From Turnera subulata (lineage: Eukaryota > Streptophyta > Magnoliopsida > Malpighiales > Passifloraceae), in NCBI GenBank assembly GCA_028386065.3, contig JAKUCV010001875.1:19630-83629 (forward strand): 64,000 nucleotides of DNA, given 5' to 3'. Shown here piece by piece: positions 1 to 64,000 of this stretch; positions within the stretch are counted from its first letter, which is position 1; each line of letters opens with the position of its first letter. The notes under the pieces are model-generated. The model ran no database searches. It saw only the letters and a program-made list of their open reading frames with translations, and had not been told where the DNA came from. A program made the position numbers and the translations under genes.

Positions 1-2519
1 TAAACTGCATCATAAGCAATATAGGTAAGCAGCAACACAACAACATATATAACACAGCAGCGGAAGACTTATATGCACATGCAGCGGAGGTATGGATCCG
101 AGGTCAGGTGGAGAAGAAAGCAGCAGCCATCGAACGTCGTACCTGAACTACGAAACAACTCAACCTACAGGATGAAAGCCCGCAGGTGAGGGGTGAGTCC
201 GAAGTGCCCACCGACCATGGATAAACAGAGATATGCAGGCAACTATAATACTTTCGAAGAAAACACCAGCAAAGACAACTCAAAGAATCTACCAAATCAA
301 GTCTAAGCCAAGACCAAAATAATAATTATTATTATTACAAATTTTATCTTCCGGGCCCCTGTCACTGGACAAGCTAGGGTCGTACCTGGTTATTAACTAA
401 TTCTGGATGCTAGGCCAAAACACAATCCGGGATCAACATCCCAATAACAAACCAATCCGGGATCATCATCCCAATATCCAAATCATCTGAGATCAACATC
501 CCCAATAACAAAACCAAACCAGCCATGACACCACAGAACTAGCCTCTAACCATCTAGTCGTACCACTACTTTCCACGTGACAATTAAATCATCATCTCAA
601 ATTCAATACCAATTCCATTTCCAATACTCATTATCCTTTCCTCAATTATCCACAGTTATCAGTTCAACACTAATCTCAACACAATATCCACAAACCAATA
701 ACACAGTCTATCAACAATAATAACAACATCATAGCAGTCAAGTAACCAACAATGATCATCTCAGCAGTTCAATCAAACAACAAAGCACACACAGTATTAC
801 AGGCACATATCAAGGGTTATCCATCCTCACCTTAGCCGATTATCAATTTTGGAAATGCCCAACAGATTCCAAGTCCGGTTCCTCAGGTAACTGCTCGTTA
901 TCAACTCCTATGTCAATCAAATAATATGCACACATAAGGTGATATGCAAATATCATGCTAATACTGTATGCCGTAAAATAAATACAAACTCGTCTCGGTT
1001 ACTTCCCCGGGTTATTTCTCTATTATCATCATAATTCACCATTTATTATCCATGTGTCAAAAATATACCATAGTTATACCCGGATATTATTCCGGTGTAA
1101 TACTTACTTTGATAATACCCTTTTCATATTTATTTTCCTCAAAATAATTATATACCTTAATATTCTTTTCCCAAAATATTATTTCCACCAATTATTTTTA
1201 TTTTTCAAGTTATTCCAGAATTATATATTTTCCCTCTTTTTTTCCAGATTTTATTCTTCTCTTTTTTTTAATAAACTTCCCGGACTGGGCCAGACCATGC
1301 AGCCCAAACCTTCAAGTCTAGGCTCAATCCCAGACCAAGGTGTGAGGCCCAGCACTGGTCTGCCTGGCCCGAGGTCAAAGCCCAACCAAAGCCTGGTCAA
1401 AGGCCCTGGCTGACGCGACCCAAAGCCCTCACCCGGCTGAAAAAAAAAATAGGTCGCCCCGACCCGATTGCCTACAATGCGGGTCTGCAGCTCACCTTGG
1501 GTATACAGGTGGCGGCGCGACGGATGGGCGAGGCTGACGACAACATGGGCGGCGCAAGGCGACGGCGAAGGCGAGACGGGGTCGAGCGAGGCGTGGCGGC
1601 ATCGAGGTGTAGCTGCGGCGGTCGTCGTAAGCAAGAGGAAGGAGGCGACCGTCGGGTCCGTGGCCGCTGGTGGCGCGTCGGACGGCGAAATTGGGAGGCG
1701 AAGGCGGCTTCCGGTCGTTGACGCTGCGAGGAGGGGAATGGTGGGGGTGGTGATCCGTGCGGAGGCGTGGTTCACTTCCCCGTGAACAGTGGTGAGGGGA
1801 GGAAGGAAGGTGACGGTGACATGGTGGTGCTGAGGTGGCAGGTTCCGACAGGTTGTCTGGTGTGTTGTATGTTTTTCTTTTCTTTTTTTTTTCTGGTTTC
1901 AGGTTGTGCTGGGTTTTCTAGGCAGAGGATTTTTACAGAGTTTGCAGGTGAAGTTTTTGTAGTGGAGAGTAAGGTGGCTATGGGTTTTGTGGGTGAGTTG
2001 CACTGGTTGAGTTTTTTGCAGAGGAAGGAACGGGGAGAGAAGCTGGGCAGTGGGTTTTCTTTTTTCAGAGGTGAGTGGATGAAGGTGAGAGTGATGTGTA
2101 CTGGGAAGGCAGGAATCACTGGCTAAAGACATGCACAAACACTGACAATGCACGGGTATCACAGGAAAAGACGAAGCACGGGCGACACAGGAGAAGGCGG
2201 TGATGACTCAATACTGTGCAGCATGTGAGGCGGGTTCTGTCCGGACCAGAAAATAACTATTATACCCTCTTGACTTTATTTCTGGTCCGATAACTCGAGG
2301 ACAAATCCGACTTTTCTGAAGATTCCTGGACCCAAAAAATTCCAACTTTGGTCCGAAAAATCCGCAGAAAAATCCCGAATGTCGGATAGGGCTCGGTTTC
2401 GGAATCCGATGCTCGAGTTACCATAAATTAATTACCCAAGATTAATTTTAATGGTAAATAACTGTGTAAAATTTTTTTACGGTACTGGTAAAAATGCGAA
2501 AATTACCTGGGCTGTTACA
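1..2519 (-). mobile_element. Gypsy family A, 3' LTR (left end outside window)
   Basis: On the minus strand the LTR starts TGTAACAGCC at 2519. It is directly preceded by a purine-rich tract (plus 2520-2537, reading pyrimidine-rich) and by the end of a chromovirus polyprotein. The same sequence recurs at 3798-5181 and 59571-62127, which identifies it as an LTR. The solo copy is 2557 bp, so this copy lacks only a short left end. Its GC-rich part (about 1400-1790) gives several open frames on both strands that match no family and are treated as non-coding. Several 'catcc' dinucleotide-rich repeats (gggatcaacatccc type) lie at 420-510. Confidence 0.85.
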
Positions 2520-2554
2520 ACCTACCCATCTTAAAAGAATTTCGTCCCCGGAAT

Positions 2555-3797
2555 TCACTCTGATGCTGAAAACAGGTGCGGATACTGAGAACGCATGTGC
2601 TCCTCAACTTCCCATGTAGACTCGTTCGCAGAGTGCTTGCTCCACTTAACCTTTACCATCGGAATGACTCGGTTTCTCAACTGTCTGACCTCTCGGGCAA
2701 GAATCTGTTCTGGCAACTCTGTATACGTAAGATCCTCTGATACCTCAACATCTGCTGTACTAATCACATGGCTCGGGTCTGATCTATACCTCCTTAACAT
2801 AGAAACATGGAACACATCATGAATCCGTGACAACTCCTCTGGTAAAGACAATCTGTACGCCAAAGGTCCAACCCTTTCCACGATCTCATACGGCCCTATG
2901 TACCTGGGACTCAGCTTCTCTCTTTTCCCAAATCTGATAACTCCTTTCCATGGTGTAACTCGAAGGAAAACTCTTTCTCCCATCTGGTACTCCATCTCAC
3001 GATGATGCTTATCAGCGTAACTCTTCTGTCGGTCCTAAGCTGCTCTCATACTCTGCTTAACTGTCTGAATCTTATCAACTGTCTGCTTAACCAAATCTGG
3101 ACCCACAATTAAACGGAGACCTTCTTCATCCCAACATACTGGACTTCTGCACTTCCTTTCGTAAAGAGCTTCAAACGGTGGCATCCCGATGCTGGAATGA
3201 AAACTGTTGTTGCAGGCGAACTCCACTAAAGGCAAATACTGATCCCAACTCCCACTGAAATTAAGAACACAAGCCCTTAACATGTCCTCCAGTGTCTGAA
3301 TAGTCCTCTCTAACTATCCGTCTGTCTGAGGGTGAAACGCGGTACTGAAACTCAACTTCGTACCCAAAGCTGCTTGCAAACTCTTCCAAAACCATGATGT
3401 GAATCTCGAATCTCTGTCTGAGACTATGGACTTAGGGATTCCATGTAGTCTCACAATCTCTGCAACATACTGCATCGCCAACTTGTCCAGGGTGTTTGTC
3501 TGTCGGATGGGAAGAAAATGAGCTGATTTTGTAAGTTGATCAACGATAACCCAGATAGCATCATGATGTCTCCGGGTCAACGGTAATCCAACCACAAAAT
3601 CCATAGTGATCATCTCCCATTTTCACTCTAGCACTGTCAAAGATCTCAACTTTCCCGCTGGAGTCTGATGCTCGGCTTTCACTTGCTGGCAGGTGATACA
3701 CTTAGCCACATACTCGGCTACATCTTTCTTCATGCGCGGCCACCAAAAAAGACTCCTCAAATTCTGATACATCTTGATGCTTCCAGGGTGCATAGCA
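2555..3797 (-). pseudogene. Gypsy family A pol remnant: integrase and chromodomain
   Basis: Read from 3797 leftwards, the frame first gives the end of the integrase zinc-binding domain (KCITCQQVKAEH). The DDE core follows, with [17 protein letters not shown] and then LERTIQTLEDML at about 3320-3290. Next come the C-terminal integrase domain (LSPRYIGPYEI, HDVFHVSMLRRY) and a chromodomain-like tail (ILAREVRQLRNRV, VKWSKH, STWEVEEHM) ending at 2555. This order is that of the chromovirus (Tekay/Del-like) Gypsy lineage. A stop or frameshift separates 3613-3314 from 3283-3035, and another separates 3035 from 2995. Gag, protease, RT and RNase H are missing because the remnant is joined straight to an LTR at 3797/3798. 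It cannot be functional. The conserved strand order agrees with the flanking minus-strand LTRs. Confidence 0.9.
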
Positions 3798-5181
3798 TAC
3801 CCTTTTCATATTTATTTTCCTCAAAATAATTATATACCTTAATATTCTTTTCCCAAAATATTATTTCCACCAATTATTTTTATTTTCCAAGTTATTCCAA
3901 AACTATATATTTTCCCTCTTTTTTTCCAGATTTTATTCTTCTCTTTTTTTTTTTAATAAACTTCCCGGACTGGGCCAGACCATACAGCCCAAACCTTCAA
4001 GTCCAGGCTCAATCCTAGACCAAGGTGTGAGGCCCAGCATTGGTTTGCCTGGCCAGGGGTCAAAGCCCAACCAAAGCCTGGTCAAAGGCCGTGGCTGACG
4101 CGACCCGAAGCCCTCACTTGGCTGAAAAAAAATAGGTCACCCCGACCCGATTGCCTACAACGCGGGTCTGCAGCTAACCATGGGTATACAGGTGGCGGCG
4201 CGACGGAAGGGCGAGGCTGACGACAACACAGGCGGCGCAAGGCTACGGCGAAGGCGAGACGGGGTCGAGCGAGGCGTGGCGGCGTCGAGGTGTAGCTGCG
4301 GCGGTCGTCGAAAACAATAGGAAGGAGGCGACCGTCGGGTCCGTGGTCGCTGGTGGCTCGTCGGCCGGCGGAATTGGGAGGCGAAGGCGGCTTCCGGTTG
4401 GCGACGCTGCGAAGAGGGTGATGGCGGGGGTGGTGATCCATGCGGCGGCGTGGTTCACTTCCCCATGAACAGTGATGAGGAGAGGAAGGAAGGTGACGGT
4501 GACATGGTGGTGCTGAGGTGGCAGGTTCCGATTGGTTGTCTGGTGTGTTGCGTGTTTTTCTTTTTTTTTTCTGGTTTCAGGTTGCATTGGGTTTTCTAGG
4601 CAGAGGATTTTTACAGAGTTTGCAGGTGAAGTTTTTGCAGAAGAGAGTAAGGTGGCTATGGGTTTTGTGGGTGAGTTGCGCTGGTTGAGTTTTTTGCAGA
4701 GGAAGGAACGGGGAGAGAATCGGGGCAGTGGGTTTTCTTTTTGCAGAGGTGAGTGGATGAAGGTGAGAGTGATGTGTACTAGGAAGGCAGGAATCACTGG
4801 CTAAAGACATGCACGGGTATCACAGGAAAAGACGAAGCACGGGCGACACAGGAGAAGGCGGCGATGACTCAATACTGTGCAGCATGTGAGGCGGGTTCTG
4901 TCCGGACCAGAAAATAACTATTATACCCCCTTGACTTTATTTGTGGTCCGATAACTCGAGGATAAACCCGACTTTTCTGAAGATTCCTGGACCCGAAAAA
5001 TTCCAACTTTGGTCCGAAAAATCCACAGAAAAATCCCGAACGTGGAATAGGGCTCGGTTTCGGAATCCGATGCTCGAGTTACCATAAATTAATTACCCAA
5101 GATTAATTTTAGTGGTAAATAACTGTGTAAAAAAAAATTTACGGTACTGGTAAAAATGCGAAAATTACCCGGGCTGTTACA
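3798..5181 (-). mobile_element. Gypsy family A, truncated 5' LTR
   Basis: This is a second copy of about 1118-2519, colinear from the 'acccttttcatattta' region to the terminal CTGTTACA. It holds only the first 1.38 kb (in element orientation) of the LTR; the rest of the LTR, the primer-binding site and the 5' half of the internal region were lost in one deletion. The outer end at 5181 abuts Copia reverse transcriptase sequence, so the element inserted into a Copia element. The five bases after it, 'ggtct', are the expected target duplication, but the matching copy lies outside the window. Confidence 0.85.
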
Positions 5182-6564
5182 GGTCTTTAGAAACAAGCTT
5201 GATGAATACGATATTGTGGTAAGAAACAAAACAAGGTTAGTTGCTCAAGGTTATAGTCAAGAAGAAGGTATAGATTATGATGATTTTTGCTCTTGTTGCT
5301 AGGCTAGAATCCATTCGCATGTTGCTTGCTTTTGCATCATATAGATCGTTTAAACTATATCAAATGGATGTTAAAAGTGTATTTTTAAATGGCTTTATTA
5401 TGGAAGAAGTTTATGTTGAGCAACCATCCGCTTTCGAGAGCTATGAACAGCCTAATCATGTGTATAAACTTAAAAAGGCATTATATGGGCTTAAACAAGC
5501 ACCTAAAGCATGGTATGATAGATTAAGCACATATCTTGTCCAAAGGCTTTAGGAGAGGAAAAGTTGATTCAATATTATTTGTTAAGACGAGAGAAAATAA
5601 TTTGATCATTGTGCAAATATATGTTGATGATATCTTGTTTGGTGCTACTAATAATTCTCTTTGTAAGGATTTTGAGAAGCTTATGCACAGTGAATTTGAG
5701 ATGAGTATGATGGATGGACTCACATACTTTCCGGGATTTCAAGTGAAATAACTTGAAGGTGGCATCTTCATAAACCAAGCTAAGTACATTCGAGAGCTAC
5801 TAAAGAGATATGGTATGGATGCAACCAAATCAAGTCCTATGCCTATGAGTACATCGACTAAACTTGACAAAGATGAAAAAGGTAAGGATGCTGATATCAA
5901 GATGTACAGAGGCATGATAGGTAGTCTTCTATATCTTATTGTCACTAGACCTGACATCATATTTAGTGTGTGTTTATGTGCTTGATTTCAATCTTGTCCT
6001 AAAGAATCTTATCTTAGAGCCATAAAACGCATCTTTAAGTATTTGAAAGGTACACCTTCATTAGGATTATGGTATCCCAAAGTCAATGCTTTTACTTTGA
6101 CAAGCTATTCAGATGCAGACTTTACAGGATGTGCAATAGACAGGAAAAGCACAAGTGGAACTTGTCAATTACTTGGACAATCCCTTGTGTCTTGGTCAAG
6201 CAAGAAGCAGAATTCGGTTGCTACTTCTACCGCAGAAGCTAAATATATTGCGGCTAGAGTATGTTGTGCTCAAGTCCTATGGATGAAGCAAACCTTATCT
6301 GATTATAGACTAACATTTAATTGTGTGCCTATTTATTGTGATAGTTTCAGTGCAATCAACTTGACTAAAAATCCTGTACAATACTCTCAGACCAAGCACA
6401 TTGAAGTTAGACATCACTTCATCTGAGATCATGTGTTGAAGAAAGATGTGGCCATTGAGTTTGTGAAAAATGAGATTCAACTTGATGACATCTTCACAAT
6501 GCCACTCAAAGAGGAACAATTCACAAAAATCAGACTTGAACTGGGCATGTGCAATCTACCTTAA
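5182..6564 (+). pseudogene. Copia (SIRE/Maximus-like) pol remnant: reverse transcriptase and RNase H
   Basis: The sequence opens in the middle of the RT finger region (VFRNKLDEYDIVVRNK, RLVAQGYSQEEGIDY). It continues through MDVKSVFLNG, LYGLKQAPKAWYDRL and the catalytic YVDD box at about 5620 (IYVDDILFGATN), then TRPDI and the RNase H domain (DADFTGCAIDRKSTSG, SWSSKKQNSVATSTAEAKY, CDSFSAINLTKNP, TKHIEVRHHFI). It ends LGMCNLP at a TAA at 6562-6564. Known order in Ty1/Copia: protease, integrase, RT, RNase H; here everything 5' of the RT was split off by the Gypsy insertion at 5181/5182. Frameshifts occur near 5275 and 5530, and stops near 5750, 5983 and 6426, so it is dead. Confidence 0.92.
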
Positions 6565-7086
6565 AAGTCTGTAAGTAAATTTGGTTGTTGCATAAACTGT
6601 ACTTGCACATATATGTTTATGCATCATCATACATTAGTATAATGCAATCATAACATTTGAACATAAACACTAAGCATTCAAGCAAATGAGGATACTTTCA
6701 AAAGGAGTTCAGATCATCAGATGAGCTAAGTGGGTAATTTGGTAAAAATCTAGTTTCAAGTGAAACCATCTATCTGTCGGAGCAAAAAAGATATAGTTTT
6801 TGGAAAATCCATATACCAACAACCGATGGTTATTAACCAGCAATTACAGAAAAAAGCGGAGACAAGTCAGTTGAGTTTTGCAAAAAAAGGAAGTTGCTTT
6901 TTAAACTTCCCATGTCTGACAAAAGCAACAAAAGGAAGTGGAGGAGTTAATATCATTAACCGCTCCTTCTAACCCGTGAACTACTCTCTCTCTCCTTCAC
7001 TATTTGATTTCCTTCCTCAACTCGAGTTTATCTCTCTCATCAAAATCCTCTCAAACCCTAAAACCCTAAAACACTCACTCTTGAAC
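6565..7086 (+). other. Copia spacer between pol and the third ORF
   Basis: About 520 bp with no convincing coding content separate the pol stop from the next element-encoded ORF. The last 90 bases are pyrimidine-rich and include 'aaaccctaaaaccctaaa', a short telomere-like run that is also common in plant leaders. I see no splice sites or tRNA-like structure here. Confidence 0.5.
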
Positions 7087-9183
7087 ATGAAGACGCATTC
7101 TGATAAAAAAAACCCTTCAAAAGAAACTCAGACACCAAAGTCTACGAAGACCACCAAAAGTCCTTCTTCTCTTACAAAAATCTAACACCAACCCAAAAAT
7201 CAAACCAAAGTCCACGAAAGGGAAGATACCACTAGAAAAAGGGATGACAATGAAGTCCAAGTCAAGTCCAGACTTGACTTCAATAGAGAAGCATGCCGCT
7301 GAGGGGCTTAAGAAATTCAAGGAGGATCAACTTATGAAGAAGAAGTCGATTCACAAAGGCAAAAGCGTAGTAGCATCAACGACAAGAGTTATAGCAAAAA
7401 AGAAACCTCCAAGTAGCATCTTTGATTCACCTATGGCTTTAGCTTTCGTTAGTGCTGAGGATAATGATAGCGAAAGGTGCTGAGAAAGAGGCTCTAAAAA
7501 GGCATGACGATCTGGCTGGACAAAAACCAGATGATGTGCAGAACGACAATGAAGAACAGGCTCAAGAGGAGTCAGGGTCTGATAATTAAGAGGAAAAGAA
7601 GTAGTCTATGTCTGTTGGCCAACCAAAGAAGTCGAAGAAAAAGAAGAGAACAAATGTGGTTTATGGAAAAATCAAAGCTTCAATGATAAGAAACCTGAGT
7701 GCTCGTCTTCTTGACAAAGGCATTGTCAGGAAGACAGGAAAGAAGAAGAAGCAGGATACATGAATTCAACTGATTGAGTCCGATTATAATGAGGCTTCTG
7801 CTGATGAAGAGATGCTGGAGGAAAAATCCTCCAAAAAAAAGAGAAGAAAGGAAAGGATAGTGACTCTGAGAAGACTTTGAGCTATAAGTCTGCTAGAGAT
7901 GATCTGGTTGATGAAGAACCAAAACATGAAGATGACCCTGCAGACTACTTCATCTAAAGCTACTACTCTAACAAGAAAGAGGACAATGAGGAAAACAAAG
8001 AAGGAAACGAGTCTGAGAAGGTAGAAGAGGATGAGGAGAATGACAATAAGGAAGAAGAAGAACAGGAAGAAGAAAAGGAAGAGGAAACCGAAGAAAAAGG
8101 GCAAGAAGAAGAAGATGAAGCTGAGGAAGAGGTTGAAGAAGACTAGGAACCAGAAGAAGAACAAGAACAAGAAAAAGAAGTTCTTATTGTCAAGCCACCC
8201 AAGAAGAATGCTAAAACAAGTGTCCGAGCCATGTCCAATGAAAAGCTCAAGATGAAAGAAGACGGGGAATAGAAGGTATGAAACTCTTGTTGGGACTTAC
8301 AATGTTACATTAAGAGACTTTGATGCTCTTGGAGTCACTCCAATCTGAAAGCATTATAAGCTGAACTACTTGGCTACCTTGAAGATTCAAGCAGATCAAA
8401 TGATAGCAACTGAGTTTTATGAGAATTTGCGAGTGAAAAAGGATAGAAAAGGAGTGGTTGAGTATGTAGAAACCACTGTCCGAGGAAAGAAAATGAAGGT
8501 CACTGCTGACATCATTTAGGATGTATTGAAACTGAAGAAAGGGACCATCAAGCACTACATTACAACTTCCGGGTTAAGGATAAATGTTGATGGCGCTCCA
8601 ACCTACAGTCAGCAGGTGAAGACGGTGTATGGATCAGCCAAGAAGGGAACTTATCAGCATACAAATCCTTTAGCTCAAGCGATGATGTATATAATCACTC
8701 TTGTATATGCTCACAAGAGTGATTCTGCCGCATCCTTGGCACTTGGCCGATATATCGAATGCTGACTTGTGGTCGATAGCCTGTGTGACGAAGAAGAGTC
8801 CTATATGCCTTACATACCAGATACTGTATCACATTGCTCTCTACAAAGTAAGGAGACATGGCTTGCTGATCACTCTTATAGCAAGATGATTTGGTGTGAA
8901 ATCAACCAAATCTGCTATTCCCATGCAACTTAAACAGATTGATCGTAAAACCTTGTCCAAAATGAGTATCAAGCTTACCTCGAGTGGAAAATATAAAGTG
9001 ATTAGGGCTGGAGAAAATAGCAAGGACACCTAGTTGGATGATCTTGCAACTCGGATTAGCTTTCTGGAAATCGATTTTGGAGCTCTATGTGACGAGATAA
9101 GAGAGCTAAAAGCTGATATGATGGAGCAGTTTGGGTTGGTTCTCTCCAGATTGCCCTCTCCAGCACTATCTGATGATGAGTGA
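7087..9183 (+). pseudogene. Extra ORF in the env position of the Copia element (degenerate)
   Basis: A broken reading frame runs between pol and the 3' LTR, the place where SIRE/Maximus elements carry an env-like ORF. It starts near ATG 7087 with a Lys/Ser/Thr-rich segment (KTHSDKKNPSKETQTPKSTK). An extremely Glu/Lys-rich stretch follows at 7960-8200. A globular part at about 8480-8900 (RGKKMKVTADII, LKLKKGTIKHYITTSG, TNPLAQAMMYIITLVYAHKSD) resembles, to my eye, the domain called 'putative plant transposon protein'. It ends in a predicted coiled coil (DDLATRISFLEIDFGALCDEIRELKADM) and ...SPALSDDE at the TGA 9181-9183. At least five frameshifts or stops interrupt it, including TAG at 9031. I see no clear signal peptide or fusion-type membrane segment, so 'env' is positional only. 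The purine-rich coding strand creates false Phe-rich antisense frames. Confidence 0.6.
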
Positions 9184-9962
9184 AACCTTTCTAGATCTGA
9201 TGCTTTAGGATTCATGCATTGCATTCACTTTGGTTCTATCTCTTGGTTCTTATTTTGGGGTGTTCTATGCTCGAACATTTTCTATCTTTTTGGATATGAT
9301 GTTTAACTTTTGGATCTTTATTCTACTCTTTTGAATGTTATGATCTTTGCTCTATTCCTATGATATTTTTCCCTTTCTGCTGATGCCAAAAGAGGAAGAA
9401 ATTGTTATGTTGATTATGCAGGAACAACTGTGGATATGGTTTCTGTTAAAAACCATGTCTTTGACTTGATTGATTATGCAGGGATTATTGAGAAATATTT
9501 GATGATATTGATTGATTATGCTGTGATTATTGCGATATGGTTGTTGCTACAACTATACTTTTGATCAATCTAATTAAGTCTTATGTAGGAAGTGTGAAAA
9601 TGAGGAAATCTGGTTTTTATAAAAACCACACTTACAACTATGATCTGGTTTCAGTTAAAAACCAAATTTATAAAGTTTGAATGCTGCGCGACATCGCGAC
9701 ATATATACATTCAAGTATTCTCTTATGGAGAAAATGAAAACCACAAGAGGAGATTTTTAGCTAAGAAAGCCAAGTTTAAATTCACCAGGATATTTTAGGT
9801 CAAAATAGGCCATGTTTGTTCTTTCCCAAAATTTATCTATCCTTGTTGGAGTGCAAAAATATTTTTGAAATGGAGAGCAACAAAACAGGGGGAGCTTTTA
9901 ATATTATATGGAAATATTTTAACCCTTGTTGCAAATGAAATCAACACTAATTTATCATCATA
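9184..9962 (+). other. Copia 3' untranslated region
   Basis: AT-rich, non-coding stretch between the extra ORF and the polypurine tract. It contains short repeated phrases such as 'gattgattatgcaggg' and 'ctgattatgc' near 9410-9530, and 'ggttttt.aaaaacca' inverted phrases at 9610-9660. No gene is seen. Confidence 0.5.
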
Positions 9963-9976
9963 AAACATGGGGAGAT
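9963..9976 (+). other. Polypurine tract of the Copia element
   Basis: The sequence 'aaacatggggagat' lies immediately before the LTR start TGTTGGCC at 9977. A G-rich purine tract touching the 3' LTR is the plus-strand primer site of LTR retrotransposons. Confidence 0.75.
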
Positions 9977-11422
9977 TGTTGGCCTAAACTTGGGCTAATC
10001 ACCTCTTAATGCTAAATTGTGGTTTAACCACGTTTAGTCATGGTGTATAATTGATTTTGATGACTAACAAATTACAAGTGTGCTTTGAGTTTCCTTGTGT
10101 TGATTTTAGCTTACAGGAGGAAATATAGTTTCTGATAAACCATATCTCAGAATCACGCCAGATGATTTTTGTTGCAACCATATATGCGAGCTGTCACTTT
10201 CAACCTTTTGTGCAAGTTGCATGTGGTCCTCCAAGCAATTAAATCCCACTTCCAATGGCTTGAATTGGTGAACAAGTAAGAGGGAAGACTTTATGGAAGT
10301 GCAGATGACTTTGCCACCTGACTCCTACTCAACTTAAGAGGATGGTCCAAACTTTCCATTTATGATAATACTTTGCAACTAAGTAGTTGAAATGGCACGA
10401 TGGTCCCGATTTAGAGCAATAATGAACTGAAGTCAACTAGGAGTTCAAAAAGTCGTTGGAGCCACTTCCCCCCAACTCAAATTCTATAAAGAGGGTCCAT
10501 TACACCTCTAGAAAGGCATCCCAACTATTGTGCAAAATCTAAGTTCATACTTGTGCTCAAAATTTTGGTATCAATTTGGTTTTTCTGCTTACAATGCAAA
10601 ACACATTCAAAGAGTAATTTGTATTCAAGTCTTAGTTTAGATTTGTTGGGTACTCAAGTCTAGGATTAGATTTGAGGATAGGTTAGAGCTTAGCCTGTGA
10701 AAAGCTTGTAAAGGTTTGAGTTTATCTATAAAAACTTGTGTTTCTAAAGGTTAAGGTTGAACCTGCAAAAACCTAAGCATAGTGAGTGTTTAAAATCCTA
10801 AAGGAAGGAACCTTTAGGTAGTGAAGGTACCTGGTGAGGGGGAACCACTCTAAATCTCTTGTGTTCACTCTACTCTTCTCTTCTTATGTTTGTCGGAATT
10901 CCCAAAGTGATACATTCTCGAAGAGCCCTATATTCTTTTTGCCGATTAAGGATTATTACAATATCGGGTAGCCCTGCCATATATTTAATTCCGCCCAGAT
11001 ACCTTTGCAAGTGAGATAACTCTCTCTTTAATCGAGCCACCTCCCCTTTCGGAAGGCGGTTCAGTTTCTCTGTCTTTTGTTTCATTCTTAAGTCCTTGAA
11101 CTTTTGAAGTTTCGTTTCTGTAGTGGGCCAATTCATTAAAAAACCATCGATCCACTTTTTATTAACATAATGACACCGGGCCCTTATTGCAGCCCGCGCT
11201 ACTGAATCAGTTGTTTTCTCTTTGGTACCAACAATTAAGAATTGTTTTCCCTTACTTGCTGCATGAAAAAGCAAATTACAAGTTTTAGGATTTAGGGTTT
11301 CATGCTTCAAAACACTCATTAAGTGTTACTTGGATTTGGTTTCACAAAAACCAAATCTCTACTGTCCGAAAAAGTACAAAGCGTAATTCACCCCTCCCCT
11401 TTTAGGCACTTTTGGACCAACA
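9977..11422 (+). mobile_element. Copia (SIRE-like) 3' LTR with a foreign insert
   Basis: The LTR begins TGTTGGCCTAAACTTGGG and ends TTTTGGACCAACA at 11422. It is clearly homologous, in the opposite orientation, to 12898-13951 (1054 bp), which is the reference for its length. The excess of roughly 400 bp is the rps2-like insert at 10889-11290. Without it the LTR would be about 1.04 kb, typical of SIRE/Maximus elements. The five bases following, 'ttagg', should be the target duplication. Confidence 0.85.
10889..11290 (-). pseudogene. rps2: Plastid ribosomal protein S2 (rps2) fragment inserted in the LTR
   Basis: On the minus strand an uninterrupted frame (11319-10870, 149 codons) contains a large part of plastid ribosomal protein S2. 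Visible blocks are [68 protein letters not shown], and [15 protein letters not shown]. In the plastid protein these lie roughly between residues 55 and 195; both ends of the protein are missing. The first 17 residues and the last 6 of the open frame are LTR-derived. Several conserved positions differ (for example KKWIDG where plastid proteins have KKWLGG), so the copy has diverged. No stop interrupts it. Most likely a plastid-to-nucleus DNA transfer (NUPT) inside a Copia LTR; a segment captured via RNA is an alternative. No transit peptide or promoter is visible, so it is not called functional. Confidence 0.85.
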
Positions 11423-12841
11423 TTAGGTTTATATGGCATACTAGATTCTGCCTTTATAAATTACATAGAATGATTTGGTTTGTTAAAAATCACATGTGTA
11501 GCACCTATTTCTTCGTTTTATTGAGTGTCTTTGTTGTCCTAACAATATGTTTAGATTATTAGTTCCACCAGTAAATTTCTCAAGAGAAGATTTCAAGTCA
11601 ACAACATTTTTCTCAAGAGCTTCCTTTTCTTTAGCTAACTCATTGCACATAGTACTCTCAGATCTTCACAGATTTTCAATGTATCAGAGTTAGCATGATT
11701 AAGTTTTTTTCATAAGCATTTTTATGAGCTTCATCATCAAACTCAAGTAAATCAATTTTCTTCTTGTATTTTTTATTTTTCCTAACAACTTGCTTATATT
11801 TAACAAGCAACTCATAAATTATTCTAATAATTCATCAAGATTAAAATCAGTAGAATCAGTTACCTCAGATTCTTCATAAGCCATGAAGCATAGATTTGTC
11901 GCCTCATTTATATCCGATTCGCTTGAAGAATCTGAATCATCCCAAGCGGCCATAGTTTTCTTTCCTCTGGTTTTTGAAAAACTACTTCTTCCCTTCTTTT
12001 GGTAAGGGCATTTAGATTTGATATGCCCTGGTCGATTGCATCCGAAGCACACCAAAGGATCTTTCTTAAACTCATCAGCTCTTACTTCCTTAGAGTTTCT
12101 TCCTTCGAAATGCTTCTTCGTTTTAAGATATCTACCAAACTTTCTAGAAAGAAGAGATACATCGGAATCACTTTCATCACCATCATTTGGTTCTTGCACT
12201 TTCAAGGCAACATCCTTCCTCTTAGGTTCTTGTTCCACAAGCTTATTACCATGGACAATCAGCTTGCCTATCAGCTCATCATACGAGAGTAGATTCAAGT
12301 TTTGAGCCTCTTCAATAGCCGTCACTTTAGGTTCCCATTCTTTGGGAACTGATCTCAGAATCTTCGCAACCTTTTCTCTATGTGTGATTACTTTTCCAAG
12401 TGTTGCAAAATTGTTGCATAGTATGGTGAAGCCAGTATCCATCACTTGGATGGTTTCACCAGGAACCTTTTGAAATAGCTCATATTCTTTCATCAAATGA
12501 TTGAGCCTTGATTCCTTAACCTGATTTGTGCCTTCATGAGTGACACGTAATGGCCTCCAAATTTCAGGAGCAGTTTCACAGGATCTGACCCTTTGAAACT
12601 CACTCTTACTGATTCCAAATATAAGAGCATTTTTTGCTTGAGCATCAAGCTTTGCTCTCCTCATATCCTCATCAGTCCAGAATTGTATATCCCTCGTAGT
12701 TCTGCTGTAGGGATTCTACACAATATGCCACATTTCTAGATCCTTTCCTTCAAGGAAGTTCTTCATCCGAAACTTCCAATAATCAAAGTTTTCCCTATCA
12801 AAGTATGGTGCCTTGTTCACACTTGTTCCCTCAAAAGCCAT
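11423..12841 (-). pseudogene. Copia (SIRE-like) gag remnant with CCHC zinc knuckle
   Basis: The frame starts at ATG 12841 (MAFEGTSVNKAPYFDREN, YWKFRMKNFLEGKDLEMW) and is hit by an in-frame stop after about 42 residues. It then reads cleanly from 12664 to 11819 (281 codons): the UBN2-type gag core (FQRVRSCETAPEIW, THEGTNQVKESRLN, YELFQKVPGETIQ, RSVPKEWEPKVTAIEEA) and the zinc knuckle CFGCNRPGHIKSKC near 12030. An acidic tail follows (DDSDSSSESD, EESEVTDSTDFNLDELLE). From 11819 to 11423 a disrupted continuation shows ELAKEKEALEKNVVDLKS and a degenerate C-terminus. The gag packages retrotransposon RNA. Everything downstream of gag in this element is cut off by the plus-strand Copia LTR ending at 11422. 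Confidence 0.9.
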
Positions 12842-12880
12842 GATCTTTGTCTCTGGATTTTACTCCTTAACGCTGAGAAC

Positions 12881-12895
12881 GCAGCTCCGCTACCA
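12881..12895 (-). other. Primer-binding site of the minus-strand Copia element
   Basis: On the minus strand TGGTAGCGGAGCTGC begins two bases after the LTR. It resembles the plant initiator tRNA-Met primer-binding site (TGGTATCAGAGC) used by most Copia elements, with changes at a few positions. It fixes this LTR as the 5' LTR and the element orientation as minus. Confidence 0.75.
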
Positions 12896-12897
12896 AT

Positions 12898-13951
12898 TAT
12901 AGGCGCAAAAATGCCTAAGAGGGGAGGGATGAATTAGGCTTTGAAACTTTTTCGAGTTTAGCAGGATCTGGTTTTTTAAAACTAGATTCGGGTAAGGCTT
13001 GATAAGTGTTTAAGGCAAGAATACGAATGAGGTAGGGAAAGAAAAGCAAACACAAATGATTTAGAGTGGTTCCCCCTCACAAGGTACCTCCATTACCTAA
13101 AGGTTCCTTCCTTTATGATTTCAAACACTCACTATACTTAGGTTTTTGGGGGTTTAATCTTAACCTTTACAAACACAAGCTTTTCTATACTAAGCTCAAA
13201 CCTTTACAGGCTTTTCAAAGGCTAAGCTCTAATCTACCCTCAAATCTAATCTTAGACTTGAGTACCCAGCAAATCTAAACCAAGACTTGCTTATAAGCTA
13301 TCTTTTGAAAGTGTTTTGCAATACAAGCAGAAAAACCAGATTTTGAAACCACAATTATAAGCATAAGTATGAACTCAGATTTTGCACAATAGCTGGGATG
13401 AACTTCTAGAGGTGTTAAGGACCCTCTTTATAGTATCTGAGTTGGGGTGAAAGTAGTTGCAACAGCTCTTTGAACTCCTAATTGACTTCAGTTCTCAATT
13501 ACTCCAAATTGGAACCATTGCGCCATGTCAACTCCTTGGTTGCAAAGTATTTTCAGAAATAGCAAGTTTGGACCACCTTCATGAGTTGAGTGGGAGTTGG
13601 GTGATAAAGTCTCTTGCACATACTTTAAGTCTTTCTTTTTACTTGTTCACCAATTCAGGCCGTTGGAAGTGGGTCTTAAATGCTTGGAGGACCACACGCA
13701 AGTTGCTAGGAAAGTTGAAAGTGACAACTCCCAGATATGGTTGCAACAAAAACCATCTGGCGTGATTTTTGCGGTATGATTTATTAGAAACCATACTTCA
13801 TCCTGTAAGCTAAAATCAACACAAGGCAAAACTCAAAGCATTCTTGTTATGTAATTTGCTAATAATCAAAGCTCAATGAAGTATCATGACTAAACATGGT
13901 TAAATCACAGATTAGACTTAAGAAGTGATTAGCCCAAGTTTAGGCCAACAC
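12898..13951 (-). mobile_element. Copia (SIRE-like) 5' LTR
   Basis: On the minus strand it starts TGTTGGCCTAAACTTGGGC at 13951 and ends GCGCCTATA next to the primer-binding site; the last base pair has drifted from the expected CA. It aligns along its length with 9977-11422 in opposite orientation. The 1054-bp length gives the intact LTR size for the family. Confidence 0.88.
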
Positions 13952-14372
13952 TTATAACTCATGCAATATTAATATTGTAGTTTATAAATAGTTTTTTTTG
14001 GTGTATCATCTAAAAAATTACCCAAATTCTTTAATGACACTTTAGTTAAACATTAGAGAAATGTCAAATAAATAGTTAATTTTATGTGAGAATGATACTT
14101 TATTAATTGTTATAGTTTGAAATATAATTAGTTTAATGTTATCGTTTTAGTTATGTCCTAATAGTAAATATGAATGGTTGCTAACATTATATGTGCTAAT
14201 CATCTTTGTCAATTACATACTAATACTCTATTTCGGCAAAAAACGAAAAAAAAAAAGAGTTACAAGCTAATACTCCATGCGCTTTCAGTTTTAAATTTTT
14301 TAACAAACAAGAAAGAGGTACCAAAATTAAGTGTTTTATCGAAATGTTAAAAACTTGATTTCAATAGATTAA
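13952..14372. other. AT-rich intergenic DNA
   Basis: No open frame, splice pattern or repeat family is recognised in this stretch. It is simply AT-rich sequence between the Copia LTR and the Helitron-like terminus. Confidence 0.5.
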
Positions 14373-14404
14373 CTAGTGCAACTCCCCGTGTGACACACGG
14401 GTTC
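14373..14404 (-). mobile_element. Helitron-like 3' terminus
   Basis: Read on the minus strand there is an 8-bp perfect hairpin (CCCGTGTG T CACACGGG), eight bases further on CTAG, and then T. Helitrons end in a short GC-rich hairpin followed by CTRR and insert next to a T, so the match is good. The 5' end (TC...) would lie to the right, within the AT-rich DNA up to about 16.4 kb, and I could not fix it. No Rep/helicase coding sequence is present, so it would be non-autonomous. Confidence 0.5.
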
Positions 14405-14490
14405 ACGTCGCAATTGAATTAGGCCGTGTCACACACGGATTTTGTTTGAATTGTAATTGAATTAGGCCGTGTTACACACGGGTTTTGTAA
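14384..14490. repeat. Three tandem copies of a roughly 43-bp palindrome-bearing unit
   Basis: The phrase 'ccgtgtgacacacggg' and two variants (ccgtgtcacacacgg, ccgtgttacacacggg) recur at 14385, 14424 and 14467. They are separated by 'ttg..aattgaattagg' spacers. The first copy is the hairpin of the Helitron-like end; the other two are internal duplicates of it. Confidence 0.8.
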
Positions 14491-16439
14491 GAATCTTTAC
14501 TCTTTTTTACTTTCAAATGGTTTTTAGAGAAGTACCAAAATTAATATCATTTGTCATGTTACTACTTATTTATTAGCTAATGTATTATTTGACGATGGCC
14601 ATCTCCATATTTAATTTCTTCTAATTCACAATGATTTGTAATGTTAATAATTATTTCTTCGTTTATGTATTATTTTGTGGTGGCCAATATTTTAGTTATA
14701 TATAATGTGTAAGGTAACATTTTCGTCTATTTTTTTCCAGGGAAAATATACACTTTGTTAGATATTAACTTTTGACACTTGTGATTTATATTTCATTTTT
14801 TTTTCTCTTTTACATATTTTTGAATCTCGGCAATGTATTGCTCTTTGTTTTTCTGAACAAATTATTAAAAATTGGAAACTCTTTTTAACTAAATGGAACT
14901 GTAATTTTCAATTTATTTAGTAACCCTTTTTTAACTCTTTGTTTTTGCTCTTTGTTTTGCTCATTGTTTTGCACTGGCTGCCATCTGCATTGTAGGTAAC
15001 AATTTGTCATCAATCGTAGTTTCTTAAATTTTTTTTTTTGCGGGAAAACATAGCTGACTAAGGATACTAATATCAAGTTACATAATGTTTACAGCCCATA
15101 TTGAAACGTGTAAGTAATACTTTAACATTACCTTGAATTCCGATCCATTTTCCTTTTTCTGTGTCAAATTTGTATTTTAATTCCTAAGTTTATAACATAC
15201 ACTTCTTTTTATAAAAATTTTATACTATTCAACTTTTGATAAAAAATGATATTTTATTAAATGCTATTTAAATAAATAATATGTTATTTTTAATATTTAT
15301 ATTAATTTTCTACTAATATCTTTTCTATATTTTCGTATTATATATTTCGGTACTCATGATAGTGCAATAGCTTATACTATCCAAAATTTTATAAAAAATG
15401 ATATTTTATTAAATGCTAATATTACTCTTATTTAAAAATGCAATCTTTCACTTTTAATATTTAAATTAATAATTTTACAATAACATTTATATTAATTTTC
15501 TATAAATTATGTTAGTTTTATATTTTAATTCTATAACACATTTGAGTTCATAATTTTTTTATTTTTATAAATGATATTTTTATGTTTAAAATGATATTAA
15601 TTCTCTATCACTTTTTGTCAAGGTGTTTAACTTTATATAAATTTTATACTTATTTATAATTTTTTATAAATAATTATTTCCCTAATTAACTTGTATAAAC
15701 ATCTTTTTTTATATATAAAACTTGTATAAACATCTTTAAGCATATAATATTCTTATTTAAAAAATATTTATTATTTATTTTAAAAATAAAATATTAAATT
15801 TAGTTATTTGTTTAGACTTATAATCATGTTAGATTCGGAATTGATAGTCATATATGTGTCATCACACAAAAATTTTTATTTTGAATATAAATTACTACTT
15901 TAATATCTTGATATTTTGAAAAAATTGTTTTGTTTACATGCCTAAAATAGGGTTTCTTTTTTTTTGTAGATGGGCACTCAGCACACCTCTAATTTCATTT
16001 TGGTTTCGATTACGTCTCGTTGCTAACACTGAAACTCAACAAACTATAACAAATCTCTCAAATTATAGAACACAATATTCTAATTCATATAGTTATAATA
16101 ATCTAATTCACATATTTTTTGAATTGACAGTATCTAAAACAGCTCTCAGGACTCATAAAAGTATTCTAATTCATACATTTATAATAATATAATTCACATA
16201 TTTTTAAAATTAACAGCCCAATGTCACCACCTAAAAGAACAATAGCCACCAACTATTCCTTAACACCCTCCTTAGTATATATTAGGTTTAGCTCTAGTTG
16301 CTACTCCGACACTAAAAAAGAAAAAGAAACCAAAAAATGAATTAAAACCTAAGAAAGAAATATTATTGAAAGTAGAAAATTCATAATTCAGCAGAACGAT
16401 ACTTTTTAAAGGAAAAAATCTGGCCAAGCCTTCATAATC
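14491..16439. other. AT-rich non-coding DNA
   Basis: About 1.95 kb of very AT-rich sequence with repeated phrases such as 'ataaaaaatgatattttattaaatgct' (near 15240 and 15390) and 'ttcatat..tataataatctaattcacatatttttt' (near 16085 and 16170). No gene is supported. It could be the body of the Helitron-like element. Confidence 0.5.
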
Positions 16440-16840
16440 TCTTGACTAGTCACTGCAATCTCACACAAACCCCACCGTAACCAAATCTCCACGTCGCACA
16501 ACGCTCCCTCTCGCTTTCGTCCATTTTTTCACACAAAACCCAACTTCGTCTCCCCCGTTTCCTCCCCGATGATCACGTTATCCTCAATGCTCTCGAGTGA
16601 GATTCAGTTCTTGCTCTAGACCCTCAACGAACCCTTCGCCGACGTGGTTTTCCGCGACCTTAGCTAGGTACTGTCCCTATTATTCTCCAGTTTCCTCTCC
16701 CAGTTACCGTTTACAGCCTCCATTTCCGCTTTCCGGAAACCCTTTGAAATTTGTCTCGAAACACTACAGAGACATAGAGAGAGCTCAATAGACTTTTCCA
16801 AAAGCCAAACCCAAAAGACCCCAGACGCCCGTCTTTTAAG
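16440..16840 (+). other. Candidate leader exon (weak)
   Basis: Base composition changes sharply here from AT-rich to a C/T-rich, gene-like stretch. It ends in 'ttttaag|gtactctttc', a plausible donor followed by T-rich intron-like sequence. The pyrimidine-rich beginning looks like a plant 5' untranslated exon. The one frame starting ATG 16569 meets stops after 16 and 32 codons, so I do not call a protein. A transcript would have to span the Gypsy B insertion at 17491-22569, and I find no convincing downstream coding exon. It may be a broken gene or a noncoding leader. Confidence 0.25.
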
Positions 16841-17490
16841 GTACTCTTTCGATTTGCTCCGTTTCCAGTTGTATTATCCTTGATTGTTGTGTTTGTGTGA
16901 TGGAAATCGCTCACTGATTTTGTAATTTGACCGACATTGTTGATTTTTTTATCCTGTGTGCTTGTTTTTTGTTGTTTTCACTTCAAATGTTGGGGGTAGA
17001 TTGGGGATTCTAGGTCTAGGTTTTGTTTGTTTGAGTTGGAACTGAAGGGAAATAACTGGTTAGAAATGGAAGATTTGTAGGTTTCTTTCCTTTTGTTTCG
17101 TTACTTCGTGTAAATCTTGTATGAATTTTTGTTTAAGCAGGTTACGAAACAAGGGAGGAATACCCGTTTGTTTTACTTAATTTGCTGATAAATTAATTAG
17201 AGCTTAATATCCGCAGAAATTTGATTTTTTATTTTTAGTGCTACTTACTAAATTCTTGACAAGAAGATGAAATTATAGCTCTTTGTATTCCTTCCAATCA
17301 TGTCACCTCATATAAAAATGGTATTATTGCAATCTCCTTGAAGGTTTGGTTTTCAAGAGCTCTTCAGTGTTAGCAATAGCAACTAAACGTGTCTGTGAGA
17401 ATGACATGTCTGCTACCAACCTATCTCATTAATCATTACTTAACATTTTCACGGAAAGTGTTACTGACTTTCTTGAGATGTCATTATATC
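16841..17490. other. T-rich non-coding stretch
   Basis: Intron-like T-rich sequence without an open frame worth reporting. It ends at the Gypsy B insertion; the last five bases, 'atatc' at 17486-17490, are its target duplication. Confidence 0.4.
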
Positions 17491-18147
17491 TGAAATGACC
17501 GCATCCCAAAAACGATAATACAAAATATAAACAGTTATAAAATATCCAAAATGCCCTTAAAACCGAGGATGCCAAACTCTGTGTAAAAACATCAACTCAA
17601 TATCTCAGAGTAACCAAAAATAAACATCGGGATACAAGTGTCAAATAAAAATCAGGCTTAACTAGCCAAAGTAACATCGGTTAAACCTACCGGAACAACA
17701 ACTGATCAAAATCCAAGAAACCAAAACGGTATCCCGACAATATTACGCAGCGGAAAAATATAATGTCAATGACAAGTGTAGAACATATAAGTGTCAACTC
17801 TATAGATCCACCAGGAAGGAAACGCAGCTACCTACTGAAATGAAAGAGTTTGATACCCGAGGTAAGAGCAACCGTCAACAAGCTACTAATGATCTGTAAA
17901 ACCATGGTGGCGATTTATATGAGTCGCCTACTCAATGCACAATATAAGACAAACATACAGGCACACGAAGACAGGCTTGTAGGGTAAGTAAGTCCACAAG
18001 CACAAGTATACACACACAATCAACATGTGTCAAATACCACACATACAAGTGTTAGGTGAATTATCTGGTTATCACATTCTTAACATTATTAAGGGCCCTC
18101 TACTGTGTGTGTCGGGCCCGGTAGCGACTGGCCAGCTCCCCAGGGCN

Positions 18148-18236
<89 letters not shown>
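18148..18236. repeat. (TA)n microsatellite
   Basis: About 44 uninterrupted TA units, beside the single unresolved base at 18147. The right, inverted LTR piece has only a short run at the equivalent place (21877-21890), so the array expanded in one copy. Confidence 0.95.
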
Positions 18237-18239
<3 letters not shown>

Positions 18240-18304
18240 TATAAATATCAACACCGAAATGGGTAAGTTCCGACATAGAAAACCACTAACAAACAAGTGG
18301 CCGA

Positions 18305-18530
18305 CAGCTCTAGGAGGGGTGCTCTCCTCAAAGAAATTATAATACAAATTCTTGGGGCACACCCGTCAGTCCCCAAGTCGCCATCTCTATGAGGGGTGCT
18401 CTCACCAAAAGAAATGGATAATAACAAATAACCTAGGGGTACACCCGAGAAATCCCCAAGGCGCCAGCTCTGTGAGGGGTACTCTCACTAATATACTAAC
18501 CGAGGGCGTACCCATCAATTCCCTCGTCGT
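18305..18530. repeat. Three tandem units of about 80 bp in the LTR
   Basis: Units begin at about 18305, 18383 and 18464. Each has 'agctctRtgaggggtRctctc' at its head and a 'ggggYacaccc...ccccaag' block at its tail. The inverted LTR piece at 21649-21850 carries the equivalents of the first two units. Confidence 0.75.
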
Positions 18531-20776
18531 TGTCTTTGTGAATACAATTCACTATGATAACAGGACCCGAGGGGTACCCTCTCTTCCCTCTCGGTGTTAG
18601 CGGTCAACAGCCCCACAGTAGAACTGATATTATTCTGAGTCATATATTATCAATTATGCCTTTAAGAAGTGTATCTCATTATGTGTATTCAGGTGGTGTG
18701 CCACCAAAAATAGTCTCTAAACCGAGCTTAAGGCTCACATAATTCACATGATATTGGCAAGGCAACACACATATCATAAACATAGCATATCAGCCCATAG
18801 GATATCATCAAGTCATCACAGCACATAAACACAGGCATAACACAGTCAACAACATGCAATACACTTAGCAAGTAGCACTGACTAACCATACCAACAAGTA
18901 TTCGCATACAAGCATATAAATCTTATAGAGTCACCTCAATTACGATGGCACTCTGTCTGTCCACCACTAGTACCAACCGCTCCTGAATTATGTCTCGTGC
19001 CTATACACATAGACGCCATATCTCACAAAGATATTCAACAATAAATAAATTATGCATGCTTGTGCAATGCAACCGTGAGTTAAAGTCCAACCCAGCTAGT
19101 CCACTTCCACTCATCAAAACTATCTTTCCAAGTCACGGGCCTAAGGTTCACAGGCTCAAAGCCCAGCTAAGTCCAAAATCTTAATCCCGGGCTTAAAGCC
19201 CAAACCATCAATCCATTACCTAATTCACAACAATCTCGGGCCTAAAGCCCATGCCATTAAGCCCACTATAAACCTTAGATGTGCTTGGGCTTCCAGTCCA
19301 CTTATAATAAGTCCACATATTATAATGGTCATAACATTTTATTACTGGGCCAAGGCTCAATTTAGTTTAACTCCCCGTTTAAGGATTTTACCCGAGTCCG
19401 AGCTACCGTCCTAGAGGTTCTACCCGCATCGGACAACCGTTCACGTGCTACTCACTCCTCACTCTCGGTTTCTACTAAGTATATTAAGAATACAAAACCC
19501 AATCCAGAAATAATAGATGTACATGCCGTGTGGAAATTAAATACACATCATCACCGGAACAGTACCGTAGAATGCCGAAGAAAGTTTTGTCCACCGGAAC
19601 CCGTACCCAACTCGCCGGAACAGAAACCTCTCGCTGGTTTCCAGTCAAACCTCGCCAGAACAGTGCCCAAGTTTGCCAGAGAGTACACACAAGCAGCCCA
19701 GAAACATGCTTCCAAATAAACTGCCAAACCAGTAATCCAAACACCAAGGTTCAAACAACTCAAGCATCACTAACAAGGATTAACCATGAACGGAAACCAA
19801 AATTAGGATGCGAAGTTCTTACCAGAAATCACAGAATCCGGAGTTGTCTCTACAGATTCAACCCACACCCACAGCTCAAACCCGAACTCGACCAGAAACC
19901 ATCGTCGGTGAACTCACGACAACCCCACAGCTCAACCGAGCCTCCAGCCTCCAACACAACACCACCGACGACCTAAGCAACCTGTAGCAGAACCTACCAC
20001 CACCACAGATCCGCCACAAACCACAATCAACACAGCCATCGAACCCGCACCTGAGCCACCGCCCGAAACCACCCACACGTATAACCAAGAACTCGATTAA
20101 TCACCCACTAAGCAGAAAGGTCCAAAGGGAGGATGAAAGGAGAAGAATTGATGGCTTATTGTGAAGGGAGGAAGCGGCGGCAACTCGAACGAAGGCTCGA
20201 TCCCCGTCGCTTGTACACAAGCCGAGGTGAACCTCGAGCCCTCTGTCACAATCCGTCCACGAGCAGAAAACAGCTTCGATGGCTCGAGGAAAGGAGAAGG
20301 TTGGAGCGATTTGCTCCAAGGGCGGCGGCGGCGTATGCTTGCAGACGAAAAGAGAGAAAAGAGAAGGAAGGGGTGCAGCGGCAGAGACAGAAAATAAAAG
20401 AAGAAAGAAAGAAGAGAAAAGAAAAGAAAAGAAAAGAAGGGAGAGGGTTAGTGCTTGTCCGGCACGAGCTCAAACCGACGCCGTTTTGAGCTTAGGTGCG
20501 GACAACCCGCCTAAGTCAACCTCTCTCTTTTTTGAAAAAAAAAAACCCAAAACGACGTAATTTTACTAGAACTGTATAAAAACTTAATTTCCACCTCCAA
20601 AATCCGATTTAATTCCAACGAAGGCTCGATAAAGAAGGAACCCGACATAAAACTTAATATTTTGAGATAATTAAATACCATTGGGTCCAAGACTCCGAAA
20701 TAAATTCTCGAGGTTAAAATTGGAAATAAAATTTCTAAAATTCCATAATTAAATTATGAAAAATCGGGGTGTTACA

Positions 20777-21648
20777 GTTCTACCCCACTTAATAATATTT
20801 CGTCCTCGAAATTACAAGATAAGAATCAAAACAGATGTGGATACTGGTCCCTCATATGGGCCTCTACCTCCCAAGTAGCCTCATTCGGAGAATGACAGCT
20901 CCATCTAACTCGAACCATAAGGATAGTACGACTCCTCAACTACCGTACTTCCCTAGCTAAGATCTCAACCGGTTCCTCGACATAAATCAAATCGTCAGCA
21001 ACCTCCAACTCTATATGTGAACCACATGACTCGGATCAGACCGATAACACCTCAACATCGAGACATGGAATACATCGTGTATGCGAGACAACTCCTCCAG
21101 TAAAGCCAATCTGTAGGCCAACGGACCAATCCGCTCCACGATCTCATAAGGACCGATATAACGAGGGCTCAACTTGCCCTTCCTCCCAAACCGGATAACA
21201 CCTCTCCAAGGAGCAACACGGAGGAAAACTCTGCCACCTACACTATACTCCATCTCCCGACGATGCTTATTAGTATAACTCCTCTGTCGATCCTGAGCAA
21301 CTCTCATGCACTGCTTGACCACCTCAATCTGATCCATAGTCTCCTGGACAAGATCTGGACCAATCACCTGTCTCAACCCCTTCTCATCCCAACAGATCAG
21401 ACTATGACACTTCCGCCCATACAAAGCCTCATAAGGCGTCATGCCAATACTGGAATGATACCCGTTGTTGAAAGCAAACTCAACCAATGGTAACGTCTCA
21501 TCTCAAGAACTACTGAATTTAAGCACACAGGCTCTAAGCATATCCTCCAAAGTCTAAATAGTCCTCTCTAACTGTCCATCTGTCTGCGGATGAAAAGCTG
21601 TATTGAAATTCAGCTTAGTACCCAAAGCTGTCCATCTGTCTGCGGATG
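20777..21648 (-). pseudogene. Gypsy family B pol remnant: integrase C-terminus and chromodomain
   Basis: The minus-strand frame 21487-21011 reads MVEFAFNNGYHSSIGMTPYEA, YGRKCHSLICWDEKG, GPDLVQETMDQI, then RVFLRVAPWRGVIRFG, LSPRYIGPYEIVERIG and HDVFHVSMLRCYRSDPSHV. That is the integrase C-terminal half of a Tekay/Del-like chromovirus. A broken chromodomain-like tail (EILAREVR, EATWEVEAHMRDQYP) continues to about 20830 after a frameshift. Right of 21487 a further 160 bp encode FHPQTDGQLERTI with a stop. The fragment ends in a templated junction at 21628-21648. It is close in sequence to Gypsy A pol but a separate family, judged by its LTR. Confidence 0.9.
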
Positions 21649-22569
21649 GCGCCTTAGGGATTTCTCGGGTGTACCCCTTGGTTATTTGTTATTATCCATT
21701 TCTTTTGGTAAGAGCACCCCTCACAAAGCTGGCGACTTGGGGACTGACGGGTGTGCCCCAAGATTTTGTATTATAATTTCCTTGAGGAGAGCACCCCTTC
21801 TAGAGCTGTCGGCCACTTGTTTGTTAGTGGTTTTCTATGTCGGAACTTACCCATTCCGGTGTTGATATTTATACTGTATATATATATATAAGGTTACATT
21901 TGGACATATGCCCTGGGGAGTTGGCCAGTCGCTACCGCGCCCGACGCGCACAGTAGAGTGCCCTTAATAATGATAAGAATGTGATAACCAGATAATTCAC
22001 CTAACACTTGTATGTGTGGTATTTGACACATGTTGATTTTGTGTGTATACTTGCGCTCGTGGACTTACTCACCTTACGAGCCTGTCTTCGTGTGCCTATA
22101 TGTTTGTCTTATATTGTGCATTGAGTAGGCGACTCATATAAATCGCCACCGTGGTTTTATAGATCATTAGTAGCTTGTTAAGGGTTACTCTTACCTCGGG
22201 TATCAGACTCTTTCATTTGAGCAGGTAGCTACGTTTCCTTCCTGGTGGATCCATAGAGTTGACACTTATATGTTCTACACTTGTCATTGACATTATTGTT
22301 ATTTTTCTGCTGCGTAATATTGTCGGGATACTGTTTTGGTTTCTTGGATTTTGATCAGTTGTTGTTCCGGTAGGTTTAACCGGTATTACTTTGGCTAGTT
22401 AAGCCTGATTTTTATTTGACACTTGTATCCTGATGTTTATTTTTGGTTACTCTGAGATATTGAGTTGATGTTTTTACACAGAGTTTGACATCTCCAGTTT
22501 TAAGGGCATTTTGGACATTTTATAACTGTTTATATTTTGTATTATCGTTTTTGGGATGCGGTCATTTCA
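21649..22569 (+). mobile_element. Gypsy family B, partial LTR in inverted orientation
   Basis: The sequence is the reverse complement of 17491-18463 with modest divergence and a shorter TA run. It represents the terminal third of the LTR in plus orientation, ending CA at 22569. Its left edge joins pol at a 'ggcgcc' box. Confidence 0.88.
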
Positions 22570-22574
22570 GTATC

Positions 22575-25428
22575 CTCATGAGATCATCCAATTTGGCAAC
22601 TATACTATACTATGTTTTAGCAACTTCAATGTTTGAAATTGCACAAAAACATTTTTTAGAGCTTAATATGTACATAAATTTGTAATATTACTGGCTGATT
22701 TGGAGATATTTCTCAAACAAAAAGATTGTAATATTTAACCTAGAAAAAGAATGTGTTTTATGTCATCATGGAGAGTGAGTATTTAATCCTGGATTAAGGG
22801 TTTTAGAACATCTAACTTATGTCATCTTGTGGAATTGAGTAATGCACGATGGAACTGGGATTGAATGAGCTGTGGGAGTCAATTGTGAAAGTTTATTGTT
22901 GAAGGATCTAATTGATAACCAAGTCTGTTTCGGGGCGAATTTGCTTTTCCCCTATTATTTATGTACATTTATGTTTATACCCTAATTCTACTTTTAGATT
23001 TTATATATTCCAACTGCTCTTATGTTTACGTAATCGTGCTTTAAATAGAGACTCAGATCATAGCTTTTAAAGTTATGTTTGCATCTAACTTGTAGCTAAA
23101 GATTTCTATTATGCTAGTTTTGCTGTTGTCTTTACTTTCAATTAAGGAGGCTTTCATATGTTCCTATTGATATAATGCAGTTAAATCTATTCCCATTGAT
23201 GTAACAGAAATGTGGGTGTTATATTTTGTATGGCTATTATTTTCTAATGTTGCTATAGCTGGGTATAGTCTCTTTATCCAAGGAAACTTCACACTATGTC
23301 TTATGAACTTAAGGACTTTTATTGCATGCAGTTTGAACTTCTTTCCTTATTTTATCTGGATTTGACAATTATTTGTTACTTCTGGTTTCTTTTTTTCCTG
23401 GTCCCAATTGTTATTGTGATAATGTAATTTCAGTTCTTTTAAGTACATAAAGTGGTTGAAATCTTTGAATTTTATTATTTCTTTTATTTGCTTGAATCTG
23501 GCGCATATGCAGTTTGACTGCTATTTTTATCATAATCGTATAATTTAAGCTATTTTTCGCTTGTTTGGGCATACTTTTACCTGGTATTTTGCTTTAGTTG
23601 CTGTGGCTTTTCATGAATCCCTCGAGCTATGGTTTTAATATTGAGTTGTTTACTGCAACAAATCACACTTTTAAAGCCAAAAAAGTGCCTAAACATTCTT
23701 TTGAGGCTGCTGAATAAATATATATGTATACATATATATATACATATATACATATGTATATATATATATGTATATATCTTTTTTCGTATATAATAATAAC
23801 AATCAACAACTATCTATGTAATTGCCTTGTGGTTCAAATCTTTTCTGGCTTCATTTTCGGTTTATCTTTTCACTCCTTTCAAATCATCTCTTGTTGTTGG
23901 TCTAACAGGCTGTCAGTCTCAAAATTACATCAAGAAAGAAATGACACTTACATTTTATGTGGTTTTAGGATTTTGCTATTGACATTTATGAATTCAATTT
24001 TACATGATGAGCCCTTATGTGTTAAAAACCCTTTGAACAAATCAGAAGGTAATATTCCAGCAGCACCTCGATCAAAGATCCCCTGTATAAATTGTCACAA
24101 ATCTACTTTGTTTTGAACAGTCATGAACTATTTAAGCAGTAGTTGGTAATACTATCCTAGGAACAGAATAACTATATTGAGTGGATTTGAAAGCTTACCT
24201 TAAATCCTCCTTGATTGATTCATAATTTGTCTTGGATTTTATGTCTTGATTGTGGATGAACAACTGGAAATAGAGAAGTTTAAGTATGCTTAAGTAAACA
24301 AATTCTAAAAAACATGAGGCATTGTTTTGTTTAGTTGCAAGAAGAAGGTTACCTTAGTACATGATCACCACATTCACCACAGTATATGGTAGTCCTATAA
24401 TCCTCCTTTTATAGTACAAAAAAATGATTAAAATAATAAATATAGGTGACCTTTAGTTTTCAAGAAGCATGTATATAATTAATTTTATATAAGGATGTAT
24501 TTGACTCTTGCTTTTTTTTTTTGCATTTAAATTTATTTAAAGTTTAATTATGCCTTCTCTCATCCGGTTGTTAGTTGTTGATGTGCAGTGAATTTTATGC
24601 TCCATTTTTACTGAAGAGATCATTACCTGATTCGTATTCCAGGCATTAAAAATGCCAACTTTAATGCTAGAGGATTCTTAATGAAAGTTTGTCTTTTGGA
24701 ACTCCATAGGGAGACTTTTCCGTTTTCCTTTATCTGTTTAAACTTAATTAAATGTGAATTTTTTTGCTAAACAATCATGGATGCGGATGCTTGCTCTGTT
24801 TTTTTCATATCAGGTTGTATTAGATGTGTTTTTGGCAAGCGTTTCCTAATGGTGGATGCATACCGGTGCCTTTCATAGAGTTCTTTGGACTGGATCTTTC
24901 AGAACCCGGAAGATGAAGAAGATCAAGAAATAGGATTTATTATACTTAGTTGATTGAAATGTGCCACTAAATGCAGATGCATGAATTGTAACAGAATCAA
25001 AAGAAGCCTGTAAAAGTTCCTGCAATAAATAAGGGATTTTATATACATTTGATTGTAATGGATAATATAAGAAATCATTATCTTTATACAGGGAGGTGGT
25101 CTCGAATTTAATGCTCACAAATTGTCTTGATCAATTCTCATAACACTCTCAAAATGGGACTCTAAAAAATTGACATGTAGGAATTTTGCCATGTGGCACT
25201 CTAAATGGGTCTTGTGCTGAAATACGTGTCAATACCAGAGATCTTAGTCTCTGATTTAATATATTTATATAGATTGTGTTTATCAAAGTGTAATAAATAT
25301 GATGAAAACTGAAAAAAAAAAAAGATTTGGTTTCCTCACAAGTTTCAACTGTCATCCTGATGTTATAGGATCAACAACCATTGAATTTCTGGATGTTGGC
25401 TTTGTAATAGGTTTAGATGGTTTTCTAC
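22575..25428. other. AT-rich non-coding DNA
   Basis: About 2.85 kb of T-rich, intron-like sequence. Short open frames (for example near 23724 and 24873) show no recognisable domain. It continues the pre-insertion sequence left of Gypsy B and could be the intron of the weak leader exon at 16440. Confidence 0.45.
23717..23777. repeat. TA-rich microsatellite (tatatg/tatac mix)
   Basis: Alternating purine-pyrimidine run of TATA, CATA and TGTA units over about 60 bp. The apparent Tyr/Ile-rich peptide across it is an artefact. Confidence 0.85.
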
Positions 25429-25437
25429 TTTACCTGC

Positions 25438-25741
25438 AAATTTTATGGTAGGGACTCCCCAAGTTTGATTTGTTGTAGACCCTTATTTATGTTAACAAAT
25501 TACCTTTGATTGTTCGCTCTTTCCATTCTAGGATTTATTTATTTCTCCAATTTACCTTATACGTTCCCCATTCATCTCCTAAAATTTATATTATTTCCTT
25601 ATTTATTGTGTATTATTTATGAAATAAATCTGCACATTCAATATATATACTTATATGATTTAATTATTCCTAATATAACTGAATTTAAGATCAAGTCTAC
25701 AACAAATCAAACTTGGGGAGTCCCCACCATAAAATTTTTCC
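25438..25741. mobile_element. Mutator-like MITE upstream of EF1-alpha
   Basis: A 304-bp AT-rich element with terminal inverted repeats of about 43 bp. The outer part is AAATTTTATGG, and the inner part GGGACTCCCCAAGTTTG extends to TTGTTGTAGAC at 25480 and its inverse at 25695. The flanks are 'tttacctgc' (25429-25437) and 'tttacctac' (25742-25750), eight of nine identical. A 9-bp duplication with long terminal repeats is typical of Mutator-superfamily MITEs. No transposase is encoded. Confidence 0.7.
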
Positions 25742-25750
25742 TTTACCTAC

Positions 25751-26128
25751 TTCATGTGTTGAGGACTCGCTGTGTATTTTACTTTGTTGAATGATATGAA
25801 TATGCCCCCTTTCATCTAAACAAAAATGAAACAAAAATAAAGAGAATTAGACAATTATTTTTTAGGATAAAATAAAATGAATACACACCAACGCAACAAG
25901 TCCATGGGCTTTTACCAAAAAAGAAAAGAAAAAGAAATCCGTGGGCAAACAGATAACGGAGTTTACTGCCATACCACGTTGGAAAACTAGCGGAGTTAGG
26001 ACACTGGAGAGGAAAAAAAAAAAAAAGAGGAAAAACACCCCCTCCCTCCCCAGTTAGAGGTAATTCGTATTTCGCACAAAATAGAAAGTGGATCAGGGCT
26101 GACGTGGAAGGGATCCAAAAACGCATAA
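25751..26128. other. Distal EF1-alpha upstream region
   Basis: No gene is supported. An antisense open frame at 26231-25812 and a shorter one at 26193-25996 have no recognisable features and overlap the promoter. A homopurine run (gaggaaaaaaaaaaaaagaggaaaa) lies at about 26009-26033. Confidence 0.45.
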
Positions 26129-26257
26129 TAGGGGTATCGAAGTTTTTCACCAGCCGCAAAGGTGAGCCCAACGTGGTCCGCCAGATCAAACAAAATCCAA
26201 CGGCCGAAACAAAAACCCTACCATACCCCAAAAGCCTTGGGGTGCCACTATTTAAAC
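26129..26257 (+). promoter_or_regulatory. EF1-alpha core promoter: tef-box-like, telo-box and TATA
   Basis: Three sites line up upstream of the leader exon. 'aataggggtatcgaag' at about 26127-26142 resembles the tef box of plant EF1-alpha promoters. 'aaaccctacc' at 26213-26222 is a telo-box-type motif. 'ctatttaaac' at 26248-26257 is a TATA-like box. Plant EF1-alpha promoters are known to combine a tef box with a telo box, which drives high expression in cycling cells. The tef match is partial. Confidence 0.65.
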
Positions 26258-26279
26258 GAGGCTAAGCCACCGTCCTCGG

Positions 26280-26384
26280 CCTCTTTCGCTTGCTCTCTAC
26301 GCTCACACTCTCTTCATACCTGGCTGCGAGAGAGCTCTCCTCCTCCCTCCCTTTAGATTCCAACTTTCAGTTACTCGTTTTAAG
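26280..26384 (+). other. EF1-alpha 5' leader exon
   Basis: Pyrimidine-rich sequence 25-30 bases after the TATA-like box, ending at the splice donor ttttaag|gtccga (exon end 26384). The transcription start is an estimate from TATA spacing. It contains no ATG that would pre-empt the main start. Confidence 0.65.
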
Positions 26385-27311
26385 GTCCGATCATTCTCTC
26401 TTTAGCTCTTCTTTTCGTTTCTTTGCGTTTTCTGTTTATGATTCCTGTTTGTTTGTGTGGTTTTTAGTAAATCTGATATGATTTCGCATGATCTGTTTAG
26501 TTGATGGAAGTGAATCATAGATCTGCAGTGTATATACTCTACTCTGTTATTGTCCATGTTATGCAATTCTGATCTATTGAAATATTAGTATCCTGTTCAT
26601 CTGATTAGGCAGATTACATGCCTGTTTTGTTTCGACTGGAAAGATGTTTTATATGTGCCGATTCATTGTTCTTTGCTGGTTTCTGTGGTGGATCTGATTT
26701 TCTTTTACAATTTTTCTTGTTTGTATTTGGCCTATTTGCTATTTCTTTACTTGGTAACGAAGTCTTTTGAAAGACGTGTTCGATTTTAACCTTTTTTTAA
26801 TGTATGTTGCTTTACTGATTTCAGTCATCAGCTGATTTTGTATTGTTATGCGGAATACTTTTTGGAAATTTGTTAGAAAAAATGTTGTTTAAAAACTGTA
26901 TCAACCCTGATTTTGTTGTCCCTGATTTCGTTATGTGAATCTGTCTTTCCATCTGGAAACAAGGCGGAAACAAATAAGCTGTTGGGTTTTTGACGCTTGT
27001 TTGTTTCAAGAAAAATTGCCTTGATTTCGAGAGGAATTCCTTTTGCTGATATTTAGTGGCTGTACTTTAATGGTAAATTCCACTTTAGTGGAGACCTGGG
27101 CTCGAATCCCAGCAGCCACTCCTGTTACTGTTGCCATACTTGGCTTGCATATTAGTATCCTTAATCACTGTTTTGTTTTTATAACTCGTGTGAGTGCGGT
27201 TTTAGTATATCATGAGTAATTTGGTGTTTATTGGCTTGATTAAAACGAATTGCCAACATTTTTTTGATGTACTCATGCCTGTGTTTAATTTGTTTGTGTT
27301 GTCCATTTCAG
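26385..27311 (+). other. EF1-alpha leader intron (927 bp)
   Basis: Donor GTCCGA at 26385 and acceptor TTGTCCATTTCAG ending at 27311, 20 bases upstream of the start codon. Plant EF1-alpha genes have a long intron exactly here, and it often boosts expression. The first 350 bases contain GATCTG at about 26490, 26520 and 26692, resembling the core of enhancement-associated intron motifs. A tRNA-His-like relic sits at 27056-27119. Confidence 0.85.
27056..27119 (+). pseudogene. tRNA-His-like pseudogene in the EF1-alpha leader intron
   Basis: A perfect 7-bp acceptor stem (GTGGCTG with CAGCCAC) and a perfect 5-bp T stem around CTCGAAT are visible, with the B box GGCTCGAATCC. The sequence follows the plant tRNA-His gene at both ends. 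The D-loop is shorter and the anticodon arm collapses to TCCAC TTTA GTGGA, so no 7-base loop and no GTG anticodon remain. At 64 nt it is about 8 nt short. It is therefore a relic; no run of T (Pol III terminator) follows closely. Confidence 0.75.
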
Positions 27312-27331
27312 TTCCTCTCCCAAATTTTATC

Positions 27332-28808
27332 ATGGGTAAAGAGAAGACTCACATTAACATTGTGGTCATTGGACATGTCGACTCTGGCAAGTCCACCACC
27401 ACCGGTCACTTGATCTACAAGCTTGGAGGTATTGACAAGCGTGTGATTGAGAGGTTCGAGAAGGAAGCTGCTGAGATGAACAAAAGGTCATTCAAGTACG
27501 CCTGGGTCTTGGACAAGCTCAAGGCTGAGCGTGAGCGTGGTATCACCATTGACATTGCCCTGTGGAAGTTTGAGACCACCAAGTACTACTGCACTGTCAT
27601 TGATGCCCCTGGACACCGTGACTTTATCAAGAACATGATTACTGGTACCTCTCAGGCTGACTGTGCTGTCCTTATCATTGATTCCACCACTGGTGGTTTC
27701 GAAGCTGGTATCTCCAAGGATGGTCAGACCCGTGAGCATGCCTTGCTTGCTTTCACCCTTGGTGTCAAGCAGATGATCTGCTGCTGTAACAAGGTGGGGG
27801 TTGTATTGATTGGTTTTGTTATGTCTGTCTTCTTTTGGTGAATATATCTATCTTGTTATGGTTTTTCATTTATTTTGAGATGGAGCTGAAACTTTATATA
27901 ACTTTTGTCAATATTTATAGATGGACGCGACCACTCCCAAGTATTCCAAGGCTAGGTACGATGAAATCGTGAAGGAGGTGTCTTCCTACTTGAAGAAGGT
28001 TGGTTACAACCCTGACAAAATCCCATTCGTCCCCATCTCTGGTTTTGAGGGTGACAACATGATTGAGAGGTCCACCAACCTTGACTGGTACAAGGGCCCA
28101 ACCCTCCTTGAGGCTCTTGACTTGATCAATGAGCCAAAGAGGCCCTCAGACAAGCCCCTCCGTCTGCCACTTCAGGATGTCTACAAGATCGGTGGTATTG
28201 GAACTGTCCCTGTTGGACGTGTTGAGACTGGTATCCTCAAGCCTGGTATGGTTGTCACATTTGGCCCCTCTGGTCTGACAACTGAAGTTAAGTCTGTTGA
28301 GATGCATCATGAAGCTCTTCAGGAGGCTCTTCCTGGTGACAATGTTGGCTTCAATGTCAAGAATGTTGCAGTCAAGGATCTCAAGCGTGGGTATGTTGCT
28401 TCCAACTCCAAGGATGATCCAGCAAAGGAGGCTGCTAACTTCACTTCCCAGGTCATCATCATGAACCACCCTGGGCAGATTGGCAACGGATATGCTCCAG
28501 TGCTTGATTGCCACACTTCCCACATTGCCGTCAAGTTTGCTGAACTATTGACCAAGATTGACAGGCGATCTGGCAAGGAGCTTGAGAAGGAGCCCAAGTT
28601 CTTGAAGAATGGTGATGCTGGAATGGTTAAGATGATTCCCACCAAGCCCATGGTGGTGGAGACCTTCTCTGAGTATCCTCCCCTTGGACGTTTTGCTGTG
28701 AGGGACATGCGCCAGACTGTTGCTGTTGGTGTTATCAAGAGTGTCGAGAAGAAGGATCCAAGTGGTGCCAAGGTTACCAAGTCTGCTGCCAAGAAGGGTG
28801 GAAAGTAA
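27332..28808 (+). CDS. EF1A: Elongation factor 1-alpha (eEF1A)
   Basis: Two coding exons, 27332-27793 and 27921-28808, separated by a 127-bp GT-AG intron, give 449 residues, the normal plant length. The protein is the GTPase that delivers aminoacyl-tRNA to the cytosolic ribosome. The G domain has GHVDSGKS at residues 14-21, the switch region [21 protein letters not shown] at 91-95 and NKMD at 153-156; the intron falls between the K and the M of NKMD. The beta-barrel domains 2 and 3 follow ([53 protein letters not shown]), and the tail is the Lys-rich SAAKKGGK. The start is the ATG in MGKEKTHIN, 20 bases after the leader-intron acceptor; an upstream in-frame extension to 27212 is intron sequence. 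No disruption is seen, so it is very likely functional and strongly expressed. Most plants have several near-identical copies. Confidence 0.98.
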
Positions 28809-29421
28809 ATTTCTGTCTAGCAATTTTAGCATAGTCATGTCTATGGTGCCTGCTTCCAGTTATATTTACTTTGATGTCAGTGTCTATGTCTTGCAGTTTT
28901 GTGAACTGATTACAGTTTTCTGCTAGCTGTTTAGCTTTAAGGATATTAAGCTTTTGGATATTGAGGCATTTAGTTGCCATTTTATGTTATATCGGTTTTG
29001 CTTTTCGACATTTTATCTGTCTGGTGCCTTTTCTAATGATTTTTCCCTGCTATTTTGTTCTCAATTTTGTTCTTATATTCATTATGATAGCCCTGTGGTT
29101 TGTTAATTCTTGCATTTTCTTATTTTTGGTGTCTTTAGTATTAGGAATCCAAAGTGGAGATTGTTAAAGATTTGTTGCTTTGGATGTTTCATAAGCGGCG
29201 CGATGTTTTCGATACCATTTTTCTTTGTCGAAACGTATGCCTTGCGACTTTACATTTATTCTTTTGATTTCTCCTTGGCACCTAAATTTTGGTAATAGGC
29301 TTGTGAACATTGGTACCATGTTCTTTTATGGCGATTGATTGGGTCCAACTTCTGGGCCTTTTTCGCTGCCGATTGTTTCATTAATAGCAATTCATGTGTA
29401 GCCTACAAAAAAAAAAAAGAG
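28809..29421 (+). other. EF1-alpha 3' untranslated region and downstream flank
   Basis: T-rich sequence after the stop codon, as in plant 3' untranslated regions; I cannot fix the polyadenylation site. The Copia C element begins 613 bp after the stop, after a run of A that ends in its target site 'aagag' (29417-29421). Confidence 0.5.
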
Positions 29422-29643
29422 TGTTATAAAAGAGTGTAATTTATGGAAGGATTTTGGAAGAAGAAGAAAAGGATGGGGGAAGGAGATAGGGAGAACTCGG
29501 GTTGCAACCCGTTTTCATCATCTCATCTTTTTCTGATTTTCATTCTCATATATATAATACAAATGGAGTGGACAAAGTTTAGTTTAGTCCCTCAAAATGA
29601 CATTCACTACATTTTTATCCCTCAAAATAATAAATTTATAACA
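29422..29643 (-). mobile_element. Copia C 3' LTR (222 bp)
   Basis: Plus strand TGTTATAAAAGAGTG to AAATTTATAACA, with TG and CA ends. The pyrimidine tract ctccccctt at 29644-29652 is the polypurine tract of the minus strand (AAGGGGGAG) touching the LTR. It differs from the other LTR by C versus T near 29573 and near 29620. Confidence 0.92.
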
Positions 29644-29689
29644 CTCCCCCTTGAATGTCATTGTGCATTGGGTAGAATACGCTTTATGG

Positions 29690-31030
29690 GACAACTGCCT
29701 CATTAAAAATCTTACCAAGAAAAATCCAATGGGATAAAAACTTGGTGAAGGAAAAAAAAGTGCAGTGCGTATTCTTCTCCCCCTCATTTTGGCCTCCATA
29801 GATTTCCTGATATCGTTGCATGCCGATCATCCTTGTCAGCTTCTGGTGATGTGTATTTTGTCGGATCATATCTTCAATTGGACAGAGTTGGCAGCATAAT
29901 CTTCATAATTTTGTCGTTGGAGCGTCTATCTTGCCATCTTGCTTTTGTAGCCCCGATGATATTTCAATATCATGTGTAAAGTTGTGGTTGATGTCCGTCT
30001 CTGCTTTATGTGGACTGAATAAGGGATCTACATCTGCAAAATCAGCTTTACTCTCTTTCGGATTTACTGGATTACACATTCGTTATTCCCCGAAGATAAG
30101 AGCAAATACATATAATGCCGATAGGCTTAAATCAAAAACTTCAGGCTTTGTGTTACAAGCAATACATATTGCACCTGGACAGGATACTCCAGGACCAGTC
30201 TAATGGCACGGTATTTGGAAACTTCTTTGGGAGTTCCAATCATAAATAAGTTTATCCATACTCAAAATGACTTAAATTATGTAAAGATCAGTTCAACTCT
30301 ATTTTGTAATTTCCTGGGAATTAGTTGCTTCAGGCAACTTGGATCCTTCAGGGATCTTCATGTATATATCATGATTTATGGATCCATATTAATAAATAGG
30401 CTGTAATAGCATTCACTAGATGCATTTCAAATTCTTTTCATATAATGTCAGACTTAATAACATAATTGCATCCACCACAGGGGAGTAAATCTCCTCATAA
30501 TTAAAATCAGGTCGTTCGGGTAAAACCTTGTGCAACCGTGCTATATATCTTATTTATATTTTCCGCACAAATACCCGTTTCTATGACTAATCAATTTTAC
30601 ACACTCTGTTGTACGGACTACAGGTCCGAAAAATATCTCGCTTCATAAGCGAGTCTAACACAGCTTTTAATTATATCTCTTTATTTTGGCCAATCATACA
30701 TCGCCTACTTTCATTAGTAGGTTCATGATCCTCATTTTTAATATTTAGCGCTATAAATTAAAATTGTATTCCGTCGACGGTTATTTCTCGTCGGTTCCAT
30801 CTTATTCCTGACACTGTAATTGAGATCTCATCATGCTCATTTATTTCAGGTACCTGAGTTACTTCTGGAACTTTATCAATTGTGTCAGAGAATCAACCTC
30901 TTCTGGAGGACTTTTAATTCAAACCTCTACTGGAGGTCTTATTTTCTCACTGGGGCTATCTTATCACTTTTGCTCCTTTTTCTCTATCGAGAATTTCTTT
31001 TCTTTTGGAACCGAGTATAATCTGTAGATT
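29690..31030 (-). pseudogene. Copia C pol relic: integrase tail, RT and RNase H remains
   Basis: Switching among minus-strand frames recovers a broken Copia polyprotein. In order there are the integrase-RT linker (LGSKRKEILDREKGAKVI, then DKVPEVTQVPEINEHDEI), RT start fragments (LDSLMKREIFFGPVVRTTE), a shadow of the KARLVAQGF block, and later GTPKEVSKYR. The 3' end near 29720-29800 shows the CTLFFLHQVF-like tail common after RNase H in this lineage. The YVDD box and most catalytic blocks are not recognisable. Stops and frameshifts occur every 20-40 codons, so no protein is made. This shows that the element descends from an autonomous Copia and moved with help from another copy. Confidence 0.7.
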
Positions 31031-31346
31031 CATTTGCATATTTATATTATTCTTCAGGAACATCAATCTTAAATAGGAGCATTTGCAGCTGGTATATAGT
31101 CACACTTAATTTAAATGTGTCTGGCAATTGCATATTAATTTTTCTGCAAATGAATCATCTTTTGAACTTCAGGTTCATACTAATTTATATGAGGATCAAC
31201 ATTCATATATATTATGCATTTCAACAAACTTGATCCAGCTGCTTCTTTCTCCCCCTGATGTTGGGTATACACACATATCAAATTTATCAATAAGCAAATC
31301 TCGCTATAAATGAATCTCCAATCTTTTAGTCAATAGTCTCAATAAT

Positions 31347-32014
31347 NNNNNNNNNNNNNNNNNNNNNNNNNNNNNNNNNNNNNNNNNNNNNNNNNNNNNN
31401 NNNNNNNNNNNNNNNNNNNNNNNNNNNNNNNNNNNNNNNNNNNNNNNNNNNNNNNNNNNNNNNNNNNNNNNNNNNNNNNNNNNNNNNNNNNNNNNNNNNN
31501 NNNNNNNNNNNNNNNNNNNNNNNNNNNNNNNNNNNNNNNNNNNNNNNNNNNNNNNNNNNNNNNNNNNNNNNNNNNNNNNNNNNNNNNNNNNNNNNNNNNN
31601 NNNNNNNNNNNNNNNNNNNNNNNNNNNNNNNNNNNNNNNNNNNNNNNNNNNNNNNNNNNNNNNNNNNNNNNNNNNNNNNNNNNNNNNNNNNNNNNNNNNN
31701 NNNNNNNNNNNNNNNNNNNNNNNNNNNNNNNNNNNNNNNNNNNNNNNNNNNNNNNNNNNNNNNNNNNNNNNNNNNNNNNNNNNNNNNNNNNNNNNNNNNN
31801 NNNNNNNNNNNNNNNNNNNNNNNNNNNNNNNNNNNNNNNNNNNNNNNNNNNNNNNNNNNNNNNNNNNNNNNNNNNNNNNNNNNNNNNNNNNNNNNNNNNN
31901 NNNNNNNNNNNNNNNNNNNNNNNNNNNNNNNNNNNNNNNNNNNNNNNNNNNNNNNNNNNNNNNNNNNNNNNNNNNNNNNNNNNNNNNNNNNNNNNNNNNN
32001 NNNNNNNNNNNNNN
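31347..32014. other. Assembly gap (668 N)
   Basis: A run of 668 unresolved bases inside Copia C, probably in the RT/integrase or repeat-bearing part. Nothing can be said about its content, and the apparent long frame across it is meaningless. Confidence 0.99.
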
Positions 32015-32224
32015 AAGCTTCAGGCTGCTAAGTGCCAGCTTCAAGCTGGTTACGATAACTTTTATTGACTCAAATATTTATGTAGTACAATGTAAAGAAT
32101 AACGTAAGTAAACTTTCCCCCACTTGTTAGTTTCCTATAGGCATTTTAACATGGGGATATTCAATATCTCTTTACTGTCTCAATATAATTTTTATTAATT
32201 ATTATAAATATAAAAGTTTGTATT

Positions 32225-32510
32225 CTTCAAGAGTATAATGATATTTATGCTCTTCTGGAGTATAATAAAATTCAAGCTCTTCCAGAGCATAAATATTTTA
32301 CCTTTCCGGAGTATATTAAATCTCATGCTCCTCTGGAGCGTAAATATGTCCTATTCTAGATTTTAATATAACTTGTGCTCTTCTGGAGCTTAGATATATA
32401 CTTTTCTAAAGTATAGTGAAAGTTATGCTCTTCTGGAGCTTAAATATATACTCTTCTAGAGTATATTAAACTTGTGCTCTTCTAGAGCATATTAATTTTC
32501 TTGAGATTGT
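32225..32510. repeat. Array of short palindromes, core GCTCTTCTGGAGC
   Basis: About ten near-palindromic units occur in under 300 bp, alternating between GCTCTTCTGGAGC-type and tACTCTTCTAGAGTa-type cores. Spacing alternates at about 22 and 28 bp, a dimer period near 50 bp. Related singles occur at about 32945, 32985 (GTTCTTCAGGAAC) and 33008. Each unit can fold into a 4-6 bp stem. The array is inside Copia C, in the region where protease or integrase would be expected, and codes for nothing readable. Confidence 0.8.
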
Positions 32511-33599
32511 ACTATCATTGTTACTTATGAATAATTTCCGTTTATTAAATACGGAATATGTCATTACATTGTCTTCAGGACAAATGCCCGAGTCAACGAT
32601 AGTTTTATGTTCACATTAAAAATTTAGCAGTAATAACATGCATGAAATAAACATAATGTAATAAATATAACAATTAATAATAAAGCTGAATATAAAATAA
32701 AATCATTCAAGCTTATAACTTCAGGGTAAGCAACGGTTTCATCAATATTAGATTTGCCCTTCAGGGACATTTGATAACCATTTACTCGATGCCTTGTTAT
32801 AAGGCCTGTTTGTGTCCAATCGAATGTTCATAACCATAATCGAAATTATTACATACAATCACATTCACTTCAGGGAATGGAGCAGAGCCAATCCGACGGT
32901 ATCCATGATTATTGCTTTTATTACCGGGGGTGTCTGTACTCGCGTAAATATACGATCTTCTAGATCATATTAAAACATGCGTTCTTCAGGAACATATTCG
33001 AATTTATGCTCTTCTGGAGCGTGTTAATCATTTTTCATTTCAAGATGTCATAATGTGTTATATTGACATCCACACATATAATTCTCCCCCTGTGGATGTC
33101 AATTTTGCATTGTCTTCGAGACTAATGCTTCAGGCATTATTCAAAGAAACAATTATAAAGTATTGAAAAGTAAATAAAAAAAAATAAATTGCAATGCGTA
33201 ATAATTTAAACGGAACATAAAAATAAATTGAATATAAAATAAATTGCTCCTTCAGGGTAAGCAAGTATAATATCCACCTTCTGGTGGTCAAATAATTTCC
33301 ATCTTCTGGTGGTAATAGTGTTTATTTTCGATTTTTCTTTGAAGGATCTTCAGGATCTTTTGAACGGTAAGACTTCCAGTCTTCGTTGTATTTTTCTTCT
33401 TCCGAGTCTTCTGGACTCTTACATTTAGTCTTTCAGACTATTCTCATTTAAATACATTTTCACATTTAATGCCCACTATAAATTTCTTCCAGAAAGTTTA
33501 AGGGGCCTCAAAAATTCAAATAACATAATTGAATATATAAATGCTTAAGTAAAGTAAATAATCAAGGGGGCTTATATTAATTACTCCAAGGAAAGTAAA

Positions 33600-34110
33600 T
33601 GGCAGGAAATTAAATGCAATGGGCCTTTTATTAAGTAGCCCAATAAAAATTAAATTATTGAAAAATTAAATATGATGGGCCTTACACGAGCCCAATTAAA
33701 AAGTAAAGAAATAGGCGGCGTAGCCGGCCATTAAATGAATAATGGGCCTTTTAATAGCCCAATCGGAATTTAAATAAAAACAGAAAATATGCTTACTCGA
33801 TAAATCTTTCAGCAATAATATATAATATATCGCATTAATACATGGGCCTTTTAAAAATTAGCCCAATAAAAATTAAATAACTGCAAGTTAAAGGCGATGG
33901 GCCTTATATGAGCCCATTTATAATGTAAAGGAAAGCAGTAAAATAAATACAATAGCCTTCCGGGCTTGCCGGAAAAATTCCGAGGCGCTGAATTTCGGCC
34001 AAACACAAAAGAAGTATAATAGCCTTCCGGGCGTGCCGGGAAAATCCCGAGATGCTAAATGCCGGCCAAGCACTTCTGGACTCGCCGGGAATATCCCGAG
34101 ATGCTAAATT
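33600..34110. repeat. Diverged repeats with GGGCC...GCCCA inverted phrases and a GC-rich triplet
   Basis: Between 33620 and 33920 the phrase 'atgggcctt...agccca' recurs five times at 60-110 bp spacing, each a small inverted repeat. From 33955 to 34110 three units of about 55 bp follow, built on 'ccttccgggcgtgccgggaaaatcccgagatgctaaat' variants. They lie in the leader/gag part of Copia C. Confidence 0.65.
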
Positions 34111-34135
34111 TCGGGTTCGTCGCACTTTCATCTGT

Positions 34136-34137
<2 letters not shown>

Positions 34138-34171
<34 letters not shown>
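34138..34171. repeat. (AT)n microsatellite
   Basis: About 17 AT units in Copia C; a second short TA run lies at 34939-34962. Confidence 0.9.
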
Positions 34172-34174
<3 letters not shown>

Positions 34175-35221
34175 ATGAGGTATATACTATATATGTATAT
34201 AGTACAAACAGTATTCATACTCTATTTATACTTTATTTTATAACACTATTACTATTTTCGTTGAGCATAGACAGAGTTTATAATATTTATTAAGCTTTTT
34301 GCCGACACCAATCATATTTAGCCAGGTTAGGAGAAAGATAGCGTTATCATAAAGGAGTTGTTGTTCACTTTAAGTCGGTTAGTCAACAATATCCTCACGA
34401 CAACTCTCACATGGGGATAATGTAATCTAACATGCAATGCCAAGACATCAGATATTTTGATATTACACACCAAGATTCCCTCAAATTTGACAAATCTCTT
34501 TATCCAAAAACCTAAAGCAGAAGCTAGTTTATACTACATACACAACGCGACAGTGAGATTGCAAAGCAAGCAAACAAGCAGAGAGAGCTTTCGTATTAGT
34601 TGGCTTTCTTTTCGAGTTTTGGCTACATGTGATTGTTTCTAGTGTCCATTACCGAGAGAAGTCACACCATAATCTCATGTACCAGCTGGTGAAGTTATCA
34701 TAAAATGCATAGTATCTTAATATATTGACAGTAAACGCTACTACTATTTTTTTTTTTTAGGCTGACGTTTCAATGGAAGTATATAGGCTTTTCGAAAGAA
34801 AACATTCACAGCACCAAGGCAAGAATATTTAGAGCATAAACCCAAAGAAAGACTAGTGATAGGAAGGAGACTCCACCCAGAAATTAAGCATATGCAAACG
34901 TATGTACAATATAAGGAAACAATCATCTTTCATGTGTGTATATATATATATATATATATATGATGATCAAGACGTGTGGAACTTACTGAGGAAATCTCCT
35001 AAGCTGAAGTTCTTGCCAGTAGCCCATTTCTGGTAATCAACAGGCTTTTCAGAGTTACATACCAACCCAAGGAGTCCCCCACGGTGTAATTCTTGTAAGC
35101 AGAAACAGATCCTGCAAAACACAGCAGTAGTATGCTGCGAGTGGAAAGCCTAATCTGTTGCCTTCCATTGTTCTTGTGGTCTGTATTTTCTGCCCAGGTT
35201 TGTAGCTTGCTTGGTTGAGCA

Positions 35222-35239
35222 CAATTCGTGCTGATAACG
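35222..35239 (-). other. Candidate primer-binding region of Copia C
   Basis: Directly inside the right LTR the minus strand reads CGTTATCAGCACGAATTG. Its position defines the 5' end of the element. TATCAGCACG differs from the usual initiator-Met primer site, so the priming tRNA is not assigned. Confidence 0.55.
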
Positions 35240-35461
35240 TGTTATAAAAGAGTGTAATTTATGGAAGGATTTTGGAAGAAGAAGAAAAGGATGGGGGAAG
35301 GAGATAGGGAGAACTCGGGTTGCAACCCGTTTTCATCATCTCATCTTTTTCTGATTTTCATTCTCATATATATAATACAAATGGAGTGGATAAAGTTTAG
35401 TTTAGTCCCTCAAAATGACATTCACTACATTTTTATCCTTCAAAATAATAAATTTATAACA
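35240..35461 (-). mobile_element. Copia C 5' LTR (222 bp)
   Basis: Same length and ends as the left LTR, with two substitutions. An open frame from 35261 through 35797 starts in the LTR and runs into flanking DNA; it has no recognisable domain and is considered fortuitous. Confidence 0.92.
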
Positions 35462-35466
35462 AAGAG

Positions 35467-36893
35467 AACAAATTCCCATTGTTTTTTCTCAAAAATTTGT
35501 GTATCGAAGATAAACAAACTTCGTCACAACATTGCAAGTTTAAAAAAGATGGTAGATCGTGAACGTTTTGTTTGGTTAGATGGAAGGGCAGCGAAGATGC
35601 AAAAGATCAGATTGCAAAAATTCTTCTTGGTTAGAGAAGTCTTTTATCTGATATTAACTTTAGCTCTTTCAACCCCAAATTATTTCCCCCACTTGCAACT
35701 TCATGTTGATGTTCGATTACCACTGTCTTGCCAATTTTCTCTGAATAGAATAGGCCTTCTGCTACGGCACTTCAGCCTCCTTCTATCGGGAGAATAGGCT
35801 GATGCTTATGGTGAGGCTAATTATTGTGGATGTTTTACTGTTTTTCTTTCACATTTTCCGACTTTCATTTTTTTCAAAATAATAAGCTTGACAAAGAAAG
35901 TATATATATATTTTTTTGGGATGACGAAATGGATACACCAAATCTTATTTACTAGTTAAATTTGGTTCAAATAAAAAGGTTTTTAATTATTATTTTACTA
36001 TTTTTTTGATAGTAAAATATTATTTTACTATTGCTTTCCCTTCTTTGGGTCTACCCTTCCTTGTAAGTTTCCAAAGGCACTATATGGAGTTAAAGACTAC
36101 CCTGAATCCTGATATAGTCCCTTATTAATAATTTAATCAACGAGATTGCTTTGGGCTAATCCAATTTCAGTAACCGGGTCACTCAACAAGGTCATATTTT
36201 ACCATCAGCGACCGCACCTATCTAACACGCAAGTTTGTAATTACCATGTTTGTAGAATACCCCAGCGCCACCACATAATGCTGCATTAAACCCCATTTCG
36301 CTAGTCGTGGAAACTTTGGTCAACTTCAAGTTGGCACAACAGACACCGAACAAGTTTGCAAAAGAGCAAAAGTATTACCGTAACTACATTTGGTACAAAC
36401 ACCAACTCAACCTTCCACTCCTCAGTTATGTGATGAATTTTAACAATTAAAAGAGTTAATATGATTAGTTGTTTTCCTAAATATATTTAGTTGATGGGTT
36501 CCATCCCACCAACCATTTGGTGAAGACAGCAACGCAAGCCCTCCTCTTCAGGATTCTTTCAATTGAAGGGAGAACTAGACGAAGCAATGTTTCTCCAATC
36601 AAACAATTTCATATTACTAGAACATCTGCCTATCGAGTTTGCCAGTCCCTGTCATGGACCGATCAGCTTCAACCTTCATTAAAAAAAAAAAAAAAGTTAA
36701 ACTTGGTTTAGCCTCCGAGCCATTCAAATATAAGATGCTACCTTATATATTATGATCTTTTACGCCCCCCACACTCCTCTAAAACCCAACCACTTTCCTG
36801 CAAACCAAACCTTTTCCTCTGCCCCAAAAAGACAGTGATCAGAATCTTAATCAAAAGTTAATATATTCTGATCACTGTTTGAGAATTAGGGAA
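35467..36893 (+). promoter_or_regulatory. IRX9 upstream region and promoter
   Basis: A TATA box, tatatatta, lies at about 36744-36752, some 140 bases before the start codon. Three sites fit the secondary-wall MYB-responsive element ACC[A/T]A[A/C][C/T]: 36401-36407 (ACCAACT), 36508-36514 (ACCAACC) and 36804-36810 (ACCAAAC). MYB46-type regulators are known to switch on IRX9 in secondary-wall-forming cells, so the sites make sense, although such short motifs occur by chance. The distal part (35467-36000) holds no gene. Confidence 0.5.
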
Positions 36894-39868
36894 ATGGGGT
36901 CTATAGAAAGATCAAAGAAGAAAGTTCAGTTATGGAAGAAAGCTGCAGTCCATTTTGCTCTATGCTTTGTTATGGGATTCTTCACTGGAATTGCTCCAAC
37001 TGGTAAGGCCTCATTTTTCTCTAATAGAGTTGTTGCATCAAATAAGTCACAGTTTTCGCCACAGCCGGTTGAAATGTTGCACCCAGCAGTAACACCCCAA
37101 GCCAGGAATGCTAGCCAAAGTTTGATAGCTGAAACTCCAGTGCCAACTCCAGCAAATTCCAGAGAATCAGAAGGTGCAAATCTCTTGGAGGAAGAAGAAG
37201 AAGAAAACGGACCGAAGTTGACACCAAGAAGGCTTATAATCATGGTCACGCCAACAAGCACCGATGATAAGTATCAAGGGGTGTTTCTGAGGAGACTAGC
37301 CAATACTCTAAAGCTGGTTCCTCCTCCACTGTTGTGGGTTGTAGTGGAAGGGCAGTCAGATTCCAATGAAGTATCAGAGATACTGAGGAAAACAGGAATC
37401 ATGTATCGGCATTTGGTGTTCAAGGAGAATTTTACAGATCCTGAAGCTGAATTGGATCATCAAAGGAATGTTGCACTGAGGCACATTGAGCATCACAGGC
37501 TGAGTGGGATTGTTCATTTTGCCGGCCTTTCCAATGTTTATGACATTGACTTCTTTGACGAGCTAAGAGATATTGAGTAAGTTAAATATTGCCCTAAGTC
37601 TTCACTTATATTTATGTTCCTTATACATTGGTTATGAATGTCACTAGCTGGTCTGGTACTGTGATTGCAGTTTAGAGTCTTACACAACATGCCTTAATTA
37701 GTACAGAACATGAACATAAACATATACTACAGAAAGAGAAACCTCAGAAGATGGAAAAGTTTGGGGTTCCATCTTTTTCTGTTTCTTGGACTTGGCTGGT
37801 GGGTGGATTCCTCAAAGCTTAAGCAATGCTTAAACAAATTTTTAGTAAGCAGCTGGAGAATGCGATTGCTTAGCTGCAACAATCTGATTCTGAAGTTACA
37901 TTCATACTAGAAATGTATAATTGGAAAACGATGGAAAAGAAAAAAAACCAACATCCATTAATTAAATCCAGTGACCTCCAACAGATTTTAACCGTTTGAT
38001 TGTCTGACTTACTCTAAATTAACACTTGACTGAAAACAAAAACAAAGATTAGGTGGTTGGCTTTCTTGTTCCGTGAAGAAAACATTTGGTATTACTTAAT
38101 CATCACTCTACGAAAATTGGTAATGTTTGTTTGTTAGGTACCAAGTTTTCAAAACGTAACAATCATGCTAGTTAAATCCTTTTTTTTTGGCTCAGAGAAT
38201 TGGCGTTACCTGATGTTGGATAATAGAACAAAATTAACGACTGTCTGTAACATAGTATCTCTCTCAGAATTTTGTAAAAAAAAAAAAACAGAAGACAGGT
38301 AACAAACATTTGACAAAACGATTCTGAGGAAGGTAACTTGGGCACAATTAGGAAAGACCTGTTCTAACTAATGCAAGAATTGGTCAACTGTTTTAACCAA
38401 TAAAGTGATGAAAATGTCAAGACCAAGGCGTAGTAAATATCATTGGATTAATTTGTGTGTTTTGGGAATGGATATTGGATCAATTTGTTGAGTATTTTAT
38501 ACATATGCAGGGTGTTTGGAACATGGCCAATGGCATTACTTTCAGCAAACAAGAATAAGGTTATAATTGAAGGACCCGTATGTGATTCCTCTCAAGTAAT
38601 TGGATGGCATCTAAAGAAAATGAACAATGAAACTGATGCGAAACCCCCAATTCACATTTCAAGTTTTGGTTTCAACAGTTCAATTCTTTGGGACCCTGAG
38701 AGATGGGGTCGTCCTTCATCCGTTCAGCACACTACACAGGTATTACCTATCTACCACATATCCTTTTGGATTAAAGATTCAGTCCTTCCAACTTCTATCA
38801 AAGAAATCTCATATCTTGTGGCTGACTAACTAGTACCATTTATGTTCTCAAAGTAGAAGCTTCTGTTGATCTGTTCCCCTTTGCAATGATTCAGCCATGC
38901 AAAATAGACAACATATGCTTCTTTATCTACTTTTTATGCGTAGAAGGATACTTTCATGTGGTTTCAAAAAACTTTGGGGAAAAAAAAACAAGAATGTGGG
39001 CTTCAAAATGAAAATAGGATACATACTTTCATTTCATGTGCATACATATGAAGCTAATCACTCCTCCATATGCACCTCTGGGGCTTGGTGGGCCAATTAT
39101 ACCAACTAGTAGATGCGGTTGGAATTAATAAACTAATTCTGATTAGTAGACGTTTGGCACAACCAACAGCAACTGATTCTTTTACTTGTTAGGATTTTAT
39201 TAGTGGGGAATCTGTGTCTTCAATATCAAAGTTGCAGAAATTGTATAAGTGGTTGTGTCTGATATCTAAACCTATCAAGGTAACTAAAAAGCCCCATGCA
39301 TCTATATCCTCTGCCAGAAGACATAATGAAGACAAGCAGTAGAGTGGCACGGATAGGCCTAATCACAACCCTTTTTTATATATAAAAAAAAAAAACAAGC
39401 AAACAAAGAGCAAAAAAACTTGGAGGGTCAGTGGACGTATCTATCTGTTGATTTCTGACTCTTATGAAGGATATCAACTTAGTTCAATCAAGAGTGTGCT
39501 TCCCTTTAACAGTTTTGGAGAAGAAGAAATGTGATTTGTCATTTGTTTTTTTTTTTTCTCTACTCTCTGATTGTATTTGGGTTAGTAACTTATGAGTAAA
39601 GCTTTCTCTTGTTTGTTGTCCTTTTCATAGAATTCCATCAAATTATGGGTGTTTTCTTTTTTAAAATTATTGGTTTTTCATCTTACAGAACTCCATCAAA
39701 TTTGTCAAACAAGTTGCACTTGAAGATGAGAAGTTGAAAGGAATCCCACCAGAGGACTGCTCTAAAATCATGCTTTGGCGTCTTCAACTTCCCATTGGCC
39801 AAAAAGCACCAATTGATGATCATAGCCTTCTAACAACTGCATCCGACATGGATATTAAACAGAGATAA
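36894..39868 (+). CDS. IRX9: IRX9, GT43 family protein of the xylan synthase complex
   Basis: Three exons, 36894-37576, 38511-38739 and 39689-39868, join in phase to 363 residues (GT-AG introns of 934 and 949 bp). IRX9 works with IRX10 and IRX14 in the Golgi to lengthen the beta-1,4-xylan backbone of secondary walls. It is a type II membrane protein: basic head MGSIERSKKKVQLWKK, membrane anchor at residues 17-35 (AAVHFALCFVMGFFTG), a variable stem with an acidic run (LLEEEEEENG), then the GT43 domain from about 112 (RRLIIMVTPTSTDD). That domain includes HRLSGIVHFAGLSNVYDIDFF, VFGTWPMALLSANKNKV and FNSSILWDPERWGRPSS. The DxD position of GT43 enzymes reads GLS (about 211-213), which marks IRX9 rather than IRX9L. 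ATG 36894 was chosen because the protein then begins MGSIERSKKK as in IRX9; the frame extends upstream only through a non-ATG codon. No disruption is seen. Confidence 0.95.
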
Positions 39869-40231
39869 GAGACACAGATGAAAACACAAGAATTAGAGAG
39901 TCACAAATTTATTAGAAAAAAATCCATTGTCTTTGTAAGCAGGACCACAATTCTTTTTCCATTGTAATTCCTATAAATTTAAATATTCTCCAATTTTTTT
40001 GGTTACCTTCGATATTGCTCCTTCTTGATGGTCCTATACTAGGGGTCTCTACAGACCAATCACCTACCTGAATTGGACAAGTCAAGGTCTTTGATACGCT
40101 CTTCCCAGCCAACGAACCTGAGTGTTTTGGTCAAAACGGGCTTGGATTTTGTATTGGTCAATTTTGGGCATAATGTGCTGTTATAATAAGGTAAACTAGG
40201 CAAAAACATAAAAACAATACAAGTTTATTAC
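39869..40231 (+). other. IRX9 3' flank
   Basis: Non-coding sequence between the IRX9 stop and the Harbinger-like element. No clear polyadenylation signal can be chosen; an antisense 66-codon frame here has no features. Confidence 0.45.
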
Positions 40232-40509
40232 TTAGTGCCCGTTTGGTTTCTGGCTTTGGGAGCTCTGGGTAGGGATTGAACCCGATCTCACCGTTTGGTT
40301 GAAGAAAAAAATAAGGCGGGATCGGGATCGGGGTGGGATTGAATTCCATAAACCCGGGATAGAAGGCTTCAATCCCGCTTTTCAATCTCACCCGCGAGGC
40401 GCGGGATTGAAAAGTCGGGATAGGGATTGAAATTCCATGACGGGCGTGTCCCTGTCCTTTTTCCATTAATACGATTTTACCCCCATCCATATAAAAGGGT
40501 TTTTTTTTC

Positions 40510-40760
40510 CTGTTTGAGAATAGGCAGACTCGAGCCCGACACTCTCTCTCCTCCTCGTCCAACGTATTTCGTCTTCCTCTCCTCTCTTTTCTTCTCTTCT
40601 TCTTCTCCCCCGATTTCCTCTTCCGATTCATCAATGGAAATTAGGGTTCTTGACAGAAATCATGCTCTTCAGCTTTCTTCTTCCTCTTCTGAATCGTTTC
40701 CCCTTTGCCTTTACTCATCCAAACCCAAAAAAATTGAAAAGCCCCAATTTATACCCTAAG
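40510..40760 (+). other. Exon-like segment of unknown origin inside the Harbinger-like element
   Basis: A pyrimidine-rich leader-like run is followed by ATG 40634 and a 41-codon frame (MEIRVLDRNHALQLSSSSSE...). Composition is gene-like and unlike the AT-rich surroundings. I recognise no family; it may be the captured 5' part of a second gene, and whether it is transcribed is unknown. Confidence 0.35.
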
Positions 40761-41070
40761 AACCCTAATATCCAATTCCGAAATTGAAGATGTAATTGGG
40801 TTATAATACATGTTTCAAATCTTGTTACCTGTCCATTTAGCTATGATTCATCACTTATTCAACTTCTATTTCAGTTGTGTAGGTGGATTGCAGTTTGAGG
40901 GCTCGACGGGTTGGTTTGAAGCTTGAGGGCTCGACAGGTAAAACAAATTCCCCTCTTCGTTTGATTTTTCTTTCTGGGTTTTGAGCTTGTTTTTAAATTA
41001 TGTCTGTGCGCATCAACATCTTGAAAAAATTGATAGGAGTGTAATAGAGAAGTCTGTTCTTGTCTGTCCA

Positions 41071-41436
41071 GGCTTCATATGGATTTCATCTGAATTGAAA
41101 GGCCTAAATGATGATTGTGAACATTTTGAAAGCTTTCCGCCGGGTCACTTGTACTCGACCAAATCAGGTGGATTAAGGCGATGGTATAATCCTCCTTGGT
41201 TCTCTGAGGCTATTCCATCAATTACATATGATCCACTTGCTCTAAGGCATGCATTTGAAAATGTAAGGGCATTAATAATTTTAAATTATATAAGTCAATT
41301 ATGTATTATTACTCCTCTGATGGAAATTCTTGAATGTAGGAATTTTTATTGGAGTAATTTATAGTTTATGGTACATATATATGCAGCCTGTAATCAAAAG
41401 GCTTATGACTGATGCTCCTTTTGGAGTTCTGTTCTG
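41071..41436 (+). pseudogene. Asparagine synthetase gene fragment (two exons and their intron)
   Basis: Exon-like 41071-41262 encodes FIWISSELKGLNDDCEHF, then FPPGHLYSTKSGGLRRWYNPP and WFSEAIPS, ITYDPLALRHAFEN. This is the end of the glutaminase domain and the linker of glutamine-dependent asparagine synthetase. A GT-AG intron (41263-41386) follows at the place expected in plant ASN genes. The next exon reads VIKRLMTDAPFGVLF and then diverges, just before the ATP-binding loop SGGLDSS. Both the N-terminal catalytic Cys region and the synthetase domain are absent, so no enzyme can be made. The intact intron indicates that genomic DNA, not cDNA, was captured. Confidence 0.88.
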
Positions 41437-41779
41437 TAATCACCAGTTAAAATCAATGCTTGGTCATCTTCATTTTGAAGTTTTCTTCTTGAGAAAAAAC
41501 ATGGGTCTTCATAAGAAAATCCTGCAGTTAGGTGATTATGCTCCTAAATACGGATAATTCAATTGATTCTGGAAATAAGCCAGTAAAGCATAGCCTAGAA
41601 ATATCAGTGTGAAATTTGTAGATACATTTCACTTTCTGCTGCCGTTCACAGGAAAATGAAATTTTTATGCATTAGTTCTAGGATGCATGCATACAATTCA
41701 TTGTTGATTAGTTGCTGTTTTGATATAAATGCCATAGTTTGTACCATCTTGCAATAATATTACTAGCTTATTGGCATTT

Positions 41780-41940
41780 GCTATTATCATCTAAACTAGC
41801 TCAGTGGCTATACAAGTTGCAGCTAAAGAAGTTGCTGACGATGGATGTGAGGAGCACGGTGCAAAGACAAGATATTTCATTGGAATTCCTTAATGCCACT
41901 ATTTCCATGGTTGCCGCCAAACTCGTCATTTAGGAATGCA
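41780..41940 (+). other. Second exon-like stretch in the Harbinger-like element
   Basis: One frame reads VAIQVAAKEVADDGCEEHG and then KTRYFIGIP before a stop. Composition suggests coding ancestry and capture from another gene, but I cannot name the family. Confidence 0.25.
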
Positions 41941-42973
41941 ATGAAGTTAAGGGAACTTTCAGTTAGGCTTGGGGGTCAAGGAGTAGGGTAGAGATTAAAC
42001 TGATGTACAGATGATAAACCGTTGATAACATAAGAGAATACTTGTTTTTTAATATTATGGTCATGTTTTTATATGTTTTCCCCTGTAATTTTCATTCCCA
42101 TTTTCCCTATGAGCAGGTATTATGGTATCTTTTCCTTTATGCCTTTTGGATGCGCCTCCTTTTCCGTGAAAATGGCCAAAATTTTATGGCCCTGATCTAG
42201 TTATCCAGCCTGCTTTGTTGGTTTGACTTGAGACTTGTATAGGTCAAATGTGTTAAATCATTCGTATGTTTGTCTTGGTATTGCTTATTTTCATGGCAAA
42301 TGAAAACAATAGTAAGTTTGGATGTTATAAAAACAATAGGTTTGGATGAAAACAAATGAAAGAAATGGTATGTGGTGCACTCCTTGATGACATTGTGGTT
42401 TTATTTTTAATGTGTAATAGATGCTTTGTTTTTATGCAATTTGGATTGGGTTTCATAAAATAATACTTGTGAAAAATTTACATGCCCATCTAATTTTAAT
42501 GCAATTTTTATGTCCATACTCATTTTAATGAAATTATGTTTTAGTTTCAAAAAATAATAAATGTAGAAAAAGTACATGTCAATAAAAAAATTTATGAAAT
42601 GATGTCTTGGTTCTAAAAAATAATACATGTGAAAAACAAAATTAATGCAATGAGGTTTTAGTTTTAAATAATAATATATGTGAAAAAATTACAATTTAAT
42701 AAAAAAAATTAAAGGAAAGTCAAATGACAAACCCAACAACCAAACACCAAATTCAAACTTGAGGGCAAATTGGTCATATTGTCATCTAACCCAATCCCAA
42801 ACCCACAAACCAAACACAATTTTAGACTATAATCCCATCCCAAGCTCAAACCCAAACCCAGCAACCAAACAGAATGGCTTGGGATTGATCCCAGGCTCAT
42901 TCCCATCCCACCCTGGGATCAATCCCAGGCTCAATCCCATCCCAGGCAATCCCACGAACCAAACGGGCCCTTA

Positions 42974-43535
42974 GTGGTTTGGTATTGGTGGGTGCTCAAA
43001 GGTTACATATATTTGGATGGGCCTTTTTTACGCAATTTGTTGGAGTATTTGGTTGTGTAGGTTCAATCTAGTTTTTCAAAACCAAGGAGTGCAGTGGAAA
43101 AAATTATTTGATATCATTCTGCTGAGACTTATTTCATGGTGCAAAGCTTCTCATCTTGTAGCATCCGTTATACAGTGTTGATGTAGACTGTTGGAACTGT
43201 GTTTTCAAGTATCTGTTGCCCCTGTATCTCATGCTTTATCAGTATACTCTGCCATATGTTTCCAGAAAAAAAAAAGAAAGTTTCTCATCCTGGTTTCCCA
43301 TATCGATACTCTGATGTGTTGATCTGTGCAAATAGTCTTAAGCAGTGGCGAGGCGCTAATTTCACTCTTACTTTTGCATTTTTTTTATCACCAGAAACTT
43401 ACTATCATTGGTATAATAATACATATACAGTACAATAAATGTTCATCCCAGGGCAGGCCAAAACAATACAATTAGCCAGCACCTGAGGATCTGGTTTTAG
43501 TATACAAAATATGCAAAAGTGGAAATGGCAAAGAG
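42974..43535. other. AT-rich spacer
   Basis: About 560 bp between the Harbinger-like element and the RNase H remnant. No supported gene; a few short frames have no domain. Confidence 0.45.
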
Positions 43536-43995
43536 GCCAGCTAATTCGGTGGTAGCTTTCCTTTGGAGAAAGCTGATGCAAGAAAGTGAGCAGCCCGATT
43601 GGCTCTTCTCTTCATATGAATGAATCTGCACTGCAAAACACATAGAACTATGCACATCTATATCATGCAAAATTGCTTCAATGGACCACGACCTCTTCTT
43701 CTTCTCTATTGTTGCCTGAGTGATAGCCTCCAAACAGTCACCTTCAATGATTACAAGATTCCAAGCCCTTTTAGAAGCTAGCAGGACAGCAGATTGCAGC
43801 ACCTCAGCTTTAGCCGTCAAAGCAGATGAGGAGAGCATCTTTATGACAACTCCAACAAGAAATTTACTGTCTTCATCTCTCGCAACGATTCCCCCGGAAG
43901 CTCTCCTTATTGAACGATCGTAGGATGCATCACAATTAAGTTTAACCCATCCCGAGGGAGGGGCCTTCCAGACTGAAGAAGAGGAATTATGAACA
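43536..43995 (-). pseudogene. RNase H-like (RVT_3) remnant, LINE- or host-derived
   Basis: The minus-strand frame gives VWKAPPSGWVKLNCDASYD, RRASGGIVARDEDSKFL, SALTAKAEVLQSAVLLASKR, and VIIEGDCLEAITQA. That is the RNase H fold of plant LINE-type 'reverse transcriptase-like' proteins, with the acidic residues D (NCDAS), E (AKAEV) and D (EGDC) in place. A frameshift near 43635 moves the end, FIHMKRRANRAAHFLASAF, into the next frame. Only this domain survives, without RT or endonuclease. It may be the 3' end of a 5'-truncated LINE or a stand-alone RVT_3 gene copy. Confidence 0.75.
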
Positions 43996-44299
43996 AACAC
44001 AATGAAACGCCCGCATCCCAATTTGTTATTATAAAATATAAATAAAATATGAAAAGACTATGCCACAGAGCAACAAACAAATACAACATGCTAGGCATAT
44101 AAATTTCACCGGCCACTCCGCCGAGAACATAAACAATATCACATAACATTAGCACATTACTGTTAATTGGAGTGATTGATAGGAGTAACCAGCAAGAATG
44201 GAGTGATTCTAGGTCTGACAAAATTTAATTCCTCGCAGAAAATCAATCAGATCAAAAATCAATGGTGATTAGAAGCTAAAAAAAGAAAAAAATATAAAA

Positions 44300-45272
44300 A
44301 AACGTGCTACAATACAAAGTGATGGGCAGACATGACGGCATGGCCGCCATGCCCGCTGGTCATGAGGACCAAGGCCGCCGCTGCCCGCAGTCATCACGTG
44401 ATGCCCGCCCAGCAGTGGCAGTCATGGCCTCCTAGAACACGTTTTCTCCTAATTTTTGGTCCGTTAATCAAATTACACTCATTTTGGATCTGATTTAAAG
44501 CAAGAATCCTGTCAATTAAGAGGTCCACGAGCTGTACACTCCCAGAACTCTATAAATAGAGCCTCCCACTCACTCCAAAAGAATCATCAAGAGCTATTAG
44601 GCTAAATCACTCAAATTCTTTTAATCTTAGAAAAGCTTGGGGAAACTCTACTTCTCTAAGCTCCAAGCCCCCAAACACTCTTCTCTACTGTTACTCTAGC
44701 AAATTTCTTATGAAGTTCAACATCAACAAACATCTAGCAAGGAGGAAGCAAGAAGAAATCAAGGTGAGGTTGAAAAGTGAAAAAGAATTGGGGTTAGAAA
44801 GAAACCCAAGTCAAGGAGCTAGAGGAGAGCTACAAGAGGTAACCCTTGATTTTTTATTTATTTATTTTGCTGATATTTTAAGATGATTATTGCTGACATG
44901 ATTTAATTTTTGGTTGATGACTTGTAAGAACTACGTGGGCTTTGAATCCTATCGCCGAGGTACATAGGTGGTTTCTAGCGGTGGAGACTCAAGCTAAATT
45001 ATATTTATTTTCCAGTTTTGTTTTAGGATTAGGTTTAATTATTTTCCTGTGATTTTTGTTTCCACACTTGCGCACACACACAAGGCACACTATTTAACCC
45101 ATCTATTGCACAAAGTATCGCCCCAACACGGGTAGGATGCTAACCCCTTCCTACCCGTGATGAACCCCCGAATCCAACAATCTATGGTTCGTTAGATTGG
45201 TCCCTTATGTTTTATGCCTAAGAAGGATTGATGCCTATGGTTTTTCCCTGGATTTTCCAAGTAATAAAATCT
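44300..45272 (+). mobile_element. Family D LTR (5' truncated), plus orientation
   Basis: It is related in the opposite orientation to 56696-58159. Shared parts are the GC-rich palindromic block (44330-44430), the TATA region, the exon-like stretch, and the 3' part with 'acgggtaggatgctaaccccttcctacccgtg' near 45127. It ends aataaaatct at 45272, next to a primer-binding site. The first third of the LTR is missing or unrecognisable. Confidence 0.7.
44551..44558 (+). promoter_or_regulatory. TATA box of the family D LTR
   Basis: 'tataaata' follows the GC-rich block and precedes a C/A-rich leader, the usual position of the retrotransposon promoter within the LTR. Confidence 0.55.
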
Positions 45273-45286
45273 GGGTAGCGACTCCT
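45273..45286 (+). other. Primer-binding site of family D
   Basis: 'gggtagcgactcct' directly follows the LTR. The opposite copy at 56684-56695 reads GGGTGGCGACTC. Sites of this TGGCGACTC type occur in Tat/Ogre-like Gypsy elements; the tRNA is not assigned here. Confidence 0.55.
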
Positions 45287-45379
45287 TTGATTGTTGGATT
45301 GGACAAGAAGAAGTAATAATTTGAGGAGGCCGGATTTTCGATCGGGTCTTCTCAGTGGCCAGTGGAGTTTTGGGGAATA

Positions 45380-46771
45380 AAAAAGTCATTTGACTACTGC
45401 AACAGTGTTGGTTGTTCCTAGACCTGGTGTGGAGTACATGATGTTCTATGATGCTTCTAGTAAGGGTTTAGGGTGTGCCTTGATTCAGGAGGGTTTAGTT
45501 TTTACTTATGCCTCCGGGTAGTTAAGAACTCATGGGAAGTATTATCCGACCCATGGTCTAGAGTTAGCTGCTTGGATCTTTGCTATGAAATCTAAAGGCA
45601 CCGTCTGTTCGGCGAGTAGTGTTGGATTTTTCACGGATCACAGGAGAGTTGCTTCTGTAGATGAGGATCCACTTCCTTATGTTTTATCTTCCTAGGTGGA
45701 GTTGAGGTCCTTGGATGCATAGTTGGAGGTGGATGACATCAGGGCTTTGCTAACCAGTTTTAGCATCCGACCGACCTTGTGAGACAAAATCATCAAGTTG
45801 TATTTCGGTGATCCTTACCTAGTAGAGTTGCGGGATAAGGCTTCTGGTGGAGAGAGTTCTAGCTTCTATATCCAGGAGGATGGTGATTTGATGACCAGTG
45901 ATCAGTTGTATGTTCATGTTGTTGATGATTTGAGGAGATGGATCTTGGACGAGGTGCACAACGTGCCATATACTATGCATCCGGGTAGCACCAAGATGTA
46001 CCTAAACTTGAAAAGTCATTTTTGGTGATCTGGTATGAAGAAAGATGTTGCAAAATTTATGACTCGTTGCATGACTTGTCAGTAGGTGAAAGCGAGCACC
46101 AGGCTCTTGTGGGAAAGCTGAGATCTTTGACTGTTCCGCTGTGGAAATGAGAGTATATCACTATGGACATTGTGATTGGATTACCGAGGATTCGAGTTCA
46201 GCATGATGCCATTTTGTTCATTGTCGACAGGTTGACCAAGTCAATTTATTCCTTCCTATTCAGTTGAGGGATACAATGGATAAGTTGGCGAGGTTGTAGG
46301 TTTCAAGTATTGTGAGGCTACTTGGAGTTTCACTATCCATTATATCGGACAAAGATTTGAGGTTTACATCCACTTCTAAAGAGTTTTAGTCAGCTTTGGA
46401 TGCTAAGTTGAGTTTTAGTATTGCTTTTCATCTACAGACCAACGGGCAGTTGGAGGGTTCTTTTCAGATACTGGAGGACATGCTCCGAGCTTATATGCTC
46501 AACTTCAGTGGTTCTTGGGGTGAGTAGTTGTCGTTGGTTAAGTTGCCTACATCAATTCCAATTTTGGCATGGCGCCTTACGAGGCTTTATACAGGCAGAA
46601 ATGCCGTAGTCTTACTGTCGGGTTGAGGTAGGGTTGAGATAGGTGTTTGGTCCGGACCTGGTCCAGGAGACGGTAGATCAGATCAAGGTGGTCAAGCTAT
46701 GCGCGATAGCTGCTTAGGACCGACAACAGAATTTTGCTGATAGGCATCATCGTGAGGTGGAGTGTAGTGTG
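45380..46771 (+). pseudogene. Gypsy family E pol remnant: RNase H and integrase (left part)
   Basis: The plus strand encodes an RNase H start (VLVVPRPGVEYMMFYDASS, KGLGCALIQEGLVFTYAS, YYPTHGLELAAWIFAMKS, FFTDHRRVAS), then an incomplete linker. The integrase zinc-binding domain follows at 45798-46028 (LRRWILDEVHNVPYTMHPGS, TKMYLNLKSHFW) with RCMTCQ after it. A mutated core continues, where TDQ-rich and EDML phrases are recognisable in scattered frames to 46771. There are many stops. It is the same chromovirus type as A and B, and the sequence continues at 53759 after the Athila-like insertion. Confidence 0.85.
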
Positions 46772-46785
46772 TCCTCTGGATAATT

Positions 46786-48177
46786 AATCAAGGTCGTCCT
46801 CTGGGAGCAGGTTAAGTACCAATCGCTTAATAATTCGTGATCGTCTAGGCAAATAAAGATTGGATTTGAGTAGAAAATAAATAGCTGAAATAATAAAGGT
46901 GGATTCTCAATATTCAAAAGATGTCTAGGACTTCGGGCGCTCACTTGCCTATTCTCAGATGCTTTACTTTAAAACATTGCACAGAATGATCATGCAGCAT
47001 GCATGCATAAGCAGACTATGCAACCACAAATTACCCTAACTCCTGAATTTTCTAAGTTCATTGAAAGATAGTTGATTAAACAGAATAAATAACCCACTCT
47101 CGTGGCGAGACTTAAATCCTACTTAGCTATTTCAACTTCGTGTTCACTAGTGAAGAAACAACTAAGGCATTCATGCACAGTCAACTTAAGCAAATTATAT
47201 TCTTCACCAGAAGGTCTTTCTTCCTCAAGGTAAGTTCCTAGTGTTCAACCTATGCATATCCAGCAGATTATTGACGTTGTCACTTAACAATTCTCTACCT
47301 AGAATTTATACTACCTAATGGCCAGTTAAATAGCATAGTTAAGTGCCCTAGGATTGAATCAATGAACAATAGATCATTTAGGAATTAAAAGCAATTCATA
47401 AAACAAATAGCATCATTGAATAGACAAGCTACCTCCCCTAATTCTTAGACTTTAAAGATTTAGCTCAACATAACAAGAGAGAAGAAAATACTTATGAATT
47501 TCATTCCAGGCAATGATCAAGGAATTACAAGAATAAGAACTTGAGTAAGAACTTGAACAAAGCTCTAAACTGAATTTCCTTCCGCTTCCTTGAAGAACTG
47601 ATGAAGAACTCCTCTTAAATTTGAGAGAGAATGGAAGAATGAGAGAACGAGAGAGTGTGAAGTGTGTCCCTTCCTCCTAGAATGCTAAGGTATTTATAGG
47701 CTAGGAAAGGGTGGTTAGGATTTCTCTCTTTTGAATTCAAAACTAGGATCTAATCTAATTAAATTCAAAAACAAACCTTTTGAATTTAATTACATGGATA
47801 AATAACAAATAAATAATTCTAATTTAGATTCAAACAATATCTTCAAAATATCCTTGGAAAATAATCTTGGATAATGGAAATTTGAACTTCTGAATAGCTG
47901 AAAATGCTCCGCACATGCAGGTTGCGCATAGGAGGATAAATCCTCATATTATCTTCAAATCTATCCAAGATAATTAATCATCTTATCTCTATCTTCCAGA
48001 ATCTATCCAAATCTTCCAAATCCTTTTAATTTAAACCTGAAATCATCAAAAGCTAAATGTAGAGTTTATTAAATCAAAACTAAATGAAAAGCTAACTAAA
48101 TAAATAACAATTTAATAAAACAAAGCCCAAATCTATAAACTAAAGGCCCAAAATGTGTGTATAACTCATACACATCA
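46786..48177 (-). mobile_element. Athila-like 3' LTR (terminus lost)
   Basis: Collinear with 52391-53758 with scattered substitutions and small indels. It ends CATCA at 48177, followed by the polypurine tract (plus 48178-48192, minus CAAGTTTGGGGGTGT). Confidence 0.88.
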
Positions 48178-48192
48178 ACACCCCCAAACTTG

Positions 48193-49857
48193 AATCTTTG
48201 CTTGTTCCTAAACAAAATCAGTGAAAATTAAGGACAAGGGTGAAAAACCACACTGCTCAAATTAACTGAAACTGAAAATAAAATTGCACAAGATTGTCGT
48301 ATAAGTTGTAAAAGGGGTGTCAACCCAACCTATTCCTCAATTCAAGTACCAAAAACATGTTAGTCCCAATTAAAACAAAGCATAACCAGATAGATCGAAT
48401 TATGCCTACTAGCACTTGATACTTTTTTGGATTTTGACGCCTAAAAAAAAAATCAAATCTCATAAGCAGAATCACTTTTCCAATCTCCACTAATAAATAA
48501 GACACTTTCAAATTGGATCAAAAGGGCTTGTGCATGGTTGTAATGGGGCTAAGTTAGAGCTAAAAAGAAAAAGGGAATAAAAGGATAAACAAAAATGTCA
48601 CTTAAAAAAATTCATCATGTCAGTCAAAAAACATATTTTCTTCCTTCCTGGATTGGCTCAAACTGCATAAGGAGGTTGTGCTCTGATAACTGGGTTTGGA
48701 GGCATAGGGAGGTTGTGCTGAAGTGTTGGCATGCTTTTGCTTCTTTTTTTTTTCGAAAACCCCTTTTATGGGTGGTTGTCTGTTTTCTCTTCTTTTTTTC
48801 TTTTTTTTTTCCAGCAAATATTTTCGTACTTCCTCCATCTTCTTATTCCATCCTAGAGCACAATCGACAGATAATCATACAAGCGCATTGTGGTAAGCAT
48901 GTTGTGAGCCTATCGCCATAATTCCTTCAAAAATATGACTAAACAAGAAGATAAATTTCCTTGAAGTGACAAAAAAAAAGGATTAGTTTGAAAAGAAAAA
49001 CAAACGATAGCCATGGACTCAATGGGCATAAGGTAGTTGTACGGGTATGAAAGAAATATTGGCTATCGTGAAAAAAACCCAAAAGGTGGTGACAATGGAA
49101 GAATAAAACAAAAGGTTATGATGTGTTTACAGAAAAAGAATTAGGTGGAAGAATAAAATACCTTTATCATGTCCGCTCATCAAGTGTCATATGTCAAATT
49201 TCGCCTCGATAGGTCCAGTGATTCTGTTCTAAGATTAAGAGATAGCGTCAAAGAGTTAGAAAAACATAGATGTTGGTCGACAAAATTAATCATATGGTTA
49301 GGCCTTATTAGATTTGTTTCCAACATATTTAAGGCAAAGAATGAGAAACAAATTAAGTTGGCACAATTAAATTTTGAAAAATGGCATATCTTGATGCATC
49401 AATATTCCAATTGTCAGCAAAATTCAAGAAGTGAGAAAGTAAAAGCCAAAAACTAAAGTTAGGGCCTGAATTATTTGCAATAAAAGAAAATAAAAATGAA
49501 AAAGTAAAATGAAAAATTAAAATGAGGAAATGAGGATGAACATGCACCCCCAAAACTTATTTTGGACAGTTTCCTCACTGACCAAGAATGTACAAAATGA
49601 AAGCATAAAAATAAGATACGAAGAACCTGTTTGTGCCTACACAGTCTGGATGTGTACTGCAAACTCCGGCAGAAATACCATCGTTATTGCCTTCAATTTG
49701 CATGTAGAACATACAAACAGGAAATATGGGTTGCCTCCCACACAGCACTTCTTTAATGTCTTGTAGCTGGACCCCACACTGGCCATCCTAGTGTGGATCA
49801 AGGAGAGGCTGAAGACTTTGCATAGATTTCGATGCCTGAAAATTCTTTCTTTTGCCT
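48193..49857 (-). other. Athila-like 3' internal region, non-coding remnant
   Basis: About 1.66 kb between the polypurine tract and the end of the protease frame. Near 49750 the minus strand reads YKTLKKCCVGGNPY, the motif found just after the end of pol in Tat/Athila elements. This shows that the deletion removed RT, RNase H and integrase but left the 3' spacer. The remainder is AT-rich and has no frame with a recognisable domain. Confidence 0.6.
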
Positions 49858-52292
49858 TCAGTGATAGGATAAGACTTTCAATTGAAGGGCACAAGCAACT
49901 TCTGCTGCATTTCGATCCTTTGCGGTTCTACTATTGGTTGTGCATGCCAAAATGGGATCCATAGGGTCTTTCTGCGAAGAAGATTGTTTTCTTGCTTCGT
50001 CAATCACTTCAAGAAAATAGCACGAATGACCTAAAAAGTCGTTTTTCTCTGCTTGTAAAACGTCAAAGCTGACTGTTTCAGTTCCAATCTTGAAGGTTAA
50101 CTTCCCAATTTGAACATCAATTATTGCTCCTGCAGTTGCCAAAAATGGACATCCCAAAATAATCTGTGTTTTAGTATCCGCTTTTACATCAAGGACAACA
50201 AAGTCCATCGGGATGAAGAACTTTCCAACTTGCACAGGGACATCTTCAAGGATACCAACAGGACGCTTGATCGAACGATCTGCCAGCTGCAGTGACATCG
50301 AAGTTGACTTTATATCCCCCATATTCAGCTTCTTAACTATGGATAGTGGAATGACACTAACACTTGCTCCCAAATCACACAACGCCCTTTTGATGCTAAT
50401 CTTGCCGATGTTACAAGAGATAGAGAAACTCCTAGGATCTTCTAACTTTGGAATATGCTTATTTTGGATAATAGCACTACATTCCTTAGTTAATGATATT
50501 GTTCCAATTTCCTCTAGATTTCTCTTCCTTGACAAGATCTCTTTCAAGAATTTGGCATAAGCTGGCATTTCAGAAAGGACTTCTGTGAATGGGATATTCA
50601 CATACAACTTCTTAAGCACCTATAGGAATTTGCTAAATTGTTGATCATATTTGGCTTTCTTTAATCTTCTAGGAAAGGGAATAGGGGAAACATATGGCTT
50701 CACCTCTTCTTCTTTCTTTGGTTGTGCTTCTTCAGACACCTTCTCTTGCTCAGCATGGCCATGCTGCTCCTTTTTATCTTCTTGCACAGACTTCGTGTGC
50801 TTAGTCGGTGCAATCATCTCATACTGATTTCCACTCCGTAAGGTTATTGCGCAACATTGCTCCTTAGGATTTACTTCAGTATGCGCATGCAACCTATTCT
50901 TGCTTCCAGCTAGTTGCATCTTCAATTGGCTAATCTTTGAAGTTAGATTAGCTATTAAGTCTATTTGCTTTTGTTGGAACTCCAATTGTAGGCGCTGAGC
51001 TTCCATCTGTTGGCGTTGATTTTCCTTCTGTAGGCATTGACTTTCCATAAATGAATGCATAAATATTTGAAAGTCATTCTTTGGTGGTTGTGGAGTTGAT
51101 TGTTGAGATTGAGGATTATAACCTCTTGTAGGACACCCTGGAGGTCCTCTACTACTACCTTGTTGACCACCCTAGGTACTTCCATTCTGATTGGGACAAG
51201 CAGAGTGTGCATGAGCACCCCCGCAATTTTCACACGGTCCCTAGGTTTCCTTTCCTCCCAGGCTGTGCAAAAGATAATCCACCTTTGAGTGCAACAAATT
51301 TATAGCCTCTAGCTCCAAAACTCCAGCGGCCTTCTTCATGGGCAGTCTTTCAACTGGCCATTGGAAAGTGTTAGCCAAAATTCGGTCTAAAAGCTCGAAG
51401 GCTTCTTCAATTGGCATTGTCATTATTGTTCCTCCTGCTGCAGCATCTATAGTTCCCTTGATTGACTCACTTATTTGGCATAGAATGTTTCTAGCAGCAT
51501 CTAGTCTGGCAGACCATGATGTGGGCACCTTCGGAGCAAGTCTTTGTACCATTCTCATCCATCATATAGAGATTCACTATCCTTCTGAGCAAAGGTTAAA
51601 ATCTCATTTCTGAGTTTGATTGCCTTGCTCGGTGGGAAGAATTTTGATAGGAAGGCTTGTGACAAGGCGTCCCATGTCTGAAAAGTTCCAGCTGGAAAAG
51701 AATTTAGCCATGCCTTTGCTTTATCCCCAAGAGAGAATGGAAATAAGCGGAGGCGGATGGCATCAGCGGTCACTCCATTCATCTTAAAAGTATCACAAAT
51801 TTCCAGGAAACTTTGAAGATGTGTGTTGGGGTCATCCAAGGCTGATCCGCTAAACTGCGATCCTTGCACTATGCCGATCAGCGAAGGCTTGAGTTCAAAG
51901 TCGTTCGCTTGAAGAGCTGGGCAAACAATACTTGGTTGCAAAACCTCAGGCCATGGGATGACAAAGTCTCGCAGTTGCAACCTTTGATTCACTGCATTGA
52001 CAGGAGGATCAACCTGCACATCTCCCCTTCCTCCAGGTCGAATTTCATCGCCCTCAACATGAGGAGGTAGGCTATTGTTCCTCACAGTGTTGTTTCCCAT
52101 ATCTTCTTCTGAAGAGTCTGTTTCTTCTTTGTCAGCTCTCTTCTCCAGGAGTAGTTTTCGGAGAAGCTTGCACGTCTTCTCGATTTCAGGATCAAGTGGT
52201 AAAGGCGGTCCCTTACTTCTTGTCCTGATCATACACCTGCTAGAGCCCTGTGGAAAAGAAACAGAAGGAAAACGTAAATAATAACAGGCCAA
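49858..52292 (-). pseudogene. Athila/Tat-like gag and protease remnant
   Basis: Read from 52292: a gag N-terminus (MIRTRSKGPPLPLDPEI), the gag core (FELKPSLIGIVQGSQFSGSA, DPNTHLQSFLEICDTF, RLRLFPFSLGDKAKAWLNS, WDALSQAFLSKFFPPSK). A frameshift near 51556 follows, then DAAAGGTIMTMPIEEAFELL, the zinc-knuckle-like PCENCGGAHAHSACP, a stop near 51240, a Gln-rich coiled-coil stretch (about 51060-50930) and PFPRRLKKAKYDQQFSKFL. Another stop leads into the aspartic protease at 50619-49858: RALCDLGASVSVIPLS holds the active-site DLGAS, with QIILGCPFLATAGAIIDV further on. Gag packages element RNA and the protease would mature the proteins. Only three or four breaks occur over 2.4 kb, so decay is modest. 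Pol is missing. Confidence 0.9.
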
Positions 52293-52334
52293 GATTGACC
52301 TAATTACTAAGACAATTAATATTAACGCCGGTCC

Positions 52335-52352
52335 CCGGCAACGGCTCCAAAG
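52335..52352 (-). other. Primer-binding site of the Athila-like element
   Basis: On the minus strand GGAGCCGTTGCCGGGGAC lies three bases inside the right LTR. Athila/Tat elements typically show TGGCGCCGTTGCCGGGGA here, so the lineage call rests partly on this site. Confidence 0.75.
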
Positions 52353-52355
52353 ACT

Positions 52356-53758
52356 TGAACGCTATTCTGCAAGTGCACAGATAGTTGTAGCAATCAAGGT
52401 CGTCCTCTGGGACCAGGTTAAGTACTAATCGCTTAATAATTCGTGACCGTCTAGGCAAATAAAGATTGGATTTGAGTAGAAAATAAATAGCTAAAATAAT
52501 AAAGATGGATTCTCAATATTCAAAAGATGTCTAGGACTTCGGGGGGTCACTTGCCTATTCTCAAATGCTTTACTTTAAAACCTTGCACAGATTGATCGTG
52601 CAGCATGCATACATAAGCAGACTATGCAACCATAAATTGCCCTAACTCCTGAATTTTCTAAGTTCATTGAAAGATAATTGATTAAACAGAATAAATAACC
52701 CACTCTCGTGGCGAGACATAAACCCTACTTACCTATTTCAACTTCTTATTCACTAGTGAAGAAACAACTAAGGCATTCATGCACAGTCAACTTAAGCAAA
52801 TTATATTCTTCACCAGAAGGTCTTTCTTCCTCAAGGTAAGTTCCTAGTGTTCAACCTATGTATATCCAGCAGATTATTGATGCTGTCACTTGACAATTCT
52901 CTACCTAGAATTTATACTATCTAATGGCCAGTTAAATAGCATAGTTAAGTGCCCTAGGATTGAATCAATGTAGATCATTCAGGAATTAAAAGCAATTCAT
53001 AAAACAAATAGCATCATTGAATAGACAAGCTACCTTCCCTAATTCCTAGACTTTAAAGATTTAGCTCAGCATAACAATAGAGAAGAAAATACTTATGAAT
53101 TTCATTCCAGACAATGATCAAGGAATTACAAGAATAAGAACTTGAGTAAGAACTTGAACAAAGCTCTAAACTGAATTTCCTTCCTCTTCCTTGAAGAACT
53201 GATGAAGAACTCCTCTTAAATTTGAGAGAGAATGGAAGAATAAGAGAATGAGAGAGTGTGAAGTGTGTCCCTTCCTCCTAGAATGCCAAGGTATTTATAG
53301 AAAGGATGGTTAGGATTTCTCTCTTTTGAATTCAAAACTACGATCTATTCTAATTAAATTCAAAAACAAACCTTTTGAATTTAATTACATGGATAAATAA
53401 CAAATAAATAATCCTAATTTAAATTCAAACAATTTCTTCAAAATATCCTTGGAAAATAATCTTGGATAATGGAAATTTGAAGTTCTGAACAGCTGAAAAT
53501 GCTCCGCACAGGCAGGTTGCGCATAGGAGGATAAATCCTCATATTATCTTCAAATCTATCCAGGATAATTAATCATCTTATCTCTTTCTTCCAGAATCTA
53601 TCCAAATCTTCCAAATCCTTTCAATTTAAACCTGAAATCATTAAAAGCTAAAGGAAGAGTTTATTAAATCAAAACTAAATGAAAAGCTAACTAAATAAAT
53701 AACAATTTAATAAAACAAAGCCCAAATCTATAAATGTGTGTATAACTCATACACATCA
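52356..53758 (-). mobile_element. Athila-like 5' LTR (1403 bp)
   Basis: Minus strand TGATGTGTATGAGTTATAC to a TTCA end at 52356. It is the intact copy. Relative to it the left LTR has an additional 14 bp 'actaaaggcccaaa' near its start and several other small differences. Confidence 0.88.
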
Positions 53759-54273
53759 GACCGACAGTAGAATTTTGCTGATAGGCATCGTCGTGAGGTG
53801 GAGTGTAGCGTAGGTGATGGGACATTCCTCCGTGTTTCTCCCTAGATAGGTGTTATCCGGTTTGGAAGGTAGGGCAGGTTGAGCCCTTGTTTTTATTAAT
53901 CTATGTAAGATCACTGTGTGGATTGATCCGTCGGTATATTTTTTACTTTTCAGAGGGCCTGTCTTGCATACACGATGTATTCCATGTCTCAATGTCGAGG
54001 CGTTATCGACCTGATCTGAGTTATGTCATATTCCCGACAAAGTTGGAGGTTTCTGACAATTTAACCTCTTGTTGAGGACCGGTGGAGATTCTGGCTCGAA
54101 AAGTGCGGCAGTCGAGGAGTTTTACTATTCCTATGGTTCGGGTTAGATGGAGCCGTCATACTTTGATGAGGCTACTTGGGAGGTTCAGTCCGATGTGGGT
54201 GAATAGTGTTCACATCTGTTATGTTCCTTATCTCAAAATTACGAGGATGAAATTTTATTAAGCGGGGTAGAAC
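53759..54273 (+). pseudogene. Gypsy family E pol remnant, C-terminal part
   Basis: Continuation of the interrupted integrase: FADRHRREVECSVGDG, FLRVSP, VIRFGR and GRLSP in shifting frames, then RACLAYTMYSMSQ as a shadow of the HDVFHVSM block. Its end 'aggatgaaattttattaagcggggtagaac' is the chromovirus polypurine tract just before the LTR at 54274. Several stops and frameshifts make it non-functional. Confidence 0.8.
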
Positions 54274-56589
54274 TGTAACCCCGACTTTAGTTAATTAATT
54301 TTTATGAAATTTTCGAAATTTTTGGAGTTTAATTTCCAATTTTTATCCTTGAGGAAGTTTCGGGAATTTATGGTCAAGGAAAATATTTTATTTCCTTGGA
54401 AATATTATCGTTATGCTGGATTTAATCCTTAATCGGGTTTTCTTTTGGCTTTTAATTGTGTTTTGGGGTGAAACACGAACATAGTTTCGGGATAGGCCAA
54501 ACATAAAACTCAAGCTTGGCCTGCATTTTGACCAAGGGAATACGGTTGACCGCACCTTAGACCAAACGACATCGTTTTAGTCCTAGCCGAAATCAACCCT
54601 AACTCTAGGGTATAAAAACATCTTTTTCCCTCTCTCCTCTTTTTCCCTTCCTTCTCCCTGCCGAGTTTAGGCGCACTCCCTCTCTGCTCTCCTGATTTGT
54701 GCCTCGACGGTTACCACTCTCCCCATTCCTTTGTTTTCTTTTTCTCTCTAGTAACCACCTGCACCCGCACCTAATTCCTCTCCTTTCTCTTATTTCCTTT
54801 TTCTTTCCCACATCTTCTCTCCCCGATTCGCCACCATACTTGTTCTCTTCCTCTCGATTACACACTGTCACAGCCGCCCTTGTCTCTCGTCGCCTCTGTC
54901 ACCAATCGAGGTCGCGGCAGCCGCCATCAATGCCATTAGTCAGATAAGCCTCCGACTTTCCTTTCCTCTCTTTTATTCTTTTGGTTTCGGGTAATGGTGG
55001 TTTGATTGTTGGTTTTCATGTTGTTTGGGTGACGGCGAGTGTGTGGTGGTTGTTTTTGGATGGCGGTGTTGAAGACGGTGGGTTTGTGTGTCGGGTATGA
55101 TGGTTCGATTGTTGGTTTTTCAACAGTGTGGTCGTTGTTTTCCGGGGAGTTGGTGGCGGTGCTCGGATTGGACTATTTGGGCTCAATGGAATTCGCCAGA
55201 ATTGAGATTTGGTGGTTTGGATCCGACATTGACTTGTCACAATTCGAAATCCGATTTCAGTGTGTATTTCCGACGACTAGGGATGGTTTCCTGGCGAAGT
55301 TAACTGGAGTCTGACAAATACGAACTATTCCGGCGAGGCAGGAATTTCACCAGCACTAACGGATGTTATGGACATAGCAATGTTGAGGCGGAACGAGGCT
55401 TCGTGTTTTGAGGCAATTAATATGGCTGAGGTGAGGAGATATAAACCTTTGTATGCATTACTGCCTACAATACTTAGTTAATAGACATGGTACATGACAT
55501 GGTAATTCTTATCTGGCATTGGATGTTGTATGCATGTATGGCTACTATGTTGATGTTCTTGTTTGCACTTTGTATCGTAATGATGATATCTCTGATGCTA
55601 CGTGCCTAATTATTTTTACTATGTGCATGTGTGATATAATATGCCTGCCGAGCATGATTTGATTTGTTATGTAATATAACATATTATATGATTTTGTGGT
55701 TTGTATGCTGAACTATGGGCCAGAGGCCGGGACTCGAGAGTAAGATGTTAATTCACACAATCCTAGACAATTATAACTTAAGGCACACATAACTCTTTGA
55801 GCATAACTGAGCATAGCGTACTAAAAGAATGCTATTGTAGGGATGTTGACCCGTTGATTTGAGTGGGAAGTTTACCCCTCTAGATTGCATGCGGGATGGC
55901 ATGGTATATGCAGTTTAGCATATGGTCAGATACAGCACCTTGGGGAAGGATTGGATACACCCCTGAGTTGTTGACCGTTTTTATCTCCCCTTTTTCTCTC
56001 TCTCTCTCTCTCAGTGATTGTATTTGGGCTTATGCCTTGATTGTCTGATCAGACATAACCGAGCTCGACGCACACAGTAGAGGGCCTTGATAAAATACTT
56101 AAACCTAATAAAACATTCATCACCCATAAGTGATTAAACATAAAAATAATAAGATATTTTTTGACAAACGTGGAATAACAAACAATTATCTCTATGTTGT
56201 GCACTGTGGCTTGTTTTGTGCATTGTGGCTGCTATTGCCTGATTTCGGTGTAATTTTAGTTGATTGGTATTTGAATAATTTGGTTTATTTTTTTATGGTG
56301 AGAAGTGGTTTGGTCTCACCCCTCACCTTTTACATACAGGTAGGTTGATCGTGGATCAGGGATGCATTCAGGTAACTGTGCCTACTTAGTTTTAGGTCGG
56401 ATCCACAGTCGGCATGCATATTTTGTGAACTTTGATTATGTTTATGCTTATCTTCCGCTGCAACTCTTTGTGAGATTTTTGTTTAGACATGATCTTATCT
56501 TGTTCGTGCCCGGGAATGATAAAGGGTAATTTGGTCATTTTATAATTTATTTATTATTTATATTAATAAATTGGGATACAGGTGTTTCA
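54274..56589 (+). mobile_element. Gypsy family E 3' LTR (2316 bp)
   Basis: It starts TGTAACCCCGACTTTAG right after the polypurine tract and ends GGTGTTTCA at 56589. It shares its terminal sequence style with Gypsy B but is a separate family. A TATA box (tataaaaaca, 54611-54620) precedes a C/T-rich leader, the likely transcription start. A (TC)n run lies at about 55994-56014. Frames at 54605-55314 on both strands are compositional. Confidence 0.82.
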
Positions 56590-56695
56590 CCAGGAATAAC
56601 AAGATTTATTCTTCATAAATTTGCATGTCCCAAGTGTATATCTAACCTTATACACCTTTTTAACTATCATCCAACAATCAAAAGAGTCGCCACCC
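56590..56695 (-). other. Family D leader and primer-binding site, minus orientation
   Basis: The minus strand reads GGGTGGCGACTC (56695-56684) followed by TTTTGATTGTTGG, matching the plus-orientation copy at 45273-45296. It is cut at 56589/56590 by the end of Gypsy E. Confidence 0.6.
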
Positions 56696-58159
56696 TGATT
56701 TTATTTCTTGAAAAAATTTAGGGAAAAACCATTATGCATCATTCTCTTTCTTAGGCAACATCATAAGGGGCTAATCTTTAGCGAACCAGAGATTGTTGGA
56801 TTTGGGGGTTTGTCACAGGTAGGAAGGTTTTAGGCACCTACCCATGTTGGTGCGAAACTTTGTACAATAATTGAAGAGTTGAATTGTATGCCTTGTCGGT
56901 GTGTGTGCATAGTGTGGAAACAAATCACATAAACAAAAATTACAATAAATCTGAAAATAAAAACGAAAATAAAACATAATTGAGCTTGAGTTCTCACCAC
57001 TAGAAACCACCTACGTACCCTGGCGACCGGGTTCAAAGCTCAGGTAGTTGTTACATGGCATCAAACAACAATCACTTCATCATCAGCAGCAGCATCATAT
57101 CATCAACAAATAAGCAGCAAAAACAAACAAAAAGGAATCTAGATTACCTCTTGTAGCCCTCCTCTAGCTCTTTGTCTTAGGGTATTTTCTAACCTTACTT
57201 CTCTTCCACTTCTAAGCTTCGCCTTTGATCTCCTCTTGCTGGCTCCTTCTTGATGTCTTTCACCCCGAAATTCCTCTAGAATAGCAGCTCTAAAGAGTGT
57301 TTCCAGGCTTAGAGAAGTAGGGTTTCTCCAAGCACTCAAGCTTATGGGGTATGTGTAGAAAAGAATTTGTGTCCTCTTCGATGTGAATAGGGGGGTTTAT
57401 TCATAGTTTTCAGGGAGTAAAGAGGTCGTGGACCTTATAATGAACGAGATTCAAGCTAAAAATTCGACCAGAATCGAGTAGGATCGAATTAATGGTCGAA
57501 AATCTCGAAAAATCACATAACAGGGACGCATGAACCCCAGGTGCCCGTGGTCATCACAACATGACCGCCAGGTGCCGGCGGTCTTCTCTACTTGGCCGCC
57601 AGGCATGGCAGTCATCACGAGATGGCCGTCCGCGCCTTTTTACTGTTACTTGTTCTTTCCTTTTTTGGTTCTGATTCTCATTAATTATCGTTCTGATTCG
57701 ATTCCCACGCGCAAAATAAAGTGTATCAGACCAGAATATACTCCTTCTTTGATGGCTACTCCTCCTATATCTTCTTCATATCTTTAACACACCTTAGATT
57801 CACTCTCTTTTACATAAACGCACTTTCTCTTAAAAAGGTAAATTTATTAATAATTTTGCACGAAAATCAGAGTTAAAATTAAACTGCAAAAAAAAAGTTT
57901 TATGGGCCAATACTCTTGGAGGATCCATATTTCATTAACTTAATCTCTAAACATATTTCTAACCCAAGATTAAATCATCTAATTACCTTTGGGTCAAAAT
58001 ACATATAAAGTTCGAATTAATAAAATGTCCATACTCTACTAAATTAAACTTTCAATATATTTCTATCCTAGGATTAAATCATCTAATTAATTTTGGGTTT
58101 AAAACACATCAAAAGCCTAAATTAATAAAATATGGATGGTCTAAATTTAGGTGTTCACA
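56696..58159 (-). mobile_element. Family D LTR, minus orientation (1464 bp)
   Basis: The minus strand begins TGTGAACACCTAAATTTAG at 58159 and ends AAATAAAATCA at 56696, beside the primer-binding site. It contains a GC-rich block (57530-57640) with repeated GGCGGTCAT/ATGACC phrases, as in the copy at 44330-44430. It is the only complete family D LTR in the window. Confidence 0.75.
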
Positions 58160-58421
58160 ACAACCAATACCGAGTAGACATGCGGCAACTAATAGTTACA
58201 GAATAACAACATAGCTCTAAGAACGAACGACCTATAGTGCAACACTATATGAACTACCATTCCATTAAGTTCATAACATATATTGGTCTAAGACTACAGT
58301 ATGCTATATGCAATAATGAATAATCCCACAATTTATTGATTTTAGGTACATGCTATTCATAATTGTAAATGTTTGAATTTATCTAGAGAGTGGAAAGAGA
58401 GAGGATGGGGTTGAAGTAATC
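58160..58421. other. Spacer, no gene seen
   Basis: AT-rich sequence between the family D LTR and the first SINE; nothing recognisable. Confidence 0.4.
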
Positions 58422-58439
58422 AGGAAAGAAGCAAAACAG

Positions 58440-58607
58440 TGGTAAGTGATTTGGTTCCGCTTAAGCAAGGTCTCGGGTTCGAATCTTTGTATATGCAGAA
58501 AATCTCAAATGGGAGACTCCCTCACCAATCCATAACTAGATGCACCAACCGAGTCAGATTCGGATTAGTCGGAACAAAGTTCCAAATAACGAATGAAAAC
58601 CAGATAG
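58440..58607 (+). mobile_element. SINE (short tRNA-derived element), 168 bp
   Basis: Flanked by 18-bp direct repeats aggaaagaagcaaaacag (58422-58439) and the same with one change (58608-58625). The head has a Pol III B box (GGGTTCGAATC at about 58473), and the body carries 'gggagactccctcaccaatc' and 'cggattagtcgg', as in known plant SINEs. The A box is poor and there is no long poly(A) tail. It is non-coding and depends on LINE machinery. Confidence 0.75.
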
Positions 58608-58955
58608 AGGAAAGAAGCAAAATAGATTGGGATTGGCAATTTTTATTATATATTTTGATTACAACCATTCGAGTTAAATAGGGAGTGTAGATTAATTGAA
58701 CATGTTAGATCTTGTTATCCTCTACAAAGAGAAGCCGATCCTTTTTGCCTCCCATTAGTTATAGTCGTCAAGATGCTAAGGCAACTATATTTGCCAGTTT
58801 GTAGAAGAGACCATGATTTTACACTAAGTTAGCCAGTCAAGCAATGCATCCTCGAGCATTTAATTATGGTCCAGAAAGCAGCTGTAGAGGTCAATCAACA
58901 GACTTCAAAGACATCCTGCAATTGTTTGTTTAGGTTCTTTAAAATGATCATTAAC

Positions 58956-59266
58956 CACCGGGGGTGGTGGCCCAATGGCAAGGCCTTCAACCTGCCATCT
59001 CTAAGACTCGGGTTCGAGTCCCGGCGCTTCCAGTCAAGCCCCATAGTGTGATGCGGCCGAATATGGCCTTCCACACGGTGGGGTGCTGGCCGTTGAGCCC
59101 GGTATTATGACGCGTAGCAGGTGAGGGTGTCCGCTGGTGCCCCGATTGGGCGGTCTCTCCTATGAGGAGGGTCTAATGCCAGGATGTAACCGGTATTGAC
59201 CGGGGCCTGGACCGACAGGGCGATGATGACACCACTGATGCTTTTTTTTTTCTCGACAAAAAAAAG
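58956..59266 (+). mobile_element. SINE, 311 bp, with perfect target duplication
   Basis: Flanked by identical 11-bp copies 'tgatcattaac' (58945-58955 and 59267-59277). The 5' head is tRNA-like: A-box-like TGGCCCAATGGC and B box GGGTTCGAGTCCCGG. A GC-rich body follows and the 3' end is T-rich then A-rich (ctttttttttttctcgacaaaaaaaa). The tRNA-like fold is incomplete, so this is not a tRNA gene. The exact duplication suggests a recent insertion. Confidence 0.85.
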
Positions 59267-59277
59267 TGATCATTAAC

Positions 59278-59570
59278 AACATACCACTTTAATTTACTGA
59301 CCCAAGCCAAGTACAACTTCTCGAACTACTACAGTGAGGTACGTACGACCTTTTAGATACATCCATACCAGTAATGTTAAAAACTTAAAACCAAGTGTCG
59401 TGCATGGCCACCCCTGACTCATACCATTGTGCAATAAACTTGAATTTAGTTGTTCGCAATTAAGATGTATTGGTAATTGTCCACTAACAGCAATGCATGG
59501 ATATTGAACAATATAAACATACTAGCCTTAAACCCCTCGCGCTGCTTCGAGTCGTATATATTTTTTTTAA
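59278..59570. other. Spacer between the SINE and the solo LTR
   Basis: About 290 bp with no gene or repeat recognised. Its last bases, 'tttaa', are the left target duplication of the solo LTR. Confidence 0.4.
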
Positions 59571-60925
59571 TGAAGCGTCCCAACCCGTATTTACCAGACA
59601 CAGTAAACACGTACCAAAACTACTCTTATTGATAGAACAGACAGTACATCTCGCAAATACAATACAACAGCAAACTGTATATTACAACTGTCACCCATAT
59701 TCGGGGACCATTATTCAAGCAACTCACTCTAGCTCAACAGCAGCAGCAGAAATCATATGATACAGCAACAGAGGCAATTAAGAAAACAGCAACACAGCAG
59801 CAAATATAATACAGCAGTGGAAGACTTATATGCACATGCAAATGGTGGTATGGATCCGGAGTCAAGTGGTGAAGAAAGCAACAGCCAACGAACATCGTAC
59901 CTGAACTACGAACAAACTTAACCTACGGGATGAAACCCCGTAAGCGAGGGGTGAGTCCGAAATGCTCTCCGGTGCATTTAAGCACAATTATGGATAATCA
60001 ACAATATGCAACAGCCATAATACTTAAGAAGAGAATACCAGCAAAAGACAAATCAGAGATACAACCAGATCATGACTGAGCCAAGGCTAAAAAAAACTTT
60101 ATTATTATTACCAATTTTATCTTCCGGGCCCCGTCACTGGACAAGATAGGGTAGTACCAGGTTATCAACTAATACCGGATGCCAGGTCAAAGAGAACAAA
60201 TCGGGATCAACATCCCAACATAAAAAACCGGGATCAACATCCCCAAACTAAGTAACCGACCATAACATCACAGAATTAGTCACAAACTATCTAGTCGTAC
60301 CACTACTTTCCACGTGACAATTAAGTCATCATCTCAATTCCAATAACCAATGCTCATTTCTCAATTTTCCAATATCTCAAGTTATCCATCAGCCCAAACC
60401 ATCAACAATTCCATATCATCAAATATTCATAGGAAATATAATCAACAGTATCTCAGCACACAACAGTTCAATCGAACAACAAAACACAACAAGTATTACA
60501 GGCAGCATATCAAGGGTTATCCATCCTCACCATAGTCGATTTCAAATTTGGAATTGCCCAACAGATTCCAAGTCCGGTTCCTCAAGAAACTGCTCGTTAT
60601 CAATTCCTATATCAAACAAATAATATGCACACATAAGATGTTATGCAGATGCCATGCTAATACTGTATGCCGTAAAATAAATACTGACTCGTCTCGGTTA
60701 CTGCCTCGGGTAATTTTTCCGTTATCATCATCATTCACCATTTACTTTCAAGTGTCAAAATAATTTACCATACTTATACCCGGATATTATTCCGGTATAA
60801 TACTTTGATAATACCCCTTCTAAAATTATTTTCTCAAAAAAAATATTATGACACAGTAATAAATCTAGGTAAGTATAAATTATTTTAATTTCCATATTAT
60901 TTCCAGAATTATTATTCCTTCCAGG

Positions 60926-60990
<65 letters not shown>

Positions 60991-62127
60991 CTTTTTCTCA
61001 TTTTTTTTAAACGGATCTGGGCCAGTCCAAACAAATTTGAACCAACCCAGACCAACCCAGGAAAACCAACCCAGGTCTAAGCCCAGACCAAGCAACAGGC
61101 CCAAGCCAAGCTTGGCCCAGCACCCGCGCAGCTCAGGGCTCAGACCCAAGTTGTGACCCGACCACGAAACGGGTCAAGTCCCTCGTAAACGGGTCATCAC
61201 CCAAGCTTACCACAAGAGCAGCTGCGGCGGTGAGGCGCGAGGGCGGCGACGAGCAGACGACGGCACGAGGTGCGAGCACGGCAACGCGGAAGAGGAGGAG
61301 GCGGCGCGCCGCGACTGCAGGTGGGCACGGCAGTGCGACGGCGACGAACCAAAGGAAGGCAGCCGACGGGTTCTTGGCTGCCGGTGGCGCGTCGTGGGGT
61401 GGAATCTGGCGGCGGTGGTCGCGTCAAGACGGCGACGGCATGGAGACGACTATGGTGAGGGCGGTGGAGTGTGAGGTGGCGCGGGTCACTTCCTCGTGAA
61501 CAGTGACCGTGGAGAGGGGAGGAAGGTGACAGTGACGTGGCAGTTGCTGGTTGGTGGGTGGTGTTTTTGTTTTTGTTTTTGTTTTTCTTTTTCTTTTTCT
61601 TTTCTTCCTTTTTCTGGTTTTGGTTTTGTGAAGAAAGGAAGAGAATGAGTTTTCTGGGCAGTTAGGAAAATTTGCAGAGGAGAGTAATGTGGTGATGGTG
61701 TGGTACTGGAAAGTAGAAGAATCACAGGAAATAAACGTGCATGGTGCTGGTTAGGCACGGGTTAGACAAACAGCTCATAGGCGTCACAGGAGAACGCGGC
61801 GACAACTCAATTATGCACTACTGTGCAATATGTGAGGCGAGTTCCGTTCGGACCAGAAAATAACCATTATACCCCCCTTGACTTTATTTCTGGTCCGTTA
61901 TCACGAGGATAAACCCGACTTTTATGAAGATTCCTGGACCCGAAAAATTCCAACTTTGGTCTATAAAATCCGCAGACAAATCTGAAACGCGGGACAGGGC
62001 TCGGTTTCGGAATCCGATGCTCGGTTTACCATGAACTAATTACCCAAGATTAAAATCAATGGTAAACAACTGCGTAAAAATAATTTACGATACTGGTAAA
62101 AATGCAAAAATTACCCGGGCTGTTACA
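59571..62127 (-). mobile_element. Gypsy family A solo LTR (2557 bp)
   Basis: Complete LTR in minus orientation, TGTAACAGCCCGGG at 62127 to GACGCTTCA at 59571, with no internal sequence. The flanks are 'tttaa' and 'tgtaa', four of five identical. Such solo copies arise by recombination between the two LTRs of one element. It is collinear with 1-2519, which lets the window-edge copy be interpreted. Frames in its GC-rich part (61197-61499) are compositional. Confidence 0.88.
60928..60988. repeat. (TA)n microsatellite in the solo LTR
   Basis: About 30 TA units, absent from the family A copies at 1200 and 3900, so it arose in this copy. Confidence 0.9.
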
Positions 62128-63024
62128 TGTAATTTGTTAAGATATTGAATAATGGCATATATACTTTTTTGGCTAAAAGTTTGAACTACAGTTATATATA
62201 TAAATTTTTTATTTTAGCATTTAAAAAAACTCATATTTTTCATTGGTGTTTTATTATTATTAATCTTCTAATTAATAAATATTTCATTTTGTCAGCATCT
62301 TTTCCATCTTTTCCTTTGTCTCATGTCCCACTTCACAAAAAATACTCCTATATCAACTTTAATATTTTTAAATAAATTTTATTTGGTTTATCATCAAAAA
62401 TAAATTTATTTGGTTGGCTAATTAATTGTCAATCAAAAAAAATTAATACTTGTTATATTTTCCTACCGACTCATGCACCCAATACCAATTCTGTTGGGAT
62501 TTATATTGCATATCAATACCAATTTCGATACTCCATCCTATTAACTTAGCTTTATTCCTCGCCCACTTAAAAAATATGCCTAACAAAAAATTATTCACTA
62601 ATTTGTGCATTTCTTCTCAAGCTTCTTAATTTTTCGAAAGGATTTGACAACTAACATATAAAACCACGCACGTCATACTGGATGTAGAAAAGATCAATAG
62701 AAAAGGAATAACACACTCACAAATGAAATCATCATGGAGTTTAGAAAAGTGCCGTATAATAGAAATAATTATACCCTCACAACAAATCAAGAAATAATTG
62801 CAAGGTCTATAATTGAGAGCATTATATAATTAAATAAACACATAATAATTTATCTCAATCTCTTAAGTTCATGTAATATAATTATTGAAATATTATCATA
62901 AATTCTCATGAAATCCAATAAAAAACATTTAAAATATGGCACATGGATTTAAATTCTGAATCCAATATTACTGAGAACAGGAACAAACCTTTGATATTAT
63001 AAAAGCTTCATGTATCACGAAAAA
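62128..63024. other. AT-rich intergenic DNA
   Basis: About 900 bp without a supported gene, repeat family or RNA. Confidence 0.5.
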
Positions 63025-64000
63025 TGAAACGCCCCGACCCGTATTTACCGTACACAGTAAACACGTGCCGGAACTGTGACAACCCAACCAAAATAAGACC
63101 AGCATACAGTGTATTTAACAGGAACACGGGCTCAACAGCCCAAAATAGAAAACATCATAAATAACTCAAACGGCCCAATGGCCCAATAATAATAAAAGTA
63201 TGCACAGCGGAAGACTTAATAACTCACATAAACACTGTATGCGATACTAATGCAAACTATGGATCCGAGCCCTGTCCAAGGGATAACGCTGCAGCCTGTC
63301 TGGAATGCATCAACCTGTACCAAAAGTAACTAATCCTACGGGATGAAAGCCCGCAGGTGAGGGGTAAGTCCGAAGTGCTCACCGACGAAGGAAAGACAAT
63401 CAATATGCAACTAAAAATTACTCAAGGTCCAAAACAGGTAAAAACCAAAAGACTCAAGTAAAAATCCAATTATCCAATTTTATCTTTCCGGGCCCCGTCA
63501 CGGATAAGCTAGGGTCGTACCAGGTTATCAACCTGTTCCTGGTGCCAGATCAAAAAGAACCCAGGGATAAACATCCCAAATATAACAAACCGGGATAGAC
63601 ATCCCAAGCATAGACATGCTTATCACACGAACCCAGATCATGGCCACCACAAAACAGTCTCTAACCATCCGGTCGTACCTCTACTTACCACGTGACAATT
63701 ATATTACCATCGTCAAAAACCAAACTCAGGGATCGACATCCCTAACCAAAATACCGAGGATCGACATCCTCGTCACAATTCATTAATTATTCCATTATAC
63801 TTAAACCAAAAGACGCAAGGATAAACATCCAAAAACCAACATGGGATAAACATCCCGAACCACAATCAAGACAATGGGATAAACATCCCGAAACCAACCA
63901 CATAATACTCAACAATGCAATAATCATCAAAACATAATGACCGAGTAATATAGGCACATATTGAAGGAAATCCATCCTCACCTTGGCCGATTACTCAACT
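63025..64000 (-). mobile_element. Gypsy family A-related LTR (right part outside window)
   Basis: It starts TGAAACGCCCCGACCCGTA, matching the left end of the solo LTR (TGAAGCGTCCCAACCCGTA). It shares 'cgggatgaaagcccgcaggtgaggggt' with position 170-200 and the 'gggatcaacatccc' repeats with 420-510. Many differences make it a subfamily. The upstream bases 'aaaaa' are the candidate target duplication. Confidence 0.8.

Follow-up and report, generated by a model that had tools for sequence, protein, structure and literature searches.

How did pieces of an asparagine synthetase (ASN) gene come to lie between transposon ends downstream of IRX9 in Turnera subulata? We analysed a stretch of 64,000 nucleotides (hereafter the window; contig C1701, positions 19630-83629) from an assembly of 518.7 Mb in 7,125 contigs. 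A first-pass annotation of this sequence had read the interval 40235-42970 as a Pack-type PIF/Harbinger element with TTA duplications, and its ends, its duplications and the existence of many copies were all confirmed.

A non-autonomous PIF/Harbinger element downstream of IRX9

The non-autonomous element occupies 2,736 bp of the window (40235-42970). Its borders read TTA followed by GTGCCCGTTTGGTT on the left (40232-40248) and AACCAAACGGGCCC followed by TTA on the right (42957-42973). Accordingly, two TTA target-site duplications (40232-40234 and 42971-42973), read directly in the sequence, enclose a left terminal inverted repeat (TIR) on the plus strand (40235-40248) and a right TIR (42957-42970), which reads GGGCCCGTTTGGTT on the minus strand. 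Both repeats were recovered by an inverted-pair scan (12 bp, at most one mismatch, 60-6000 bp apart), with expectations taken from 60 Markov-resampled windows. One inverted 12-bp pair flanked by TTA/TAA and containing at least 7 G/C was found in the window against 0.03 expected; without the G/C condition there were ten inverted pairs against 2.2 expected, and these were mostly AT-rich. The CCCGTTTGG core is present at the two element ends only within the 64-kb window (expected 0.19), and the scan found no second, internal pair of ends at three or fewer mismatches inside the element. With a length of about 12-14 bp and one mismatch, the inverted repeat is shorter than the 40-bp ends originally described. 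The right end is identical to the GGGCCCGTTTG-type TIR, and the left end carries one mismatch that is common to all 35 copies examined. Because GT starts the left end in 35/35 of these copies, and the 3-bp duplications agree in 22/27, a duplication of 5 or 7 bp (CTTAG or CTTAGTG) was ruled out.

A profile scan of the six plus-strand ORFs of the element detected no transposase, and its interior gave no DNA match to the transposase-bearing copies L029 and L030, in agreement with the annotated absence of a transposase from the 2.7 kb. The adjoining IRX9 gene (exons 36894-37576, 38511-38739 and 39689-39868) encodes a protein with 100% identity (363 residues) to T. subulata IRX9. From its stop codon (39868) to the element we measured 366 bp, close to the 370 bp given previously.

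Several other features of the window were recorded. These include a 186-aa ORF on the minus strand at 43497-44057, roughly 0.5 kb past the element, whose product has an RNase H-like domain (RVT_3, 7.9e-7), and two direct repeats of about 1.4 kb (46786-48177 and 52392-53758; 94.6% identity) resembling the LTRs of one element. Two 223-bp copies (29421-29643 and 35239-35461; 99.1% identity) lie on the upstream side of IRX9, and the plant snoRNA snoR71 was located at 51511-51617 (67.9 bits).

The same ends enclose different contents across the genome

A genome search with the left 236 bp of the element, in which the best 40 of 93 candidates were scored, returned at least 42 matches, itself included. 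The expectation that the same ends recur around differing contents was upheld by at least 41 other left-end matches and by the varied interiors described below. As 38 of the 42 listed matches begin at query base 1, the left boundary of the element is fixed. Both ends were present in 26/34 other fetched copies; the right end was unrecognisable in eight (L015, L026, L031, L032, L033, L040, L043 and L047), partly at contig ends. Counting the window copy, 22 of the 27 two-ended copies had identical 3-bp duplications (10 TTA, 9 TAA and one each of ATA, GTA and TAT), with TTA/TTA or TAA/TAA in 19/27, and duplications were unequal in five (L021, L029, L036, L037 and L044). No pair among the 300-bp flanks of these 27 copies was similar at 1e-6. 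L015, which is outside the 27, agrees with L016 in ten flanking bases, and the two may be one locus represented twice.

Copy interiors form separate groups with differing contents. The transposase-bearing group consists of L030 and L029 (~6.2 kb), identified by their interior match to each other. L030 shares the ends of the window copy. One of its ORFs matches DDE_Tnp_4 (PF13359, 2.8e-13) and another Myb_DNA-bind_3, a Myb/SANT domain (PF12776, 3.5e-7); two further ORFs gave no domain match. L029 was grouped with L030 by the interior match together with look-alike ORFs, the DDE and Myb domain matches themselves coming from L030. One ORF of L029 (5589-6047, plus strand) contains an RNase H1 N-terminal domain (Cauli_VI, PF01693, 4e-16), and a remnant resembling this ORF was seen by eye in L021. 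With a 3-bp TWA duplication, a GGGCCCGTTTG-type TIR and relatives encoding DDE_Tnp_4 and Myb/SANT proteins, the window element belongs to PIF/Harbinger.

Other groups hold different material. A protein-kinase fragment was found in L035 and L046, below Pfam's cut-off (7.2e-5 and 2.6e-5, respectively), and a DUF1442 fragment in L048, above that cut-off (7e-8); L014 is a MITE-like copy of 493 bp. No Pfam domain was detected in the ORFs of L010 and L021, nor in the cargo frames of L012, L039 and L023 (three plus frames each) or L019 (one plus frame), and gene cargo is therefore not established for every group. The left parts of L038 and L042 are 99% identical to the kinase-bearing L046. In their interiors, by contrast, these two copies match the L039/L041/L044/L045 group, a pattern that would fit recombination between ends and cargo.

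The cargo derives from an ASN gene and a LON-domain gene

The captured ASN fragment (40993-41433, plus strand, 441 bp) begins with 79 bp of intron and continues with a complete exon (41072-41262), the following intron (41263-41386) and a 47-bp part of the next exon (41387-41433), which is truncated mid-exon at 41433. The annotation had claimed two ASN exons with their intron; the first exon and the intron stand, the second exon is a stub, and the upstream intron sequence is an addition. An own-genome search with the cargo, in which all 11 candidates were scored, aligned 40993-41433 to C6220:27467-27915 (L049) at 92% identity, in one continuous match across exons and intron, as anticipated for a parental gene. 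In this parent the open ASN reading frame runs on (LLSGGLDSSLVA...) where the window copy breaks off. Among element copies, the same search found the ASN block in the window copy only. At the protein level, the first exon matched plant ASN proteins at 86% and up to 88% identity; Pfam profiles alone did not recognise the ASN exons. Using 8 of 120 listed ASN proteins, similarity within the window was confined to the element interior, which speaks against a longer ASN pseudogene continuing outside it. The piece differs from its parent at ten of 237 compared bases (6 nonsynonymous and 4 synonymous codons; dN 0.033 and dS 0.079 on 79 codons), counts that give no clear sign of selection.

The remaining cargo, all given here on the plus strand of the window, is a mosaic. 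Two short patches follow the ASN block, one of 41 bp (41495-41535) with 95% identity to contig C3002 and one of 48 bp (41549-41596) with 90% identity to the minus strand of contig C1821, both from the own-genome search; the matched contigs may not be the direct sources. Next to them, 41608-41735 matches C6727:106922-107053 at 80% in the same search, about 0.9 kb upstream of a LON-exon match on that contig. The latter corresponds to 41811-42104, where the final exon of a LON-substrate-binding-domain gene (C6727; Tsubulata_015527) has been captured together with the gene's 3' side; identity is 87% over the exon part (41811-41974) and 77% over the whole stretch as the 3' side carries on to ~42104. 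The product of the C6727 exon is the C-terminus of a LON-substrate-binding-domain protein. It is 67% identical to Malus and Pyrus proteins containing PF02190; with the Turnera model Tsubulata_015527, identity reaches 98% across two thirds of the query. This model appears to be a fusion, in the annotation, of the LON-domain gene with a dienelactone-hydrolase gene. No source was found for 42105-42256, and among the matches listed it occurred only in the window copy and a sister copy, L009 (contig C4689); this search, with 42005-42734, scored the best 40 of 90 candidates and is not exhaustive, as the LON parent was absent from the list.

The gene pieces thus match two contigs (C6220 and C6727), and the patches match two more (C3002 and C1821). 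Two exon-like segments of no known origin had been annotated besides ASN; one is now the last exon of the LON-domain gene, and the other (~41434-41600) still has nothing beyond the short patches. The element was also rightly called chimeric and gene-capturing, a second host gene having been captured along with ASN. No transposase lies inside it, and it contains host-gene DNA with parental copies elsewhere (ASN 92%, LON 77-87%), as in Pack-TYPE elements.

Cargo lies between family modules and behind a common leader

The cargo is bounded by two plus-strand modules of the transposon family. The 5' module (40235-40990) includes the TIR, a TATA box, a leader, a splice donor and the start of an intron. 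L048 matches this module as far as about base 756, and the transposase-bearing L030 as far as about base 676 (82% identity). The TATAAA box of the module (40490-40495, plus strand) is found at base 255-256 in 21/27 copies. A putative leader splice donor, CAG/GTAAAA, lies at 40938-40943 (plus strand), and GGTAAR occurs at bases 662-739 in 16/27 copies. The donor stretch is lost in L009, the donor is changed in L010, and L014 is the short MITE. The 3' module (42257-42970) was delimited by module comparison and the genome search with 42005-42734, in which 22/44 other listed matches start at query base 253-277 (window 42257-42281), the rest start further in, and none starts before query base 253.

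The first 650-756 bp are common to several groups with differing cargo. The window copy, C4655 (L052, 171 bp read) and L048 have a common leader up to GGGTTTTGAGCTTGT, after which each runs into different sequence, the points of divergence lying within about 4 bases of one another. When all copies with different cargo are compared pairwise, the common left block ends anywhere between bases 196 and 838, a spread that partly reflects divergence, deletions or runs of N. Given this scatter, a fixed cargo junction in all groups was not borne out.

This layout suggests that transcripts may run from the transposase leader into the cargo. The predicted spliced RNA, joining 40937 to the ASN exon at 41072, contains no ORF above 50 codons unless an extra intron is assumed. 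A longer chimeric ORF (142-145 codons) was rejected, as it needs an extra intron with poor donors and arises in 2/14 donor/acceptor combinations. The predicted transcript would therefore be at most a short chimeric or a non-coding RNA. A more ambitious interpretation is that the family constitutes a resident exon-expression cassette. In this view the transposase promoter, the leader exon and the splice donor would stay fixed, and host DNA would have been exchanged again and again at a cargo junction located a few dozen bases further downstream. We put this forward tentatively, and lean against it. If true, each new cargo would be born under a promoter with a ready splice donor.

A sister copy records part of the order of events

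The closest copy found, L009, has 95.6% identity over the first 652 bp, followed by a join of base 652 to base 1771. It is located at another site with its own ATA/ATA duplication and holds the LON-derived part inside the same modules. The presence of the LON piece there, with a separate duplication, means that the chimera transposed after LON capture. This comparison of the two sites indicates that the LON cargo was mobilised as a unit after its capture, the ASN piece being known from one copy.

The ASN block is absent from L009, and as the closest relative this copy might be taken for a precursor that predates ASN capture, the block having been added later in the window copy. However, L009 also lacks the leader sequence at element bases 653-756, which is kept by L048 and partly by other groups, and its right part starts within the LON-derived stretch. 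Together these observations show that L009 carries a deletion. It was therefore rejected as a pre-capture state, and a late addition of ASN is very unlikely; the ancestor of L009 likely already held the ASN piece.

Origin of the chimeric element

We consider it very probable that this locus is a non-autonomous Pack-type PIF/Harbinger element whose ASN and LON cargo replaced the transposase genes, a reading that takes in the steps of repair, mobilisation in trans and leader splicing set out here. In a line of the PIF family, the transposase genes between the 5' module of ~756 bp and the 3' module of ~714 bp would have given way to DNA copied from the ASN gene and the LON-domain gene, on at least two contigs, with short patches between. 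The position of the cargo in the element corresponds to that of the transposase genes in L030. Copying would have taken place through template switching while a gap or a stalled fork was being repaired. The element would then have been moved in trans by the transposase of its relatives acting on the common ends, and the family's own promoter would transcribe it, with the leader spliced onto the captured exons.

Host DNA could also have been acquired through the fusion of two neighbouring PIF insertions, the DNA between them being mobilised via the outer ends while the internal ends decayed, as in the Pack-CACTA/Pack-TYPE model. That model has been proposed and supported with maize and rice examples in passages of PMC8903248, and the Turnera cargo does have a complete module on both its 5' and its 3' side. 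Fusion takes one contiguous stretch, whereas the ASN piece, the LON piece and the patches match four different contigs, and no internal TIR-like sequence is left at three or fewer mismatches. Repeated fusions, or source contigs that are in truth neighbours, may fit this origin too. Overall, we regard fusion as unlikely, and because the cargo is pieced together from several sources and includes short patches, template switching in gap repair appears to fit better than fusion of neighbouring insertions. It is extremely unlikely that the ASN and LON pieces are ordinary gene-duplication remains caught between two unrelated transposon ends. Our analysis produced no point in support of this, and a single TTA duplication encloses the whole unit, both modules belong to a many-copy family with the same layout, both limits of the ASN match (40993 and 41433) fall within the element, and L009 holds the LON-derived part in the same modules elsewhere.

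Comparison with known gene-capturing transposons

Pack-PIF elements have already been described in maize and rice (Gisby and Catoni 2022, PMC8903248), so that Harbinger-type capture is less rare than the first-pass annotation stated. In passages of that paper these elements are likewise non-autonomous, with a PIF-type TIR, mostly TTA/TAA duplications, host-gene fragments, conserved ends and variable internal parts. Members of maize cluster 18 average 535 bp and contain gene pieces of 163 and 58 bp (same passages), whereas the Turnera element is 2.7 kb long, holds pieces of two host genes and has its leader and donor in common with a transposase-bearing copy. The word 'promoter' is absent from the main text of PMC8903248. 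The melon Harbinger AndroPIF has the same GGGCCCGTTTG TIR and encodes a transposase and a SANT-type DNA-binding protein; unlike the Turnera element, it is not described as containing captured host genes in passages of PMC11161486.

Pack-MULEs, of the Mutator superfamily, also contain host-gene fragments within a TIR element, but the 3-bp duplications and PIF-type DDE relatives of the Turnera element do not agree with such an assignment. Mutator elements have a longer target duplication. In rice, 91% of Pack-MULE transcripts have their start site in the TIR or inside the element, according to a passage in PMC1947982. The soybean CACTA element Tgm-Express1 similarly combines several captured gene fragments in one element and gives chimeric spliced transcripts, but those isolated began at the host F3H1 promoter, outside the element (passages of PMC1947982). 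For animal Pack-TIRs, gap-filling and FoSTeST models explain captured DNA by switches of template, with microhomology, between the transposon and filler DNA (passages of PMC8277862), which resembles the process suggested here; those elements are animal ones, and neither 'harbinger' nor 'PIF' occurs in the main text of that source. Within a limited literature search, passages of PMC8903248, PMC1947982 and PMC8277862 do not describe a leader and splice donor common to cargo-bearing and transposase-bearing copies. The leader-plus-cargo layout is hence the newer part of our findings, Pack-PIF as such being already published.

Biological significance

Research on Turnera subulata addresses its distyly supergene; according to passages of PMC9862265, the three genes there probably arrived through independent duplications. 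A transposon family that moves genes in this genome is worth knowing about, and a connection to the supergene is not implied by these data. Gene shuffling of this kind is known; here several of its stages are visible together, in a eudicot PIF/Harbinger family whose transposase-bearing copies, MITE-sized copy and differently loaded copies exist side by side. From these copies the sequence of capture, deletion and re-transposition can be reconstructed in part. If the common transposase leader drives the cargo, this would suggest why captures can become expressed genes.
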